Positions 1 to 64,000 of a stretch of DNA of 64,000 nucleotides are shown piece after piece (the stretch's first letter is position 1; each line of letters opens with the position of its first letter). The DNA comes from Luteibaculum oceani (GTDB taxonomy: Bacteria; Bacteroidota; Bacteroidia; Flavobacteriales_D; Luteibaculaceae). Both the position numbers and the translations under genes were made by a program. Location of the stretch: NCBI RefSeq assembly GCF_007995015.1, contig NZ_VORB01000009.1:1-64000 (forward strand). Reading direction: 5' to 3'. The notes under the pieces are model-generated. The model worked only from the letters and a program-made list of their open reading frames with translations, did no database searches and was not told where the DNA came from.

Positions 1-93
1 TTTAATGCCAAAATCAAGGCCTTTAGAGCTCAATTTAGAGGGGTTAGAAAAATCGAATTCTTCCTTTTTAGATTAACCCAGATTTATGCTTAA
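1..93 (+). CDS. 3' end of an insertion-sequence transposase (ISL3/ISAon1-like), cut by left edge
   Basis: Frame 1 is open from the first base to a TAA at 91-93 and encodes 30 residues ending FFLFRLTQIYA, preceded by an FNAKIKAFRAQFRG-type stretch. From memory this matches the C-terminal end of DDE transposases of the ISL3 superfamily, especially the ISAon1-like group common in Bacteroidota, whose last residues help form the C-terminal part of the catalytic domain. The rest of the gene lies outside the window, so integrity cannot be judged. The sequence just downstream is a tandem 38-bp repeat that probably includes the element's end. Identification is by remembered family resemblance on a short fragment, not by alignment. 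Confidence 0.62.
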   Translation, partial: FNAKIKAFRAQFRGVRKIEFFLFRLTQIYA

Positions 94-165
94 AAATCTT
101 CAAGTCCACAGATTTATGACTTGATCCTTAAAAATCTTCAAGTCCACAGATTTATGACTTGATCC
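90..165. repeat. Perfect tandem 38-bp direct repeat at the putative IS right end
   Basis: Two identical 38-bp units run at 90-127 and 128-165, each from TTAAAAATCTTC to GACTTGATCC. The first unit begins inside the transposase stop codon region. A further partial copy of the inner motif (CAGATTTATG) lies at about 80-89 and encodes the last transposase residues. This looks like a duplicated element end or a replication-slippage product. Confidence 0.9.
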
Positions 166-203
166 AAAGAAACTTGGTTGCTGAGAAATCAAGAAATGTT
201 ATA

Positions 204-240
204 AAACAAAAAAGCCACTACGCGGTGCGTAGTGGCTTTG
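204..240 (-). terminator. Intrinsic terminator of tRNA-Lys
   Basis: A perfect 13-bp stem (211-223 with 227-239) has a 3-nt loop. On the minus strand it is followed by a T-rich run (TTTTTTGTTTTAT). It lies immediately 3' of the tRNA gene on the same strand. Confidence 0.9.
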
Positions 241-313
241 TGATCCCGCTGAGGCTCGAACTCAGGACCCATACATTAAAAGTGTATTGCTCTACCAACT
301 GAGCTACGGAATC
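241..313 (-). tRNA. tRNA-Lys (anticodon TTT)
   Basis: The reverse complement folds as a 73-nt cloverleaf. The acceptor stem GATTCCG pairs with CGGGATC with one G-U pair and discriminator A. The D-arm contains GCTCAGTTGGTAGAGC, the anticodon loop is CTTTTAA giving anticodon TTT, and the T-arm is GTTCGAGC-type. The 3' CCA is not encoded, as is common in Bacteroidota. A minus-strand promoter (349-380) and a terminator (204-240) make it a stand-alone transcription unit. It sits about 75 bp from the end of an insertion sequence, a typical integration neighbourhood, but the tRNA itself appears intact. Confidence 0.96.
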
Positions 314-348
314 GTTATTTTGTGTTGTGCTTCCCGTGAAAAGCGGTG

Positions 349-380
349 CAAATATATGTAGCCTTAGCCTTTCCTGCAAA
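349..380 (-). promoter_or_regulatory. Bacteroidota-type promoter for tRNA-Lys
   Basis: On the minus strand a TATATTTG box (complement of 349-356) fits the TAnnTTTG -7 consensus. A TTTG (complement of 377-380) lies 20 nt upstream and fits the -33 element. The predicted start lies about 30 nt upstream of the mature tRNA. Confidence 0.7.
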
Positions 381-474
381 CCTTTTTGGTAAAAAAAGTC
401 AGACTTTTTTTTAATGGTTTGTTAATCAGAAATTTACAATGCAAAATAAAATATTGTAACTGATAGGTTAGCCC

Positions 475-1635
475 TTAAACCATTGGATGTCGCTCAAATG
501 TTTCATTTTCATCAAAAATATAGCGGTAGGTCGCCATCTTCTGAATTTGTTTTGCTCCCAATTGCTCTATTATGTGAATCATTTTACCATTAAAATCTCC
601 AAGCCAGGTAATTATTACGTCTTCGTACGGACTTTTTATCAGTACTTCCGAGCAATTCTTAAATAGGAGCCCTTCTACCCCTTTTCCTTGAAATCTTGGA
701 TCTACTCCAAAGGCAGTACCAAAGCAGGTCTTAATTCTCCCCAACTTAAGAAGCGTTATAAACCGCAGTTTTTCTAGAAGGCCAAATTTCCCATTAAACA
801 ATTTAAATAACTGGTTTACCTCTGGAAGGCCGATAAAAAATCCTATAGGTTCTCCTTTGTAATACGCGTAATGTAGCAGTCGTTCATCCAAAATGGGCTT
901 AATGGTTTTCATTATGGATTTGGCTTGGGCACTGCTCATTCCCTTAAAGTTTTTTCCATCTCGTTTACCCCAGGCTGCATTGTATATGCTTCGGAAATCT
1001 TCGGTGTATTTATCTAGGTTCTTTTTGTCTATGCAGCAAACTGTAAAATTGGGGTCGGCTTTTAGGCGATTGGCGCGCTCCTCAAATTTATCTTGTAGTT
1101 TGTCATTTACCTTTCGATGATAAACAAGCTGGTTAAAAAAGACTTTAAAACCATATTCTTCAAAATACTCTTTGTAGTAGGGCGGGGTGAAATTTTGCTT
1201 GTAATAAGGGGCTTGTTCGTAATTTTCAACGGTAATTCCCCAAAATTCGTCGCGCTCTCCAAAATTTATAGAGCCATCCATAGCTTTCATTCCTTTGTTT
1301 TGCAACCATTCTTTGGCGCAATCAATAAGCTTGAAAGCGGCTTCTTTATTTTCTATGCACTCAAAAAAGCCCATTCCACCAACACCTGGAAACTGGCTAC
1401 TATGTTTGCTATTTATAAAAGCAGCAACCCTTCCTATGGTTTTTCCTTTTGAGTCGGTAAGAATCCATCGGCATATTTCCCCATGACGAAAAGCCTTGTT
1501 TTTCTTTTTGTCAAATATTCTTTCTACATCCTTATCTAGGGGGCGGATGTATGTTTTATTATTCTTGTAGATCGAATCAACACAATTAAGAAAGGCCTTT
1601 ATATCCGAAGGGGATTTTACTTCTTTTAGGGTCAT
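475..1635 (-). CDS. GNAT-like acyltransferase family protein
   Basis: This 386-residue cytoplasmic protein has no signal peptide. Near the C-terminus a stretch reading FGVDPRFQGKGVEGLLF resembles the acetyl-CoA pyrophosphate-binding motif of GNAT N-acetyltransferases, and an earlier hydrophobic HYAYYKGEPIGFFIGLPEV strand fits a GNAT beta-4. The length fits a two-lobed GNAT-like family that is widespread but uncharacterised in Bacteroidota. I chose the ATG at 1635 because the longer version, starting at 1743, would run over the divergent shikimate kinase gene, whose start is at 1667. That leaves 31 bp for divergent expression. The substrate is unknown. Confidence 0.8.
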   Translation of the reverse strand: MTLKEVKSPSDIKAFLNCVDSIYKNNKTYIRPLDKDVERIFDKKKNKAFRHGEICRWILTDSKGKTIGRVAAFINSKHSSQFPGVGGMGFFECIENKEAAFKLIDCAKEWLQNKGMKAMDGSINFGERDEFWGITVENYEQAPYYKQNFTPPYYKEYFEEYGFKVFFNQLVYHRKVNDKLQDKFEERANRLKADPNFTVCCIDKKNLDKYTEDFRSIYNAAWGKRDGKNFKGMSSAQAKSIMKTIKPILDERLLHYAYYKGEPIGFFIGLPEVNQLFKLFNGKFGLLEKLRFITLLKLGRIKTCFGTAFGVDPRFQGKGVEGLLFKNCSEVLIKSPYEDVIITWLGDFNGKMIHIIEQLGAKQIQKMATYRYIFDENETFERHPMV

Positions 1636-1666
1636 AACTTTAATTTGGGCGGAAAGATACGAAAGC

Positions 1667-2194
1667 ATGCAATTGGTAAAACCTTTGTTTTTATTGGGAT
1701 TTATGGGGTGTGGAAAAAGCACTCTTGGGAAAAAGTTAGCCAACGCCTTAAATGTTCCTCATTTAGATTTAGATCACATGCTGGAGGAGCAATTTGGAAT
1801 GTCCATAGCTGATTTTATAAATAGCAAAGGGGAGGAGGCGTTTAGATTACAAGAAAGTCGTTTGCTAAAAGAATGGATAGCTAAACCTTGCATCATGAGT
1901 TTAGGCGGCGGTGCGCCGTGCTTTCATGATAACATGTCTACCATCCGAAACAAGGGTGTTTCTATTTATTTGAATTATCCGGTAAAGACGCTAGCTCAAC
2001 GGTTATCTACATCTGGGGATAGTCGCCCGTTAATAGCCGGATTAAAAGGGGAGGACTTGGAAATTAAAATCTCTGATTTATTGTCAAATAGGGAGCAGTA
2101 TTACCTGCAGGCGGAATGGGTATATGAATTTTCAGAGACCAAAATGGATCCTAAAAAATGGATACTCCAAAAATTAAGTGAGGTAGACCGCTAA
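1667..2194 (+). CDS. aroK: Shikimate kinase
   Basis: This enzyme phosphorylates shikimate at the 3-hydroxyl using ATP, the fifth step of the chorismate (aromatic amino acid) pathway in the cytoplasm. The 175-residue length is normal. Walker A GFMGCGKST is at residues 11-19, followed by the DLD substrate and metal-binding region near residue 35. The GGGA motif (SLGGGAPCF) that contacts shikimate lies near residue 80, and the LID arginines (SRPLIAGL) are near residue 117. The gene diverges from the GNAT-like gene and its 3' end overlaps the convergent phosphoribosyltransferase gene by 21 bp. Confidence 0.96.
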   Translation: MQLVKPLFLLGFMGCGKSTLGKKLANALNVPHLDLDHMLEEQFGMSIADFINSKGEEAFRLQESRLLKEWIAKPCIMSLGGGAPCFHDNMSTIRNKGVSIYLNYPVKTLAQRLSTSGDSRPLIAGLKGEDLEIKISDLLSNREQYYLQAEWVYEFSETKMDPKKWILQKLSEVDR

Positions 2195-2674
2195 TTCGCC
2201 ATTTTCCTCTTCGAGTTGGATATGGTTTTGGAGAGTTGTGGAGAGGGTAAGTCCTACAAAATCTGCTCTAATTGGAAATTTAGGATGCATGCGATCTACC
2301 AAAATGGTGGTGCTCAATTTTTTCAAAGGTCGGTTAAGTAGAAATTGTGCGGCGTACATTAGGGTTCTTCCGCTTTCCAGAACATCGTCAATTAGGATAA
2401 CCGTTTTATTGTCAAGGTTTTCAACAGGAGCATCCAGTTCAATTTTTCCATTTAATGGATCGGATTTGTCTAAGGACAATAAATTTAAATGAACCGGAAT
2501 CGTAGTGATACTTTTTATTTCCTTGTAAATGAGTTCACCCAAAATGGCTCCACCCTGTTTTATTCCAACCAAGTAAATTTCTTTTTCGTCGTAATTGAAC
2601 TCCACAATTTGGTGGGCAATTCGAGAAATCTTTTGCTTGATTTTTAAAGGAGAAAGTATGAGTGATTTATTCAC
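2174..2674 (-). CDS. Phosphoribosyltransferase-fold protein (PyrR-like)
   Basis: This 166-residue type I PRTase-fold protein carries the PRPP-binding loop VILIDDVLESGRT at about residues 90-102. The N-terminal half has the GIKQGGAILGEL phosphate-binding strand-loop. Overall length and motif spacing resemble PyrR, the uracil phosphoribosyltransferase and pyr attenuation regulator, but the base-recognition hood is too divergent to name the substrate. No pyrimidine genes adjoin it. It overlaps the upstream methyltransferase gene by 4 bp, so translation is probably coupled, and it converges on aroK. A related hypoxanthine- or xanthine-type transferase remains possible. Confidence 0.85.
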   Translation of the reverse strand: MNKSLILSPLKIKQKISRIAHQIVEFNYDEKEIYLVGIKQGGAILGELIYKEIKSITTIPVHLNLLSLDKSDPLNGKIELDAPVENLDNKTVILIDDVLESGRTLMYAAQFLLNRPLKKLSTTILVDRMHPKFPIRADFVGLTLSTTLQNHIQLEEENGELAVYLT

Positions 2675-3255
2675 GATTTCGGTTTTTGCAATATTATAAA
2701 CAATTCTCGCTCTTGCCGAGGTTTTATTGCATGGCTATTGTTTTCCATGCATTTAATACGGAAAGCTGAAAACAACTGTTGGTATTCGTAAGTATTTCCT
2801 CCAAAGGGAGGTTTGTCGTTATTTAAAGGTGCATTAAACAAAACACCAATTAATTTTCCGCCAGGTCTCAAAAGCTTAAAACTATGCTCTGCATATTTGG
2901 GTCGAAGTGCTGGAGGCAGGGCACACATAAATGTTTGCTCCACTATAAAGTCGTACTGCTCCTGATGCTCGAAATAGTCCGACTGTAAGATCTGGCTTTT
3001 TGGGAAATCCGGATTCTTGCTAATAAAGTTTTTTAGGGGGAGTGGGCTGAAGTCGAGCACAAACACGTTTTTAAATCCATTATGGTAGAGTTCACTTGCT
3101 TCGTAAGCATTCCCTGCTCCGGGGATTAAAATACGTTTTGTCTGGTCTTCGATTTGCTCGAAGTACTTCACAATTGAGGGGGTAGGATACCCTACGTCCC
3201 ATGGAATATCCCCTTCGTCGTATCTTTTTGTCCAGTAATCCTTATCAATATCCAT
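2671..3255 (-). CDS. SAM-dependent methyltransferase, TPMT-like
   Basis: This 194-residue class I methyltransferase has the opening signature DYWTKRYDEGDIPWDVGYPTP typical of the thiopurine S-methyltransferase (TPMT)/halide-thiol methyltransferase family. Motif I is LIPGAGNAYEASEL at about residues 43-56. An acidic residue ends the second strand (VFVLDFSPLPL), and FIVEQTFMCALPP is near residue 105. In bacteria these enzymes methylate small nucleophiles such as thiols, selenium or tellurium species, but the substrate here is unknown. It is the first gene of a two-gene minus-strand operon, overlapping the PRTase gene by 4 bp. Confidence 0.85.
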   Translation of the reverse strand: MDIDKDYWTKRYDEGDIPWDVGYPTPSIVKYFEQIEDQTKRILIPGAGNAYEASELYHNGFKNVFVLDFSPLPLKNFISKNPDFPKSQILQSDYFEHQEQYDFIVEQTFMCALPPALRPKYAEHSFKLLRPGGKLIGVLFNAPLNNDKPPFGGNTYEYQQLFSAFRIKCMENNSHAIKPRQERELFIILQKPKS

Positions 3256-3310
3256 ATATAAGCTGACTATTATCAGGTGTCGAAATTAAACCTAGCCAAG
3301 GTTGGTCACG

Positions 3311-3318
3311 TACTTTTG
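3311..3318 (+). promoter_or_regulatory. Putative -7 box of the small gene at 3333
   Basis: TACTTTTG matches TAnnTTTG, 15 bp before the ATG at 3333. No convincing -33 TTG sits at the expected distance, so this is tentative. It would give an almost leaderless transcript. Confidence 0.35.
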
Positions 3319-3332
3319 TATACAGAAGTATT

Positions 3333-3554
3333 ATGGCTGCAATAATAGAGGAAAAGAGAAAGCAACAATTAGTGTTTAGAAACCCGAATGAATTACGCGG
3401 GCTTTTAGACGAGGTTGATTTTATCGATGTAATGGAATTGGAACAGGCATGGTACAAAAATGTTCGTACATGGTCTGCTAAAGACATAATACATGGTAAG
3501 CTTTTAATTGCCGACTATCATTGGAAATTAAAACGCGAAGACCTCCATCTTTAG
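3333..3554 (+). CDS. Small orphan protein, 73 residues
   Basis: I do not recognise this gene. It encodes a soluble, charged protein, MAAIIEEKRKQQ... to ...KREDLHL, with no signal peptide or transmembrane segment and predicted mostly helical. I favour it over the opposite-strand reading frame at the same place because its composition is protein-like. It also has a Bacteroidota -7 box just upstream and a strong intrinsic terminator 30 bp downstream (3582-3618), so it looks like a self-contained transcription unit. It diverges from the methyltransferase operon and converges on the T9SS cargo gene. A role cannot be inferred. Confidence 0.6.
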   Translation: MAAIIEEKRKQQLVFRNPNELRGLLDEVDFIDVMELEQAWYKNVRTWSAKDIIHGKLLIADYHWKLKREDLHL

Positions 3555-3581
3555 TCCCCAATGGAGTTTCTGTAAAATACA

Positions 3582-3618
3582 AAGAGGCGGTTTCAATATG
3601 AGACCGCCTCTTTTTTTT
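3582..3618 (+). terminator. Strong intrinsic terminator, probably bidirectional
   Basis: A 12-bp GC-rich stem (GAGGCGGTTTCA pairing with TGAGACCGCCTC, one G-U) is followed by eight T. The minus strand downstream of the same stem is also T-rich (TTTGTATTTTA), so it can also end the convergent 1149-residue gene. Confidence 0.88.
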
Positions 3619-3644
3619 GGGGAAGATAGGAAGGGAAAGATATC

Positions 3645-6600
3645 TTACTTCACAATTATTATTCTGTGCATTGGTTCCAATGCCTTGTTTCTAAAGTCTA
3701 TTCTAAGAATATAGGATCCAGCAGCAAGGTTGCTTGTAGTAAGTCTTTTCCCAGAACCTGCAGTAATCATTTTACCGCTTTGATCAAAGATTTGAAGTTG
3801 TTCTATTTCTTCGGAAGTTTCTACTTTAACAAGACCTCCCGATTGAACTGGGTTAGGAACTACCTCTAAGTTAATTGATTGATTTTCAGTAATTCCTGTA
3901 GTTTGCCCGTATTTAAAGCTATATCCACTGGAAAAGCTTAAACATCCAAACTCATCTATTACACGCACTGCATAATCACCATCTACTTCAGGAACAAAGA
4001 AATAGTCGTTTGCTAACGCGATAGGAAGACCATCTAAGTACCACTGAATGTTGTAGCCAGCAGGTACATCTATTATTAGGCTGTCACCTTTTAGTTCAAC
4101 GGTTGGGATGATCATGGTGTCCATGATGTTTACCTCAATTTCAGCCGTACTGGCGGCACATCCAAACTGGTTGCGAACAACAGCTCCGTATTTACCAGAT
4201 TTGTTAACTACTACTGTATCCGAGTGTAGGGTGTTATCGTGGTTCCAAGTAACCGAGTGGTCGTTATTTACCAAGTAAATAGTTGGTGTTTGGTAATAGC
4301 AGTAGAACTCTTTTGCATTCAGCAATTTAATCTGAGGTGCAATAGGAACAGGATTAATTCCAACGGCAACGGTATCCGTGTAATTAATACAACCTTTGTT
4401 ATTGGTTAATCGAGCGAAGTACAATCCAGCAGTATTTACATTAAAAATCTTGCTGTTGTTTTGTGGGTTGTCTTGCCAGAAAGTGGTGTAATTGCCTGGT
4501 ACAATTAAGTTAATTGAAGCGCCAGCACAGAAATTAAACTGGCCAGTAGAGCTCTCGATAAACTTCTTCTCCGGTAGGGAGTATACTTCTATATTAACCG
4601 TGTCGGAAGTGCTTTTACATCCACCTGGATTTATAGAGGTCGCCCAATATTTAAGGGGGCTATATGCGTTAACAGTTAGGTCCGTGTTTCTATTGCCGGT
4701 ATTTCCATTCCAGTAGAAATCGTCGTTACCTGCATCGGCAGAAATCACTATAGAGTCTCCAAGACAGAAACCAAACTTATCCGCTGTAGTAATGACTGGT
4801 TTAACTGGGTCTGGGTAATCAATAAGTTGAAATTCTGCCGTATCTGAGTTACATCCATTACCATTAAAGTAATACACGGTATATTTTCCGTGGTTAGGGG
4901 TGCTAATGCTGTTGGCAGTATCTTTTGTATTCCATACATTTCCTCCGGGGCCTGTGTAGTTAGAGCTTAGCGTAGCCACAAATCCATCGCAAAGGAATTT
5001 GCCAATATTACTAGTAATTCTCGGGGCAGGAGGGATGGGGTAGCTTTTCACATCAAAGGCGGCAAGCGTATCTCCACAACCTTCTAAATCGGCGTAAACA
5101 CGGTAGGTTTCAGGCCAACGGATATTGGTGAAGGTGATAGAGGTGCCTGTTTCTCCAGGAATATTGTTCCAAACCTTGCGGTGGGCGTCGTATTTCTGCC
5201 ATTGCAGTTTACCAAGTGATCCAGTAACCGAAACGGTTAGGTCGCTGTATTTACATACTTGTTGTAGGCCTTGTAATGTTCCTGCTGCTGCTGGGGTTTT
5301 AGTAATAACATGTACATCATCTTCACCGTAGCAGCCGTTGTCGTCTACCACGCGAACTGTGTAATCTCCTGCAGCCGAGAAACTTGCTTCGTATACAAGG
5401 CTATCGGTATTACCACCTCCACCTTTTACAAATTGTCCGTCACCAAACCATTCGTAGCGTAGCACTCCGTTACCACCGTCTACATTCGCCTTTAATGTTG
5501 TAGCAAAATCTGGGCAGAGTATAGCGGTATCGTTTACGACATCTAATCCTTCTATAGTAGGAGTAGGATCGGGCTGGAAGCCAGTTCTAAACTTGTATAC
5601 GGTACATGGTTCGTTTACCTCCCCATTTTGATTGTATGGGGTTACCGTCCAGTAATACAGGGTGTTATGGTCGAGTTCATCGGGAAAGTTGTACCCTAGG
5701 TTGGGGCCAACATCGAATTTGTCTAGGATGTTATCGGGTGGATTATTGGTACCAAATGAGAGGTAATAACCCGATGCAGGGTCGGCTGAAGTATCAGCTG
5801 CCCACCTAAACATCAGATCTTTTTGACAGAGGTTAAATGTGTCATTTTTGGGTAGTACCGAGGAGTCGGGAATACAGGCAAGGAAAGTAGCTTTTTCTCC
5901 GGCAGCCGAAACAAAAATTTCATAATCCTCTACCTCTCCATTGTTAAACTTATCTCCACAGGCTCTCGGAGTACTTTGGGCTACAGTGGTTCTGATTCGC
6001 AGTCTTTTGCGGCCATCTGTTGCACTTAATGGAGCGGTAATCATGAATCTATGCCAGCGTGTGTGGCTATCTACTTGGTAAGTTTTGAAATCCATATAGG
6101 ACTCATCTGGGTCTTCGAAGTCGAAATCATTATTCCAGTCTATCCAGAGTCCACATGAAATGGGGAGTTCGTCGCTAAAACTATCCGCTCTTGTTACATA
6201 AACTTCGTATTCATTACCAGGTATCCAAGTGGGGGGGTATTTATATTTTTTGGTGTAATCTCCGTAGGATTGGGTGTTTCTACACTCGGGTAAGTCAGTT
6301 ACATTGGTAATTCCAGATCCATTTTCGCCGTCAATCTTAACCGTGTCAATGTAATGCCACTCGTATTTTGTTGGAAGCGATCCTCCATCTAAATCTAATC
6401 TAGATCCTCTACAATCTTTTGGTCCAGATGCTTTACAATATTCTGTTGCAGGTGGAGCTTCGGAGTAAACCAAAAGACCATAGTCCTCTGTTTCTCCAGT
6501 GTAGGTTGTGTCGCAAGGTCCTACTATTGTATCTGGAGTACTGTCTAAAAATCTGTTGCTTCCTAATACCGGTTCGGGTAGTCTGTTTTGTTGGAAAACT

Positions 6601-7094
6601 CTAATTCTCATGCGAGTTTCACCGATATTGGCCGTTGTTGGAACGGCAATTTTTCCCTGAAAGAAAACGTGAAAAGTACTAAAAGCACCAACCTGGTCGC
6701 CCGGGATTATCGTCATTTCCGAATCTTCAAATTCCTTATCCATATCCCAATCGCACCACACCTGACACATGTACAGAGTAGAAGAGTATTGGTGACTATA
6801 TGGTTCAGCGTATACAATTAGGTCGTACTCTCGGTTTTGCTCTACAACACCCTTTTTCACCTGGCTGAAGTCTTGGTAACCATTATTGATACACACATCT
6901 TTGTTGTATGCAGAAGGGTTGCTGAATTGAGTATCGAACTCTATGTCGACAATAGAAAGTTGTGAGTCTCCCCAGACATCCCGTTGATAGGTTTGTTGGC
7001 AGTGACTGTAGGGGATACAGTACGGATTGCTTTGAGCAAAAACTCCAAAAGTAATTAGGGAAAAGGTTAGGGCAACAAGTAATTTCAATCGCAT
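3645..7094 (-). CDS. Large secreted T9SS cargo protein with GEVED and Ig/PKD-like domains
   Basis: The 1149-residue precursor has a clear Sec signal peptide (LLVALTFSLITFGVFAQ, about residues 4-21). Two GEVED-type domains, common in Bacteroidota surface proteins, are marked by the motifs TGETEDYGLLVY (about residue 205) and NGEVEDYEIFV (about residue 390). A fibronectin/Ig-like segment follows, then a string of PKD/Ig-like beta-sandwich repeats of roughly 80-90 residues with recurring GGCKSTSDTVNIEVY-like ends. The last about 85 residues (VVPNPVQSGG... to ...HRIIIVK) form a type A T9SS C-terminal sorting domain. It is therefore predicted to cross the outer membrane by T9SS and be surface-anchored or released. 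No catalytic domain is visible; an adhesin or matrix role is inference. PorQ, a T9SS component, is encoded at 61930. Confidence 0.93.
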   Translation of the reverse strand: MRLKLLVALTFSLITFGVFAQSNPYCIPYSHCQQTYQRDVWGDSQLSIVDIEFDTQFSNPSAYNKDVCINNGYQDFSQVKKGVVEQNREYDLIVYAEPYSHQYSSTLYMCQVWCDWDMDKEFEDSEMTIIPGDQVGAFSTFHVFFQGKIAVPTTANIGETRMRIRVFQQNRLPEPVLGSNRFLDSTPDTIVGPCDTTYTGETEDYGLLVYSEAPPATEYCKASGPKDCRGSRLDLDGGSLPTKYEWHYIDTVKIDGENGSGITNVTDLPECRNTQSYGDYTKKYKYPPTWIPGNEYEVYVTRADSFSDELPISCGLWIDWNNDFDFEDPDESYMDFKTYQVDSHTRWHRFMITAPLSATDGRKRLRIRTTVAQSTPRACGDKFNNGEVEDYEIFVSAAGEKATFLACIPDSSVLPKNDTFNLCQKDLMFRWAADTSADPASGYYLSFGTNNPPDNILDKFDVGPNLGYNFPDELDHNTLYYWTVTPYNQNGEVNEPCTVYKFRTGFQPDPTPTIEGLDVVNDTAILCPDFATTLKANVDGGNGVLRYEWFGDGQFVKGGGGNTDSLVYEASFSAAGDYTVRVVDDNGCYGEDDVHVITKTPAAAGTLQGLQQVCKYSDLTVSVTGSLGKLQWQKYDAHRKVWNNIPGETGTSITFTNIRWPETYRVYADLEGCGDTLAAFDVKSYPIPPAPRITSNIGKFLCDGFVATLSSNYTGPGGNVWNTKDTANSISTPNHGKYTVYYFNGNGCNSDTAEFQLIDYPDPVKPVITTADKFGFCLGDSIVISADAGNDDFYWNGNTGNRNTDLTVNAYSPLKYWATSINPGGCKSTSDTVNIEVYSLPEKKFIESSTGQFNFCAGASINLIVPGNYTTFWQDNPQNNSKIFNVNTAGLYFARLTNNKGCINYTDTVAVGINPVPIAPQIKLLNAKEFYCYYQTPTIYLVNNDHSVTWNHDNTLHSDTVVVNKSGKYGAVVRNQFGCAASTAEIEVNIMDTMIIPTVELKGDSLIIDVPAGYNIQWYLDGLPIALANDYFFVPEVDGDYAVRVIDEFGCLSFSSGYSFKYGQTTGITENQSINLEVVPNPVQSGGLVKVETSEEIEQLQIFDQSGKMITAGSGKRLTTSNLAAGSYILRIDFRNKALEPMHRIIIVK

Positions 7095-7497
7095 AGGTCT
7101 AGCTCTAAACTAAATTTCGAGATTTATGTATAACTAATCTACGGATTGCGGACGAGGAGAAGTTGCTTTAGTTGGGCTTGTTTGGGAAATATTGAAATGA
7201 AATATTGGATTCTTTAATATGAAGTACTTTGGTTAGCCTGTAATTGAGATATAAAATTATGGTTATTACGATAGAAGAGGAATAATATTTGGTGAATTTA
7301 GAAGGTTGTGTAAATTGATTCAGAGCTTGGCTTGTGGTTATTGACTTAGATATTAAGCGTGTAGGCGTCTATTTTTAAGGGAATTTAAGGATTGATGGGA
7401 TTGATAGCGTGTTAGGTGAAATGTAGAAAGGGTTTCAATCCAATTATTGAATTCCAAAGAGTAAAATTATATCCTGATGCGCGGATAGAATGACCGA
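7095..7497. other. Intergenic region, 403 bp, nothing recognised
   Basis: This A+T-rich stretch lies upstream of the T9SS cargo gene. I see no convincing TAnnTTTG promoter on the minus strand, no strong hairpin and no coding signal. It presumably holds the promoter and 5' leader of the cargo gene. Confidence 0.5.
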
Positions 7498-7917
7498 TTA
7501 TTTCGATGTGTTACCGAATTTTATGGGAATTAGGAAATCATTGTTGGAAGGGTTTCTTTTAGCCTCCAATTCGGAGAAATCGATGGACTCAACAATGGTT
7601 TTTATTTTCTGATTTAGCTTTGAGTTAATTCCCTTAACTACTCGGCAGTTTTCTAGCTTATTGTTGGCAAGGGAAATGAATAGAACAGCTTCTTTACCCT
7701 TTATATCTGGGGTAGCTTTGAGTGATTTTAAAATTTTGCTTTGCACCAAATTGGAAACGCGGTTGAAATAAATCTCGCTATCATCCATAGGTTCTGATGA
7801 GCTAACGAAATGTACAATTTCAGGTCGGCTATTTTCCGAAGATTGCGAGAATGCAGCGCATTGCAGAATGAGAACAAAGGTAAGTGCCAGAGGGTATTTT
7901 GGAGTCGGGGTTGACAT
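7498..7917 (-). CDS. Small secreted protein, TonB-C-like fold possible
   Basis: This 139-residue precursor has an N-terminal signal peptide (YPLALTFVLILQCAAFSQ). The mature part alternates charged helix (NRVSNLVQSKILKSLKATPDIKG) and strands (EAVLFISLANNKLENCRVVKG), and then has a FLIPIKFG ending. That order, helix then VxFxIxxxGxVxxxxVxxG-like strand pair, resembles the TonB C-terminal domain used by many small periplasmic Bacteroidota proteins, but key residues are loose. It follows rlmD with a 73-bp gap that contains an inverted repeat. Function unknown. Confidence 0.65.
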   Translation of the reverse strand: MSTPTPKYPLALTFVLILQCAAFSQSSENSRPEIVHFVSSSEPMDDSEIYFNRVSNLVQSKILKSLKATPDIKGKEAVLFISLANNKLENCRVVKGINSKLNQKIKTIVESIDFSELEAKRNPSNNDFLIPIKFGNTSK

Positions 7918-7923
7918 GGATAA

Positions 7924-7954
7924 GAGCTTTGTGTAAAATTCTTACACAAGCCCT
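7924..7954. repeat. Inverted repeat between rlmD and the small secreted gene
   Basis: Perfect 8-bp arms TTGTGTAA (7929-7936) and TTACACAA (7942-7949) enclose a 5-nt spacer, and imperfect pairing extends outward (AAGAGC against GCCCTT). No T-run follows on the minus strand, so it looks more like an operator or mRNA hairpin than a terminator. It lies 12 bp upstream of the minus-strand start codon at 7917. Confidence 0.55.
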
Positions 7955-7990
7955 TATCTTACAATGCCATAACTCAGTAAGTTGGTTGAT

Positions 7991-9397
7991 TTATCTTTTG
8001 CGCAGTAGGGCAATGTTTTCTACGTGATGGGTATGCGGAAACATATCCACCGGCTGAATTTTTTCCACAATAAATTTTTCGCGCATTAGGTCTAGGTCTC
8101 TAGCTTGGGTGGCTGGGTTACAGCTCACATAAACCACTTTTTCTGGCGCAAGTCGATTTATCAAATCCACAACATCCTGATGCATTCCCGCTCTTGGTGG
8201 ATCGGTGATAATAACATCTGGAGTTCCGTTTGTTTTTACGAACTCATCGGTAAATACGTCCTTCATATCTCCTGCAAAGAAGGAGCAGTTGGTGATTTTA
8301 TTGTCTGCCGCATTAAGTTTTGCATCTTCAATTGCGGTTTCCACATATTCTATTCCAACCACTTTTTTGGCCAAATCTGAGACATAGCACGCTATAGTAC
8401 CCGTTCCCGTGTACAAATCGTATACGGTCTCGTTTCCTTCTAAACTTGCAAGTTCCTTGGTTAATGCATAAAGCTTTTCAGCTTGTTCGCTGTTGGTTTG
8501 GAAAAAGCTTTTTGGACGTATTCTAAATTTTAACTCACCCAGCTTTTCTGAGATGTATTCAGATCCCGACCAATTTTCTATTTCAAGGTCATACAAGCTA
8601 TCGTTGCGCTTGTTATTTATGGAGTAATTAAGCGAGGTTATTTGTGGGAAGTTGGTCTTAAGTCCTTCCATTATTATTTCTATATGCTCCTTTTGAGGCT
8701 CTTTAAAGGCTACCAAAACCATCCACTCACCTAAGCTAGAGTTTCTAATCATCACCGTGCGCAATACGCCCGTTTGATTTCTTAAGTTGAAAAAGGGAAT
8801 GTTATTTTCTTTGGCTAGCTTATATACAGTAGATCTGATGTCGTTAGAAAGATTGTGTTGTAAATGACATTTATCTACATGGAAAACTCTATCGAATCTT
8901 CCAGGCATATGGTATCCTAGTGCATCGCGATCAATTTCTTCACCAGATTTTACTTGCTCGTCGGTTAACCACTTTGAGTCGGACGCAGTAAATTCTAGTT
9001 TATTTCTGTATTCGCTTGTTTTATCTGCACCAACAATAGGAAGAAATTCTTGGTATTCAATTTTACCAATGCGATCCATAGCGTCTCGCACTTGTTGTTC
9101 TTTGAATTCAAGCTGGTAGTCGTAGCTTACATGTTGCCATTTACACCCACCACATAATCCGTAATGATCACAAATGGGGTCTACGCGTTGCTCCGATTTT
9201 TCGTGTAACGCTACTATGGTTCCTTCCATAAAGCGTTTATGCGACTTCTTAACTTGAAGTGTCGCCAAATCCCCAGGCGCACCAAATGGAACAAAAACTA
9301 CTTTCTCGTCGATATGAGCAATAGCCTTTCCTTCCGCTCCAGCTCTCTCAATCCTAACGTTTTCAACCGTTTTGATTTCCCTTCTTTTTCTTCCCAT
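7991..9397 (-). CDS. rlmD: 23S rRNA (uracil-C5)-methyltransferase RlmD/RumA family
   Basis: This enzyme uses SAM to methylate C5 of a uridine in 23S rRNA (U1939 in E. coli numbering for RlmD). The 468-residue protein begins with a TRAM RNA-binding domain (about residues 10-65). Next come iron-sulphur ligands C76, C82 and C85 (CDHYGLCGGCKWQH), with a fourth cysteine near residue 177. The SAM-binding motif is DLYTGTGTIACY near residue 320, then TDPPRAGMH and the catalytic cysteine in VYVSCNPATQARDL near residue 425. Assignment to RlmD rather than RlmC or TrmA is by length and the complete Fe-S motif. Upstream lies a G-rich repeat patch. Confidence 0.93.
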   Translation of the reverse strand: MGRKRREIKTVENVRIERAGAEGKAIAHIDEKVVFVPFGAPGDLATLQVKKSHKRFMEGTIVALHEKSEQRVDPICDHYGLCGGCKWQHVSYDYQLEFKEQQVRDAMDRIGKIEYQEFLPIVGADKTSEYRNKLEFTASDSKWLTDEQVKSGEEIDRDALGYHMPGRFDRVFHVDKCHLQHNLSNDIRSTVYKLAKENNIPFFNLRNQTGVLRTVMIRNSSLGEWMVLVAFKEPQKEHIEIIMEGLKTNFPQITSLNYSINNKRNDSLYDLEIENWSGSEYISEKLGELKFRIRPKSFFQTNSEQAEKLYALTKELASLEGNETVYDLYTGTGTIACYVSDLAKKVVGIEYVETAIEDAKLNAADNKITNCSFFAGDMKDVFTDEFVKTNGTPDVIITDPPRAGMHQDVVDLINRLAPEKVVYVSCNPATQARDLDLMREKFIVEKIQPVDMFPHTHHVENIALLRKR

Positions 9398-9422
9398 TCG
9401 GCAAAAGTAGGTTTTTTAGGAG

Positions 9423-9735
9423 TTAAAGGGATGATGGGATGAAGGATGAATTGATGAACGATGAATGGATGAATGGATGAAGAGATGAAGGGGAATGGTT
9501 AGTGGTTAGTGGTCAATGGTTAGTGGTCAATGGTTGGTGGTCAATAGTTAGGGGTGAAGGGTTTGTGGGTTTGTGGGTTGAGGGATGAAGGATGAATGGA
9601 TGAATGGATGAAGGGGAATGGTTAGTGGTTAGTGGTTAGTGGTCAATGGTTGGTGGTCAATAGTTAGGGGTAAAGGGTTTGTGGGTTTGTGGGTTGAGGG
9701 ATGAAGGATGAATGGATGAATGGATGAATGAAGGG
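9423..9735. repeat. Intergenic low-complexity repeat patch (GGATGAA and GGTTAGTGGTCAATGG units)
   Basis: The space between rlmD and the S10 peptidase gene is filled by GATGAATG/GGATGAA-type repeats and by GGTTAGTGG, GGTCAATGG and GGTTTGTGGG units. A block of about 122 bp is present twice: AAGGGGAATGGTTAGTGG recurs near 9488 and 9610. The plus strand is rich in GG runs. Related units occur in the arrays at 31197 and 39600, and the GGATGAA tract is the reverse complement of the TTCATCC tracts at 32134 and 40255. Confidence 0.9.
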
Positions 9736-9740
9736 TTGTT

Positions 9741-11270
9741 TTAGTGTTGTGTCTGTTCGATGAATTGGTCTACCTCTTCTTTAAACTTTTTCATCGATGG
9801 AGGATGAGTGTACATCATGTGGCCGGCTTCGTAGTACTTCATAATAACATTCTCTCGAAGGTTATCTGGTAAATTAAGGTGGTTAACTGAGTGTTCTACT
9901 CCGTAGAAAACGGTAGCAAGATCAAAATAGCCATTCAGGATTAGCACTTTTAAGTTTGGGTTCTGTTTTAAAGCGCTTGCTAAATCCGGCAGGGTGCTAA
10001 CCGCTGTTTGTGCGTTCCAAGATATGTTCCCCTTGTGTTTCCAGTCCCACTTGAAGTCTTTTCTACCACCAGTTGACGTGGTGTAAGTTAGGTCGGGGCG
10101 TACACCTAAATCCTGATATAGGTAATTTTTAAATGCGGCAATATATGGTGGAGAAATGGCATCGCTTTGAGGATCGGTGAGTGCGTTTTGAGCAAGTGGG
10201 TCTTCGTTAATGCCGGTAAATCGGGAATCAAGCCTCCCAACGGTAAGTTGTTCTTCTTTCAGTAGCGCTTGGAAATATTCACGATTTGTTATTCTTAGGT
10301 CTGCTTTTAGCCAGGTGTTTTTGTCAATGCCACTGTATTTGGCAAGTTTTGCTGCCATGGCTTCTTTTTCGTCTGTGCTTAGTCGGTCGCCACGGAGCAG
10401 GGCTAGCGCATATTCGGTTTCGGTGAATTGCCTTACTTCGTTTAAGAAGTTTTCCAGATTTTCGGGTTCCCCTTTAATTTTCTTGTGGTACCAAGCGGTT
10501 GCAGCGTAGGTAGGAAAATGGATTAAATAGGCAAGGTCGTCTCCTGGTCCAAACAAAAGATGCTGTAATTCAAAAACTGCCGAAACCATTATCACGCCGT
10601 TCATAGCAATGCCTTTGTCTTGAAGGTATTTCACCAAACCAGCATTTCTAAAGGTGCCATAGCTTTCTCCCAATAAATACTTAGGGGCATTAAAATTACC
10701 CGTTCTAGCTAGAAACTGATCAATAAACAAACCAATGGATCTTATGTCCTGATCAACTCCCCAAAAATCTTCCCATTTGGCCTTTCCAGTGGGTTTGCTG
10801 AATCCAACTCCAATGGGATCTATCATTACCAAATCTGCTTTTTCCAAAATGGAATACTCGTTGTTTACTACTTTGTAGGGAGCGGGGAGGGTATATCCAG
10901 GATCGTTAATTTCTATCCTTTTTGGGCCTAATATTCCCATGTGTAGCCAGAATGATGCGGATAGGGGGCCGCCGTTAAAAGCAAAAACTATTGGGCGTTT
11001 TGGCTTATCCTTCTCGTATTTGCTGTCGATCTTAGATTGTTTTTGGTAATAGGTAAACCCAAATAGAGCAATGGGCTCGTCATTTTCGTCCCTTAACTGA
11101 ACAGTACCCGTTTCTGTTTTCAAGGAAATTCGTTTTCCGTTGATGGTAAGAGTTTGTTGAGAATGGAAAATCTCTCCTTTTTCAACGGTTTTTTTTGTGG
11201 TATCTGAAATGGTGTATGAAAATCCAATGCTTGGAAGGAGGAGGGAAATAATGAGATAAATACTTTTCAT
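9741..11270 (-). CDS. Serine carboxypeptidase-like peptidase (S10 family)
   Basis: This is a secreted alpha/beta-hydrolase of peptidase family S10. I chose the ATG at 11270, giving 509 residues, because it starts directly at a signal peptide (MKSIYLIISLLLPSIGFSYT). The oxyanion region FAFNGGPLSASFW and the nucleophile motif LLGESYGTFR lie in the first half. The catalytic aspartate fits LNGYFDLATVFYG and the histidine YEAGHMMYTHP near the C-terminus, so the triad is intact. Related bacterial S10 proteins trim C-terminal residues from peptides in the periplasm or outside. It is monocistronic and divergent from the ornithine aminotransferase gene. Confidence 0.93.
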   Translation of the reverse strand: MKSIYLIISLLLPSIGFSYTISDTTKKTVEKGEIFHSQQTLTINGKRISLKTETGTVQLRDENDEPIALFGFTYYQKQSKIDSKYEKDKPKRPIVFAFNGGPLSASFWLHMGILGPKRIEINDPGYTLPAPYKVVNNEYSILEKADLVMIDPIGVGFSKPTGKAKWEDFWGVDQDIRSIGLFIDQFLARTGNFNAPKYLLGESYGTFRNAGLVKYLQDKGIAMNGVIMVSAVFELQHLLFGPGDDLAYLIHFPTYAATAWYHKKIKGEPENLENFLNEVRQFTETEYALALLRGDRLSTDEKEAMAAKLAKYSGIDKNTWLKADLRITNREYFQALLKEEQLTVGRLDSRFTGINEDPLAQNALTDPQSDAISPPYIAAFKNYLYQDLGVRPDLTYTTSTGGRKDFKWDWKHKGNISWNAQTAVSTLPDLASALKQNPNLKVLILNGYFDLATVFYGVEHSVNHLNLPDNLRENVIMKYYEAGHMMYTHPPSMKKFKEEVDQFIEQTQH

Positions 11271-11421
11271 GACAAGGTTTTTCGCTTCGGGAAAATAGAA
11301 AATTCCCAATGATCCCTCGGTTTTTCCATCATTGATTTAAAAGCATTAACCAAAATTTTTTGTTTTCATCTCGCCTTTCTATTAGTTTGTAGCCTTATCC
11401 AGAAAATTAAAAATACCAGAT

Positions 11422-12696
11422 ATGATTTCAACGGTTTCATCTAAAGAGGCTATTGCCTTAGAGAATAAATACGGCGCACATAATTACCATCCACTTCCTG
11501 TAGTTCTGAGCAAGGGAGAGGGTGTTTTTGTTTGGGATGTAGAAGGAAAGAAATATTACGATTTCCTTTCGGCATATTCCGCTGTAAATCAAGGACATTG
11601 CCATCCAAGAATAATTGATGCCTTAACAGAGCAGGCAAAGACTTTAACACTTACCTCTAGGGCTTTTTACAATGATGTGTTGGGTCAGTTTGAGGAAAAA
11701 GCTTCCAAATTGTTTGGTTTCGACAAGGTTCTGGCTATGAATTCGGGAGCTGAAGCGGTAGAAACCGCTATAAAGTTAACGCGTAAATGGGCATATGAGA
11801 AAAAGGGCTTAGACAAAAACCACGCAAAGATTATTGTTTGTGGAGATAACTTTCACGGAAGAACAACTACTATAGTTTCCTTTTCTACCGATCCTGTTGC
11901 GCAAACAAATTTTGGTCCTTTTACTCCTGGGTTTGAATTAATCCCCTACAATGATATTCCTGCTTTAGAGAAAGCTTTAGAGGATCCCAATGTTGCTGGA
12001 TTCTTGGTTGAGCCCATCCAAGGCGAGGCAGGTGTAATGGTACCAGCTGAAGATTACTTGGAGAAAGCCCATGCGCTGTGTAAGGCGAAAAATGTATTGC
12101 TAATTGCCGATGAGGTGCAAACTGGAATTGCGAGAACAGGAAAGTTACTTGCTACTTGTGGAAATTGCTCTTGCGATAAGTCTTGCGGAAAACAGCCACA
12201 GGTAAAACCAGATGTTCTTGTCTTAGGAAAAGCAATTTCTGGTGGGGCCTACCCGGTTTCTGCGGTATTGGCAAACAACGAAATTATGGAAGTTATTAAG
12301 CCCGGCGAGCACGGTTCTACCTTTGGAGGGAATCCGCTAGGTATGAAAGTGGCCATGGCGGCATTGGATGTAATTCAGGATGAAGCTTTAGCAGAAAATG
12401 CAGCGGAGCTTGGTGAATTATTCCGTGCAAAAATGAACGAATACATAGCTAAAAGTAAGGCGGTAAATCTCGTGAGAGGAAAGGGGCTTTTAAATGCCAT
12501 TGTTATTAATGATAGCGAGGATAGTTCTACGGCCTGGGATATTTGCTTAAAACTTAGGGATAACGGATTATTGGCAAAACCAACTCATGGAAACATCATT
12601 AGATTTGCACCACCATTGGTAATGAACAAGGAGCAGTTGTTAGATTGTGTAGAGATCATTACCAAAACCTTGAAGGAATTCGAGGATAAGGTTTAA
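11422..12696 (+). CDS. rocD: Ornithine--oxo-acid transaminase
   Basis: This PLP enzyme moves the delta-amino group of ornithine to 2-oxoglutarate, giving glutamate semialdehyde, and links arginine, ornithine and proline metabolism. The 424-residue class III aminotransferase shows [17 protein letters not shown] (phosphate-binding), [27 protein letters not shown] with the PLP aspartate, and the Schiff-base lysine in [16 protein letters not shown]. Between the last two lies a short cysteine-rich insertion ([10 protein letters not shown], about residues 247-256) that generic OATs lack but that I recall in some Bacteroidota homologues. The start agrees with the conserved [16 protein letters not shown] opening. 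Confidence 0.95.
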
Positions 12697-12705
12697 TTTT
12701 TATTG

Positions 12706-13629
12706 ATGTCTGAAGTTTCTGAATCTGGTGCTTCTGCACCCAAAAAAGGCAGCCGAAAAAAACGGATAGCCAAGTTTGTCGTAAAACTGGCGGTTTCTTT
12801 GGCTGCTTTATATTTTGCCTATACCAAGATAGATTTTCAAGCTTTTAAGGAAAACCTCCGCGAGGCAAATTTGTGGTGGTTTGCATTGGCCGTTCTTTCA
12901 TTTAATGGTTCCAAAATAATTGCAGCTCTTCGTTTGAGACAATTCTACGCTAACGTTGGGTTAGTGCTTGGGCATGTATACAACCTTAAGCTTTATTATT
13001 TAGGGATGTTTTACAACTTGTTTTTACCCGGCGCAATTGGAGGAGACGCCTATAAGGTATATATCCTAAGGGGTAGTGAAAAAATAAAAACTAAGAGTTT
13101 AATATGGGCCACTTTGGCCGATAGAATTTCTGGGCTTTGCCTACTGGTTGTATTGGGTGGTGGATTTTATTTTGCCAGTCATTTTCCAATTTGGGAGGAG
13201 CATCTTATAACTATAGGTGTAATTGCGGCTGTGTTATTTTGCTTGCCCGCTTTCTATTTTGGTTTTAGGTGGATACTTGATAAGCAGGTGGTACAAAAAT
13301 TTTGGAAAACCACTAGTTATAGTTTTTGGGTGCAATTGGGGCAGGTAGCCAGCGCAATGTGTTTGCTTTATGCATTACACGTAGATGCAAATTATATGGA
13401 TTACCTAACCCTGTTTATGCTTTCCTCGGTTGCCGCGGTTATACCTTTAACAATAGCCGGTGTTGGGATGCGGGAGCTGGTATTTTTATACGGAACATCT
13501 TACTTGCTAATATCCGAGGACAAAGCAGTAGCCTTCGCCTTGCTGTTTTTCTTTTCTATGGCTATTTCCAGTTTATTTGGAGTTATTTTCGCCTTTAAAC
13601 CCATAGATCAAGATATTTCCTATCCATGA
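12706..13629 (+). CDS. Integral membrane protein, lysylphosphatidylglycerol synthase TM/flippase-like (UPF0104)
   Basis: The 307-residue protein has about eight hydrophobic segments after a basic N-terminus (KKGSRKKRIAKF). The motifs YLGMFYNLFLPGAIGGDAYKVYIL and ADRISGL are the hallmark of the LPG-synthase transmembrane (DUF/UPF0104) family. That family is found in MprF-type flippases and in stand-alone proteins next to glycosyltransferases. I use the ATG at 12706; a TTG one codon upstream is possible. It lies 9 bp after rocD and overlaps the downstream glycosyltransferase by 4 bp, suggesting a lipid- or glycolipid-translocating partner of that enzyme. Confidence 0.9.
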   Translation: MSEVSESGASAPKKGSRKKRIAKFVVKLAVSLAALYFAYTKIDFQAFKENLREANLWWFALAVLSFNGSKIIAALRLRQFYANVGLVLGHVYNLKLYYLGMFYNLFLPGAIGGDAYKVYILRGSEKIKTKSLIWATLADRISGLCLLVVLGGGFYFASHFPIWEEHLITIGVIAAVLFCLPAFYFGFRWILDKQVVQKFWKTTSYSFWVQLGQVASAMCLLYALHVDANYMDYLTLFMLSSVAAVIPLTIAGVGMRELVFLYGTSYLLISEDKAVAFALLFFFSMAISSLFGVIFAFKPIDQDISYP

Positions 13630-15251
13630 AACCTGGCCTAATAGAGCGATTAGAAAATCATTATAGAACCCATCCCAACACCTGGTATTTAGGAATAGCT
13701 ATCCTAGCTTTTTTGGTTTATCATTTTCGACTTGGCTTTTTGCCCTTAAGAGCCGATGAACCAACTCGTACAGTGGTTGCGCTAGAAATGATGCTTTCGG
13801 GTAATTACTGGACCCCAACCATAAATGGCGAGTGGTATTACCGCAAACCTCCTTTCTACAATTGGATTTTAATTGGGCTGATGCAATTAACGGGCTCAAA
13901 GTCTGAGTTTCTGTTGCGTTTACCAAGTTCTGTTCCCTTGTTCTTATTCGCTTTCACCATTTTTCAACACAGCAAAAAATACATCTCGCATTTCGCTGCG
14001 TTTTTGGCAGCTTTGATGTTTGTGCTCTGTGGGCGCATGCTGATTTATGCCTCTTTTCTTGGACATATCGATATTTTTTATTCATGGATTACCTATTTGG
14101 GATTCATTGTGTTATTCGAAAAGGGTAAGCAAGGCAAGTGGCTTGAAGCTCTGATGTATAGCTACATTCTGCATGCTATTGGATTTTTGTGTAAAGGATT
14201 ACCCAGTGTGTTGTTTACTGGATTAAGTGCCATTGCTATTATTTGCCTCTTTAGTAATTGGAAGAAGATTTTTTCCTGGCAGCACATCCTATCATTTTTG
14301 ATTTTTGCAGGAATTATAAGTGCTTACTTTTCGGTTTATAATCAGTACAACGATTTAGATGGATGGGTTGCCCAATTGTGGGATCAAAGTGCACAACGCA
14401 CCGTTATCGATGAGGATAAGCAGTGGTGGGAAGGATTAGTTAGCATCATAAAATTTCCTGTAGATCATTTAATGCACCTCGCACCCTTTTTGCTTTTCAT
14501 CCCTGTGTTTTTTCTAAAGGGGTTTAGAACAAGAATTAAAGAGAGTTCATTCTTAAAGGCCTTTGGTTTGATTTTTTTGGTGAATATTCCGGTGTACTGG
14601 CTGTCTCCAGGGTATTACCCACGTTACTTGTTTATGTTATATCCCATTGTTTTTATTTTCTTGGGATATTACTATACCGTGCATAAGAATCATAAAGTTA
14701 TCCGCGGATTAGAAATGTTTCTAGGGGGTATACTTATCCTTTTAACCCTGGCTCCATTTGCGGTTTTATTTGTTGATTTTAAGGTAGAGCAAGGATTTAT
14801 TAAAGCTTTACTCTGTTTTCTGATCATTGGAGTAGGTACCTTCTTATACTGGAGGCATGGTGCTCGCCGCTGGTTATATCTATTTGTTTGTTTGATAGGA
14901 GTGAGGCTTGCTTTCAACTTTTTTGTAATGGAACACCGGTATCGGTTTGATAGAACGGTGGAATACAAGGAGGATGCGATTGCAGTTGCCAAGTTAACGG
15001 CGGGAAGCCCTTTGTATCTATTTCCAGCTACTCCCATAAACCATGAAAGCACTTTTTATGTCGAGGTGGAGCGCAATGAAATTCTAAGGTACCATGAGGG
15101 AGAATTAAATCCCGGTGATTATCTAATTGCCCGCTACGATGTTTCGCATGAATACGACGAAAATATTGCTCTTGAAGAAGTAGCCGAAATGCAAATTCGC
15201 TACGAAAAATTACGCCTTAAAGTATTTAAGGCGGTTAAAAGAGAGCAGTAA
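13626..15251 (+). CDS. Membrane glycosyltransferase, GT39/ArnT-like
   Basis: The 541-residue polytopic protein has about a dozen hydrophobic segments. The first periplasmic loop reads PLRADEPTRTVVALEMMLSG, followed by GEWYYRKPPFYNWI. The acidic Asp-Glu there is the signature of the GT-C fold PMT/ArnT superfamily, which uses polyprenyl-phosphate sugars. A soluble C-terminal domain follows (about residues 440-541). Neighbouring overlap with the flippase-like gene suggests both work on the same lipid-linked sugar or lipid A-like modification. The 3' end overlaps the convergent TonB receptor gene by 17 bp. Acceptor and sugar are unknown. Confidence 0.9.
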   Translation: MKPGLIERLENHYRTHPNTWYLGIAILAFLVYHFRLGFLPLRADEPTRTVVALEMMLSGNYWTPTINGEWYYRKPPFYNWILIGLMQLTGSKSEFLLRLPSSVPLFLFAFTIFQHSKKYISHFAAFLAALMFVLCGRMLIYASFLGHIDIFYSWITYLGFIVLFEKGKQGKWLEALMYSYILHAIGFLCKGLPSVLFTGLSAIAIICLFSNWKKIFSWQHILSFLIFAGIISAYFSVYNQYNDLDGWVAQLWDQSAQRTVIDEDKQWWEGLVSIIKFPVDHLMHLAPFLLFIPVFFLKGFRTRIKESSFLKAFGLIFLVNIPVYWLSPGYYPRYLFMLYPIVFIFLGYYYTVHKNHKVIRGLEMFLGGILILLTLAPFAVLFVDFKVEQGFIKALLCFLIIGVGTFLYWRHGARRWLYLFVCLIGVRLAFNFFVMEHRYRFDRTVEYKEDAIAVAKLTAGSPLYLFPATPINHESTFYVEVERNEILRYHEGELNPGDYLIARYDVSHEYDENIALEEVAEMQIRYEKLRLKVFKAVKREQ

Positions 15252-17730
15252 GCTTTAAGTTAATTCTTCGGCGTGTTAGGTAATTTGGTATGGCGAATTG
15301 ACCACCACTTACATCTTTAATCCAAGTGTGGTTTACCACGTTTTGGGCATCTAATAGGTTTAATATTTCCACACTGAAATTCAGGCTTTTAAGATTTTTA
15401 CGAAGCCCGGAATATTCTTTACCCGCTTTAATAAACTCTTTGCTAAAGCCAACATCAACTCGTTTGTAGGAGGTGGTTCTTAAAATGTCTTTGTAGCGAT
15501 TAAAATCTGGAGGTCCAAAGGGAAGTCCCGTTCCAAATAGGAAGTTTAGTTGAACGGTTAAGTCCTCAAAGCCAGGCATTTGGTCTCTAAAAAACATCCC
15601 AAATCGCAGGCGTTGATCGGTTGGGCGAGGAATAAAACCAGGGAAATTTACAATGGTGTCTACTGGGGTTTTATTAAATGAAAAAGAGGGTATGGTATCG
15701 CCATCGGAGTTTAGATAGATTTCCTCTCTGTCGTTAAATAAATCTTCCTCGGTGCTCAAAACTCCAAGGCTTAACCAAGATTCCAGTCCTTCGATAAACT
15801 CCCCGTTTAATTTAACATCAAAACCCGTGGCATAACCTTTTGCACTGTTTTCGCCGTAGTAACGAATCCGAACGTTCTCTAACTCGTATGGAATAAGATT
15901 ATCGTAGTCTTTATAATAAAATTCGGAGAGTAACTTAAATGGGCGGTCCCAGATTATTAGGCCATATTCTAGGCTTAATACATAATGTGTTGATTTTTGC
16001 GCCCTAATATCTGGAGAAATAACACCATTTAAGCTTCTTAAATCTCTATAGAATGGGGGTTGGTAATACTGTCCGTACGAAAGGCGAACTACCATTTCTC
16101 TGTTAACCGAAAGGCTATCATTAATTTGGTTAATGATTTTGGGATAAAAAGCGATGGAAGCCCGGGGACCCGCCACAAATTGATTGTTATACTGATAGTA
16201 ATGTCCTCTAAACCCTGCGTTTATGGCCAACTCCGCATCTTTGGGTAAATCAATTTTCCACTCGTCCTCAGCAAAAAACTGAATACGCGAAGTGTTTAGT
16301 TTGTTTCGGGCACGTAAATTTTCAAAAACCAGAAGTTGGTTTGGATCCCTTGGGATGGAATAATCGGCAGAATCTACGTATTGGTATTCCTTTACCTTCT
16401 CTGTAAAGTTTTCAATAGAATACGACGCTCCCGTTCTAATAAAGTGTCTTCCAAGGCTATAGCTGTGTCTAGCTTGAATGCTGCTTACATTTCCGTCAAT
16501 GCGGTTTCTAGCGTTGTTTAAGAAGCCTCCGATTCCAAGGTTTCGAACCACGTCGCCGAATTCATCGGATCCAAAATCTCTATTGGTTTCGTCAAGGCGG
16601 TACTGCCCAACGATATCGAAGTTCTCGGTTTGTACTGTTCCGAAATTACTAAGGGTTACATTTAGCTTACTTCGGTTAGAAAATTGGTGGTTGATTTCCA
16701 GTGCGGTCGTGGTGGCAGATTGCCGAGACTCTTCCTGTCCGTCAAAGAAAACAGTGAATTTAAGTGCTTGAGCAAATCCTCCAAAATCTGTTTCGCGGGT
16801 TTGAGGAACAAATCGAAAGCGGTTATTGCTGTGCACTGCCAATAATCCTATCTCGGTTTTATCTGAAAGTTGATGCGTCCCGTAGAATTGAGCATCCCAG
16901 AATTGAGGTTGATACTCTCCTCGGGTTTCTAGACTTCCGAGAAGCAGGCCGTTTGCTCTGTATCGGATACCACCTATGTAGGTCCATTTTCCATCCAAGC
17001 TTGCTGAGCCGGCTGCAAAATTTCCTCCCATAAGTCCCAACTCGGCCTCACCTTCAAACTTTTTAGGCTTTTTGTAGGTGATGTCTAAAACAGACGACAT
17101 TTTATCCCCATAACGGGCAGCAAATCCACCGGCTGAGAAGTTTATGTTCTCTACCATGGCAGAATTTATAAAGCTCAACCCTTCTTGCTGTCCAGCTCTA
17201 ACCAAAAATGGGCGGTAAACTCTAATTCCGTTTACGTAAACCAAATTTTCGTCGTAGCTACCGCCCCTTACCGAGTAGGAGGCTGATAATTCGTTATTTA
17301 TAGCAACCCCAGCTTGGGCGCCTAAGACTTGCTGAATAAAGTCTCCAGAGGCGGAGGGGATTTCTGAAATGTCTTTTGCGGATAATTTTTGAAGATTATC
17401 TGTTCTGGCCTTTTCTTCAATAAGTACTTCTGAAAGTTGTAGGTAATCCAGTTCGAACTTTAGTTTTACCTCGTTTCCTTTCGGTTGAATGACTCTGTAA
17501 AATGGCTGAAACCCCGTGTGTCTTACTTGAATTTTTACCTTCTGGTAATTGCCGTTAAAACTAAAAGTACCATCCTCCGTTGAAACGGCCACCACACTGT
17601 CGTTGGCTATAATGATAGCGTTTGGAACGGGGCTTCCAGTTTCTTCGGTAATCCATCCGGAGAATGTTGTTTGAGCGAAGGTGCTCGTAAAGGCAAAGGC
17701 TAGAAATAAGCAGAGAAAACTACGGATCAA
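15235..17730 (-). CDS. TonB-dependent outer membrane receptor with carboxypeptidase-regulatory-like domain
   Basis: This is an outer-membrane beta-barrel for TonB-powered uptake. A signal peptide (IRSFLCLFLAFAFTSTFAQ) is followed by a CarboxypepD_reg-like beta-sandwich (TTFSGWITEETGSPVPNAII). The plug domain has EIPSASGDFIQQVLGAQAGVAIN and SYSVRGGSYDENLVYVNGI, and a long barrel ends in an aromatic strand (RRRINLKLTALF). No ATG fits. I prefer TTG at 17730 (831 residues) because AAAGGA lies 5 nt upstream and the signal peptide starts right after. Another TTG at 17799 would add 23 residues and overlap the upstream gene. It is the last gene of a three-gene operon; the ligand is unknown, and no SusD partner is present. 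Confidence 0.9.
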   Translation of the reverse strand: MIRSFLCLFLAFAFTSTFAQTTFSGWITEETGSPVPNAIIIANDSVVAVSTEDGTFSFNGNYQKVKIQVRHTGFQPFYRVIQPKGNEVKLKFELDYLQLSEVLIEEKARTDNLQKLSAKDISEIPSASGDFIQQVLGAQAGVAINNELSASYSVRGGSYDENLVYVNGIRVYRPFLVRAGQQEGLSFINSAMVENINFSAGGFAARYGDKMSSVLDITYKKPKKFEGEAELGLMGGNFAAGSASLDGKWTYIGGIRYRANGLLLGSLETRGEYQPQFWDAQFYGTHQLSDKTEIGLLAVHSNNRFRFVPQTRETDFGGFAQALKFTVFFDGQEESRQSATTTALEINHQFSNRSKLNVTLSNFGTVQTENFDIVGQYRLDETNRDFGSDEFGDVVRNLGIGGFLNNARNRIDGNVSSIQARHSYSLGRHFIRTGASYSIENFTEKVKEYQYVDSADYSIPRDPNQLLVFENLRARNKLNTSRIQFFAEDEWKIDLPKDAELAINAGFRGHYYQYNNQFVAGPRASIAFYPKIINQINDSLSVNREMVVRLSYGQYYQPPFYRDLRSLNGVISPDIRAQKSTHYVLSLEYGLIIWDRPFKLLSEFYYKDYDNLIPYELENVRIRYYGENSAKGYATGFDVKLNGEFIEGLESWLSLGVLSTEEDLFNDREEIYLNSDGDTIPSFSFNKTPVDTIVNFPGFIPRPTDQRLRFGMFFRDQMPGFEDLTVQLNFLFGTGLPFGPPDFNRYKDILRTTSYKRVDVGFSKEFIKAGKEYSGLRKNLKSLNFSVEILNLLDAQNVVNHTWIKDVSGGQFAIPNYLTRRRINLKLTALF

Positions 17731-17737
17731 AATTCCT

Positions 17738-18382
17738 TTAATTTTTTTCGCGTTTAAATTTTCCTTCTTGCCAAGCCTTAAAGAATTGAGCCCAGGCAAA
17801 GGGGTTTAACAATTGAATAGGGGGTGCCTGACCAGCGTAATACAGTCGATTTTGGATCTGCTGCATTTGATATTTGTAATTCGCTGTACCATCCATAGGC
17901 ATTTCGAGCATGCGTTTGTAAAGCACCCTAGGATCTAAGTTTTTTTGAGCTCGAGCAATTTCGTCGTCGGCCACATTAAGGGCAAGAAAAGCCTCCTTAA
18001 ACTCATCTGGAGTAGGCCAAGGGTAAATAACGGTTTCGGTCAGGTAAACCGTATCGCTATTCATTACCTGAACAATGGAGTATTTGTTATCGGTAAGCGT
18101 GTCAGGAATTTGGTAATACGCTCGTTTGTATCCAACCGAGGAGAATAAAATACTGTCGCCTAATTCGGCTGCAAAAGAGAAGTAACCGTAATAATCTGTC
18201 GAGGTACCAATTCCCTTGTTAACGATTAAGATGTTAGTGTAGGGAAGTGCTCTTAGAGAATCGGCGGTAACGACTACCCCTGAAAATTGAATAACATTCT
18301 CTGGATTTTTCTCAGATACCTGCGCCCCGACAAAAGTGGTGAAAAGGCAAAAAGCAAAAGCTAAAATAAATCGATACAACAT
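17738..18382 (-). CDS. Secreted carboxypeptidase-regulatory-like protein
   Basis: The 214-residue precursor has a signal peptide (FILAFAFCLFTTFVGAQ). A single CarboxypepD_reg-like beta-sandwich follows (about residues 30-115: FSGVVVTADSLRALPYTNILI, then TSTDYYGYFSFAAELGDSILFSSVGYK). The helical C-terminal part is rich in Gln, Ala and aromatic residues and ends in a basic tail. The fold is shared with the N-terminal domain of TonB receptors, and here the receptor gene follows only 7 bp downstream of the stop. It may act as a periplasmic or outer-membrane partner of that receptor, but this is inference. Confidence 0.82.
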   Translation of the reverse strand: MLYRFILAFAFCLFTTFVGAQVSEKNPENVIQFSGVVVTADSLRALPYTNILIVNKGIGTSTDYYGYFSFAAELGDSILFSSVGYKRAYYQIPDTLTDNKYSIVQVMNSDTVYLTETVIYPWPTPDEFKEAFLALNVADDEIARAQKNLDPRVLYKRMLEMPMDGTANYKYQMQQIQNRLYYAGQAPPIQLLNPFAWAQFFKAWQEGKFKREKN

Positions 18383-18400
18383 GGGGCCTTAAAGATACAT

Positions 18401-20104
18401 TTAATAGCTGGTAAACGTTCCCGAATAGCTTTCAAGATTGCCAACTTTATCTAAAATTTCTACACGTAAAACGTGTTTTCCGGGTTTTATTCTTTCCGTA
18501 TCAAAAATGTGGGTTAAGGCCCCCGTTCTGTAGTCGTAACTTGCCAGTACCCATTGGTCGTCTATATACATGTTGTATTCCTGAATACCACTGCCGCTAT
18601 CCTTAATCCTAAAGCGCAGGCTATTTCCATTTCTAACTTCCTTTCCAGGATAAAAGGAAAGTGGTTTTATATATGGATTAAGGGTGTCAACAAGTAAGGT
18701 GTAGGTTCCAAATTCTCTGTTTTTGGCCTCGAACCAAGCGCCGTGTACCTCTCCAGGATTATCTGGATAAGCTCTTCCATTTGCAGCTACTTTACCCAGG
18801 TGGATCTTATTAGCCTTGGGCATAAGCGTTTCTGGAATTTTTAGTCGTAAGGTGTAAGATTTTTGTGCGCCATAGGTTTCATCACCAACCGTTAAAACAG
18901 GGAGGCCGTTGTTATCGGTGCTGCTTTTAAAATCCATGTATTCAGATAAGTATAAGCAGCTGCTTGGGATGGCTACGCTTGCAATGTCTGACTTCCATTC
19001 AAAAGGTTTTTTACAATCTACCCATTGTTGGTTGGGGTTAGCTTCTATAATTCGGGTGCTAGGTTGTGCGGTGCATTGAACTGTAAATTCGAGGGTGGAG
19101 GCATTTCCAGCCACGTCTTCAACTGTTATTTTTATTGGTATTTCTCCTTCGCCAATGCATTGCAGGGCCCCGTTTCGCTTTCGGATATTGTATATATCTA
19201 GCGGGTTATTTTCTACGGTATATAAACGGTGATAATGTTTTCGGTATTTTTTGTAGTTGCGATAATCGATATGGGCATTCATGTAGCGGTTGGTGCTAAA
19301 GTCTAGCTCATCGATTTCGAATTGATACAAAATGTCGTTTCCAGCACTAAGGGTTACCTTGTACACGCCGCACTTATTGTTGGCTGCATCTAGGCGATCT
19401 ATAGTATGCAATGCAAAACCAATATTCCCATGTGCCGAAATGGTTTCTCCGGGTTTTAAACTGTAATTGCCATAACTACCACCCATTGAGAAATTTGCAT
19501 AATGGGTATTGTTGACATGACTTTTATCGTCGAGTGCGTACACCGAGAGGCCATAAATAGACGGAGCTTTGTTATCGGCAATTTTAAAAGGGTATTTCAA
19601 GGGGTTAATGGGGCGCTCGGTTTTGGTATCTCTAATTTCAAAGTGAAGGTGCGGCCCGCCAGAGGAACCGCTATTTCCGCTTTTCCCAATTTCATCTCCC
19701 TTTTTAAACACAAATTTTCCCGCGGGAGGAAAGGTATTGATGTCGTATGATTTTTGGGCGTATTGTTGATCTTCTATCCAAGCTTCGATTTCGGGAGAAA
19801 AAGAATTGAGGTGGGCGTATACACTAGTTTGTCCGTTGGGGTGATTTATGTATAAAGCTTTGCCGTATCCGTATGGTGATACCTTTACCCTTGCAACGGT
19901 TCCGTCGGTGATGCAAAAAACGGGTAAACCAATTCTACCTTGTGTTTTTATATCCAAACCAGAGTGAAAATGGTTGGATCTTATTTCTCCAAAATTTCCA
20001 GAAAGTACCAGGGGGATATTAAGAGGGGGGTGAAAATCTTGTGCGAGGGCACGAAATTGACAAAAAAGAAAAATAAAAAGGTAAATAGCTGGTTTATAAG
20101 GCAT
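18401..20104 (-). CDS. M23 family metallopeptidase
   Basis: This is a periplasmic or lipid-side peptidoglycan endopeptidase of the LytM/M23 type. I use the ATG at 20104 (567 residues), which begins a signal peptide (PAIYLFIFLFCQFRALAQ). The zinc site is visible as SNHFHSGLDIK (HxxxD) at about residues 45-55 and HLHFEIRD (HxH) near residue 155, so the domain is at the N-terminus and looks catalytically complete. The remaining about 380 residues form beta-sandwich-like domains, including a final Ig-like module (RIKDSGSGIQEYNMYIDDQWV). It is the first gene of the operon with the two genes downstream (18-bp gap). Confidence 0.93.
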   Translation of the reverse strand: MPYKPAIYLFIFLFCQFRALAQDFHPPLNIPLVLSGNFGEIRSNHFHSGLDIKTQGRIGLPVFCITDGTVARVKVSPYGYGKALYINHPNGQTSVYAHLNSFSPEIEAWIEDQQYAQKSYDINTFPPAGKFVFKKGDEIGKSGNSGSSGGPHLHFEIRDTKTERPINPLKYPFKIADNKAPSIYGLSVYALDDKSHVNNTHYANFSMGGSYGNYSLKPGETISAHGNIGFALHTIDRLDAANNKCGVYKVTLSAGNDILYQFEIDELDFSTNRYMNAHIDYRNYKKYRKHYHRLYTVENNPLDIYNIRKRNGALQCIGEGEIPIKITVEDVAGNASTLEFTVQCTAQPSTRIIEANPNQQWVDCKKPFEWKSDIASVAIPSSCLYLSEYMDFKSSTDNNGLPVLTVGDETYGAQKSYTLRLKIPETLMPKANKIHLGKVAANGRAYPDNPGEVHGAWFEAKNREFGTYTLLVDTLNPYIKPLSFYPGKEVRNGNSLRFRIKDSGSGIQEYNMYIDDQWVLASYDYRTGALTHIFDTERIKPGKHVLRVEILDKVGNLESYSGTFTSY

Positions 20105-20183
20105 ACGGAGATTAGAAATTTGCGCGAAAATAAAAGAATAGTTCGGCTCCATAAATAAACTAAACAATAGTTGTGAAAGTCTA

Positions 20184-20226
20184 TTGTTTTACCCGTTTAC
20201 AAAATTACATTTGCGTTATATATTTG
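20184..20226 (+). promoter_or_regulatory. Promoter region of the coiled-coil/zapA/rny operon
   Basis: TACATTTG (20206-20213) fits TAnnTTTG with a TTG at 20184-20186 spaced by 19 nt. A second box, TATATTTG, lies at 20219-20226, directly before the ATG at 20231, but has no clear -33 element. Confidence 0.6.
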
Positions 20227-20230
20227 CAGG

Positions 20231-20524
20231 ATGAGTGAATTGTCTGATCTAGTTTTTAGGTTAAGCAAAAAGTTAGAGCGCGTATTGCAGCACGCTGAAT
20301 CTTTAAAGGAGGAATTGTCCGAAAAGGACAGAGAGATTAATTCCTTAAAAGCTTTGCTAAAAGAAAAGGAGCAGGAATTTACCCGTGTAAATGAAAAGTT
20401 GGTTCTTTTGGAAACTGCCGGCGCCATTGGTGGCGAAGCCGAGGAGGGGAAAAGAGAGGCCAGGCTTAAGATTAACGAATTAGTTAGGGAAATAGATAAA
20501 TGCATAGCCTTGCTTAACAAGTAG
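20231..20524 (+). CDS. Small coiled-coil protein upstream of zapA
   Basis: The 97-residue protein is strongly heptad-like from residue 5 to 60 (LVFRLSKKLERVLQHAESLKEEL, then REINSLKALLKEKEQEFTRVNEKL). A short linker follows, then an amphipathic C-terminal helix (LKINELVREIDKCIALL). It has no signal peptide. It lies 8 bp before zapA in the same operon, and Bacteroidota often have a small coiled-coil gene here, so a division-associated role is reasonable but unproven. I know no established gene symbol for it. Confidence 0.82.
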   Translation: MSELSDLVFRLSKKLERVLQHAESLKEELSEKDREINSLKALLKEKEQEFTRVNEKLVLLETAGAIGGEAEEGKREARLKINELVREIDKCIALLNK

Positions 20525-20532
20525 GTTTCGAC

Positions 20533-20826
20533 ATGAGTGATTTATCGATAAAAATAACAGTAGGAGGTAGGGTATATCCTTTAACGGTAAGCGTTGAGGA
20601 GGAAGAATTTATCCGTAAGGCCGCCGATTTAATCGAGGATCACGTAAAGAAATTTCAGGAAAACTACGCTGTAAAAGATAAGCAGGATCTATTGGCTATG
20701 ACGGCATTACAAATTGCTACGCAAAACTTATTGCTAAGTGATAAAAAAGAAGTAGATGCCGCTAAAAACGAGTTGGAGCAAATAGAAGCTAAACTCGATT
20801 TTTACTTAGAAAACACCTCTATTTAG
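20533..20826 (+). CDS. zapA: Cell division protein ZapA
   Basis: The 97-residue ZapA-family protein opens with the conserved strand SIKITVGGRVYPLTVSVEEEEFIRKAADLI. A helical dimerisation tail contains DLLAMTALQIATQNL. ZapA binds FtsZ and cross-links protofilaments at the Z-ring in the cytoplasm. It follows the coiled-coil gene by 8 bp and precedes rny by 57 bp; the zapA-rny pairing is common in Bacteroidota, supporting the call. Confidence 0.92.
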   Translation: MSDLSIKITVGGRVYPLTVSVEEEEFIRKAADLIEDHVKKFQENYAVKDKQDLLAMTALQIATQNLLLSDKKEVDAAKNELEQIEAKLDFYLENTSI

Positions 20827-20883
20827 TCCTTCTCTTTTCGTTAGTTTCTTAGGCCATGTTTAATATTTTTAAGTGTTACAAAC

Positions 20884-22425
20884 ATGGATTTAACGAGTAT
20901 TTTAATTGGCGGGATAGGTGGTTTAGTCGTAGGGGCTGGGCTTACCATCTTGCTTTCCAACCTCTTGTTGGGCAATAGAAAAAAAGCAATAATTGCCGAG
21001 GCAGAGAAAGAGGCAGAGGTAATTAAGAAGGATAAAATTATCCAGGCAAAAGAAAAATTTTCCTCTCTTAAAGAAGAGCACGAAAAGCTGATTAATGAGC
21101 GCAATAAAAAGCAGCAGCAGATCGAGGATAAGCTTAATAAAAGAGAAGAAAATATAAAGCAACGTCACGAGGAAATTAAGCGCCAAGAGAAGAGTTTAAA
21201 AGACAAAACTCAAGAGGTAGAAAACCAGCTTACTGGGCTTAAGAAAAGAATGTCTGAGGTGGATAAAGCCCATCAGAAAAACATTCAAATGCTCGAAAGC
21301 GTATCAGGATTATCCAAAGACGAGGCTATTAAACAGCTGGTTGAGTCGCTTAAAGACGAAGCCAAAACAGAGGCGATGTCTTTTATCCAGGATTCTATGG
21401 AAGAGGCCAAGCTTACCGCCTCTAAAGAAGCCAAGAAAATTGTACTTCAAACCATCCAACGTGTCGCAACGGAGCATGCCGTAGAAAATTCGGTTTCGGT
21501 ATTCAATATCGATAGCGACGAGATTAAAGGACGTGTTATTGGTAGAGAAGGAAGAAATATTAGAGCACTAGAAGCAGCAACTGGAGTGGAAATTATCGTA
21601 GATGATACTCCCGAAGCAATTATCCTTTCTTGTTTCGATCCGGTACGAAGAGAAATAGCAAGATTATCTTTACACCAGTTGGTTTCTGATGGTAGAATTC
21701 ACCCCGCAAGAATTGAAGAGGTGGTTCGCAAAACCCAAAAGAACATAGAGGAAGAAATTATTGAAACAGGTAAGCGTACCTGTATAGATCTTGGAATTCA
21801 TGGTTTACACCCAGAATTAACAAGAATGGTGGGAAGAATGAAGTATCGTTCTTCATACGGACAAAACTTACTTCAGCACTCTAGAGAAGTTGCTAACCTA
21901 TGTGCTATTATGGCTAGCGAAATGGGACTTAATCCTAAAGTTGCTAAACGTGCCGGTCTGTTACACGATATAGGTAAAGTGCCAGATAACGAGCCAGAAT
22001 TACCTCATGCTATTTTAGGTATGAAATGGGCAGAGAAGTACGGAGAGAAAGCCGAGGTATGCAACGCTATTGGAGCGCACCACGACGAAATTGAAATGAC
22101 TTCTTTATTCTCGCCAATTATTCAGGTTTGTGATGCCATCTCAGGTGCAAGACCAGGTGCTCGTAGAGAAGTGGTTGAATCTTATATTAAGCGCTTAAAA
22201 GACCTCGAAGAGCTTGCATTAAGTTACGATGGCGTTCTTAAGGCGTACGCTATCCAAGCAGGTAGAGAGCTGAGAGTATTGGTAGAAAGCGAAAAGGTAA
22301 GCGATGCCCAAGCAGATACACTATCCTTTGATATTTCGCAGCGTATCCAAAACGAAATGACCTATCCGGGTCAGGTAAAAGTTACCCTGATTCGAGAGAA
22401 ACGGGCGATTAATTACGCTAAATAA
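20884..22425 (+). CDS. rny: Ribonuclease Y
   Basis: This membrane-anchored endoribonuclease initiates mRNA decay. The 513-residue protein has an N-terminal transmembrane helix ([20 protein letters not shown], residues 5-24) and a long charged coiled coil (about 40-190). A KH RNA-binding domain has [15 protein letters not shown] near residue 218. An HD phosphohydrolase domain has [11 protein letters not shown] and the metal pair in GLLHDIGKV near residue 360, with a later GAHHDEIE. All key motifs are intact. An intrinsic terminator follows at 22433. Confidence 0.97.
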
Positions 22426-22432
22426 AAAACTG

Positions 22433-22459
22433 AAAAGCCATCCTAACGATGGCTTTTTT
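22433..22459 (+). terminator. Intrinsic terminator after rny
   Basis: A 10-bp stem AAAAGCCATC (22433-22442) pairs with GATGGCTTTT (22448-22457) across a 5-nt loop, followed by more T. It separates the zapA-rny operon from the polysaccharide operon. Confidence 0.88.
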
Positions 22460-22492
22460 ACTTTTAAGCCCTCAAAGCAATTCACCCATTAA

Positions 22493-23746
22493 ATGCGAAC
22501 TGGCCTTTTTAAAAATGTAGCAATACTCTTGTCGGGCAATGTGTTTGCATTAATTATACCCTTTATAGCTGCACCCATTATAACCCGGCTATACACCCCA
22601 GAAGACTTTGGGAGTTTTGAGTTGTTTGCAAAGCTTTTGGCATTTGCAGTGGTGTTAGCATCCCTGAGATATGAATTGGCTATGGTGCTACCTAAAAAGG
22701 AAGAGCACAGCGCTAATTTGGCCACTATAGCCCTGCGATTTTCATTAATGTTTAGTTGCGCGATTTTGATTTTAACACTGCTTTTTAAATCGGACGTGGC
22801 CCAATTGATGGATAATGCGGGCTTGGAAACGCTACTTGTTTATTTGGGACCATTAGTAGCGGTAACCACCTTGTTTTCCATCATTAACCAGAGCTTAATT
22901 CGGGCTGAAAATTTTAAAAAGATATCCAGTATTAAAATTGTTTCAACCACCAGTAATCAGTTGGTTAAAGTGGCAGGTGGATATGCCGGAATGGGTTCCC
23001 TTGGATTATTATGGGGACAATTACTGGGGCTAGTTTTTCCAATTTTTATGGGATGGAAAAGCTTAAAGAAAAAGTTGAATGGATTCCGTTTCAAAAGTTC
23101 AAAATCGGAAAGGGAACAGATGAAGGTGTGGCAGGAGTTTCCCAAAGCAAATTTACCTCACGGACTAACGGATGAAGGTGAAAAGTTGATTTTGTTAGCC
23201 TTGATATCTGCCTACTTTGGTGCCTGGAGTCTCGGTCTTTTTGCATTTACGCTACGATATCTTAGAATACCGCTGCAGTTGTTTGGAGCTTCTATCGGTC
23301 AGGCTTTGTATCCGAAAATTTCAAAGGCTCACAATGCTGGAGAGGCCTATTTTTCTTTGATTTTACGCGTAACGGGCCTTTTATTCTTAATTTCTACCGT
23401 AGGATTTGGAACATTATTTTTATTCGGCGAAGAAATTTTTGCCTTTGTATTGGGGCAGGATTGGGCAGAGGCTGGTAATTACGCATCTTACATGGCGCCC
23501 TGGTTGGGTTTAAATTTTATTGCATCGCCGGTTAGCACCATTCCCACCATATTAAAAAGACAAAAAACATTTTTTAGAATAAGTCTGGCGATTTCGTTGT
23601 TTTCGCTAATTGGTATTTGGCAATTGGCTGAATTATCTTGGGGCTTTTACGAAGTTCTTGGGTTTCTAGTGCTGGTTCAAAGTATAGGTATGCTCGTTAA
23701 ATTATTGTGGATTCTATTTATCGCAAAACAGAATTCAGGGAAATGA
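22493..23746 (+). CDS. Polysaccharide/oligosaccharide flippase (Wzx-like)
   Basis: The 417-residue polytopic protein has about 12 predicted transmembrane segments. The opening IPFIAAPIITRLYTPEDFGSFELF is typical of Wzx/PST-family transporters that flip undecaprenyl-diphosphate-linked repeat units across the inner membrane. It is the first gene of an eight-gene operon in which successive genes mostly overlap by a few bases. The TGA stop overlaps the ATG of the next glycosyltransferase (ATGA). The polymer could be O-antigen or capsule. Confidence 0.92.
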   Translation: MRTGLFKNVAILLSGNVFALIIPFIAAPIITRLYTPEDFGSFELFAKLLAFAVVLASLRYELAMVLPKKEEHSANLATIALRFSLMFSCAILILTLLFKSDVAQLMDNAGLETLLVYLGPLVAVTTLFSIINQSLIRAENFKKISSIKIVSTTSNQLVKVAGGYAGMGSLGLLWGQLLGLVFPIFMGWKSLKKKLNGFRFKSSKSEREQMKVWQEFPKANLPHGLTDEGEKLILLALISAYFGAWSLGLFAFTLRYLRIPLQLFGASIGQALYPKISKAHNAGEAYFSLILRVTGLLFLISTVGFGTLFLFGEEIFAFVLGQDWAEAGNYASYMAPWLGLNFIASPVSTIPTILKRQKTFFRISLAISLFSLIGIWQLAELSWGFYEVLGFLVLVQSIGMLVKLLWILFIAKQNSGK

Positions 23747-24861
23747 AAAAGATAATATTCATTCATTCGGGTAAGGTGGAAGCTAAAAATGCAGGTAGCA
23801 ATTTAAGGCCTGCTAAAATGTTGGCTCATCTTAGAAAATTTGCAGATGTTTTTTGTGTTTCTGGTGAAGGGGCGGATTTTAAGGAAAGGATCGTTGCCTT
23901 AAAAAATAGCATAGCCTCAGGAGTTAAGTACGATGCGGTATACGTAGAAAACAGAACGCTTCCCCTTGGTTTACATATCCAGAAAAAAGGAATCCTCCCA
24001 TTCAAACGCTACTTTTATGATGCAACCGAAAGGGATTTATTGGAGTATTTACTCGCCCAATCGCTTCCTATACATTATTTCTACCGCGATATTTATTGGG
24101 ATTTTGATGAGGTGTATAAAAACTTACCGCTACTTAAAAAGCGCTACATCCTACATTATTTAAAAAAGTATGGAACCAAGGAGTTGAGGTTTTTGAAGGA
24201 AAAGAAAATCCACCTTTATGTTCCATCTCAACCCTTTGCCGATTACTTACTTCAAAAGCACCAGCTTAAATCTACCCCTTTGTCACCTGGAGGTGTGATT
24301 TTTAACGAGCATCCCCAAACGCAAACTCAAAAGCCGATTCAACTCTTTTATGTTGGAGGGGTTAGCAGCATGTATATAAGCGATGCCTTTTTGGGTGCTT
24401 TAGAGCAGTTACCACAAGATATGGAACTCACCCTTTGTTGTAGGAAGCCAGAATACGAGAAGGAGAAGTTGCGATTGGGGAAAATTCCAAGATTAAAAGT
24501 GATCCATCAAGATCATAAAGGTTTGCAGGAGGTTTACCCTCAAATGGATATAGGGTTGTTTCCGCTTCTACCTTCTGGATATGGTAAGCTGTCTTACTCC
24601 ATAAAAATACCAGAATACATTTGTAACGGGCTGCCTATGCTCGCCATGGAAGGAACGATTAGTGCAGATTTAATAGCAAAAAAAGGCATAGGTTGGATTA
24701 CAAAACCCAATAAAGAGGATGTACTACGGGTGTTGAAAAACTTGTCCCGTGAGCTTTCCGAGATCTCCGGAAAAAAGGAAATGGTAGCACAGGTACGCCA
24801 GGAATTTACATGGGAAGCAGTCTGTAAGCAATTGATGGCTAAAATGGAGGTAGGCGCATGA
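23743..24861 (+). CDS. Glycosyltransferase, GT-B fold (GT4-like)
   Basis: The 372-residue cytoplasmic protein lacks transmembrane helices. The N-terminal KIIFIHSGKVEAKNAGSNLRPAKML loop and the C-terminal Rossmann half (IQLFYVGGVSSMYISDAFLGAL, then IPEYICNGLPMLAMEGTISADLI) match GT-B glycosyltransferases. The usual EX7E motif of GT4 is only partly visible. I use the ATG at 23743, which overlaps the flippase stop, rather than an upstream start inside that gene. Sugar specificity is unknown. The next gene overlaps by 4 bp. Confidence 0.85.
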   Translation: MKKIIFIHSGKVEAKNAGSNLRPAKMLAHLRKFADVFCVSGEGADFKERIVALKNSIASGVKYDAVYVENRTLPLGLHIQKKGILPFKRYFYDATERDLLEYLLAQSLPIHYFYRDIYWDFDEVYKNLPLLKKRYILHYLKKYGTKELRFLKEKKIHLYVPSQPFADYLLQKHQLKSTPLSPGGVIFNEHPQTQTQKPIQLFYVGGVSSMYISDAFLGALEQLPQDMELTLCCRKPEYEKEKLRLGKIPRLKVIHQDHKGLQEVYPQMDIGLFPLLPSGYGKLSYSIKIPEYICNGLPMLAMEGTISADLIAKKGIGWITKPNKEDVLRVLKNLSRELSEISGKKEMVAQVRQEFTWEAVCKQLMAKMEVGA

Positions 24862-25946
24862 AAAGGATCCTGTTTTTAGCCGATGGAAGTTCCTCTCACA
24901 CTATAAAGTGGGTAAGTGCCATCCATGGGAGAGATGTGGAGATTTTTCTTTTTAGTCTTAGAGACATTTCGCCAGCATTGAAAGAGCTGGGAATAGGTTC
25001 TTTTTCGGCGGATACCCTTGTAAAATCGAACGCTTCGGCATTTGATAAAAGCACCTATTTAAAAGTGCTGCCTCAACTTAAAAAGACCATCAAGTCCTTT
25101 CAGCCCGATTTAATCCATGTTCATTATGCAACGTCGTATGGGTTGTTAGCCTACTTATCTCGTTTTAGGCCCTATGTAGTCTCAGTTTGGGGGTCAGATT
25201 TATTGGTCTTTCCCAATAGGTCTTACCTGCACAAAACCATTTTGACCATGATTTTAAAGCGGTCGAAATCGGTTTTTTCATCCAGTGCACTTATGATGGA
25301 GAAACTGAAGGGTTTTGGAGTTGCTGGAAAATCAAAGCTCATTCCCTTTGGGATAGATTTAACTCATTTCCGCCCCCACTCTAAACCAGAACTTTCCGAG
25401 GGAATTCGTTTTGTTATAGTAAAGAGCTTGGAGCATACCTATGGTATAGATATTGCCGTCTTAGCCTTTGTAAATTTGCTAAATCAACATCCGAGTTTAA
25501 AATGCACTCTAACCGTTGTTGGAGGAGGTGCAGAGGAGACAAACTACAAAAAGTTGGCAGGGAAATATCTAGACCGTGGCATTTCCTTTTTGGGTCGAAA
25601 ACAGCCCGGTGAAATCCCAGAGATACTCAATCAAAACCACGTTTTTATTAATATCTCTAGGAGCGAAAGCTTTGGAGTATCGGTGTTAGAGGCCGAAGCA
25701 TGTGGTTTGGCCGTTATCGTCTCCAACAAAGGGGGCTTGCCCGAAACCATGGAGCCCAATAAAACGGGTATAATGATAGAGGAATTAACGGCAACGCGTT
25801 GCGAAAGGGCAATGAAATATTATATCGATCATCCGGAGATGATTCAAAAGATGGGTAATGAGGGACGGGCTTTTGTTGAAAACCACTTCGACTTTAAATT
25901 GAATGTACAACAGCAGTTAGCTGCGTATCGCGAAATACTGGGGTAA
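24858..25946 (+). CDS. Glycosyltransferase family 4
   Basis: This 362-residue GT-B enzyme has an N-terminal domain containing IHVHYATSYGLLAYLSRFRPYVVSVWGSDLL. The C-terminal domain carries the GT4 signature INISRSESFGVSVLEAEACGLAVIVSNKGGLPE, in which the EX7E glutamates (SESFGVSVLEAE) are clear at about residues 262-272. It transfers a sugar from a nucleotide donor to the growing lipid-linked unit at the cytoplasmic face. Stop and start with the next gene overlap (TAATG). Confidence 0.92.
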   Translation: MKRILFLADGSSSHTIKWVSAIHGRDVEIFLFSLRDISPALKELGIGSFSADTLVKSNASAFDKSTYLKVLPQLKKTIKSFQPDLIHVHYATSYGLLAYLSRFRPYVVSVWGSDLLVFPNRSYLHKTILTMILKRSKSVFSSSALMMEKLKGFGVAGKSKLIPFGIDLTHFRPHSKPELSEGIRFVIVKSLEHTYGIDIAVLAFVNLLNQHPSLKCTLTVVGGGAEETNYKKLAGKYLDRGISFLGRKQPGEIPEILNQNHVFINISRSESFGVSVLEAEACGLAVIVSNKGGLPETMEPNKTGIMIEELTATRCERAMKYYIDHPEMIQKMGNEGRAFVENHFDFKLNVQQQLAAYREILG

Positions 25947-27169
25947 TGAAACTTTTAATCCACTCACAATACTTTCCCCCTGAAGTAGGGGCTCCACAAA
26001 ATCGACTTTATGAATTAGGAGTCCGGTTGGTAAAAAAGGGAGTTGAGGTAGAGGTGCTTACGGCTATGCCCAATTATCCACAAATGGAAATAATGCCGGG
26101 CTATGAAAACAAAAGCTATTTGAAAGAGGAAATGGGTGGACTTACCGTTCATAGATCCTCCATTTATGTGAGTAAAAGTAAGGCCATAACCTCTCGACTT
26201 AGAAATTATTTTTCCTTTGTTTGGAGCTCGTATAAAATAGGTCGCAAGCATTTAAAAGGGGATTTTGATTTTGTCTTGTGCGAATCTCCTCCCTTATTTC
26301 TAGGGATATCCAGTTATTTCCTAAGTAAAAGGTTGAAGGCAAAATTCATCTTTAACGTATCCGACTTATGGCCGGAAAGTGCCGAATCACTTGGCTTAGT
26401 GACTAATCCACTTATGTTAAAACCGGCTTATAAACTAGAGGCTTGGTTGTACAAAAAGGCGCATTTAATAACTGGGCAAACCCAAGGGATCGTAAAAGAT
26501 ATCCAGCGTCGTTTTCCAAATAAAACGGTGAAATGGCTGCCCAATGGGGTAGATTTGACTTACTTCGATAGGCGGCAAATTAGCAAGATAGATATAGCCA
26601 TTCCAGAACATAAGTTTTACTGCTTTTATGCTGGAATTCACGGTCATGCCCAAGGTTTGGAGGTAATTTTAAATGCTGCAGAAATCCTAAAAGAAAAAGA
26701 CATCGCCTTTGTGTTTCTTGGGGCAGGTCCGCTAAAGGATGAGTTAAAGGCAACAGCAAAAGAGAAGGGCTTAAATAAGGTTTATTTTTTAGATCCCGTT
26801 GGAAAAGATAAAATGCCAGGGATTTTAATGAATGCCTCTTGTGCATTGGTGCCCTTAAAGCGGTTACCCATTTTCCAGGGGGCAATTCCTTCCAAAATAT
26901 TCGAGAACGCTGCAATGGAAATCCCCTTGGTATTAGGTGTAGAAGGGGAGGCGAAAGAGCTATTTATAGACCGAGGAAATTGTGGTGTGTTTTACACCCC
27001 AGAAAGCGCTGTAGACATGGCCCAATCCATTGAGAAATTATATCAGGATGAGCAATTTCGGATGGAAAGCGGTAAAAATGGTCGTAAGTTCGTAGCGGAA
27101 AATTTTGATAGAGATAAAATAGCCGAGGAGCTGATTACTTGGCTGTTAAATCTTAAAGATAAAGCATGA
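25946..27169 (+). CDS. Glycosyltransferase family 4, WbuB-like
   Basis: The 407-residue GT-B protein opens with LLIHSQYFPPEVGAPQNRLYELG, the glycine-rich acceptor-site loop of WbuB/FucNAc-transferase-like GT4 enzymes. FNVSDLWPESAESLGLV and the donor-site region FYCFYAGIHGHAQGLEVILNAA follow. KIFENAAMEIPLVLGVEGEA corresponds to the EX7E zone, with the second Glu replaced or shifted. WbuB-type enzymes often act right beside a UDP-GlcNAc 2-epimerase, as here, where the wecB-like gene overlaps by 4 bp. Confidence 0.9.
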   Translation: MKLLIHSQYFPPEVGAPQNRLYELGVRLVKKGVEVEVLTAMPNYPQMEIMPGYENKSYLKEEMGGLTVHRSSIYVSKSKAITSRLRNYFSFVWSSYKIGRKHLKGDFDFVLCESPPLFLGISSYFLSKRLKAKFIFNVSDLWPESAESLGLVTNPLMLKPAYKLEAWLYKKAHLITGQTQGIVKDIQRRFPNKTVKWLPNGVDLTYFDRRQISKIDIAIPEHKFYCFYAGIHGHAQGLEVILNAAEILKEKDIAFVFLGAGPLKDELKATAKEKGLNKVYFLDPVGKDKMPGILMNASCALVPLKRLPIFQGAIPSKIFENAAMEIPLVLGVEGEAKELFIDRGNCGVFYTPESAVDMAQSIEKLYQDEQFRMESGKNGRKFVAENFDRDKIAEELITWLLNLKDKA

Positions 27170-28245
27170 AAAAAATTCTAACCATTGTAGGGGCGAGACC
27201 CCAATTTGTAAAGGCTGCAGTAGTAAGTAGAGCTTTTGCTAAAGCAAGTGGATTCGAAGAAAAAATAATACACACGGGACAACACTTCGATAAAAACATG
27301 TCGGATGTTTTTTTCGAGGAAATGGAAATCCCTAAACCCGCCTATAATCTGGAGGTTAATTCTTTAGGTCATGGAGCCATGACGGGAAGAATGCTCGAGA
27401 AACTAGAAGAGGTCTTTGAGAAAGAAGAGCCCGATATGGTGCTGGTTTATGGGGATACCAATTCTACGATCGCTGGTGCCCTTGCAGCAAGGAAAATGCA
27501 TATACCTGTTGCGCATGTAGAGGCGGGGTTGCGCTCTTTTAACATGAAAATGCCCGAGGAGGTTAACCGAATTCTCACCGATAGAATTTCGGATATACTA
27601 TACTGTCCCACCGAAACGGCCATTCAAAATTTAAAGCGCGAGGGATACGATAACATAGACACAGTGATTGAAAAATCGGGCGACGTAATGTACGATGCAG
27701 CGCTGTTCTACAAAGAAAAAGGGGAGGCGTCGGACTTTGTGAAATCACTACCTCAAAATAATTTTGTGCTATGTACTATACACCGCGCAGAAAACACCGA
27801 TGATCCCGAGCGTTTGGCCTTTATTGTTAATGCGCTAAACCAGTTAAATCAAGAAACCAAGGTGGTTTTACCTCTGCACCCAAGAACAAAAAAGAAATTG
27901 GCAGAAGTAGGATTAAAGTTAGATTTTGAAACCATAGATCCAGTTGGATATTTGGATATGGTACAGTTGTTAGACCGTTGTAAATTTGTGGTTACCGATT
28001 CGGGTGGATTGCAAAAGGAAGCCTTTTTCTTTAAAAAGCACTGTCTAACCCTGAGAGAGCAGACCGAGTGGGTAGAGTTAATTGAAAATGGTGTAAACAC
28101 GCTAATCAATAGTGGAGAGGAGTTTACAAGCCATGCAAAGCGACTTTTAAACGAAACCAATTTTCCCGAACTCGAACTTTACGGAAAGGGAAATGCAGGA
28201 GAAATGATAGTTAATAGCCTTGATAAATATTTCGAGACACACTAA
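27166..28245 (+). CDS. wecB: UDP-N-acetylglucosamine 2-epimerase (non-hydrolysing)
   Basis: This enzyme interconverts UDP-GlcNAc and UDP-ManNAc (or acts on a related UDP-HexNAc) to supply a sugar for the polymer. The 359-residue protein has all signatures: GARPQFVKAAVVSRAF, HTGQHFDKNMSDVFFEEM, VYGDTNSTIAGALAA, HVEAGLRSFNMKMPEEVNR, and LLDRCKFVVTDSGGLQKEA near residue 270. No ManNAc dehydrogenase (wecC) follows, so UDP-ManNAc may be used directly or oxidised by an enzyme encoded elsewhere. Confidence 0.95.
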   Translation: MKKILTIVGARPQFVKAAVVSRAFAKASGFEEKIIHTGQHFDKNMSDVFFEEMEIPKPAYNLEVNSLGHGAMTGRMLEKLEEVFEKEEPDMVLVYGDTNSTIAGALAARKMHIPVAHVEAGLRSFNMKMPEEVNRILTDRISDILYCPTETAIQNLKREGYDNIDTVIEKSGDVMYDAALFYKEKGEASDFVKSLPQNNFVLCTIHRAENTDDPERLAFIVNALNQLNQETKVVLPLHPRTKKKLAEVGLKLDFETIDPVGYLDMVQLLDRCKFVVTDSGGLQKEAFFFKKHCLTLREQTEWVELIENGVNTLINSGEEFTSHAKRLLNETNFPELELYGKGNAGEMIVNSLDKYFETH

Positions 28246-28261
28246 AACAACGTGGTTGGCA

Positions 28262-29389
28262 ATGGCAAGTGTATTTTTACTTGCCTTTCCACTAACCTGG
28301 TACACCATTATCCTTTTGGTTACCTTGGTACTTGCCCATTTTATAAATTTCTCTCGAAACGATTTCAGAACCATGGGGAAACTCCCATTACTGCTCTTGG
28401 TTTTGCTAATAATATACGTTTGGGGCATATGGAATGAGCCCAAACTATACGATGGTATTTATACCGTTAGAAACAAGTTTTACTACCTATTTATCCCATT
28501 ACTTTTCTGCTTTAAAGAAATAAATATCCGAACCCTTAAAAACACATGGATTTGGGGTGCTGGAATTATGGGGGCAGCCTTATTGCTTGCGGCGATAATC
28601 CGCTTTGCCATATCTGGGGACGCCAGTGAGTTTTACTATGGAAACCTATCCCTACGGATGCATCCCAGTTATTTCGCATTAATGGTCTTAATAGGGTGGA
28701 TATGGCTTATTCAGAAAAAGCAAAAAGGAACTTGGGATTATGCCCTGGGAGTTTTATTTCTTGCCCTGTTGTATTTGCTTTCTGCCAGAGCCATACATAT
28801 AGCGGCCATAGTAACGGCATTGGTAATGTTGGTACACGCTTTTATTTATAATAGAGGAATAAAGTATTTAGTATACACCATAGTGGGCGCCACACTCATT
28901 TGTGGGACGGTTCGCATGATGGGTAAAGGAATTAATCGCACCACAGAAATGGTGCAAACCCTTGCAGCTAAAGATAAAAGCAAGGCGAAAAGCAGTACCA
29001 ATGTACGTTTGCTCATGTGGCAATCGGTATACGACCACAAAAGTGAAATTATGCCCGGAGGCGTGGGGGCGCAGCATGCAACTTCCTTTCTACATGCAAA
29101 GTGGCAAGAGGATGGCATGGATTTTCTTAAAGAAAGAGGATATACCAACGTGCACAACCAGTACCTACAGCTATTTGTAGTAGGGGGGATTCTTGGTTTA
29201 TTGGCGTTGTGCCTGGTCTTACTTTATTTTTTACGCTATCCCGAACCTAATATTTACAATTGGGTTGTAACCATATCCATAGCCATTGCGCTGCTTTTTG
29301 AGTGTACTTTGGAGCGTCAGATGGGAGTTACAACGGTTGTTACGGCGTTTTGCATCATGGCGTACAGGGAAAAAAGAAAGAGTTCATGA
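28262..29389 (+). CDS. O-antigen ligase/polymerase family membrane protein
   Basis: The 375-residue polytopic protein has about ten hydrophobic segments. A large periplasmic loop late in the protein (about residues 230-310) contains RLLMWQSVYDHKSEIMPGGVGAQ and the NVHNQYLQLFVVGGILGLL motif typical of the Wzy_C/WaaL superfamily. I use the ATG at 28262; a TTG at 28220 would overlap wecB by 26 bp. WaaL (ligase) and Wzy (polymerase) cannot be told apart from sequence alone, but position inside a Wzx operon favours a Wzy-like polymerase. Confidence 0.88.
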   Translation: MASVFLLAFPLTWYTIILLVTLVLAHFINFSRNDFRTMGKLPLLLLVLLIIYVWGIWNEPKLYDGIYTVRNKFYYLFIPLLFCFKEINIRTLKNTWIWGAGIMGAALLLAAIIRFAISGDASEFYYGNLSLRMHPSYFALMVLIGWIWLIQKKQKGTWDYALGVLFLALLYLLSARAIHIAAIVTALVMLVHAFIYNRGIKYLVYTIVGATLICGTVRMMGKGINRTTEMVQTLAAKDKSKAKSSTNVRLLMWQSVYDHKSEIMPGGVGAQHATSFLHAKWQEDGMDFLKERGYTNVHNQYLQLFVVGGILGLLALCLVLLYFLRYPEPNIYNWVVTISIAIALLFECTLERQMGVTTVVTAFCIMAYREKRKSS

Positions 29390-30594
29390 AAATTCCATTT
29401 GCACCCCCAAGGGTAGATGATAAAACAATAGCTGAGGTGGTTGATACCCTTAATAGTGGGTGGATTACAACGGGACCAAAAACGGCAAAACTCGAGGAAG
29501 AAATTACAGCATACACTCAAGCTAGTGCAACCGTATGTTTAAACAGTGCCACCGCCGGATTAGAGTTGATGCTAAGATGGTTTGGGGTGCAGGAGGGCGA
29601 TGAAGTAATTGTACCGGCTTACACTTATTGCGCAACGGCAAATGTGGTAGAACACGTTGGAGCTACACCCGTAATGGTGGATGTGAACAATGCCGATGCA
29701 AACATAAATTTAGCAGCTATAGAAGCTGCAATTAGCGATAGAACCAAGGTAATTGTACCGGTGGATATTGCTGGAATGCCTTGCGATTACTGCGAAATTC
29801 TGGCTTTGGCATTAGAAAAAGGTAAAGCGTTATTCCAACCGAGAAACGACAGGCAAAAACAGTTAGGTCGCCCAATGGTTATGGCCGATGCAGCACATTC
29901 CTTTGGAGCCTTGTACGGAAAAAAAAGGTTGGGCTCACAGGTGGATGCAATGGTGTTTTCTTTCCACGCGGTAAAAAATCTGACTACCGCTGAAGGCGGG
30001 GCAGTGTGCCTTAATTTCGAGGCCTTTAATAACCATGAGCTATACGCGGAACTACGCACGCTATCACTGCATGGGCAATCTAAAGATGCCTTTAAAAAAA
30101 TGCAGCCCGGTGCTTGGCGATACGATGTTGCATATCCTGGATACAAATGTAATATGACGGATTTGCAGGCTGCTATCGGACTGGTGGAGCTTGCACGCTA
30201 TGATGAAACCCTGAACAGAAGAAAAGAGATATGTAACCGATACATTCAAGGATTGGCCGATGAGGAACTATGCCTACTTCCCGAATTTGCCGATAATGTA
30301 AAGGAGTCTTCTTATCACCTATTTAGGCTGCGCATTAAGGATGCTAAAGAGGCGGATCGGGATAAAATAATTACCATTTTGGCGGAGCAGGGTATAGCAA
30401 CCAATGTCCATTTTTTGCCGCTACCTATGTTGTCCTATTACAAGAATAAAGGGTATGATATAAAGGATTATCCCAACGCTTATAATTGTTTTGCCAACGA
30501 AATTTCACTGCCGGTATATTTCGATTTAACCGATGAAATGGTGGATTATGTAGTAGACCACGTAAAAAAGGCAGTACAAGCAGTAATGCGATGA
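29386..30594 (+). CDS. DegT/DnrJ/EryC1/StrS-family sugar aminotransferase
   Basis: This PLP enzyme aminates a keto-sugar nucleotide. In the 402-residue protein, IPFAPPRVDDKTIAEVVDTL opens the fold. SATAGLELMLRWFGVQEGDEVI and VMADAAHSFGALYG are conserved, and VFSFHAVKNLTTAEGGA carries the Schiff-base lysine (about residue 190). A segment before the PLP aspartate (EKGKALFQPRNDRQKQLGR, about 140-160) is longer than usual. I use the ATG at 29386, which overlaps the previous stop. The 4,6-dehydratase needed to make its keto substrate is not in this operon. Confidence 0.94.
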   Translation: MKIPFAPPRVDDKTIAEVVDTLNSGWITTGPKTAKLEEEITAYTQASATVCLNSATAGLELMLRWFGVQEGDEVIVPAYTYCATANVVEHVGATPVMVDVNNADANINLAAIEAAISDRTKVIVPVDIAGMPCDYCEILALALEKGKALFQPRNDRQKQLGRPMVMADAAHSFGALYGKKRLGSQVDAMVFSFHAVKNLTTAEGGAVCLNFEAFNNHELYAELRTLSLHGQSKDAFKKMQPGAWRYDVAYPGYKCNMTDLQAAIGLVELARYDETLNRRKEICNRYIQGLADEELCLLPEFADNVKESSYHLFRLRIKDAKEADRDKIITILAEQGIATNVHFLPLPMLSYYKNKGYDIKDYPNAYNCFANEISLPVYFDLTDEMVDYVVDHVKKAVQAVMR

Positions 30595-31196
30595 AAAGGC
30601 TATTTGATTTTACAATTGCTTTAAGCTTATTCCTTCTATTTTCCCCACTTTTTTTGGTGTTAATGCTAGCCATAGTACTGGAAGATGGTTTTCCTCCATT
30701 TTTTATTCAGAAAAGAGTAGGCCAAAATGAAAAGCCCTTTGGCCTGTACAAGTTTCGGTCCATGTACAAAAATTCCGAAGGCAAGGGGCAGCTCACACTA
30801 GGAGATAGAGATCCTCGTGTAACTCGGGTGGGCTATGTAATTCGTAAGTATAAGTTAGACGAACTCCCGCAGCTTATTAATGTAATAAAGGGGGACATGA
30901 GCTTGGTTGGACCTCGTCCGGAGGTGCCGCGCTACACAAACATGTACAACCTGGAACAGAAAAAAGTATTGGAAGTAAAGCCAGGTATAACCGATTGGGC
31001 CTCCGTAAAATATATGGATGAGACCGAATTGTTGCGCCAGGCGGAGGATCCAGAGGAGCTTTATATCAATCAGATCATGCCCGACAAGATTAAAATAAAC
31101 TTGGAGTACATCGCCAATAGGAGAGGAGTCTTAAGTGATCTGGGTGTTTTGTGGGCTACAGTACAGAAGATTTTTGTGAGGGAACGTAGCTCGTAG
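30591..31196 (+). CDS. Initiating sugar-phosphate transferase (PglC/WcaJ-like polyprenyl phosphosugar transferase)
   Basis: The 201-residue bacterial sugar transferase corresponds to the small monotopic PGT type. A re-entrant hydrophobic helix at the N-terminus (FTIALSLFLLFSPLFLVLMLAIVLED) is followed by the catalytic DE-like region, then FGLYKFRSMY, KLDELPQLINVIKGDMSLVGPRPEVP and KPGITDWASVKY. It transfers a sugar-1-phosphate to undecaprenyl phosphate and starts each repeat unit. It is the last gene of the operon. Its stop codon lies in sequence (AGCTCGTAG) that already resembles the intergenic repeat units that begin right after. Confidence 0.94.
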   Translation: MKRLFDFTIALSLFLLFSPLFLVLMLAIVLEDGFPPFFIQKRVGQNEKPFGLYKFRSMYKNSEGKGQLTLGDRDPRVTRVGYVIRKYKLDELPQLINVIKGDMSLVGPRPEVPRYTNMYNLEQKKVLEVKPGITDWASVKYMDETELLRQAEDPEELYINQIMPDKIKINLEYIANRRGVLSDLGVLWATVQKIFVRERSS

Positions 31197-32130
31197 CTGG
31201 TCAGTAGTCAGTAGTCAGTAGTCAGTGGTTTAGTAGTTAGTTGTTGAGTTGTTAGCTCGTAGCTCAAAGCTCAAAGCTGAAAGTTGGAAGCTGAAAGCAC
31301 GAAGGGAATTGCGTTGGAGCTTTTGGGTCTCGGTTCTCGAGTGCACACGCATTGGCGTGGGTGTATCGAGAGAACTGGGGAGGGCGAGAATGAGAATGAG
31401 AATGAGTAGTTGATGGGCCTCATTCTAGCACTGTTTCTCGCTCTGGTATACGGGGTTTCCCTCTTCGCGATGCTACGTTCGTAATGACTGCGTTGGTTTG
31501 GTGGTCAAGGGTCAGGGGTCAGTAGTCAGTGGTTTAGTAGTTAGTGGTTGAGTGGTTAGCTCGTAGCTCAAAGCTCGAAGCTCAAAGCTGAAAGCTGAAA
31601 GCACGCAGCGAATGCAGTCTGCGCTATCGAATCTCGGTTCTCGAGTGCACACGCTTTGGCGTGGGTGTATCGAGAGAACGGGGGAGAGCGAGAATGAGAA
31701 TGAGAATGAGTTGTTGATGCACCTCATTCTCGCACTGTTTCTCGCTCTAGTAAACGGGGTTTCCCTCTTAGCTATGCTACGCTCGTAATGACCGCGTTGG
31801 TTTGGTGGTCAAGGGTCAGTGGTAAGTAGTCAGTGGTTTAGTAGTTAGTTGTTGAGTTGTTAGCTCGTAGCTCAAAGCTCAAAGCTCAAAGCTGAAAGTT
31901 GGAAGCTGAAAGCACGAAGGGAATTGCGTTGGAGCTTTTGGTTCTCGGTTCTCGAGTGCACACGCTTTGGCGTGGGTGTATCGAGAGAACGGGAGCAGAA
32001 CGAGGTTAGGTCTGAGATAAACCCTATGACACACTTTAGTGAACACAACCTTCTATCACCTGGGGCTGCCCAACCAGTATACCAGTCATCTAGTACACTA
32101 GTACACGAGAAAAGTTAACCGCTAGGCCTT
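31197..32130. repeat. Modular intergenic repeat array 1 (three units, terminal module at right)
   Basis: Three copies of an about 300-bp unit can be anchored on TCTCGGTTCTCGAGTGCA at 31328, 31632 and 31943 (periods 304 and 311 bp). Each copy has module A: GTCAGTGGTTTAGTAG and GCTCGTAGCTCAAAGC-type words, then an imperfect hairpin around GTTCTCGA...TCGAGAGAAC. Copies 1 and 2 continue into module B, a nested GAGAATGAG inverted repeat and an ATGCTACGCTCGTAATGA tail. Copy 3 instead continues into module C (about 31990-32130), with CACACTTTAGTGAACACA and CTAGTACACTAGTACACG. The array fills the space between the polysaccharide operon and the next gene and has no plausible coding content. Confidence 0.92.
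31685..31748. repeat. Nested perfect inverted repeat in module B (copy 2)
   Basis: The outer arms AGAGCGAGAA (31685-31694) and TTCTCGCTCT (31739-31748) pair perfectly. The inner arms GAGAATGAG (31702-31710) and CTCATTCTC (31723-31731) also pair perfectly around a 12-nt loop. The related copy 1 (about 31381-31444) keeps the layout with substitutions, and the copy at about 39776-39838 is more degraded. Confidence 0.85.
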
Positions 32131-32133
32131 TTC

Positions 32134-32200
32134 ATCTTTTCATCCTTCATCTTTTCATCCTTCATCCACTCATCCCTCCTCATCCGTTCACTCTTCACCC
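32134..32200. repeat. Pyrimidine-rich TTCATCC tract 1
   Basis: TTTTCATC, CTTCATCC and CACTCATCCC words run in a row after array 1. The same tract type follows array 2 (40255-40375), and its reverse complement fills part of 9423-9735. Confidence 0.85.
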
Positions 32201-32223
32201 TTAATTTCCAACCCAAACAAATA

Positions 32224-32255
32224 TTTGGTTTATAAAATAAACTAGTCTATATTTG
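32224..32255 (+). promoter_or_regulatory. Bacteroidota-type promoter of the membrane protein/regulator pair
   Basis: TATATTTG (32248-32255) fits TAnnTTTG, with TTTG at 32224-32227 as the -33 element (20-nt spacer). The ATG follows at 32280. Confidence 0.7.
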
Positions 32256-32279
32256 CGATAAGTTTAAAATAATTTACTG

Positions 32280-32864
32280 ATGGAAAAGCAAGAAAACAGT
32301 TCGGAGTTGAATCAGATCCACATGATTACATCTATGATCGCAGAGGCCAGGAAGTCCTTTTCAAAAACTTCTATTTACTTTTTGATATGGGGAATAGTAA
32401 TGGCGGTAGCTGGTTTGGTAGAATTTTGGTTAACCCAAGAGCAATATGCCAGTCCGTTTATTGCATGGCCTGTGGCAGGAGCAATTGGCGGAATTTGGGC
32501 CGGGGTAGTAGGTCGCAAGCAGGGAATGCAACAGACGCATTTTACTTTATACGACAGAGCCATAATGGCCATCTGGAGTTCCTATACCGTTACATTGGTA
32601 TTAATAATCATAGCCTCGGTTTTACAGAAGCAAAACCCTGGATTATGGATAATGTTTTTAACCGGTTTACCAACCTTGGCATCGGGTTTACTTATAAAAT
32701 TTAGGCCTTTGATCTATGGTGGCATCGTATTTTGGGTAGCTGGATTAATAGCCTTATTTATCCCGTCCAACTACTTACCCCTTACATTTGCAATCAGTTT
32801 ATTCTTCGGGTACATCATTCCAGGATTGATGCTAAAAAGAGCAGAAGAAAATGGCAGCCTTTAA
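32280..32864 (+). CDS. Small polytopic membrane protein (paired with winged-helix regulator)
   Basis: The 194-residue protein has a hydrophilic N-terminus (EKQENSSELNQIHMITSMIAEARKSF) and then about five to six hydrophobic segments (for example SIYFLIWGIVMAVAGLVEFW, FIAWPVAGAIGGIWAGVVG). It has no recognised catalytic motif. The next gene, a winged-helix regulator, overlaps it by 14 bp. Such pairs occur widely in Bacteroidota, where the regulator is thought to control the membrane protein operon, though the function of the membrane protein is not established to my knowledge. Confidence 0.85.
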   Translation: MEKQENSSELNQIHMITSMIAEARKSFSKTSIYFLIWGIVMAVAGLVEFWLTQEQYASPFIAWPVAGAIGGIWAGVVGRKQGMQQTHFTLYDRAIMAIWSSYTVTLVLIIIASVLQKQNPGLWIMFLTGLPTLASGLLIKFRPLIYGGIVFWVAGLIALFIPSNYLPLTFAISLFFGYIIPGLMLKRAEENGSL

Positions 32865-33147
32865 AAAATTAGATCCCCTGCTTCACAACCAGCTAAGACT
32901 GGCCATAATCTCACTACTGATGGGAGTGGAGCAGGCGGACTTTAATTTCTTACTAGAAAAAACAAAAGCCACCAAGGGCAATTTAAGTGTGCAGTTGAGT
33001 AAACTCAAAGAAAAGGGCTACATAGAGGTAGAAAAAACCTTTAAAAACAACTATCCCCACACCACCTGCAAAATCACCAAAACCGGCATAGATAACTTCG
33101 AAAAGTACGTAGCCGCTTTAAACGATTATTTGAGAGTTGGGGGGTAG
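32851..33147 (+). CDS. Winged-helix transcriptional regulator (HTH_34/ArsR-MarR-like)
   Basis: The 98-residue DNA-binding protein matches the winged-helix family that opens KKLDPLLHNQLRLAIISLLMG. The recognition region is FLLEKTKATKGNLSVQLSKLKEKGYIEV, and the beta-wing is KNNYPHTTCKITKTGIDNFEKYV. It has no sensor domain. It is encoded in the same operon as the upstream membrane protein, with a 14-bp overlap, so it probably autoregulates the pair. It converges on the PLD-like gene, with only 26 bp between the stops. Confidence 0.9.
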   Translation: MAAFKKLDPLLHNQLRLAIISLLMGVEQADFNFLLEKTKATKGNLSVQLSKLKEKGYIEVEKTFKNNYPHTTCKITKTGIDNFEKYVAALNDYLRVGG

Positions 33148-33173
33148 AATTATCATCTACCAGATTAAACCAC

Positions 33174-34037
33174 TTATTCTAGAATCGGGTTGCTCATGGA
33201 TGTTTTACCAAATGATTTTTTCCCGGTTTTATGACAATATTTTTCAGGGTAATCTGGATTTCTATATTCATTCCAGGATAACCATGCTGTTTTACTTAGG
33301 GGCTCCTTTGGGTTGTATCTTATTTTTTTTCCTGTTCTAATGCAGTAACCAATACTTGGGTTTTGGGCCTCTTTCCTTACTCGAGTAGGACGTTTTAAAT
33401 CTTCTGATTCCCTTTCGATTTCTAAAGGGAAATCAGGGAGCTTTTTGGTTTCTGTTTCAAAGGTATGCCCACTGCTGTAATAATTTTTTGTGTGGTCAAC
33501 GATTACCTCGGATGTCACAAAATTTTTGCTAAGAGTAACTAATAGCTTTTTAGTGTGATATACCGGTCTTTTAATGAATACGACTTCATTAGTATCCGCA
33601 ATTTCGCGGCATTTGTTCCAAGCGTCATTATCTGCATTTGGTTTTAGTTTCCCGAAAATGTTTTGCTCGGAGAATACTCCAAACTCAATATTGTTCTTAA
33701 AGGAATGATCGTACAGATTAATAGAGGTAATTATCCCTTGTTTTTCATTGCCATAATATTTTGCATGTAGGTTGGGTACATAGATGATGCTTATGTTTTG
33801 GAACTGTTTAAAATAATCGAAGTCCCTTTTACTCAAACTCCGCCTTACATTGTTTTGATTTTTACCGAAAACAATGATGATGTGAAGCTTGTGGTTGTTG
33901 AGGTGCCTATCGAATAGTTTTTTAAAATAATCATCAAGTTTTATAAAGGGTGATACGATCATTAATATTCGGTCTGCTTCCCAAATGGTATCGTAAATAG
34001 CATTATCTAAGTCGTTCCCTGTTAAAAACTTACTCAT
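33174..34037 (-). CDS. Phospholipase D-fold protein with C-terminal knuckle-like motif
   Basis: The 287-residue soluble protein has a single PLD-type half-site: H91 and K93 in LHAKYYGNEKQ, followed by the GIITSINLYDHSF strand and E118 in NNIEFGVF. This fits the HxK(x)nS/N layout of HKD enzymes acting on DNA or phospholipids. HKD enzymes need two such sites, so it would act as a dimer. The C-terminal 60 residues carry two related motifs, YCIRTGKK (C232) and YCHKTGKK (C268), around NPDYPEKY. I read this as a knuckle-like module in which the second Cys of each CxxC has become Thr. It shares strand and region with the PLD-helicase/NUDIX genes upstream. Confidence 0.8.
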   Translation of the reverse strand: MSKFLTGNDLDNAIYDTIWEADRILMIVSPFIKLDDYFKKLFDRHLNNHKLHIIIVFGKNQNNVRRSLSKRDFDYFKQFQNISIIYVPNLHAKYYGNEKQGIITSINLYDHSFKNNIEFGVFSEQNIFGKLKPNADNDAWNKCREIADTNEVVFIKRPVYHTKKLLVTLSKNFVTSEVIVDHTKNYYSSGHTFETETKKLPDFPLEIERESEDLKRPTRVRKEAQNPSIGYCIRTGKKIRYNPKEPLSKTAWLSWNEYRNPDYPEKYCHKTGKKSFGKTSMSNPILE

Positions 34038-34557
34038 CTTTAAATAATTTCTTGACTACTTTGTAAAGTGTTGAAATGTTTTAAAACTAGCTTTAATAGC
34101 AAAATAAAGTCGTGAAAATAATAATATATGTGTTATGTAGTATTATTATTGGGTGTAAATGTAATCTACAAAAATAGGTTTTGGTCAATTCTTGATTATC
34201 CACCCATACATCGGGTTTTTGCAAAAGACACGGAAACCAGGTTAATTAATCTACCTACATATTTTTATCAGGAAAATTCACCCCCATTTATTCAATTCAT
34301 AGAGTCAAGGAATAAGGGTTCTTATTTCACTACTTATGTGAGTTTGGGGACTCTCCTGTTAGCAACTCCATTAAAAAAAACACCTAAATGCTCATCAACT
34401 ACAAAATTTTCAAATGGGAGGAGAAACGGGGATTGCCTACCGTTACTTAAAAATTACGAATGAATACTTATAGGGAGACATTTTGTACTACTCAAAAAAA
34501 TGATTGATTGCCTTAAAAAGGATATTTATCCGGGTGATTTTTGTTAGTATTATTAAA
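34038..34557. other. AT-rich intergenic region, 520 bp, no confident gene
   Basis: This gap lies between the two PLD genes, both on the minus strand. A plus-strand frame of 111 codons (34128-34463) is open, but its composition is not protein-like and it has no family resemblance I can see. A minus-strand TATTTTTG (34169-34176) fits a -7 box for the PLD gene but lacks a -33 partner. It may hold a leader, a small RNA or remnants of lost genes. Confidence 0.45.
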
Positions 34558-37500
34558 TTATCCTACTCTAAGTTTAGCAGCATCATGCCATAAGTAGTGT
34601 GGTAGAGGTTCTTTAAGTTTCCATTTAATATTCATCGGTTTGGTACCATAATGGTCCTCAATTGCCGCTTTTCCGCTAAATACGTAACCCATAGTATTTC
34701 CATATTCATCTTTGTTCTTTTCCCTGATGAATAGTAAAATATTTTTTCCATCATTTTTATGATTTATATAGGAAATTCCTTTTGGCGTATTGGGGCCAGC
34801 TGAATTTTGACTTTGCCAATGAAAAAGAGTTTCATTAATAGCATAGTCATCATACATTGTGGTTGGAGAGAAATTTTCTTCGGATTTTATGAGATTAATA
34901 AATAAAAGTTCCGTATTTAACTTTGGATTAAAAGCTACTCCTTCCCGACTAGATGATTTTTTCTCAAATGTACTTAGGCCAAAAGCAGCAAGAATTTGAT
35001 CTCTAGTATATCTTGAATGAACTTTCAGGGGTTGATTGTACGGAAGAGTTATATTAATCTCTTTGAAGTCTACTCTGTCTATCAATACCTCTAGTATTTC
35101 AATTATTTCATCAATCAATATTGGATTTTCTCCCAATTCTGAAATGCTTTCTTCCAATGATTGAAACCGACCAGCACTTTGCCATATGTCGTAGTGAAGC
35201 ATCAATAGCATTTTCTGTTGTGCTTCATTAAGTTCACTTGTTACACATTTAAATTGTCTTCTGGCTAAACTTAAAATGAATTTAAAATAGCTAGTTGAAC
35301 TGCAGGATAGCCATTTTTTTGAAATGGCAGTAACAATTTCTTTTTCATTTTTGGAATCAAATTCTTTAAGTGTGCCAGCCATTTGGCAAAGTCTCTTCCA
35401 TCCTCCTCGTTTATAAATTATTTGCAGGGGAATATTATAGAATTCAATGAAGTTTTTAAGGTTTAGTTCTAATGATGTATGGTTTTGAAAATGTTGGATT
35501 TTTAAAATGAGTTGGTTTCGGTTTAATGAAGTTGCTTTCGTAATATTTTCCAGTATGAAATTTTTAGCTTTTTTCTCTAAAATGATTGAACACCCTAATG
35601 GTAAATGAGGAAAATTATCTTCAATTTCTTTTATTACTGGAGTTTTGGTTTTACCAACTAAAGCCCTAAACTTTCCTTCAAAATTGTACTCAGGTCTTGC
35701 ATTTCCAACAAAGTCTAACACGGTTAAGGACTCTTTATTATCTGCAAGTCTTAATCCACGCCCCAGTTGCTGCAAGAAAATAGTAAGGCTTTCAGTTGGT
35801 CTCAAAAAAAGTACTGTATCTATTTCTGGAATGTCAACTCCTTCATTAAAAATATCAACTACAAACAAGTAGTTGATTTCCTTTTTCAAGAGTTTATTTT
35901 TAACTGTCCCTCTGAGATGAGTATTTTTACTGGTAAGGCAACTCGCTTTGTATCCGGCCAAATTAAATTTTTCCGCCATGTATTGAGCATGTTCTATGCT
36001 AACACAGAATCCTAATGCCCGTACATCTGATGGGTCTTTGGTGTATTTTTCCAGGGCGTCAAGTATTTCGTTAACTCTCCGATCATTTGCGGTGTAAATG
36101 GATGATAATTCGCTGGTAACATATCTACCTCGTTCCCAGCTAACTTTGGTAAGGTCTATACTGTCAGTAATCCCGAAGTATTGAAATGGACAAAGCAGTT
36201 TTCTGTTTAACGCCTCCGGCAATCTTATTTCAGCTGCAATTTTACCATGGAAATCTTCTAGGATATTACTACCATCCATTCTTTCGGGGGTAGCAGTTAG
36301 ACCTAAAAAAACTTTTGGCTTAAAATAATTGATAATTTTTCGATAAGAATTTGCAGTTAAATGATGGCATTCATCAATGACAATGAAATCATAATATTTA
36401 TCGGAAAGATTTAAGTTGTTTATCCTATTGTTTAGTGTTTGGATTGAAGCAAATACATGGTCAAAGCTGTCAGGAATATGACCGTCAACCCATAATTCCC
36501 CAAAATTGTTGTCTCTTAATATACCCTGATAGGTAGAGCGTGATTGTTCCAAAATTTCCTTACGATGGGCCAAGAATAAGAGTTTATCGGAGGATTTACT
36601 TCTAAACCTTTTGTAATCAAATGCTGAAATCACGGTTTTTCCTGTTCCGGTGGCGGCTACTATTAAATTTTTATTTCTATTGTGTAATAATCGTTCAACC
36701 TCGAGTTTTTCAAGAATCTCTTGCTGGAATGGATAAGGCTTTATTTCAAAATAATTGGATACTACTTGATTGGATTTGGTGCCTTTTCCTTGTTTTAATG
36801 AGTTAACCAGTTTTTCTTTATGGATGGTGTTGTCAAATTGTTCAAAATCACCACTTTGCCAGTAAGTATCAAATGTTTTTTGAAACTTAGAGATAATATG
36901 TCCCACCTCTTTAGTCGTAATTTTTAAATTCCACTCCAACCCATCGGTAAGGGCTGTCCTTGAAAAATTTGATGAACCAATGTATGCAGTATGAAACCCT
37001 GTATTTCTCTTGAAAAGGTATGCCTTAGCATGAAGTCTTTCATTACCTGTGTTGTATGAAATTTTTACTTGGGTATTTGGGAGTTCTGAAAGTAGTTGAA
37101 TTGCCTTATAATCTGAAGCACCCATGTAGGTAGTAGTAATTACCCTGAGTTTCCCTCCCTTTCGAGTAAACTCTTTAAGTTCCTTTAGAAGTATTATTAT
37201 TCCCTTAAATTTTATAAATGAAACTAGTAAATCAATTTCATTAGATGATAGAATTTCCTTTTTGAGTTCACTTTCTAACGATAACCCAGCATTCCCCCCC
37301 GTAAATAACTCGCTATGGGTAAGTCTTGTGTATGGAGTGATTTCTTTTAGGTGTAAATCCAGATTTGAGTAATCAGAATCAATTTTTGAAAATATTGCTT
37401 TCAAAATTTCTCCCTCTATTACAACTAAGTCGTTTTCAAACTCTTCATTTTCTAATTCTTTTTTTAGAAGTAGAATGATTTTATTGGCAATTTCGATTTG

Positions 37501-37695
37501 TAACGTAATTGAATTATCACCCTTAATATAATCCAAGGCGTACTTTATCGTTTGTGATAAATGTTTTGATAAAATAGTCGAAGCCTCCTCTTTGTCTAAT
37601 TTGCTGGTTTTAATGAAAAAGCTGCTTTTAACAACATTGTTTAATTGATGTTTTACCAATTTTGTAACAATCTCTTCGTAAATTCCTTCAATCAT
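34558..37695 (-). CDS. PLD nuclease-SF2 helicase fusion with DUF3427-type C-terminus
   Basis: The 1045-residue protein begins with a helical region, then a PLD nuclease domain (about 125-265) with H222 and K224 in LHAKAYLF and GSSNFSRTAL. An SF2 helicase core (about 320-680) shows Walker A AATGTGKT (347-354), DECHH (441-445), GLTATPERMDG (motif III) and QQLGRGLRL (motif VI). The C-terminal 350 residues resemble the DUF3427 region usually found with this fusion. It is probably a DNA translocase-nuclease. It overlaps the NUDIX gene by 4 bp (TGA/ATG), so the two are a coupled pair. Such PLD-helicases recur in defence-type gene clusters, but a phage-defence role here is inference. A run of seven G sits in codons 132-134. 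Confidence 0.93.
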   Translation of the reverse strand: MIEGIYEEIVTKLVKHQLNNVVKSSFFIKTSKLDKEEASTILSKHLSQTIKYALDYIKGDNSITLQIEIANKIILLLKKELENEEFENDLVVIEGEILKAIFSKIDSDYSNLDLHLKEITPYTRLTHSELFTGGNAGLSLESELKKEILSSNEIDLLVSFIKFKGIIILLKELKEFTRKGGKLRVITTTYMGASDYKAIQLLSELPNTQVKISYNTGNERLHAKAYLFKRNTGFHTAYIGSSNFSRTALTDGLEWNLKITTKEVGHIISKFQKTFDTYWQSGDFEQFDNTIHKEKLVNSLKQGKGTKSNQVVSNYFEIKPYPFQQEILEKLEVERLLHNRNKNLIVAATGTGKTVISAFDYKRFRSKSSDKLLFLAHRKEILEQSRSTYQGILRDNNFGELWVDGHIPDSFDHVFASIQTLNNRINNLNLSDKYYDFIVIDECHHLTANSYRKIINYFKPKVFLGLTATPERMDGSNILEDFHGKIAAEIRLPEALNRKLLCPFQYFGITDSIDLTKVSWERGRYVTSELSSIYTANDRRVNEILDALEKYTKDPSDVRALGFCVSIEHAQYMAEKFNLAGYKASCLTSKNTHLRGTVKNKLLKKEINYLFVVDIFNEGVDIPEIDTVLFLRPTESLTIFLQQLGRGLRLADNKESLTVLDFVGNARPEYNFEGKFRALVGKTKTPVIKEIEDNFPHLPLGCSIILEKKAKNFILENITKATSLNRNQLILKIQHFQNHTSLELNLKNFIEFYNIPLQIIYKRGGWKRLCQMAGTLKEFDSKNEKEIVTAISKKWLSCSSTSYFKFILSLARRQFKCVTSELNEAQQKMLLMLHYDIWQSAGRFQSLEESISELGENPILIDEIIEILEVLIDRVDFKEINITLPYNQPLKVHSRYTRDQILAAFGLSTFEKKSSSREGVAFNPKLNTELLFINLIKSEENFSPTTMYDDYAINETLFHWQSQNSAGPNTPKGISYINHKNDGKNILLFIREKNKDEYGNTMGYVFSGKAAIEDHYGTKPMNIKWKLKEPLPHYLWHDAAKLRVG

Positions 37696-38072
37696 ATCTT
37701 CAAATACTCTTTAACTATTGGTACATCAGCTTCGGCCCAATTCAATTTTAGAAGGTCTTTTTTTTGCAACCATAGGAATTTTTTATGTTCCGCTAATTTC
37801 AGTTCACCTCCCTTATGTACAGCAAGAAATGGGATAAGTTGAATTGATCTTTTGGGGTACTTATAAACACAAGGACTTAGTCTTTTCAATACTGTTATAT
37901 CTATGTTTAGCTCTTCTTTTATTTCTCTGATTATACAAGCCCGCTCACTCTCATTTGGTTCAATTTTTCCACCAGGAAATTCCCATTTATTTGGCAAGCT
38001 CATATTTTCGCTTCGCTGAACCACAAGAACTTTGTTGTTGGCTTCGATAAGAGCACAGGTTACCCGAATCAT
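37692..38072 (-). CDS. NUDIX hydrolase, MutT-like
   Basis: This 126-residue protein hydrolyses nucleoside diphosphate-X compounds; MutT-type members clean oxidised or non-canonical (d)NTPs. The Nudix box reads GGKIEPNESERACIIREIKEELNI, matching GX5EX7REUXEE with Asn replacing the usual Gly near the end. VLVVQRSENMSLPNKWEFPGG precedes it, as in the MutT/CTP-pyrophosphohydrolase group. I use the ATG at 38072, since longer starts add an unlike leader. Overlap with the helicase gene suggests the two act together, for example on phage-modified or damaged nucleotides, which is speculative. Confidence 0.9.
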   Translation of the reverse strand: MIRVTCALIEANNKVLVVQRSENMSLPNKWEFPGGKIEPNESERACIIREIKEELNIDITVLKRLSPCVYKYPKRSIQLIPFLAVHKGGELKLAEHKKFLWLQKKDLLKLNWAEADVPIVKEYLKI

Positions 38073-38287
38073 ATAAGGTTTTATTGAGTTGTATGTGAAG
38101 GTTATACCCTTGGAAATTATTAGGTTTAATGTGTTAAAATAGCAAAAACATGAATTCCAAATCTCTATCAATAAATTTTAATTGAATTTGATTGAAATTA
38201 ATCATTAATAATAAGTCCTGATTTTATTGGGAATGATTAGGTAAATCAAAATTTATTATCATCTTCCTTCCACGTTCTCCCCCCCCT

Positions 38288-39505
38288 CTACAACCTCTCC
38301 TTAATAGTATCTTCTAATTCTTGGTCTATTACTTGACCGTAACCGCTTTGTTGATAAGTGATTTTACCGGTTTTGTCTATCAGGTAAAAGGTGGGGTAGG
38401 CCGAAACATTATACTGGGCAGCTACCTTATTGGCGCCAAATAGACTTAGATGTTTAACTTCTCGCTTGGTTAGGAAATTGCGCATGTCATCGTTCTTAAT
38501 ATCATCGAAGGGGTTGATGCCTAAAATTACCAGACCCTTTTCCGCATACTTATGATGTAGGTCGTTTAAAAGGGGCAGAGCTTTCATACAGGGATGGCAA
38601 CTTTTATAAAAGAAGTCTAACAACACAACTTTTCCCTTGTAGTCGTCAAGAGAAATACTATCTCCATCAATGGAGATGAGCGTAAAATTTGGTGCTGGAG
38701 TATTATTGGCTAATAGAGGCGGAGATTTGTACGGTTGATAGTCTTTAAGGTAAACATGGGAGGGAAGCGCAGCGGGACTAATCGCCTTTATTTTTGAGCT
38801 GTCGTTTATTGAATAATTTAGTAATTCCTTTCGGTTGTACTGGTACATGGTGTCTCCATCCATTTCACCATCTATGGCGTCGGCGTACGCAAGGGGTATA
38901 AAATCTTTCTTGGATATCCAGAAATCCTGCTCGATTCTTAAAAATTGGAATGAGTCGGTAGTGTCGTTCTCCGGTTTGGTGGTTACTCTAATTTGGTAGC
39001 ATTCTCTTCCGTTTATTACCGTTTCTCCCACTAATTGAAAGGTTTTGCGGGGATTCTTTAAAATGCTATCGTGGGGTATAGGATAGCTATTCCGTTCGGT
39101 AAAAGGTTCGTAGAAGGTATGGTTGTGACGGAATTTAATGATGTCTTCAGCCCACTGCTGTTTGTTCATAATAATACCAGTGTCCTTGTCCCCAAAGTAG
39201 GAGACGAATTCATTTCCGGTATACATAACGTCCCAGGTATTACCATTTTCAAAGGATTTGGTGTAATGGAATGCGGAGCTATATAGGCTGTCGTCCTTCA
39301 GTTTTTTGAAAACGCAATCGTATTCAAACTTATTCGTATCAGATTGGCTCATAAACTTTACGTATTCAACCATTTCATAGGTTCCCGCCTGTATGCTTTG
39401 GCATTTTTGAAAGGAGTTTTGCAATATTTCCTTGGGGTCGGTTTCTGCACAGGAGAATAGCGTGAATGCAGCTATGATCTGCGGTATAAATTTGAGCTTA
39501 TTCAT
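38288..39505 (-). CDS. Thioredoxin-like lipoprotein (TlpA/ResA family) with N-terminal DUF
   Basis: The 405-residue precursor has a lipoprotein signal peptide ending in LFSC (Cys near residue 19). An about 230-residue beta-rich LolA-like domain follows, containing YEMVEYVKFMSQSDTNKFEYDCVFKKL. The C-terminal thioredoxin fold (about 270-405) has the active-site motif FFYKSCHPCMKALP (CHPC) and the cis-Pro region NVSAYPTFYLIDKTGKI. It is anchored in the envelope and probably a disulphide reductase. It is monocistronic, has a long 3' gap to the NUDIX gene and sits just inside repeat array 2. Confidence 0.9.
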   Translation of the reverse strand: MNKLKFIPQIIAAFTLFSCAETDPKEILQNSFQKCQSIQAGTYEMVEYVKFMSQSDTNKFEYDCVFKKLKDDSLYSSAFHYTKSFENGNTWDVMYTGNEFVSYFGDKDTGIIMNKQQWAEDIIKFRHNHTFYEPFTERNSYPIPHDSILKNPRKTFQLVGETVINGRECYQIRVTTKPENDTTDSFQFLRIEQDFWISKKDFIPLAYADAIDGEMDGDTMYQYNRKELLNYSINDSSKIKAISPAALPSHVYLKDYQPYKSPPLLANNTPAPNFTLISIDGDSISLDDYKGKVVLLDFFYKSCHPCMKALPLLNDLHHKYAEKGLVILGINPFDDIKNDDMRNFLTKREVKHLSLFGANKVAAQYNVSAYPTFYLIDKTGKITYQQSGYGQVIDQELEDTIKERL

Positions 39506-39599
39506 AATCGGGGTTGGTTATGGGATGGAAGATAGGGAATTAGGTCGTTTGGTGTTCGATAAAGGATTTTCACCACAGAGGCCACGGAGGAAATTGGAG

Positions 39600-40254
39600 C
39601 TGGTGGATGGTTAGTGGTCAGTGGTTTAGTAGTTAGTGGTTGAGTGGTTAGCTCGTAGTTGGTAGCTGGTAGCTCAAAGCTGGAAGCTGAAAGCACGAAG
39701 CGAATTGCGGTGGAGCTTTTGGTTTTCGGTTCTCGAGTGCACACGCTACGGCGTGGGTGTATCGAGAGAACGGGGGAGAGCGAGAATGAGAATGAGTTGT
39801 AGATGCCCCTTATACTAGCTTTGTTTCTCGCTTTGGCATACTGGGGTTTTTCTTATAGCATCGCTTCGATGGAGATGGCAGCGTTGGTTGAGTGGTTAAT
39901 GGTCAATGGTCAATGGTCAATGGTAAGTGGTTAGCTCAGAGTTCGTAGCTCCTAGCTCAAAGCTGAAAGTTGGAAGCTGAAAGTACGAAGGGAATTTCGT
40001 TGGAGCTTTTGGAACTCGGTTCTCGAGTGCACACGCTTTGGCGTGGGTGTATCGAGAGGACCTAAGCAGAACGAGATTAGGTCTGAAATAATCCCAATGA
40101 CACACTTTAGTGAACACAACCCTCAAAGCTAAAAGGAGGTAGCTACTTTCGGTTCTCGGTTTTACACCGAAAGAAAATTCTATCACTTGGGGCTGCCCAA
40201 CAATTATACCAGTTATTTAGTACACTAGTACACGAGAAAAGTTAACCGTAAGGC
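39600..40254. repeat. Modular intergenic repeat array 2 (two units, same orientation and terminal module)
   Basis: Two copies of the array 1 unit are anchored on CGGTTCTCGAGTGCACAC near 39727 and 40017 (period about 290 bp). The first has modules A and B, with B more degraded. The second has module A followed by module C (GACACACTTTAGTGAACACAACC, ...CTAGTACACTAGTACACG). Module C here carries an extra insertion of about 60 bp (40120-40177), which includes the short hairpin CTTTCGG...CCGAAAG. Order and orientation match array 1. Confidence 0.92.
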
Positions 40255-40375
40255 CTTTTCATTCCTTCATCCTTCATCCCTTCATCCTTCATCCTTCATC
40301 CCTTCATCTTTTCATCCCTTCATCCCTTCATCCTCTCATCTCCTCATCCTTCATCCCTTCATCTCTTCACTTCCT
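40255..40375. repeat. Pyrimidine-rich TTCATCC tract 2
   Basis: More than ten CTTCATCC/CCCTTCATC words run in tandem, ending shortly before the stop codon of the YggS gene. It matches the tract after array 1 and is the reverse complement of the GGATGAA tract at 9423-9735. Confidence 0.88.
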
Positions 40376-40391
40376 AATCTTAACTCAAAAA

Positions 40392-41054
40392 TCATTTCCG
40401 TGAGCCAAAAATGGCAGAGCCAATACGTACCATGGTGCTTCCACAGTTTATGGCAATTTGGTAATCCTGAGTCATTCCCATGCTCATTTCGGTTACGGCA
40501 TGATCCGCTAAAGCAGGATGCTGACGAATGTGGTAGAAAACATCTTTTAAGCTGTTGAATTCGGCTTCTATTTGTGTGGTATTATTGGTATTGGTCGCCA
40601 TGCCCATTACCCCGCGAATTGCAATGTGTTCGAGGTCGGGAAACCTTGGGTCGTTTAGCATTTCTATTACCTCGGCATCGTCAAACCCAAACTTACTATC
40701 CTCCTGGGCTATGTGAATTTGCAACAACACCGAAATCTCGCGGTCTATCTTCTTGGCTTGTTTGTTTATTTCTTTAAGCAGCTTAAAGGAATCTACTCCG
40801 TGGATGAGGTATACAAAAGGGGCAATGTACTTAACCTTGTTGCGCTGCAAATGTCCAATAAAATGCCAGTGGATGTCTTTAGGAAGGCTTTCTGCCTTAT
40901 CTACCAATTCTTGAACGTAATTCTCTCCGAAATCTAGCTGCCCATTTTCGTAGGCTTCTAAAATGGCACTTTCCGGTTTTTTCTTGGATACCGCAATTAG
41001 CTTAACCCCCTGTGGCAGTGACTTTTTTAGACGCTTTAGATTTCCTTGAATCAT
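40392..41054 (-). CDS. PLP homeostasis protein, YggS/PROSC family
   Basis: The 220-residue PLP-binding protein of the alanine racemase-like fold has no known catalytic activity; it maintains pyridoxal phosphate and amino-acid balance in the cytoplasm. LIAVSKKKPESAILEAYENGQLDFGENYVQEL carries the PLP-lysine. HWHFIGHLQRNKVKY and VTEMSMGMTQDYQIAINCGSTMVRIGSAIFG are typical. It lies 1 bp downstream of the DUF1015 gene, an arrangement implying an operon. Confidence 0.94.
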   Translation of the reverse strand: MIQGNLKRLKKSLPQGVKLIAVSKKKPESAILEAYENGQLDFGENYVQELVDKAESLPKDIHWHFIGHLQRNKVKYIAPFVYLIHGVDSFKLLKEINKQAKKIDREISVLLQIHIAQEDSKFGFDDAEVIEMLNDPRFPDLEHIAIRGVMGMATNTNNTTQIEAEFNSLKDVFYHIRQHPALADHAVTEMSMGMTQDYQIAINCGSTMVRIGSAIFGSRK

Positions 41055-41055
41055 A

Positions 41056-42288
41056 TCAATTCATTTCGTAAACAGTAACCCCAGATCTCAATTTAGGTTC
41101 AATAAAAGTACTTTTTGGTGGCATGGATAATCCTGCATCCGCTACGGCCTTTAATTCTTCTACCTGAACAGGATAAAGATAAAAAGCATAGGGTATTGCG
41201 CGCTTTTTAATGATGTTTTTCACTTCAGCTACACTGAATTTTCCTCCCAAGAACTCAATTCTACTGTCGGTTCTTAAATCTTTTATGTCAAAAACAGGTT
41301 CCAAAATTTTGGTGGAAACCCAATCTGGCGAAATCGTCTCCAGCGGTGGAATTAAAGAAACCTCTTCTCTTAGTTTCAGTAGAAAGTTTTTTTCCCAACT
41401 TAAAAACAGTACTTCTTTATTGCTAGTTGGCTTTACATTGGGGCCAACTTCGGTTATTTCAAAACTCCGCTGTAGCTTTTTTAATATGTCGTTGAGGTCC
41501 GTATAAATATTGTCCTTAACCAAACGGTGGAAGGGAAGTATTTCGAGTTCGCTTTCGGGAATTAAATACGACAAGATAAAATCGAAGCCTTTGGGGTAAT
41601 TGGGCTCCAATGCTCTTTTTTCCTGGGCAAGTTTAACCGACGATGCCGATCTATGGTGACCATCGGCAATATAAAGTTCTGGAATTTCACCCAAAGCTCC
41701 CGTTAGCGTTGCAATGTGTTCTGGATCATCTATCACCCATAACTGATGCCGATTTTTATCTGTGGTGCTAAAGTCGTATTCCGCTCTAGTTTCTAGGTAG
41801 ATGTTTTTAACGCGCTCTATTTCTTCGTGGTCTTTATGACTCATTAGAACGGGCTCGGCGTGAAAACCAGTTGTGTCTAGATAACGCTTAAATATTTCTT
41901 CTCTCGGAGCTAGGGTGTGCTCGTGGATTTTAATGTTGCCCTCGAGGTAATCGTCAACAGCACAACATCCAACCAAACCGCAGTAACTATTTTTTCCGGA
42001 AATCTGACGATATAGGTAGAAAGCCGGTTTTTTATCCCTTTGAAAGTATCCCTTGTTTACAAACTCGTTGTATTTGTTTTTAACCGCCTGGAAACGCTCC
42101 TCGGAGTTAGGCGGAGTTTTTATACGCTCCCTATATTCTGGATTGATGATATGGATAAAAGAAAAGGGATTTTCTGAGAGTTTGGCAAACAATTCCTTTT
42201 TACCATAGGTAATGTATGATCGGGATGAAACGAGGTGGGCCTTGTCTCTTGGTGGACGTACCGCCTTAAATGGTTTAAATATCGCCAT
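41056..42288 (-). CDS. DUF1015 family protein
   Basis: The 410-residue cytoplasmic protein matches the DUF1015 family, with FKAVRPPRDKAHLVSSRSYITYG at the start. HEHTLAPREEIFKRYL and YIADGHHRSASSVKLAQE are the best-conserved blocks. The family has been linked by gene neighbourhood to serine metabolism and kinases, but its reaction is not settled to my knowledge. It is followed by the YggS gene in the same operon. The serC-serA pair, its frequent neighbour, is 10 kb away here. Confidence 0.9.
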   Translation of the reverse strand: MAIFKPFKAVRPPRDKAHLVSSRSYITYGKKELFAKLSENPFSFIHIINPEYRERIKTPPNSEERFQAVKNKYNEFVNKGYFQRDKKPAFYLYRQISGKNSYCGLVGCCAVDDYLEGNIKIHEHTLAPREEIFKRYLDTTGFHAEPVLMSHKDHEEIERVKNIYLETRAEYDFSTTDKNRHQLWVIDDPEHIATLTGALGEIPELYIADGHHRSASSVKLAQEKRALEPNYPKGFDFILSYLIPESELEILPFHRLVKDNIYTDLNDILKKLQRSFEITEVGPNVKPTSNKEVLFLSWEKNFLLKLREEVSLIPPLETISPDWVSTKILEPVFDIKDLRTDSRIEFLGGKFSVAEVKNIIKKRAIPYAFYLYPVQVEELKAVADAGLSMPPKSTFIEPKLRSGVTVYEMN

Positions 42289-42340
42289 AGTTACGCTGTT
42301 GCTGCGAAATTAAAAAGAAACCCTTGCCAAAAAAGGCAAT

Positions 42341-43780
42341 TTAGGAATTGGTTAAAGTACTAATGATTTCTTCGATTTTATCCATAGTTCGTTCTATGGC
42401 TGGATCGTATTTGTCGGTATCCTCTTTCAGCGCCCTTTTAAGCAGTTCAAGGCTTTCGATACGCAAATTGCAATAATCTAAAAGGATGGAATTTCGTTCT
42501 TTTTGAAAATCATTTAGTTCCAATTGATTATTCTTTAAAAGTGCCGTTTTAGCCTGCTTAAAATGGTAAATGGCAACGTAATCTATATTGGCAACAAAAG
42601 CGTGGATGGTTTCCTTTCCCTGGTTGGGATCATTCATGAAAATAAGCGCCTGTTCTTCATGGTAGGCAAACTCTTCAATATTCTTTTGGTAGACACTTAA
42701 CTCATTGGTGGTGTTTTTTAAAGCGAATGCAGAAACCACAAATAACAAGGAAAGAGAAATAGCATAAGCCACAATTTTCTGGCTTACATCATTGGGTTTT
42801 TTCAAAGTGGGATAAAAGCAAAATCCTAGCACCAGCCCAGCGATTAATCCACCTATATGTGCTGCATTGTCAATGCCTGGATTTAGCCCATTTAACAGGT
42901 TGTAAGCTACAAATATCACCATACTGGTTAACAGTGCAGATCGGGTTTTCTTGGGAATAAGGCGGGTTAGCAGCAAGGCAATAAACAAGCCATACATTCC
43001 AAAAATGGCTCCCGAAGCTCCAGCTGCCACTACGGGAGCATTCCAGTAAAGACTTATTATGCTTCCAAATATCCCTGCTATGGTATAAGCAACAAAAAAC
43101 TTTGTTTTCCCAATAAGGGGTTCTAAAAACACGCCAATTTGAAGCAGGGCAAACAGGTTTACAATAAGGTGAATGACTCCTATATGCAAATAATTACTGC
43201 TTAATACCCTCCAATATTCACCTTCAAAAACCAGGGGTTTAAAATTTGCTCCCCAGGCTATAAGTTCACCTGGATCGGGGGTTATTGCATGGATACCTCC
43301 CCCAATTACCATTACAAGAAAAATGGCCACGTTAATCCAAATAAGTAATGGTGTAATAAGAAATACCTTATTCGGAATTAGTGGGTTGGCGTCTATTTCT
43401 TGTTGCTCTGCTGCATCTTCCAAAGAATTTAGCAGATTGTGGTAACGCACAATGGCCCCTTCATCAGGACTAAGTAATGCGTTATCAAGCTCCTTTCGCA
43501 AACGAGCAACATTCTCTTTGTTTTTCCCAAAATCTACAATCTGAACCCCAGCGCAGCACGATATTATGCTAATCTCATCCTCGAGGATACTAATGGTTAT
43601 CTTTTCTCCCCATGATGTCCATGACATGCGAGAGACAAAAGTGAAACTGTTTTCGGTTAAAGAAAAAAGCTCCCAATTTAACTGCTCAGCGGCGGTTAAA
43701 ATGGAAGCTCCTAGTTGTACTTTATCTTGGGAAGGAAGGGGGAATTCTTCTTGAAATTTTGCTGGAAAACCTACGGCCAT
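42341..43780 (-). CDS. Rhomboid family intramembrane serine protease
   Basis: The 479-residue protein has a soluble N-terminal domain (about 1-140). Six or seven transmembrane helices follow, then a helical C-terminal tail (about 370-479). The catalytic serine lies in VVAAGASGAIFGMYGLF (GASG) and the histidine in GIDNAAHIGGLIAGLVLG, so the dyad is intact. HIGVIHLIVNLFALLQIGVFLEPLIG forms the conserved HxxxN segment. It cleaves membrane proteins within the bilayer; the substrate is unknown. The long extra N- and C-terminal domains are unusual compared with minimal rhomboids. Confidence 0.92.
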   Translation of the reverse strand: MAVGFPAKFQEEFPLPSQDKVQLGASILTAAEQLNWELFSLTENSFTFVSRMSWTSWGEKITISILEDEISIISCCAGVQIVDFGKNKENVARLRKELDNALLSPDEGAIVRYHNLLNSLEDAAEQQEIDANPLIPNKVFLITPLLIWINVAIFLVMVIGGGIHAITPDPGELIAWGANFKPLVFEGEYWRVLSSNYLHIGVIHLIVNLFALLQIGVFLEPLIGKTKFFVAYTIAGIFGSIISLYWNAPVVAAGASGAIFGMYGLFIALLLTRLIPKKTRSALLTSMVIFVAYNLLNGLNPGIDNAAHIGGLIAGLVLGFCFYPTLKKPNDVSQKIVAYAISLSLLFVVSAFALKNTTNELSVYQKNIEEFAYHEEQALIFMNDPNQGKETIHAFVANIDYVAIYHFKQAKTALLKNNQLELNDFQKERNSILLDYCNLRIESLELLKRALKEDTDKYDPAIERTMDKIEEIISTLTNS

Positions 43781-43847
43781 ATTAATGGGTTGTGTGATAA
43801 GCCGACCAATTTATAGCTTTCATCAACAGATCATCAAAGGATTCGCT

Positions 43848-44291
43848 TTAATTTTCTGCCAAATGTTGTTCGTTAAAACTAATCATCCAGTTTACTCCAA
43901 ATTTATCGGTGCAGGTCCCAAAATAGTCGCCCCAAAAGGTTTTTTGCATGGGCATGCTTACCTTTCCATCCTTGCTAAGTGCATTAAAAATTCGGTCTGC
44001 TTCTTCTTGGCTTTCGGCACCTAAAGAAAGACTAAAGCTGTTACCCTGTTGGTAATTTGGAGCCCATTCTCCGCCCACATCACTGGCCATTATTTTACTT
44101 CCGTCGGGTAGGGAATAGGTCATGTGCATTATTTGGTCTTTGTTGCTGTCGTCTACGTTAAATCCAGCTTGAGGAGGCATGTCTGCATATTTACCTACAA
44201 AGTCGAAACTCCCACCGATGTGCTCCTTGTAGTAATGCATAGCCTCATGGCAATTGCCGTTGAAATACAAATAGGGGTGTAATCCTTTCAT
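43848..44291 (-). CDS. VOC superfamily protein (PhnB/DUF1428-like glyoxalase fold)
   Basis: The 147-residue protein opens GLHPYLYFNGNCHEAMHYYKEHIGG and has HMTYSLPDGSKIMASDVGGEWAP and FWGDYFGTCTDKFGVNWMISFNE. That pattern matches the PhnB-type glyoxalase/bleomycin-resistance fold. Most members are uncharacterised metal-binding homodimers. It is immediately downstream of the DUF1456 gene (4 bp) in a two-gene operon. The specific activity is unknown. Confidence 0.9.
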   Translation of the reverse strand: MKGLHPYLYFNGNCHEAMHYYKEHIGGSFDFVGKYADMPPQAGFNVDDSNKDQIMHMTYSLPDGSKIMASDVGGEWAPNYQQGNSFSLSLGAESQEEADRIFNALSKDGKVSMPMQKTFWGDYFGTCTDKFGVNWMISFNEQHLAEN

Positions 44292-44295
44292 AGTC

Positions 44296-44751
44296 TTATT
44301 TTTTGGTGTTTAAAGCACGAAGGAAATTGCGTAAAAATTGATCCTTGCACTCCCTGTAATGTTTGTGTCCGGGCTTTCTAAAAAAAGCATTTACCTCGTG
44401 CTTGCTAAATTCTAAATCCACTTTTTTCATGATATCTACAATATCGTCATCGGTTAGCTGAAGCGCAATTTTTAGTTTTCTTAGGATGAGGTTATTGTTT
44501 AGTTGACTTTCTGCTTTGGGGGCTTCACCCTCCTTAGGGCCTCTTTTAAGGGTAATTAGCCCATTTAAAAAATGCGCCAGTTTTTTATCGTTTAAAGGTT
44601 GGAAATTTTCGGCATCGTCTTTGGCCAGGAAGTTCTGAATATCTTCAACTGTGGTCTCAAAATCCCCCAGGCTAAATATCTTCAGCATTTTCTCATCGCT
44701 GTAATTGTAGGTATATCTAATGCTTCGCAGTATGTAGTTATTGTTCATCAT
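44296..44751 (-). CDS. DUF1456 family protein (YehS-like)
   Basis: The 151-residue protein has two DUF1456 repeats. NNYILRSIRYTYNYSDEKMLKIFSLGDF and NNLILRKLKIALQLTDDDIVDIMKKVDLEF each contain the LRxxRyxxxxxD pattern. FLNGLITLKRGPKEG and FFRKPGHKHYRECKDQFLRNFLRAL are conserved ends. Function unknown; possibly nucleic-acid or protein binding. I use the upstream ATG of two adjacent ATGs. It is operonic with the VOC protein gene. Confidence 0.92.
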   Translation of the reverse strand: MMNNNYILRSIRYTYNYSDEKMLKIFSLGDFETTVEDIQNFLAKDDAENFQPLNDKKLAHFLNGLITLKRGPKEGEAPKAESQLNNNLILRKLKIALQLTDDDIVDIMKKVDLEFSKHEVNAFFRKPGHKHYRECKDQFLRNFLRALNTKK

Positions 44752-44880
44752 GGCCTTGCTACAGGTTTTTGCTTTGTGAAATTCTCGCCTCTAAAAAAGG
44801 GTTAAAACTACCATTTAATATTCTTTTCAGGGCTTATAAATGTACTTTTAGCGCCCATTTAAGCTTCAATATTTTTAGAT

Positions 44881-46014
44881 ATGACTAAGCGTCAAATCAT
44901 CGTGGTGTTATCCACGATTGGAATTCTTCTATTGGCTTTTGCTATTTCCAATTTCCTAGGAAAAGGTAAGGAGCGACCAAAAAAGGAACAAGTTAAAAGT
45001 GTAAGTACTGTTTTTGCAAGCAAAGTTGTCTTAGATAACTCACCGGTAATTCTTGAAAGCACTGGGATTTTGAGAGCCAAAAATCGTTTGGATTTGTTCA
45101 GCGAGGTACAAGGGGTTATGGAATTCGATCAAGGCAGGTTTAGAGAAGGAAATTCTTTTCGCACCGGGGAAACGCTTATCCTAATTCGCAACGAAAGTCA
45201 AACCGCATCCATTATTTCGCAGAGAAGTCAGTTTATAAGCACCCTTACCTCGGTAATGCCAGATATTAGGGTGGATTTTCCGCAAAATTTTAAAGCTTGG
45301 AGCGATTATTTGGAACTGCTTAATCCAGAAAAAGCCTTACCCAATTTACCTGAAACGGAAAACGAAAATCTAAAGTCTTTTCTAACGGGGAGAGGAATTT
45401 ACAGCAGTTTTTATTCTGTAAAAAACGCAGAAATAGTGTTGGCAAAATATAGGCTGCGCGCTCCTTTTAACGGAGTGGTTACCGAAGCATTGGTAGATCC
45501 GGGAACGGTAATAAGACCTGGGCAGAAATTAGGGACATACATACAACCTAACCAGTACGAACTACCCGTTCAAATAAACCTGGCCGAGGTTAAATTTCTG
45601 AGTACAGGAATGGAGGTGATGTTGCAATCGCCTGCCTTGGGAAATAAGGAATGGACAGGGAAAGTAATTAGAATCAATAAAGCAATAGATCCCAACAGCC
45701 AAATGTGCACCATAGTGGTTGGTGTAGAGGGCAGCGACTTAAAGGATGGAATGTTCTTAAATGCGGAGTTACAAGCCCGCGAAATTCCTAACTCCATTAC
45801 ACTACCTCGGTCGGCTATGGTAGATGGCAATGCCGTGTACAAGGTACAGGATAACAAACTGAAATTAACCAGAGTAACGGTGGTTCACAGAGGAGATCAA
45901 GAAGTGATTATTACAGGACTAAAAGAAGGCGAGTGGGTGCTAACTAAAGTTCCTCCTGGTGCATTTGAAGGCATGGAAGTGAAGGTTTATGAGCAAAACA
46001 AGGTAGTAGGATGA
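44881..46014 (+). CDS. RND efflux periplasmic adaptor subunit (MFP)
   Basis: This membrane-fusion protein connects the inner-membrane RND pump to a TolC channel. The 377-residue protein has an uncleaved N-terminal anchor (IIVVLSTIGILLLAFAISNFLG). A lipoyl-like half follows (GVMEFDQGRFREGNSFRTGETL), with a shorter than usual helical hairpin. The second lipoyl half is YRLRAPFNGVVTEALVDPGTVIRPGQKLGTY. A beta-barrel and membrane-proximal domain end in SITLPRSAMVDGNAVYKV. It overlaps the permease gene by 4 bp, heading a three-gene efflux operon. Confidence 0.94.
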   Translation: MTKRQIIVVLSTIGILLLAFAISNFLGKGKERPKKEQVKSVSTVFASKVVLDNSPVILESTGILRAKNRLDLFSEVQGVMEFDQGRFREGNSFRTGETLILIRNESQTASIISQRSQFISTLTSVMPDIRVDFPQNFKAWSDYLELLNPEKALPNLPETENENLKSFLTGRGIYSSFYSVKNAEIVLAKYRLRAPFNGVVTEALVDPGTVIRPGQKLGTYIQPNQYELPVQINLAEVKFLSTGMEVMLQSPALGNKEWTGKVIRINKAIDPNSQMCTIVVGVEGSDLKDGMFLNAELQAREIPNSITLPRSAMVDGNAVYKVQDNKLKLTRVTVVHRGDQEVIITGLKEGEWVLTKVPPGAFEGMEVKVYEQNKVVG

Positions 46015-49000
46015 AAAAGGTTATCTCTTATTTCATAAAATACCCCGTTGCTGTAAACGTAATCATCTTTGCCTTTGTAATTCTTGGCTTTTTGGGGATG
46101 TCTCGAATGAAATCGAGCTTTTTCCCTTTACAGGAGTCAAAAATCATTAACATTTCAGTGGTATATCCAGGGGCATCTCCGCAAGAAATGGAGGAGGGGG
46201 TAGTTCTTAAAATTGAGAATAATTTAAGAGGTCTGGTAGGGATAGATCGCTTTACTTCTAGTTCTTCTGAGAATAGTGCTAGCATTGTTATAGAGGCTGA
46301 GCAGGGTTACGACATAGATGTGCTGCTGGCAGATGTGAAAAATGCAGTGGATAAGGTTCCTTCTTTTCCAGCTGAAATGGAACCGCCAGTTGTCGCTAAA
46401 CAAGAAACCCTCAATCGTGCTATTTCTATGGTGGTTACCGGCGATGGGGTGGATTTAAAAACCCTTAAAACTGCAGCGCGGAAAATAGAAACCGATCTAC
46501 GTTCTATTGAGGGTATTTCACAGGTAGAGATAAACGGTTTTCCGAGGGAAGAGATTGTTATTTCTGTAAAGGAAGATGTACTGCGTGCTTACAATTTAAG
46601 TTTTACCGAAATAGCACAGGCGGTTGCAAATGCCAATGTGCTCGCCACGGGTGGGTCGGTTAAAACAGCCGAAGAAGAATATTTAATCCGAGTAAAAAAC
46701 AGATCCTACTACGCTAAGGAGTTAGAAGGGGTGGTGGTTAAAGCTTTGCCCAACGGCTCGCGAATTTATTTGGGCGATGTGGCGGTATTACAAGATACGT
46801 GGTCCGAAACTCCAGACCGTTCTTATTTTAATGGGAATCCATCGGTAAATATCGAGGTAAACACCACCAATAGAGAAGATTTAGTAGATGCTGCAAATAA
46901 AACCTTGGCTTATGTTGAGGAGTACAATAAAACGCAACAAAATTTAAGGCTAGAGGTCACCAGTAACCGTAGTATTACCATTATTCAACGTACAGAGCTA
47001 CTTCTTAAAAACGGGATACAAGGGGTAATCTTGGTACTTTTCTTTCTTTCACTGTTTTTGCGTCCCAGATTAGCATTTTGGGTTGCGTTTGGCCTGCCCA
47101 TTTCCTTTTTGGGAATGTTTATGCTGGTAAATTACCTGGATGTAACCATAAATGTATTGTCGCTGTTTGGGATGATCATTGTAATTGGAATCCTCGTAGA
47201 CGACGGTATTGTTATCGCCGAAAACATCTTTCATCATTACGAGCAGGGGAAGTCGAGAATAAAGGCAGCTATTGACGGAACCTTGGAGGTGATACCAGCA
47301 ATTACCTCGGCCATATTAACTACGATTATTGCCTTTAGTACCTTCTTCTTTTTAGAGGGACGCATAGGGGAGTTCTTTATGGAGGTAACCATAGTGGTTA
47401 TGCTAACCCTAGGGTTCTCGCTTTTAGAGGCCTTTGTCATCCTTCCTGCCCACGTGGCACACTCGTCGGTGCTTACATCCAAGCAAAAAACCTACAAGTT
47501 TAATGTATGGGGAGATAGAATGATGGACGCCATGCGCGACCGTCTCTATTTACCCTTGTTGAATTGGAGTTTACGCTACAAATCGCTTGCTTTTGCCATT
47601 GCTATTGGGGTACTACTCATTACGGTAGGGGCCATGCGTGGGGGAATTATTCGAGGAACTTTTTTCCCGAGTATTTCATCGGATAGGGTGGCGGTAACTT
47701 TAACCATGCCTCAAGGAGTGAATCCGGCCGAAACCGATTCCATTATTACAGAAGTAGAGAAAGCGGCTTGGGAGGTGAACAGGGAATTTACCGAAAAGCA
47801 GACTGGTAACAAACAGGTGGTTGAAAACATTATTAAACGGGTGGGGCCAGGTACCGCCAAGGCAACGCTAACCATGAATTTACTTCCCGGTGAGGAAAGA
47901 GATTTTTCTGCTCCAGAAATAGCGGGTGCTCTTTTTGAAAAGGTAGGTGAAATTCCTGGTGCCGAAAGTTTCATCATCGATGGAGGATCTAGCTTCGGAG
48001 GTAAACCCGTTGCGGTTTCCTTGTTGGGGAATAATATATCGGAATTAAAGGCTGCCAAAGAAGAGGTTAAGCAATATCTAAAAGACAATCCCCGCTTGCG
48101 CGATGTGCAGGATAACGATCCCAAGGGGATTAAAGAAATTCGCTTAACGCTAAATGAAAAAGCCTACAATTTAGGATTGAATTTAAGGTCTGTAGTTTCA
48201 CAGGTTAGGGCCGCATTTAATGGTATGCAAGTCCAGCGGTTTCAGCGTGGCGAAGATGAAATTATCGTTTGGGTTCGTTATGGATTAGAGGGAAGGTCTT
48301 CGCTTAAAGACCTAGAAAAAATGCGCATAGTAACGCCAACTGGAGCCCGAATTCCCCTGCAAGAATTAGCTACCTATAAAATTGAGCGTGGAGAGATTTC
48401 TATAAATCACCTCGATGGAAAACGAGAAATTCAAGTTAATGCAGATCTAAAAAATCCAAAGGAAAGTGCAACCGATATTGTAAGCACTTTGCGCAATGAG
48501 GTAATGCCAGAGATTATTTCTAAATATCCCAGCGTTTCGGCATTGTATGAGGGGCAGAATAGGGAAGCGGCCAAAACTCAAAATTCGGCTGGAGCTGTTT
48601 TACCTATCATTCTTCTCTTAATCTACATTGTTATAGCCTTTACGTTTAGGTCTTATAGCCAACCCTTGTTATTGTTGGTAATGATTCCATTTGCTTTTAT
48701 TGGGGTAGGATGGGGGCATTACATCCACGATTTTCCGGTAAACATCCTTTCTATGTTGGGAATCATCGCCCTGATAGGAATTGTGGTAAACGATGGCTTG
48801 GTATTTATATCCAAGTTCAATGGGTTTTTGAAAGATGGGATGCCGTTTAATGAGGCGCTTATCGAGGCAGGTAAGTCTAGGTTTAGAGCTATCTTTTTAA
48901 CCTCGGTAACTACCATAGCCGGATTATCGCCATTAATTTTTGAGACCAGTAGGCAGGCACAATTTTTAATTCCCATGGCTATTTCCATTGCATACGGAAT

Positions 49001-49169
49001 TGGAGTAGCCACCATTTTAACATTGGTAATGTTACCCATGCTATTGGCCCTTAGTAACTCCATAAAGTGTTTGTTTCATAAAATTTGGCACAACGAGTGG
49101 CCAAAACCCGAAGAGGTTGAGCGTGCGGTGAAAGAAATTAAATCGATAGAAGATGGTACTGAAGATTAA
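46011..49169 (+). CDS. RND efflux permease (AcrB/HAE family)
   Basis: The 1052-residue inner-membrane proton-driven antiporter has full length with 12 transmembrane helices in two duplicated halves separated by large periplasmic domains. The proton-relay aspartates of TM4 are visible in IVIGILVDDGIVIAENIFHHYEQG. The matching helix of the second half reads LIGIVVNDGLVFISKFNGFL. VVYPGASPQEMEEGVV opens the porter domain. Substrates (drugs, detergents, lipids) cannot be predicted. It is sandwiched between its adaptor and TolC genes, so a complete tripartite pump is encoded. Confidence 0.96.
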   Translation: MKKVISYFIKYPVAVNVIIFAFVILGFLGMSRMKSSFFPLQESKIINISVVYPGASPQEMEEGVVLKIENNLRGLVGIDRFTSSSSENSASIVIEAEQGYDIDVLLADVKNAVDKVPSFPAEMEPPVVAKQETLNRAISMVVTGDGVDLKTLKTAARKIETDLRSIEGISQVEINGFPREEIVISVKEDVLRAYNLSFTEIAQAVANANVLATGGSVKTAEEEYLIRVKNRSYYAKELEGVVVKALPNGSRIYLGDVAVLQDTWSETPDRSYFNGNPSVNIEVNTTNREDLVDAANKTLAYVEEYNKTQQNLRLEVTSNRSITIIQRTELLLKNGIQGVILVLFFLSLFLRPRLAFWVAFGLPISFLGMFMLVNYLDVTINVLSLFGMIIVIGILVDDGIVIAENIFHHYEQGKSRIKAAIDGTLEVIPAITSAILTTIIAFSTFFFLEGRIGEFFMEVTIVVMLTLGFSLLEAFVILPAHVAHSSVLTSKQKTYKFNVWGDRMMDAMRDRLYLPLLNWSLRYKSLAFAIAIGVLLITVGAMRGGIIRGTFFPSISSDRVAVTLTMPQGVNPAETDSIITEVEKAAWEVNREFTEKQTGNKQVVENIIKRVGPGTAKATLTMNLLPGEERDFSAPEIAGALFEKVGEIPGAESFIIDGGSSFGGKPVAVSLLGNNISELKAAKEEVKQYLKDNPRLRDVQDNDPKGIKEIRLTLNEKAYNLGLNLRSVVSQVRAAFNGMQVQRFQRGEDEIIVWVRYGLEGRSSLKDLEKMRIVTPTGARIPLQELATYKIERGEISINHLDGKREIQVNADLKNPKESATDIVSTLRNEVMPEIISKYPSVSALYEGQNREAAKTQNSAGAVLPIILLLIYIVIAFTFRSYSQPLLLLVMIPFAFIGVGWGHYIHDFPVNILSMLGIIALIGIVVNDGLVFISKFNGFLKDGMPFNEALIEAGKSRFRAIFLTSVTTIAGLSPLIFETSRQAQFLIPMAISIAYGIGVATILTLVMLPMLLALSNSIKCLFHKIWHNEWPKPEEVERAVKEIKSIEDGTED

Positions 49170-50454
49170 AGCCCTAGTAATTGGATTTTTGTTGATTGGG
49201 CTTTCTGCATTAGGACAGTCCAAACTTTTGTTTGATGAAGCCCTAGAAAAGTTGCTTTTGCAAAACTATGATATCCAGGTGCAGGTGTTGAGCAAACAAA
49301 TTGCGGAGAATACGGCCAGCAAGCTTAATAATAATTATCTACCTACATTATCTGTTGATGCTGGAGGGGGCTGGACCTACTTTGGCGGAGAAAACCGATT
49401 GGAAGACAGAACCATAGAACTAGATCCCAACGCTTCTTATACCTACGATGCAGCCTTGAGTTTGAACTATATCATTTTTAATGGCTTCGGAAGGAAATAC
49501 CAATTAAAGATTAACGAGGAAAACTTAGCCCTTGCCGAGGCGGAATATAGACTGCTCATTCAGAATAGCATTTTAGAGCTTGGAAGGATTTATTACGAAG
49601 TTGCTTTTTTGGAGGAAAATGTTGCACTCCTGGAGTCTTCCATGGAAATAAGCAAGGATAGATTGCTACGAGCATCCTATGGCTTTGAATACGGTCGAAA
49701 CAGTAGGGTGGATGTATTAAATGCTAAAGTAGATTTTAATCAAGATAGCATCGCTTTTTTAAATGGTAAGTTAGATTTTGAAAATGCACTGAGGAATTTA
49801 AATCTGCTTATGGGCGATTCCATTGAGGCAGCATATCAGTTAGAAAAGCAGGTGCAGATAGATAGCACCTTGGATTTGGGAACCGTATTAGAGGTTGCAC
49901 AAGATCAAAACTTAGAATTGGCTATAAACGAGCATAATTATTTGAACAGTAAATATGCCCTAGCTAATTCTAGAGCCCCTTGGATGCCGACTTTAAGTGC
50001 AAATGCAGGATATAATTATCGTGGTTCCGAAGACCCTAACGGTGCCTTTTTGAAGGGGTCGGAAAGATTGGGACCTCAAGCGGGGATTAGGTTGACCTGG
50101 AACGTGTTTAACGGGCAGAATATAGTAAACCAGCAAAATGCTAAGCTGCGCCTACAACAGGCAGAAGTAAGGCAAAAGCAAATAAAGCAGCAGGTAAAAG
50201 CACAGGCTTATAATGCTTTTAGTTTGTATAAAAATGCCATGGCGGTATTACAAGCCCAGGAAGACAATGTTGCCACTGCAGAGCGAAATTTTGTACGCAG
50301 TAAAGAAGCGCTTAATCTGGGGCAAATCACCAATGCCGAATACCGATCTGCTCAGTTAAATTATTTGCAGGCCATGCAAAATAGAAGCAAGGCCAAGTAC
50401 GATACCAAAAATGCAGAGCTACAGGTTTATGCTATTATGGGAGAGTTAAAGTAA
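49153..50454 (+). CDS. TolC-like outer membrane efflux protein
   Basis: The 433-residue precursor has a signal peptide (IKALVIGFLLIGLSALGQS). Two OEP repeats form the coiled-coil barrel: EALEKLLLQNYDIQVQVLSKQIAENTASKLNNNYLPTLSV-type entry, and LRLQQAEVRQKQIKQQVKAQAYNAFSLY, the latter helical and rich in Gln and Ala. RSKEALNLGQITNAEYRSAQLNYLQA is the conserved end motif. It forms the trimeric outer-membrane exit duct of the pump. It overlaps the permease gene by 17 bp, so it is co-translated. Confidence 0.94.
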   Translation: MVLKIKALVIGFLLIGLSALGQSKLLFDEALEKLLLQNYDIQVQVLSKQIAENTASKLNNNYLPTLSVDAGGGWTYFGGENRLEDRTIELDPNASYTYDAALSLNYIIFNGFGRKYQLKINEENLALAEAEYRLLIQNSILELGRIYYEVAFLEENVALLESSMEISKDRLLRASYGFEYGRNSRVDVLNAKVDFNQDSIAFLNGKLDFENALRNLNLLMGDSIEAAYQLEKQVQIDSTLDLGTVLEVAQDQNLELAINEHNYLNSKYALANSRAPWMPTLSANAGYNYRGSEDPNGAFLKGSERLGPQAGIRLTWNVFNGQNIVNQQNAKLRLQQAEVRQKQIKQQVKAQAYNAFSLYKNAMAVLQAQEDNVATAERNFVRSKEALNLGQITNAEYRSAQLNYLQAMQNRSKAKYDTKNAELQVYAIMGELK

Positions 50455-50514
50455 AATAGATTGCTGTATAGCTAGCTTGGATTTGGGGTCTGCTCAAAAC
50501 CTAGTTTTGATAAA

Positions 50515-50545
50515 CAAAAAAGCCGGCGCTAAGCCGGCTTTTTCA
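50515..50545. terminator. Bidirectional intrinsic terminator
   Basis: A 7-bp GC stem AGCCGGC (50521-50527) pairs with GCCGGCT (50533-50539) with a 5-nt loop. It is flanked by A's on the left and T's on the right, so it can terminate both the efflux operon (plus) and mscL (minus), whose ends face each other here. Confidence 0.88.
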
Positions 50546-50968
50546 CTATTGCTGTTTCTTAAGCAGGTCTCGGATTTCACCGAGAAGAACTTCTTCTTTA
50601 CTTGGCGCAGGTGGTGCTTTTGGAGCTTCTTCTTTAGGTTTCTCCATTTTCTCCTTCATCTTGTTGTATCCTTTTACTACCATGAAGATACAGAAGGCTA
50701 CAATTACGAAAGTAATAATGGTGTTAATAAAGTTACCGTAGGTAATGGCTACCTCGGCGATAGCCTCTTCGCCTTCACCACTGGCTTCTTGAATTACATA
50801 TTTAAGTTCGGAAAAATCTACACCTCCCAGCATTTTCCCAATGGGGGGCATAAGGACGTCATTTACTAATGATTTAACAATGGCTCCAAAATAGGTGGCC
50901 ATAATTAAACCGACAGCCATGTCAATTACATTGCCTTTAGCAATGAACTTTTTAAACTCTTGTAGCAT
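50546..50968 (-). CDS. mscL: Large-conductance mechanosensitive channel MscL
   Basis: The 140-residue homopentameric inner-membrane channel opens under membrane tension to relieve hypo-osmotic shock. The N-terminal FKKFIAKGNVIDMAVGLIMATYFGAIVKSLVNDVLMPPIG is the canonical S1/TM1 region with the constriction-site glycines. TM2 (FINTIITFVIVAFCIFMVV) is followed by a basic linker and a proline- and lysine-rich C-terminal helix bundle. Length is normal. The gene is single and separated from serA by 158 bp. Confidence 0.97.
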   Translation of the reverse strand: MLQEFKKFIAKGNVIDMAVGLIMATYFGAIVKSLVNDVLMPPIGKMLGGVDFSELKYVIQEASGEGEEAIAEVAITYGNFINTIITFVIVAFCIFMVVKGYNKMKEKMEKPKEEAPKAPPAPSKEEVLLGEIRDLLKKQQ

Positions 50969-51073
50969 AACGGGTTGATTTAAGTTTAGACCAAATTAAA
51001 TTTTCCCTTTGTGCAAAAAGCTGATATGCATTATGATTTTGCGCAGTTAATAATGAGTTGGATGGAGTGGAAT

Positions 51074-51106
51074 CAAAAAAGGCCCATCCATGCGGATGAG
51101 CCTTCC
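51074..51106 (-). terminator. Intrinsic terminator after serA
   Basis: On the minus strand AAGGCTCATCC pairs with GGATGGGCCTT (one G-U) around a 4-nt loop, and TTTTTTGATT follows. It ends the serC-serA operon. Confidence 0.85.
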
Positions 51107-51126
51107 CTATTTAATTTGTTAAGCTA

Positions 51127-52095
51127 TTAAGCTTTTACCAAAAGGTGCTCCTTGATTAGGTCAGCCAGTTCGGTTCCAATTCTATCTTGAGCCTCAACGG
51201 TTGCAGCTCCAATGTGTGGGGTTGCCGCAATTTTTGGGTGCTTTAGTAATGCCTCGTTTGGAGTAGGTTCGTTTTCGTATACGTCTAACGCCGCTCCAGC
51301 AATTTCACCTGCGTCTAAGGCTTTTAAAAGTGCCTCTTCGTCTACAGATCCACCTCTAGCAGAGTTAATGATAAACGCCGTGTTTTTCATTTTAGCTAGT
51401 TCAGCGGTTCCCAATACAGCTTCACCATTCTCTTGCTTAGGAACGTGTAAACTGATAAAGTCAGACTCCTTAATAAGGGTTTCTTTATCACATTTATCCA
51501 ATGTTACTGTTAGGTCCCCAGCTCCATGGATATGCAACTTAATGTCTACTGAATTCGAAGATCTGTCGTTGTATAAAACTTTCATACCCAATCCTAGGGC
51601 ATAAGAAGCTAAAGCCTGACCGATTCTCCCCATTCCAATGATACCAAGAGTTTTACCTCTTAATTCGGTTCCTTTACCGTACTTTTTCTTAAGTACTTTA
51701 AAGTCGGCAACTCCATTTTGTGGCATGTATAGGTGAGAGTCGTATAGGAAACGCGCAAGGCTAAACATTTTTCCTACAACGATTTCTGCTACAGAAAGAC
51801 TAGATGCGGCTGGAGTGTTAACCACAACCTTACCTTTCTCTCTTGCGTATGCAACGTCGATATTGTCCATACCAACACCACCTCTACCAATTAATTTTAG
51901 GTTAGGGCAAGCGTCAATTAGGTCTTTTCTTACTGTAGTTGCCGAACGAACTAAAAGTGCTGCTACATCTTCTTTGTTGATGTAATCTATAAGGTCGCTC
52001 TGTTCTACCTTATCGGTAATAACAGTAAATCCAGCCTCTTTTAGTGCCGCTTCTCCACTTGGAGATATTCCGTCGTTCGCTAATACTTTCATCAT
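51127..52095 (-). CDS. serA: D-3-phosphoglycerate dehydrogenase (short form)
   Basis: This NAD-dependent enzyme catalyses the first step of serine synthesis (3-phosphoglycerate to phosphohydroxypyruvate). The 322-residue D-2-hydroxyacid dehydrogenase has a Rossmann motif GKTLGIIGMGRIGQALA, with IIKSARGG-like INSARGGSVDEEAL and the catalytic His in TPHIGAATVEAQ. It lacks the C-terminal ACT regulatory domain of long SerA proteins, so it is probably not serine-inhibited in the same way. It follows serC by 6 bp in one operon, which confirms the pathway. Confidence 0.94.
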   Translation of the reverse strand: MMKVLANDGISPSGEAALKEAGFTVITDKVEQSDLIDYINKEDVAALLVRSATTVRKDLIDACPNLKLIGRGGVGMDNIDVAYAREKGKVVVNTPAASSLSVAEIVVGKMFSLARFLYDSHLYMPQNGVADFKVLKKKYGKGTELRGKTLGIIGMGRIGQALASYALGLGMKVLYNDRSSNSVDIKLHIHGAGDLTVTLDKCDKETLIKESDFISLHVPKQENGEAVLGTAELAKMKNTAFIINSARGGSVDEEALLKALDAGEIAGAALDVYENEPTPNEALLKHPKIAATPHIGAATVEAQDRIGTELADLIKEHLLVKA

Positions 52096-52101
52096 TTATA
52101 A

Positions 52102-53184
52102 TTATGCTTTTACAGAAACTTTTTCTTCAAATTCTTGCATCACCTTTACCAGCGCTTGTACACTTTCTAATGGTAAAGCGTTGTACATAGATGCTCTATA
52201 TCCTCCAACAGAACGGTGTCCGTTGATTCCGCTGATACCCGCTTCCTTCCACATGCTATCGAATAACTCTTTGTGCGTGTCGTCTACAAGGTTAAACGTG
52301 GCATTCATTTTACTTCTGTCTTCTACTGCAGTGTAACCCACAAACAATGGGTTTCTGTCGATTTCCGCGTACATAGCTGCCGCTTTCTCTGCATTGATTT
52401 TCTCAATTGCAGGAACTCCACCTAGATTCTTTAACCAGTCTAGAGTTAACATAGAAACATAGATAGGGAATACAGGAGGCGTATTATACATAGACTCCTT
52501 ATCGATGTGCAGTTGGTAATCTAACATCGAAGGGATGGTTCTACCTGTTTTACCTAAAAGGTCTTTGTTTACAATAAACAGGGTAGTTCCAGCAGGTCCC
52601 ATGTTCTTTTGTGCTCCTGCGTAAATCATAGCGTAATCGCTAACATTTACCGGTCTGCTGAAGATGTCAGAAGACATATCGGCGATAATAGGCACTGGAG
52701 ATTTAGGAATCTCTGGGTATTGGGTTCCGTATATGGTGTTGTTTGTAGTAATATGCAGGAAATCTGCGTCGGCTGGAATGTTAAATCCTTTTGGAATGTA
52801 CTTGAACCCATCGTCTTCGCTGCTTGCAACTACCTCGATGTTTCCAACCAATTTTGCTTCTTTAATGGCCTTTTTAGCCCAAGTTCCGGTGTTTACATAT
52901 ACCGCTTTTCCATCTTTAGAAAGGTAGTTTAATGCAGCAGTGTAAAATCCTAAGCTAGCACCTCCTTGTAAGAAAAGGATCTCGTAGTTAGCCGGTACAT
53001 TTAATAGCTCTCTAACCAGGTTCTGCGCTTTTTCCATTACCGCAACTACGTTTTTAGAACGGTGCGAAATTTCAATTAGCGAAAGGTTTAAATCATCGAA
53101 GTTTACTACTGCTTCTGAGGCTTTCTTTAAAACCTCTTGAGGTAGAATACAAGGACCTGCGCTAAAGTTGTGTACTTTTTTCAT
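52102..53184 (-). CDS. serC: Phosphoserine aminotransferase
   Basis: The 360-residue PLP-dependent class V aminotransferase converts phosphohydroxypyruvate to phosphoserine, and in some organisms serves the pyridoxine pathway. It opens VHNFSAGPCILPQEVLKKASE. The substrate and PLP loops include ILFLQGGASLGFYTAALNY. The Schiff-base lysine lies in MIYAGAQKNMGPAGTTLFIV (about residue 197), and GINGHRSVGGYRASMYNALPLE closes the active site. It is transcribed with serA downstream. Confidence 0.96.
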   Translation of the reverse strand: MKKVHNFSAGPCILPQEVLKKASEAVVNFDDLNLSLIEISHRSKNVVAVMEKAQNLVRELLNVPANYEILFLQGGASLGFYTAALNYLSKDGKAVYVNTGTWAKKAIKEAKLVGNIEVVASSEDDGFKYIPKGFNIPADADFLHITTNNTIYGTQYPEIPKSPVPIIADMSSDIFSRPVNVSDYAMIYAGAQKNMGPAGTTLFIVNKDLLGKTGRTIPSMLDYQLHIDKESMYNTPPVFPIYVSMLTLDWLKNLGGVPAIEKINAEKAAAMYAEIDRNPLFVGYTAVEDRSKMNATFNLVDDTHKELFDSMWKEAGISGINGHRSVGGYRASMYNALPLESVQALVKVMQEFEEKVSVKA

Positions 53185-53274
53185 GAAACCTGATTTTTTG
53201 TGTCTATTTAATGTATGGCAAAGGTTATAAATAAATTTCTTGTGCTAAAAGAATATTCTTAATTCTCACAATTC

Positions 53275-54003
53275 TTAATTATTTCTTAGTCTGGCTTTTA
53301 TTTCCTCAAACTGCTTCTGACTCGATGGAAGTATTAATTCTGGTTTCAATTCTTCCAGCTGGTTGAGGTCGAATATATGCCCTTCCAAAAGCGTTGCTAG
53401 TTCCAATTTGGGTTCATCAAAGTCGAATAGGTCAAACAAATGGTTTATCTGTTTGGTCATAAGGCAGTGCTCCTCAATAAAAGATTTTGCGGCTTTTAAT
53501 CGGCTTTTGGAGAAATAAATCTCCTTAAAATCCTCACGGGCTTTCTCAAATGCACCTGTACTCATGGGGGGCATGCATCCACCCGTGTTTCCATACTTGT
53601 TTCTCAAGTATAGCCCCTCCAGTTCGTTTAGGTGGAGGGTGGATAATTGGTTTAACCAAATTCCTTCTTTACGCTTATAGGTGGAGGTGAAAAGAGGGAG
53701 AAATAATATTTGTTCTCCTATTATGCTTAGCTCTATCTCCTGCTTTTTATTTGGTAGTAGCGTAATTTCATATTGCCCTTTTACGCTTACACTATCTCCA
53801 TATGCCGTAATCAGGAAGGTACTTTTGCTACTATCTAAAAGGGTGTATAGAGGTTGGGCTATGGTGTCTGCAGCCAGGGTGTCTACAACCAGGAAGAAAT
53901 TTTGTTTCTGAGCCGATTTAAAAGTGATAGCCCCCGTTTGAGCGTAGATAGAAAGTACGCAAAAGGCAAAGAGACAGGTTAATGTAAGTCGTTTAATGAT
54001 CAA
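53275..54003 (-). CDS. Secreted protein of unknown function (242 residues)
   Basis: The precursor has a signal peptide (TLTCLFAFCVLSIYAQ). I do not recognise a family. The first about 120 mature residues are beta-rich and include LLDSSKSTFLITAYGDSVSVKGQYEITLLP. The remainder is helical and carries KNKYGNTGGCMPPMSTGAFEKARE and a string of charged helices with C-X2-type cysteines in HCLMTKQINHLFDLFDFDEPKL. The C-terminal part, with short repeats around single conserved residues, resembles DUF4476-like domains in other Bacteroidota proteins. It lies 4 bp after the gene at 54008 in the ferredoxin operon. Confidence 0.75.
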   Translation of the reverse strand: MIIKRLTLTCLFAFCVLSIYAQTGAITFKSAQKQNFFLVVDTLAADTIAQPLYTLLDSSKSTFLITAYGDSVSVKGQYEITLLPNKKQEIELSIIGEQILFLPLFTSTYKRKEGIWLNQLSTLHLNELEGLYLRNKYGNTGGCMPPMSTGAFEKAREDFKEIYFSKSRLKAAKSFIEEHCLMTKQINHLFDLFDFDEPKLELATLLEGHIFDLNQLEELKPELILPSSQKQFEEIKARLRNN

Positions 54004-54007
54004 ATCC

Positions 54008-54820
54008 TTATTTGGGCTTTATCACTTCAACGTTTGTTTTCTTAATCCATTTTCCACCTTTGTATTTAAAGGCATCAAAGGTGTAAGTAGGGGTTAAGTT
54101 GTTGAATACTTTTCCTAAACTTTCATCAATTAAACCAAGCCGATTGTAGTAGAATTGCTTTTCCTTTTCATCGTACTTCATAGAGTAAGCCATGTTGCTT
54201 GGATAATGCACCGTGAAGCGATTTAAGCGATCTCCATTTTCGGTAACCAATACGGGGAAACCAAAAGTGATACCCGCTTTGTTGATACTCAATACCTCGG
54301 CTACTTTGTATGATTCTAGGGCGTTGTCTCCCCTCCAGCCCAGAAGTAAATAACTTCGTCCGTTTTTGCGCTTAAAGGGAACCATGCGGTAGTATACGGC
54401 GCCTGGCCAGTTTTTATTATCGAATATTTCTTTTTCGTCTTCCTTTCCGCGAATGCCACGATCTAAAAGAACTTTAGATTTTGCTGTTCTGCGATCTCTA
54501 TATCCAACCACTCCATAAAACTCATTATTAAAGCGGTTTAATTCTAGATTCCAGGTAACCAGAGTAACTTCTCCTTCTTTGAGCACGGAGAATTTTTCTA
54601 ACTCATCAAAGCCAAAGGCAGCAGCTGCATCTTGCTCGAGAGCGGTTTTTAAAAAAGTAACCACTCTGTCGTTATACAAGAGCTTGGCTGTATCGGTATT
54701 AGAATTAAGCGAAAGCGCTCTGTAAAACTTTATAGAGTCTTCTAGCTGGTTAAGATAACTTTGGGCCGTTCCGCCTAGGGAAACGATAGATAAGAGGTTG
54801 ATTATTAAAAGTTTACGCAT
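54008..54820 (-). CDS. Secreted protein of unknown function (270 residues)
   Basis: The precursor has a signal peptide (LLIINLLSIVSLGGTAQ). I do not recognise a named family. The mature chain starts with a helical part (LNQLEDSIKFYRAL). The rest is beta-rich, with repeated aromatic strand motifs (EVTLVTWNLELNRFNNEFYGVVGYRDR, YLLLGWRGDNALESYKVAEVLS). The extended FTVHYPSNMAYSMKYDEKEKQFYY ending may be a lipid- or metal-binding beta structure, but that is speculation. It sits between the ferredoxin gene (21 bp upstream) and another secreted protein gene (4 bp downstream). Confidence 0.78.
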   Translation of the reverse strand: MRKLLIINLLSIVSLGGTAQSYLNQLEDSIKFYRALSLNSNTDTAKLLYNDRVVTFLKTALEQDAAAAFGFDELEKFSVLKEGEVTLVTWNLELNRFNNEFYGVVGYRDRRTAKSKVLLDRGIRGKEDEKEIFDNKNWPGAVYYRMVPFKRKNGRSYLLLGWRGDNALESYKVAEVLSINKAGITFGFPVLVTENGDRLNRFTVHYPSNMAYSMKYDEKEKQFYYNRLGLIDESLGKVFNNLTPTYTFDAFKYKGGKWIKKTNVEVIKPK

Positions 54821-54841
54821 AATGGGGCTAGCTTGGGGCTC

Positions 54842-55189
54842 CTAAAGATGCATAAAATCCTTTTTAGCCAATAATTGATCTTCTGATTCTCTGTGATCTG
54901 GATCGTCAACACAGCAGTCTACTGGGCATACAGCTGCACATTGTGGCTCATCGTGAAAACCTACACACTCTGTACACTTATCGGTAACTATGTAGTACAC
55001 ATCCATAGACCCTGGTTCGTGATCTGCAGATGCATCTTCTTCGCTTCCGCTAGGTGTTTTAATAACACCGTTAAGAGAAGTTCCATCCGCAAAACTCCAT
55101 TCCGCTCCACCCTCATAAATTGCATTATTTGGACATTCGGGTTCGCAAGCCCCGCAGTTAATGCATTCGTCGGTGATCATTATAGCCAT
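54842..55189 (-). CDS. 2[4Fe-4S] ferredoxin
   Basis: The 115-residue ferredoxin binds two [4Fe-4S] clusters. The ligand sets are [12 protein letters not shown] (first) and [21 protein letters not shown] (second), the latter with the longer loop seen in YfhL-like and low-potential ferredoxins. I use the ATG at 55189, giving the conserved [15 protein letters not shown] start, since the longer version starts in a different composition. It is an electron carrier in the cytoplasm and is the first gene of a minus-strand operon with the two secreted proteins. It diverges from the acyl-CoA reductase gene. Confidence 0.93.
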
Positions 55190-55265
55190 TACACAGTCAG
55201 TTTTAGGTGTACCTTTGCAATTCGCTTGCAAATATAGCTATTGCAATCAGCTGAAACAATTAGAT

Positions 55266-56294
55266 ATGATGGTCCAAGAAAGCGTCTTAACACAAATTCA
55301 TGCATTTGCAGTTAATTTAAAGGGTGAGTTAGCACGTATAGAAAGTTCTGAAAGCTACGATTCGCAATGGGTTGCGTGTATTCGTAAGGCGGAAATAGAG
55401 AACCCTTGGTTCACTAAAAGAGAACAGTTAAGAAGTCTAAAAAGTTGGGTTGCTATCCTTACCGACCCATCTTTCGAAGCGGAACTAAACCGTTTTCCGC
55501 CAAAAACCACCACAAAAACTGTGGGTGTAATTGCTGCAGGAAACATTCCTATGGTTGGTTTGCACGATGCTATTTCGGTTTTGCTAAGCGGTCATAACCT
55601 GCTTTTAAAGTGCAGCAGTGAAGACAAGATCTTATTGCCTTTTTTTCTCGCGCAGCTTTCGGAATTCGTAGTGGATTTTAAAGCGCGCTATTCCATTGTA
55701 GAAGGATTTAAATCTCGTGATATAAATGCCCTTATCGCAACAGGGTCGGATAACACCGCTAGGTATTTTGAGTACTACTTTAGAGAAAACCATAAAATCA
55801 TCAGAAAGAATAGGACTTCGGTAGCGGTTTTGGATGGAAGCGAAACCCAAGAAGAAATGGAAGCATTGCTTGAAGATGTTTTTGCCTATTTCGGATTGGG
55901 TTGTAGGAGTATCACCAAACTCTATTTACCTAAAGGTTTTGATGTGCAACGGGTATTTAAGGCCATGCCTAAATTTGAGTATTTGGCTAACCACAATAAG
56001 TATATGAATAACTATACCTACCATAAGGCTTTGTACTTAATGAATCAGACTCCTTATCTGGAGAATGGGTTTTGCAATTTGGTGGAAGAGGAAAGTTTGC
56101 ATTCGCCCGTTTCTTGTTTGCACTATGAGTTTTATGATGATATAGCGGTTTTAAACAACACCCTAACTGATATGCAAGAGAAGATACAGTGCAGGGTAGG
56201 GGTGGATGGTCTGGCGCTAGGTTCGGCTCAGAAACCTTGCTTTACCGACTATGCCGACCAGGTAAATACCATGGAGTTTTTAAACGGACTTTAA
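55266..56294 (+). CDS. Acyl-CoA reductase (LuxC-like)
   Basis: This PF05893-type enzyme reduces fatty acyl-CoA or acyl-thioesters to aldehydes with NADPH. The 342-residue protein (ATG at 55266, preferred over an earlier start that extends into the leader) has VGVIAAGNIPMVGLHDAISVLLSGHNLLLKCS. The catalytic-Cys zone is AYFGLGCRSITKLYLPKG. Bacteroidota genomes often carry this gene divergent from a ferredoxin gene, as here, but whether they share a physiology is not established. The 3' end overlaps the convergent lipoprotein gene by 4 bp. Confidence 0.92.
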   Translation: MMVQESVLTQIHAFAVNLKGELARIESSESYDSQWVACIRKAEIENPWFTKREQLRSLKSWVAILTDPSFEAELNRFPPKTTTKTVGVIAAGNIPMVGLHDAISVLLSGHNLLLKCSSEDKILLPFFLAQLSEFVVDFKARYSIVEGFKSRDINALIATGSDNTARYFEYYFRENHKIIRKNRTSVAVLDGSETQEEMEALLEDVFAYFGLGCRSITKLYLPKGFDVQRVFKAMPKFEYLANHNKYMNNYTYHKALYLMNQTPYLENGFCNLVEEESLHSPVSCLHYEFYDDIAVLNNTLTDMQEKIQCRVGVDGLALGSAQKPCFTDYADQVNTMEFLNGL

Positions 56295-57724
56295 TCAATT
56301 TCGAAAACGCCTAAATCAGGGTTGTTGGGTCTTAGTTTGCCGGTAATGTCGTTGGGGTAATTGCTTGGTATTCCAGCACCCAATACCGGAGAGTTTGCCG
56401 TTGGCTTAAATCCTTTAGATACATCTCCTTCCAAAACGGGGTTGTCGTAAATGATGTTTTGGGTTGGGAGTTTACTAATTTCTTCTTCTGCGTCTATTTG
56501 GTTGTGTCTTAGAAGGAAATTTAAATTGCCTTCCTCAAATTTTTCTATTCCAATTTCAGTGTCTTCAAATCCGGTTACGATGCTGTTTTCCATGTAACTG
56601 TTTTCCATGTTTCTTACCTGAACCCGTCCTAAAATATCCTGGTAAGCATTAGAAATATATAGGGACGGCTGGTTGCGCACCGTTTCGGCCCAATAGTTTG
56701 CTATGGTAAAATGGCTCAGTTGGTATTCCCCACCACCAAGAAATGCCGCAGCTTGCTGTCCGCAATTGTAAATGGCCACATTTCCAGCCTTTATCCGATA
56801 GTTTCTGGCAAGAATACCAGAAAGGCTATGATTCTTTAATACAATGTTTTCTAGCGTAATCTGGTTGGATGAGGTAGGAGCTTCCAAATTATAAGGAAAC
56901 TGGAGTGTTTCAATTTGCAGTCCGATGAATGCATTTTTTATTACGCAGTTCTTAAGTACGTGATCCTTGTCCGATTCGTTAATAATTATCCTATCCCATT
57001 GCCCTGGGAGTTCGTCGTAAAAAGATTCTAGCCTATCGCCTTGGAAAACAATGGGCTCCTCTAGCGTTCCATTGGCATTTATATTTCCTCCATTATAAAT
57101 CCATAATCCTCCACCGGCGTGGAAATGAATTTGTGTACCCGCTTGTATGGTAAGGGAGTTAAGACTGTCGACCACTGCATAACCATAAATTACAATGGGC
57201 TTTTCGTTGGTCCACGTTGTGTTCTCTGGAAGAATGTGTAGGGGAGGTAGCCCTTGGATAATGGTGTTGGGGCGGATGTAGTGCGCATCTTGCCCCCAGG
57301 CTACGATAGGAAGTTTTTTGGATTCCGTACTGGTTGAAAAAACGAGTTTGTCTTCCACAATCAGTGGACTATTTACCCCATTGGGATCGATGTTAGCCTC
57401 TACAAAAACAAAGATGCTATCTCCACCACCAATTTCAATAATTTTGTTAACCGGACCTGGGGTTCCATCGGCATTAATTCTAAAAACCGAATTGTTGTTT
57501 TCAAGAGCAACAGAAGTTATTTCAATGGTTTTATTGCCTCGGTTGTAAACTTTAAAATTGCGTGTTGCTGTTCCTATTTCCGTGAAAACGGTATCGAAGA
57601 ATAGGGTGTCGATAGAAAAGCTTAAATCGCTTAAGTTCGCTGTGAATTTTTCCTTTTTACAAGCACTAAATGCGATGATAATAAGGAGGATAAAAAGAAA
57701 GTATAACGGCGATTTTTTAATCAT
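56291..57724 (-). CDS. Lipoprotein with predicted right-handed beta-helix
   Basis: The 477-residue precursor has a lipoprotein signal (LFILLIIIAFSAC, Cys at about residue 21) and a positively charged start of the mature chain. An N-terminal beta-sandwich (about 30-140, DTLFFDTVFTEIGTATRNFKVYN) resembles DUF1573/Ig-like caps. A right-handed parallel beta-helix follows (about 160-430), suggested by repeated short strands such as ENIVLKNHSLSGILARNYRIK. The final RPNNPDLGVFEID matches the ending of choice-of-anchor beta-helix proteins. Its role may be polysaccharide binding or surface display; no catalytic acids are evident. Confidence 0.86.
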   Translation of the reverse strand: MIKKSPLYFLFILLIIIAFSACKKEKFTANLSDLSFSIDTLFFDTVFTEIGTATRNFKVYNRGNKTIEITSVALENNNSVFRINADGTPGPVNKIIEIGGGDSIFVFVEANIDPNGVNSPLIVEDKLVFSTSTESKKLPIVAWGQDAHYIRPNTIIQGLPPLHILPENTTWTNEKPIVIYGYAVVDSLNSLTIQAGTQIHFHAGGGLWIYNGGNINANGTLEEPIVFQGDRLESFYDELPGQWDRIIINESDKDHVLKNCVIKNAFIGLQIETLQFPYNLEAPTSSNQITLENIVLKNHSLSGILARNYRIKAGNVAIYNCGQQAAAFLGGGEYQLSHFTIANYWAETVRNQPSLYISNAYQDILGRVQVRNMENSYMENSIVTGFEDTEIGIEKFEEGNLNFLLRHNQIDAEEEISKLPTQNIIYDNPVLEGDVSKGFKPTANSPVLGAGIPSNYPNDITGKLRPNNPDLGVFEID

Positions 57725-57771
57725 GACCCAAGCTTAACGGGAACAAAAGAAAATAATTATTTAAACAACGC

Positions 57772-57800
57772 TTGAATTATACGAAAAAGTTATACATTTG
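57772..57800 (+). promoter_or_regulatory. Bacteroidota-type promoter of rpmE2
   Basis: TTG (57772-57774) and TACATTTG (57793-57800, TAnnTTTG) are spaced by 18 nt. The ATG at 57820 follows 20 bp later, with GAGGGAG just before it. Confidence 0.8.
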
Positions 57801-57819
57801 CCGTCCAAAATTGAGGGAG

Positions 57820-58083
57820 ATGAAGAAAGGAATCCATCCAGAAGAATATAGACAGGTTGTTTTTAAAGATGTATCTAACGATTACTCATTTGTAACGCGT
57901 TCTACTGCTCCAAGTAATGAAACTATCAAGTGGGAAGACGGAAATGAGTATCCATTAATTAAAGTGGAAATTTCTCATAAGTCGCATCCATTCTTTACTG
58001 GTAAGATCCAATTCGTGGATACTGCTGGACGTATCGATAAGTTTAAGACTCGTTACGCTAAATTTGACAAGAAGAAAAAGTAA
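57820..58083 (+). CDS. rpmE2: 50S ribosomal protein L31 type B
   Basis: The 87-residue large-subunit protein opens [24 protein letters not shown]. It lacks the CxxC zinc motif of type A L31, and [39 protein letters not shown] is the conserved C-terminal block. A zinc-free L31 is the paralogue used or favoured during zinc limitation in some bacteria, but in Bacteroidota the type B gene is often the only L31. A promoter and a terminator make it monocistronic. I use the ATG at 57820, the conserved start. Confidence 0.97.
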
Positions 58084-58107
58084 CAAGAAGTTTTTTTCAA
58101 GATATTT

Positions 58108-58139
58108 AAAGCCTCAATTTTAGTTGAGGCTTTTTTTTT
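58108..58139 (+). terminator. Intrinsic terminator after rpmE2
   Basis: A stem of GCCTCAA (58111-58117) with TTGAGGC (58124-58130) is extended by A-T pairs and followed by nine T. Confidence 0.9.
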
Positions 58140-58147
58140 ACCCATAT

Positions 58148-59329
58148 ATGAACCTGATTCTATTCGATACGCATATAGAGGATTTTTATCCTTTTACTTT
58201 TACTCGCCCAGTTTCCGAACTAAGGGCAGGAGCTTTTACCATTGCTCAGAAATGGAAAGCTTACGGCAAAAACTTAAAGGTGTGTTACAAAACGCACGAG
58301 AGTTTGCAAGAAAAATTCCCTTTTGTACTTGAGAACGATAATTTGGTGGTGCCCTCAGAATTGGTTCCAACCAAATCTCTCGTATCCAAGGTTAACGATT
58401 TGCTAAATAACCAAGCGCTTGTACATCAAGGTGAAATACTGGCGATTCGACTTGGTGCTGAGAAAATTTCTAATGTTCCTGGGGCAACGGCGATAAAAGA
58501 TTATATCAACGATATCGAAGAAATAGAGTACGATGGTGCCGTTTATTGGTTAGAACAGGTTACCGATTTATTTACCCAAGCTGGGCAATATCTTACTCGT
58601 GATATCTCATTGTTTAAGGGGAAGTACAACACCGATCCTGGCAATTACTGCAAGGTTTTAGGTAAAGAGCTAATTATTAAAAAGGGAGCAGAAGTTTATG
58701 CTTCTACCATAAATACCACCACTGGCCCCGTGGTTATTGATAAGGGAGCTCTGGTTATGGAAGGCTGTAACCTAAGGGGACCATTATATATCGGGGAAGG
58801 CGCCGTGGTAAAAATGGGTGCCAAAATATATGGTCCAACCGTTATTGGACCTCATTGTAAGGTTGGAGGAGAAATTAGTAACTCCATTTTCTTTGGTTAC
58901 AGCAATAAGGGTCACGACGGATTTTTGGGGAACTCCATAATTGGTGAGTGGTGCAACTTAGGTGCCGATACCAATACCAGTAATTTGAAAAACAATTACG
59001 GAGAGGTTAAACGTTGGGATTACAAAACACAAGATTATCAAGGAAGTGGACTGCAGTTTTGTGGATTGTTAATGGGAGATCACAGTAAATCTGCTATTAA
59101 TACCCAATTTAATACCGGAACTACTGTTGGGGTTTTTGCCAATGTCTTTACATCTAAATTTCCACCTAAGCACATTAAAAGTTTTGCTTGGATGGGAGAG
59201 GATAAAGAAGATAAATTCAACCTCGAAAAAGCTTACGAAGTTGCCCTGCGAGTAATGGAAAGAAGGGAAGTTCCACTTACAGATGCTGACAAAAGATTGT
59301 TGGAGTATTTGTATAACAACGCGAAATAA
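58148..59329 (+). CDS. GlmU-like sugar nucleotidyltransferase family protein
   Basis: The 393-residue protein starts MNLILFDTHIEDFYPFTFTRPVSELRAGAFTIAQKW. It contains a nucleotidyltransferase-like N-terminal half and a left-handed beta-helix hexapeptide repeat half (about 180-340). The helix half is visible in LVMEGCNLRGPLYIGEGAVVKMGAKIYGPTVIGPHCKVGGEI. It resembles the GlmU-type bifunctional architecture, but the canonical pyrophosphorylase loop is weak. In Bacteroidota this family is annotated as GlmU-family of uncertain substrate. I use the ATG at 58148, since the earlier frame start lies inside the rpmE2 terminator. Confidence 0.88.
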   Translation: MNLILFDTHIEDFYPFTFTRPVSELRAGAFTIAQKWKAYGKNLKVCYKTHESLQEKFPFVLENDNLVVPSELVPTKSLVSKVNDLLNNQALVHQGEILAIRLGAEKISNVPGATAIKDYINDIEEIEYDGAVYWLEQVTDLFTQAGQYLTRDISLFKGKYNTDPGNYCKVLGKELIIKKGAEVYASTINTTTGPVVIDKGALVMEGCNLRGPLYIGEGAVVKMGAKIYGPTVIGPHCKVGGEISNSIFFGYSNKGHDGFLGNSIIGEWCNLGADTNTSNLKNNYGEVKRWDYKTQDYQGSGLQFCGLLMGDHSKSAINTQFNTGTTVGVFANVFTSKFPPKHIKSFAWMGEDKEDKFNLEKAYEVALRVMERREVPLTDADKRLLEYLYNNAK

Positions 59330-59354
59330 TTGACAATTTTTCCGCTTTTCCCCT

Positions 59355-59370
59355 TGGCACGACCTTTGCC
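59355..59370 (+). promoter_or_regulatory. Sigma-54 (RpoN) promoter of lon
   Basis: TGGCACGACCTTTGCC matches the sigma-54 consensus TGGCACGnnnnTTGCW at every fixed position except the last (C for A/T). The -24 GG and -12 GC spacing is exact. Transcription should start near 59381, about 55 bp before the lon start codon. Confidence 0.75.
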
Positions 59371-59436
59371 AAATACACACCGTACATAGTGAAGTAGCAA
59401 AGTCATGACATTATGGCTTGGAAGGAAGATTACAAC

Positions 59437-61878
59437 ATGAAGGATAGCTTTTTTAATGAGAATTTTTTCTCAGACGTTATAGAAACCGATACAGAATTTA
59501 TACCCCTTATAAGCTCCGAGGATGAGGAGAATATGAGTAAGGAATCTGTACCGGAAATTGTACCCATTTTGCCTTTGCGAAACAATGTTTTGTTTCCTGG
59601 TGTGGTAATTCCAATTACGGTGGGAAGAGATAAGTCGATAAAACTTATTCAAGAGGCCTACAAAGGAGACAAAACGATAGGGGTAGTCGCGCAAAAAGAT
59701 CAAAGCGAGGAGGAGCCTAAAGAAGATGGAATACATAAAATAGGAACCATCGCCCGTATCATTCGCATGCTTAAAATGCCCGATGGTTCAACTACCATTA
59801 TTATTCAGGGTAAAAAGCGTTTCGCCATCTCAGAAATGGTAGAGATTGAACCCTACTTTAAGGCCAAGGTAGAGGAGTATCCGGATCTTAAACCCAAGAA
59901 AAATGTAGAGATGGAAGCCCTTATTTCCTCCATCAAGGAAATGGCTTTAAACATCATCCAACAATCGCCTAACATTCCTAGTGAAGCTGCATTTGCTATT
60001 AAGAATATTGAAAGCACCTCTTTTTTGGTGAATTTCATATCCTCGAACATGAACGCTACGGTGGAGCACAAGCAATTGATGCTCGAAGAACCAAAACTAG
60101 AAGAGCGTTCTAGAATGGTGCTGAAACATCTTACTAAAGAAAATCAGCTCCTTGAGATTAAAAACGATATCCAATCTAAGGTTAAGGAGGATATAGATAA
60201 GCAGCAAAGAGAATATTTCCTGCATCAGCAAATGAAAACCATCCAAGATGAATTGGGTGATAATCCAGTTGAAGAGGAAATAAACGAGCTGCGTAAAAAG
60301 GCCAAGGGTAAAAAGTGGTCGAAAGAAGTTGGGCAAACCTTTAACAAAGAGCTCGACAAGCTACAGCGAATGAATCCTTCGGCTGCGGAATACTCCGTAC
60401 AGCTTAACTACTTGGAGTTGTTGGTTGAGCTTCCTTGGAACGAGTACAGCAAGGATAAATTCGATTTAAAACGTGCGGAACGCATACTTAACAACGACCA
60501 TTATGGGTTAGAGAAAGTTAAGGAGCGCATTTTAGAGCAATTGGCTGTATTTAAGCTTAAAAAGGATATAAAATCTCCGATTATTTGTTTGTACGGCCCT
60601 CCCGGTGTGGGTAAAACCTCCTTGGGGAAATCGGTTGCTGAGGCTTTGGGTCGCAAGTATGCTAGAATGTCTTTGGGTGGACTTAGAGACGAAGCAGAAA
60701 TAAGAGGGCATAGAAAAACTTATATCGGAGCTATGCCTGGGCGTATTATTCAAAGCCTGAAAAAGGTGAAAACTGCCAATCCGGTTTTTATCTTGGATGA
60801 AATAGACAAGCTCACTCACGATACCCATGGAGATCCATCTTCTGCCTTACTAGAAGTATTAGATCCCGAACAAAACGATAAGTTTTACGACAACTACGTA
60901 GAGCAAGATTTCGATCTTTCTAAGGTGCTCTTTATTGCCACGGCGAATAATCTGGCTACCATCCAACCCGCACTTCGCGATAGAATGGAAATTATAGAGG
61001 TAAGTGGCTATACTTTGGAAGAAAAAGTTGAAATAGCTAAGCGTCACCTCATTCCTAAGTTGCTTAAGGATAATGGAGTTGAAAAAACTCAAATAAAACT
61101 GGGCAAAGCGGTATTAGAGGCGGTTATCGATCAGTATACCAACGAATCGGGTGTGCGTGGATTAGAAAAACGCCTATCTAAACTTATTCGTCACCGTGCC
61201 AAGCAAATAGCCATGGAGGAGGAGTTCGATCCTACCCTGAAAGTGGCCGATTTGAAAACCATATATGGCCCAACCCACGTAAAAGACAAATACCAAGGGA
61301 ACGATTTCGCTGGTGTGGTTACTGGTTTGGCTTGGACTCCAACCGGTGGTGACATTCTTTTTGTAGAAACCTCTCTAAGTGCTGGAAAAGGGAAATTAAC
61401 CCTTACTGGTAATCTTGGTGATGTTATGAAAGAAAGTGCCCTGCTAGCATTGGAGTATCTTAAGGCTAACAGCGAATTGATAGGCCTTAAGCCCGAGGTT
61501 TTCGATAATTACAATGTGCACATTCACGTTCCAGAGGGTGCTGTTCCTAAAGATGGACCATCTGCTGGTATAACCATGCTTACTTCTCTTGCTTCTGCCT
61601 TTACCCAGCGTAAGGTTAGAAAGTATATTGCTATGACAGGAGAAATAACGCTAAGAGGTAAAGTACTGCCAGTAGGAGGTGTGAAAGAGAAAATTTTAGC
61701 TGCAAAAAGAGCTGGAATTAAAGAGATTATTCTTTCCATCCAAAACGAAAAGGATATCCTCGATATCGACGAGAAATACCTGAGCGGATTAATTTTTACC
61801 TATGTGCAAAACATGGAGGAGGTTCTAAAAAGGGCAATTCTTAAAGAGAAAGTAGAAGGAGCCAGGGAATTTAAGTAG
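59437..61878 (+). CDS. lon: ATP-dependent Lon protease
   Basis: This cytoplasmic AAA+ serine protease degrades damaged and regulatory proteins. The 813-residue protein has a LonN substrate-recognition domain from about residue 35 (VPEIVPILPLRNNVLFPGVVIPIT). The ATPase has Walker A GPPGVGKTSLGK and Walker B VFILDEIDKL. A C-terminal protease domain has the Ser nucleophile in PKDGPSAGITMLT and the Lys in GGVKEKILAAKRAG. I choose the ATG at 59437 because AAGGAAG lies 8 nt upstream and its N-terminus resembles other Bacteroidota Lon proteins; an ATG at 59413 would add eight residues. Upstream is a near-perfect sigma-54 promoter. Confidence 0.96.
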   Translation: MKDSFFNENFFSDVIETDTEFIPLISSEDEENMSKESVPEIVPILPLRNNVLFPGVVIPITVGRDKSIKLIQEAYKGDKTIGVVAQKDQSEEEPKEDGIHKIGTIARIIRMLKMPDGSTTIIIQGKKRFAISEMVEIEPYFKAKVEEYPDLKPKKNVEMEALISSIKEMALNIIQQSPNIPSEAAFAIKNIESTSFLVNFISSNMNATVEHKQLMLEEPKLEERSRMVLKHLTKENQLLEIKNDIQSKVKEDIDKQQREYFLHQQMKTIQDELGDNPVEEEINELRKKAKGKKWSKEVGQTFNKELDKLQRMNPSAAEYSVQLNYLELLVELPWNEYSKDKFDLKRAERILNNDHYGLEKVKERILEQLAVFKLKKDIKSPIICLYGPPGVGKTSLGKSVAEALGRKYARMSLGGLRDEAEIRGHRKTYIGAMPGRIIQSLKKVKTANPVFILDEIDKLTHDTHGDPSSALLEVLDPEQNDKFYDNYVEQDFDLSKVLFIATANNLATIQPALRDRMEIIEVSGYTLEEKVEIAKRHLIPKLLKDNGVEKTQIKLGKAVLEAVIDQYTNESGVRGLEKRLSKLIRHRAKQIAMEEEFDPTLKVADLKTIYGPTHVKDKYQGNDFAGVVTGLAWTPTGGDILFVETSLSAGKGKLTLTGNLGDVMKESALLALEYLKANSELIGLKPEVFDNYNVHIHVPEGAVPKDGPSAGITMLTSLASAFTQRKVRKYIAMTGEITLRGKVLPVGGVKEKILAAKRAGIKEIILSIQNEKDILDIDEKYLSGLIFTYVQNMEEVLKRAILKEKVEGAREFK

Positions 61879-61929
61879 CTTGGAAATTTATTTTTATAAT
61901 TTGCGTTTGCAGTAAAACCCATACCAAGC

Positions 61930-62985
61930 ATGCGAAATTTTCTGGTTGTAATTGCCCTTGTTTTGTCAAGTCTTTTTGTATTAGGACAACAGAAAACAGA
62001 GGCATTTTCTAACGTTAATTTTCCTATTAACGCCAGAACTGCAGCGCTTGGAGGTAAAATTGTTGCCGCAGATTTTTCCGATCCTCAAATGGCAAGTGCT
62101 GCTCCCCAGCTCATAAGTGGTATGGAAAAGGGGAGCGTTAATTTCCAAACCCTATTCTTGCCAAATGGGCTTAAGTCTACCGATGCGAGTTATCTTTTTA
62201 AAGTAAAAGACCTTCCCTTTACCTTTTTAGCAGGAGCTAGGTTGTTCAGCTTTGGTCCCATGGATCAAACCGATGAGTTTGGTAATGTAAATGGCAATTT
62301 TACGCCGAGGGACCAGGTATTGTACGTTTCGGCTGGTTATAATAGACCGGGCCCTTGGCAATATGGGGCAAGTTTAAAATTTTTAAACTCCACCTACGAA
62401 GTATACACCGCCAACGCACTAGCAATGGATTTAGGAGTGGCCTATGTGGATACTGTAAAACAGTTTTCTGCCGGAGCTCAGCTGAGTAATGCGGGAATTA
62501 TGCTTTCAAATTATCTCGATGCTAGACAAAAGTTGCCAGTAAACTTTGCCATGGGAATCAGTAAGAAGTTGGATAAGGCTCCTTTCCGCTTCTTATTTAC
62601 CATGGATAACCTGCAGCAGTGGGAAATAGAATTGCCAGAGGATACAGAGGTAAAAAGGGATCCGCTTACCGGCGAAGATCTACCTCCCGAGGAAAAATCT
62701 AGCATGGGTAGATTTTTTAGAAATTTTACGCGCCATATCTACGCGGGATCGGAAATTGTTTTCTCCCAGAATTTTCAGATAAGGGTTGGATATAATTACT
62801 TAAGAAGAAAGGAGTTAAGCATTGCCGAAAAGCCTGGAACAGTTGGGCTTTCTTGGGGCTTAGGATTTAAGATTAATCGATTTCACATACACTACGCCAA
62901 TAGCAGGTTTCACCTTGCTGGTGGAGCACATTTTTTCTCTGTAACAACTAACATCAACAATTTTTGGACGAGAAAGCAGCTGTAA
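61930..62985 (+). CDS. porQ: Type IX secretion system protein PorQ
   Basis: The 351-residue precursor has a signal peptide (FLVVIALVLSSLFVLGQ). A beta-barrel-like outer-membrane chain follows, opening FSNVNFPINARTAALGGKIVAA and ending in FHIHYANSRFHLAGGAHFFSVTTNI. In T9SS, PorQ works with the shuttle protein PorV and the sortase PorU in delivery and attachment of cargo at the outer membrane. The following gene is cmk, the usual Bacteroidota neighbour, which supports the call. It explains how the T9SS cargo protein at 3645 can be processed. Confidence 0.9.
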   Translation: MRNFLVVIALVLSSLFVLGQQKTEAFSNVNFPINARTAALGGKIVAADFSDPQMASAAPQLISGMEKGSVNFQTLFLPNGLKSTDASYLFKVKDLPFTFLAGARLFSFGPMDQTDEFGNVNGNFTPRDQVLYVSAGYNRPGPWQYGASLKFLNSTYEVYTANALAMDLGVAYVDTVKQFSAGAQLSNAGIMLSNYLDARQKLPVNFAMGISKKLDKAPFRFLFTMDNLQQWEIELPEDTEVKRDPLTGEDLPPEEKSSMGRFFRNFTRHIYAGSEIVFSQNFQIRVGYNYLRRKELSIAEKPGTVGLSWGLGFKINRFHIHYANSRFHLAGGAHFFSVTTNINNFWTRKQL

Positions 62986-63677
62986 CTCGAAAAATCAATA
63001 TCGCCATAGATGGTTATTCGGCTTGTGGAAAAAGTACCTTGGCAAAAGATTTAGCCAAAGTACTTTCCTACACTTTCATAGATAGTGGGGCAATGTACCG
63101 GGCGGTTACCCTTTTTGCTATGCGTAATGGGTGGATAAAAGAAAACGGTGTTATAGACCAAAAGGCATTAATAGCATCTTTAAATACCGTGCAAATTGGG
63201 TTTAAGCCTAGCCAGGAAAAGGGAAAAAGCGATACCCATTTAAATGGAGAGAATGTAGAAGAAGAAATTCGAAAACCGCATATTGCTCAATACGTATCAC
63301 AAATAAGTGCAATTCCCGAAGTACGAAAAAGGTTAGTTGCCTTGCAGCAAGATTTCGGAAAAGAGAAGGGGGTGGTTATGGATGGTCGTGATATTGGCAC
63401 AGTAGTTTTCCCAAATGCCGAGTTAAAGCTTTTTGTAACGGCAGATGTAGAGGAAAGAGCAAGAAGACGCTTCGAAGAATTAAAATCAAAAGGGGTGGAG
63501 TCTACACTGGAAGAGGTAAAGAAAAACCTAGCACACCGCGATCACCTCGATACAACCAGAGCTACAGATCCGCTGAAAAAAGCAGATGACGCACGTCTGG
63601 TCGATAATACTTGTATGACCAAAGACGAACAACTAACTTTGGTTCTTGGCTGGGTACGTTCCCTGATATCTAATTAA
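62964..63677 (+). CDS. cmk: (d)CMP kinase
   Basis: This enzyme phosphorylates CMP and dCMP with ATP. The 237-residue protein has Walker A IAIDGYSACGKSTLAKD (about residues 12-28). The CMP-binding segment is TFIDSGAMYRAVTLFAM, then GVVMDGRDIGTVVFPNA, and AHRDHLDTTRATDPLKKADDARLVDNT closes the site. No ATG is available before MYRAV. The frame opens with TTG at 62964, which overlaps the porQ stop by 22 bp, so initiation from TTG and translational coupling to porQ are likely. Confidence 0.94.
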   Translation: MDEKAAVTRKINIAIDGYSACGKSTLAKDLAKVLSYTFIDSGAMYRAVTLFAMRNGWIKENGVIDQKALIASLNTVQIGFKPSQEKGKSDTHLNGENVEEEIRKPHIAQYVSQISAIPEVRKRLVALQQDFGKEKGVVMDGRDIGTVVFPNAELKLFVTADVEERARRRFEELKSKGVESTLEEVKKNLAHRDHLDTTRATDPLKKADDARLVDNTCMTKDEQLTLVLGWVRSLISN

Positions 63678-63683
63678 CTAAGT

Positions 63684-64000
63684 ATGAAATTATTTCCCCT
63701 TATTCTCATTTCCCTGTTTCTAACTTCTGCTGTGATGGCGCAAGACAAAGAAGCGCTTAAAGAAGTTGAAAAGGAAATTATTGCCGAAAAGGAAGGAAAA
63801 AGCAAAAAAGGTGTTTTTTCTAAACTCAATGTTTTTGGTAAAGACAAAAAAGAGGCCGTTGCAGATAGTAGCGATGGTGGTATTGTAGTAGATGGTAAAA
63901 AGGCAGGGAAGTATAAGCCTGCAAAGGACGATAAAGTAGATCCAGATAAGAAAGAACTACAGGATTACAAAAAGGCTATGGACGCCGAAAAAGCGCCCGT
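63684..64000 (+). CDS. Secreted lysine-rich protein, cut by right edge
   Basis: The frame starts at ATG 63684 and is open to the window end (105 codons). It begins with a signal peptide (MKLFPLILISLFLTSAVMAQ). The mature part seen so far is highly charged and low-complexity, rich in Lys, Asp, Glu and Ala (VEKEIIAEKEGKSKKGVFSKL, then KPAKDDKVDPDKKELQDYKK). It lies 6 bp after the cmk stop, so it is probably in the same transcript. I do not recognise its family. Confidence 0.75.
   Translation, partial: MKLFPLILISLFLTSAVMAQDKEALKEVEKEIIAEKEGKSKKGVFSKLNVFGKDKKEAVADSSDGGIVVDGKKAGKYKPAKDDKVDPDKKELQDYKKAMDAEKAP

Follow-up and report, generated by a model that had tools for sequence, protein, structure and literature searches.

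Locus organisation and base composition

Three genes lie together on the minus strand of the window (the whole stretch of DNA that was analysed, 64 kb in length): a NUDIX hydrolase gene of NudG-like type (37692–38072, 126 aa), a gene encoding a protein with a PLD nuclease, an SF2 motor, a coupler and an SRA-fold DUF3427 domain, assigned below to the SauUSI-type Type IV restriction enzymes (34558–37695, 1045 aa), and a gene for a stand-alone PLD-fold nuclease (33174–34037, 287 aa). The NUDIX gene is the first of the pair that it forms with the restriction (helicase) gene, and their junction, AAGATATGATTG, reads as an overlap of the NUDIX TGA with the helicase ATG in the 4-bp sequence ATGA (37692–37695, minus strand). 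A preliminary description of this DNA had given the genes as co-oriented on the minus strand and the NUDIX stop as overlapping the helicase start; both points were confirmed. An identical ATGA overlap is present at loci L060 and L065–L068, and the two genes are likely to be translationally coupled through it.

The GC content of the three-gene block is 0.336, compared with 0.409 ± 0.008 in other 4.9-kb stretches, a strong form of the A+T enrichment over neighbouring DNA that had been described. The three genes have the lowest GC contents among 44 ORFs; that of the stand-alone PLD gene (0.352) is low like that of the helicase–NUDIX pair. An RNA family scan of the 64-kb window returned nothing but one tRNA, and a promoter and terminator scan gave no excess relative to shuffled sequence.

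The block is flanked by an array of three 300-nt units of a genome-wide intergenic repeat (31198–32112) and by an array of related units (39594–40124). The two arrays do match, as had been pointed out, but their position is uninformative: with 22 matches of the 300-nt unit across the genome, including a further array at C9:75.4–75.9 kb, the arrays do not define an island, and their role as island boundaries was rejected.

A SauUSI-type restriction enzyme

The 1045-aa protein matched the Pfam families ResIII (9e-40), Helicase_C (3e-11) and DUF3427 (1.5e-29), and PLDc_2 (6e-13) at its N-terminus. These PLD, SF2 and DUF3427 domains had been recognised before, while the named family, indicated by the PADLOC profile mREase_IV (3e-232), had been missed. 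The nearest solved relative (1.6e-89, with the nuclease HxK aligned) is SauUSI of Staphylococcus aureus (PDB 7CLG; PMC7913695, PMC3874153), likewise a single chain with an N-terminal PLD domain carrying HxK, an SF2 motor, a coupler and an SRA-fold reader. The identity is about 30–35%, and in the clade of the window enzyme the N-terminus is extended by 140 residues and two residues of the pocket are changed relative to SauUSI. The nuclease residues H222, K224, GSSN 240–243 and E254 are invariant in the alignment, with HxK paired with SauUSI H119/K121, and the SF2 motor motifs ATGTGKT, the DE-H box (DECH), TATPER and QQLGRGLR are conserved. Its profile matches and motifs, together with the fold described below, identify it as a Type IV restriction enzyme of the SauUSI type.

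The AlphaFold model of the C-terminal domain (residues 880–1045; 34561–35058, minus strand) has a pLDDT of 77, and its best Foldseek matches are 7CLG SauUSI, SUVH6, MspJI, AbaSI, KRYPTONITE, TagI and UHRF1. According to this model, the SRA-fold domain should read modified cytosine. Four of the six residues of the SauUSI 5mC pocket are kept (F932, I933, D950 and W960, corresponding to Phe841, Ile842, Asp858 and Trp868), while Met829 and Tyr831 are replaced by Glu and Val, respectively, in the window's clade; the recognised modification could therefore differ from that of SauUSI. On the basis of SauUSI homology, the fold and the intact motifs, the enzyme is predicted to cut foreign DNA carrying modified cytosine. 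Of the targets proposed earlier, foreign or modified DNA, modified DNA is indeed the likely one, given the SauUSI family and the SRA fold.

Across the class, 38 of 395 genomes encode the helicase, and these belong to scattered families; the helicase–NUDIX pair, previously proposed to serve defence, is part of the accessory genome as a horizontally mobile defence module. No match to the C5-cytosine methyltransferase family PF00145 was found in the host genome at E ≤ 1e-20, which is also true of most control genomes. C5-methyltransferases are not depleted alongside the enzyme, being encoded in 14 of 38 genomes with it (37%) and in 51 of 122 controls (42%).

The NUDIX protein and C5-modified dCTP

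The NUDIX protein matched Pfam NUDIX (2.4e-18) and, among PADLOC profiles, PDC-S07 (5e-48); its best NCBIfam, NudG PRK10546, scored under the cut-off (92.6 versus 156 bits). PDC-S07 is a phage defence candidate in Streptococcus thermophilus (PMC11514479), entered in PADLOC as a single NUDIX gene, named apart from mREase_IV and given no function. Comparison with PDB sequences placed the protein closer to 5X1X of S. aureus (4e-27) than to 3GWY of Bacteroides fragilis (1e-17), with NudG 2RRK at 2e-19. It shares the Nudix box, the base-recognition Asp and sequence similarity with two 5-methyl-dCTP pyrophosphatases, NudG/Orf135 (2RRK) and B. fragilis Q5LBB1 (3GWY). The position of MutT Asn119 is occupied by Asp in the window NUDIX, every operonic NUDIX, NudG and 3GWY, and by Asn in the 8-oxo-dGTPase MutT only; the window protein thus lacks this MutT residue.

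NudG is a 5-Me-dCTPase (PMC5158307, PMC3744803), and for the B. fragilis enzyme kinetic values of 4.8e6 per M per s with 5-Me-dCTP and 4.4e6 with 5-hydroxymethyl-dCTP have been determined (PMC5158307). SauUSI cleaves DNA with 5mC or 5hmC, but not ghmC or m4C (PMC3874153); the substrates of the two characterised relatives match the bases that it attacks in DNA. By analogy with these relatives, whose activity has been measured, the window protein is probably a NudG-like pyrophosphatase that destroys C5-modified (d)CTP. The preliminary description had the NUDIX domain right and missed this specific predicted substrate. Neither NudG nor 3GWY has been reported as a restriction partner.

Association of NUDIX and SauUSI-like genes

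Among 53 full-length SauUSI-like proteins, of which 50 were assessable and three were not, a NUDIX gene adjoins 36 of the 50 in several phyla, being located immediately upstream in 32 cases and immediately downstream in four. The S. aureus locus itself is of this kind, since SauUSI (100% identical to 7CLG 53–349) is directly preceded by a gene for a NUDIX protein 100% identical to PDB 5X1X 5–125. The adjacency label clusters on the SauUSI-like tree (none of 500 shuffles was as low), and inside each clade the distances between NUDIX proteins correlate with those between the helicases (r of 0.73 and 0.74, 0 of 2000 permutations). The NUDIX gene is thus a true partner of the SauUSI-like gene.

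The neighbour is missing at 14 of the 50 genes, including close relatives of the window enzyme (L059, L061, L063 and L064), in whose genomes a search for a compensating NUDIX elsewhere gave no close match at the threshold used. Close relatives of the window NUDIX also occur alone amid housekeeping genes; a search for other modification-dependent nucleases beside them revealed housekeeping neighbours only, save a truncated vsr-like ORF in L314. In two lactobacilli, a MazG-like protein (PF12643), a second and unrelated pyrophosphohydrolase fold, is encoded after the restriction gene.

A possible role for the pair

In S. aureus, SauUSI has been described as a major obstacle to horizontal gene transfer, and its structure is solved. 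No paper mentioning its NUDIX neighbour was found, although the structure of this neighbour was deposited separately as 5X1X. The pairing, which recurs in distant bacteria and also at the original SauUSI of S. aureus, could explain how such cells avoid cutting their own DNA.

We propose, with a probability of roughly 0.55, that the pair in the window combines a restriction enzyme that depends on modification with a dedicated cleaner of the nucleotide pool, through which modified cytosine is prevented from entering the DNA of the cell itself. The SRA-fold domain would bind C5-modified cytosine in incoming DNA, the SF2 motor would translocate, and two PLD domains would dimerise and cut. Shredding of modified phage or plasmid DNA would free modified dCMP, from which salvage kinases could make the dNTP; polymerases incorporate 5-Me-dCTP into DNA, and its probable source is degraded methylated DNA (PMC10742078). 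Once inserted into the host chromosome, the modified nucleotide would expose the cell's own DNA to the nuclease. The NUDIX, with the activity predicted from its relatives, would destroy C5-modified dCTP and break this self-targeting loop, and the pair would therefore constitute a nuclease with self-protection that does without a methyltransferase. The second pyrophosphohydrolase fold beside the restriction gene in two lactobacilli and the lack of a C5-cytosine methyltransferase match in the host genome count in favour of this model; the SauUSI-like genes that have no NUDIX neighbour, the solitary close relatives of the NUDIX, the undepleted C5-methyltransferases and the two changed pocket residues count against it. 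More tentatively, at somewhat less than an even chance, SauUSI-type restriction in general could be a two-gene system of nuclease and nucleotide cleaner, in which self and non-self are told apart at the nucleotide pool rather than by a methyltransferase mark. Should the NUDIX indeed prevent the modification-dependent nuclease from harming its host, this would explain how such enzymes are tolerated, predict toxicity upon loss of the cleaner, and give PDC-S07 a function.

Alternatively, the NUDIX could be an offensive arm that destroys phage-made modified dCTPs (e.g., 5-hydroxymethyl-dCTP), so that the phage starves or uses plain cytosine. The substrate logic is the same, the B. fragilis enzyme handling 5-Me- and 5-hydroxymethyl-dCTP alike, and a 2025 review suggested changes in the 5hm-dCTP pool as a possible point of phage detection (PMC12707154). 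However, pushing a phage to unmodified DNA would help it to evade the partner nuclease, and the coupling of the genes would then be odd; SauUSI also restricts plasmids and other transferred DNA. We regard such an offensive role as unlikely.

The substrate specificity of NUDIX enzymes is hard to predict, and one could hypothesise that the gene encodes a hitch-hiking general house-cleaner (acting on 8-oxo-dGTP, (p)ppGpp or another compound) without a specific tie to the restriction enzyme, in line with the relatives standing alone and the SauUSI-like genes that have no NUDIX. Such a passenger is hard to reconcile with adjacency in 36 of 50 cases across phyla, both up- and downstream, with the tight overlap and the correlated distances, and with the Asp that all operonic copies carry in place of Asn at the position tied to MutT specificity, and it appears distinctly improbable.

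SauUSI uses ATP or dATP, and the NUDIX might instead regulate the nuclease, e.g., by binding to it or by altering a nucleotide that gates its ATPase. Translational coupling and co-evolution of the pair would suit this, and regulation does occur in the enzyme family, because a LexA-like S24 peptidase domain is present in some SauUSI-like enzymes of clade B. Nevertheless, SauUSI by itself is active in vitro and in Escherichia coli clones (PMC3874153), and a regulatory function of the NUDIX seems very unlikely.

The stand-alone PLD gene

The 287-aa protein scores under the Pfam PLD cut-off (22.9 versus 27 bits), and a search of PDB sequences with its profile gave no useful match, but a fold search with its AlphaFold model found the PLD nucleases BfiI, NucT, Nuc and SauUSI. 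It shares the fold and the HKD-type active site with the stand-alone nucleases BfiI, NucT and Nuc, and all members of its family keep the catalytic H91/K93/N107/E118; unlike those three nucleases, it has no B3 reader domain, carries a decayed zinc-ribbon tail and belongs to a diverse defence-island context. The HKD-type fold proposed earlier was thus borne out, while the "knuckle-like" tail is better described as the decayed ribbon, with CIRT/CHKT in place of the CIRC/CYSC/CHSC/CLDC of the relative L025. An assignment to DISARM via DrmC was rejected, the matches reaching only 1e-4 and no other Drm protein being found among the block genes and the direct neighbours scanned.

That the helicase and NUDIX need this nuclease as a further subunit, the third component of the preliminary description, is the least probable of the readings and was not upheld: its low GC resembles that of the pair, its catalytic residues are intact and it also accompanies the pair in G037 and a Crocinitomicaceae genome, but it was found near helicase loci just three times, namely in the window, in G037 (L079/L155) and in L167, and is missing at all others examined, gene order and strand differ in G037 and L167, L079 and L167 are close relatives on the tree, and co-occurrence with the helicase in one genome is near chance (six observed versus 3.7 expected). 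Its relatives adjoin GmrSD (7 of 80), Type I R-M, McrC, Druantia-like and other defence systems. The gene is probably an independent, wandering defence-island nuclease that arrived with the helicase–NUDIX pair in the same imported low-GC islet.

Composition and boundaries of the gene islet

The preliminary description had placed three minus-strand genes at 33174–34037 (a stand-alone PLD protein, 287 aa), 34558–37695 (1045 aa) and 37692–38072 (a NUDIX hydrolase, 126 aa), and all three were found at these positions. Reading of the sequence also bore out the proposed overlap of the last two genes: the TGA stop of the NUDIX frame, which starts with the ATG at 38072, and the ATG start of the 1045-aa gene share the tetranucleotide ATGA. 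Downstream of these two genes, a gap of 520 bp precedes the stand-alone PLD gene. Nothing in the gap was recognisable as a gene, and a 111-aa ORF there on the opposite strand (34128–34463) matched no Pfam family. The A+T richness that had been noted is likewise real: with a G+C content of 0.335–0.35 versus an ORF mean of 0.405, the three genes are the lowest among the 44 ORFs of the window, and the flanking genes on both sides have ordinary values. Therefore, this block of about 4.9 kb appears to be a single imported islet amid ordinary genes. A 117-nt direct repeat (32051–32167 and 40178–40294, 90% identical, 8127 bp apart) brackets the islet plus its neighbour genes and is a possible recombination site. 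In a relative that lacks the helicase gene, an intergenic 28-aa relic (G036:C180:24649–24732; 5650–5733 of locus L078), 82% identical to the helicase C-terminus, appears to be the trace of a lost copy of the same islet.

Identity and distribution of the 1045-aa enzyme

The 1045-aa protein matched the PADLOC model of Type IV methyl-directed restriction enzymes over nearly its full length (3e-232), and its best PDB relative by far is Staphylococcus aureus SauUSI (7CLG, 1.6e-89); it belongs to an already known class, SauUSI-type Type IV restriction enzymes. The PLD domain carries HxK at 222/224, GSSN and a subsequent Glu, and all helicase motifs of the SF2 motor are present. Since the sequence similarity to SauUSI is weak in the C-terminal domain, its fold was predicted by modelling (20 sequences, pLDDT 77); in a Foldseek search, the top matches of this model were without exception proteins that read modified cytosine with an SRA-type domain, namely SauUSI, SUVH6, MspJI, AbaSI, KRYPTONITE, TagI and UHRF1. 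Six residues have been assigned to the SauUSI pocket (PMC7913695); Asp858, Trp868, Phe841 and Ile842 are retained in the window's clade, while Met829 is changed to Glu and Tyr831 to Val. The enzyme should read modified cytosine, but with these pocket changes the modification that it recognises could differ from those of SauUSI.

Relatives of the enzyme, up to 77% identical, were found in 38 of the 395 genomes of the class, in scattered families; plasmids, among them those of Pseudoalteromonas, Hymenobacter and lactobacilli, carry such genes too. The gene is accessory and mobile, and in many genomes it forms an islet between housekeeping genes, not within a large defence island. An HNH_2 endonuclease gene lies just 3' of it at two loci (L062 6200–7159, minus strand, co-directional; L071 4490–5446, plus strand, convergent), and an HNH gene is likewise located just downstream on a Pseudoalteromonas plasmid (L252). 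A subclade of NUDIX-linked enzymes of 1120–1160 aa (L081, L089, L090 and L091) has a LexA-like Peptidase_S24 domain of about 150 C-terminal aa fused after DUF3427, suggesting SOS-type control of the nuclease.

Pairing of NUDIX and SauUSI-like genes

The position of the NUDIX gene was compared for 53 full-length SauUSI-like proteins: in 32 it immediately precedes the enzyme gene, in 4 it immediately follows it, and in 14 it is absent, absence being scored where enough flanking sequence existed to tell; three were not assessable. The NUDIX label requires 8 changes on the protein tree, whereas shuffled labels require 15.1, and none of 500 shuffles reached so low a number. NUDIX and enzyme distances are correlated within each of the two clades (r 0.73 and 0.74; 0 of 2000 permutations), a kind of correlation to which shared ancestry contributes.

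The gene immediately upstream of SauUSI in S. aureus is also a NUDIX (L307 4556–4957; L297 2068–2466). In L307 both proteins are 100% identical to known structures, SauUSI to 7CLG (residues 53–349) and the NUDIX to 5X1X (residues 5–125); the corresponding values in L297 are 98.7% and 96.7%. The PDB labels 5X1X 'MutT', and the S. aureus record annotates the gene as (deoxy)nucleoside triphosphate pyrophosphohydrolase. L307 contains two SauUSI gene copies, interrupted and in inverted orientation. The pair-carrying records from the phage collection (L297–L301) bear the flag UNVERIFIED and are possibly contigs of bacterial origin. The SauUSI structure paper (PMC7913695) mentions no NUDIX, MutT or pyrophosphohydrolase, and no paper linking SauUSI with NUDIX was found in the open-access full-text literature, which does not include the 2011 discovery paper. 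The literature searched thus contains no description of the conserved NUDIX partner or of the role proposed for it, that of guarding the nucleotide pool. Both are directly testable, and the original finding is worthwhile, though on grounds other than those first given.

A truncated ORF, recognised as Vsr-like by its sequence resemblance to the repair endonuclease for 5mC deamination, lies directly upstream of the NUDIX gene at four loci (L069 7340–7516, L070 7230–7535, L242 7759–7962 and L314 409–633, minus strand), as if the cassette had been inserted at former C5-methylation systems.

Proposed role of the NUDIX hydrolase

The nearest characterised relatives of the window NUDIX are NudG (Orf135), a 5-methyl-dCTP pyrophosphatase, and the Bacteroides fragilis enzyme 3GWY, which acts on 5-methyl-dCTP (4.8e6 per M per s) and on 5-hydroxymethyl-dCTP (4.4e6; PMC5158307); MutT acts on 5-methyl-dCTP at least a hundredfold more slowly (2.8e3). 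SauUSI cleaves DNA containing 5mC and 5hmC, not glucosylated hmC or m4C (PMC3874153), and therefore the free nucleotides removed by these NUDIXs would be precursors of exactly those bases that mark DNA as foreign for the restriction enzyme. All operonic NUDIXs, as well as NudG and 3GWY, have Asp at the position of Asn119 of the 8-oxo-dGTPase MutT. A MazG-like pyrophosphohydrolase, unrelated to NUDIX, is encoded directly 3' of the pair in two lactobacilli (L257 5661–5981; L305 5918–6229), and related ORFs lie a few kb off in L083, L095 and L167. The MazG superfamily includes human DCTPP1. This protein is a 5-methyl-dCTPase, and 5-methyl-dCTP can enter DNA and is thought to arise mainly from degraded methylated DNA (PMC10742078). 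Owing to the match of substrate and target, the Asp signature, the MazG-like second enzyme and the origin of 5-methyl-dCTP, pool cleaning as self-protection is the best-supported mechanism: the nuclease would shred modified DNA, and the NUDIX would keep the modified nucleotides of the fragments out of the chromosome. Homology, fold, the recurrent gene pairing and the signature residue are shown directly, whereas the substrate of the window NUDIX, the modification read by its partner enzyme and the protective role are inferred.

A stronger version, in which the NUDIX is an obligate antidote, is weakened by the 14 enzymes without an adjacent NUDIX, by close NUDIX relatives that occur alone beside housekeeping genes, and by C5-cytosine methyltransferases, which occur as often where the enzyme is present (14 of 38 genomes) as where it is missing (51 of 122). 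The 14 NUDIX-less enzymes include some closely related to that of the window, and a scan of the genomes of the four nearest NUDIX-less enzymes revealed no close NUDIX elsewhere. No C5-cytosine methyltransferase was found in the window's own genome. These data are compatible with the NUDIX being a helpful but dispensable partner.

On the Selenomonas plasmid pSRC2 (L303 4992–8490), a NudG-like NUDIX is located a few genes from a DUF262 (GmrSD-type) protein, near a nucleoside 2-deoxyribosyltransferase; this stretch contains no SauUSI-like gene.

The stand-alone PLD gene

The structural model of the stand-alone protein (pLDDT 87) shows a PLD nuclease fold, with BfiI, NucT, Nuc and SauUSI as the best PDB matches; the protein's tail is decayed here, and some relatives (L025) have an intact CxxC zinc ribbon. 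The preliminary description regarded it as the third component of a defence system with the pair, a proposal that was not supported, since the two meet at three loci only: the window, G037 (gene order PLD, DUF1036 ORF, NUDIX, enzyme) and the Crocinitomicaceae locus L167, where the PLD gene is near the pair on the opposite strand. Relatives of the PLD gene also occur beside other, varied defence genes. A genome-wide scan confirmed 417 relatives; next to the best 80 there are, among others, Type I restriction genes and, at 7 loci, GmrSD-like genes. A defence query set matched 20 of these 80 neighbourhoods versus 0 of 20 arbitrary 20-kb control stretches, a qualitative contrast, since the set was partly taken from the same neighbourhoods. 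Rather than being a fixed subunit, the protein is a promiscuous defence nuclease; the low G+C content common to both suggests that it came in together with the pair. In two further genomes (L025 and L026) the PLD gene directly adjoins McrC, recognised by sequence resemblance. GmrSD/DUF262-type proteins or Type I restriction–modification operons are found at gene −1 in L137, L138, L140 and L146, at +1 in L127 and L159, and at +2 in L144.
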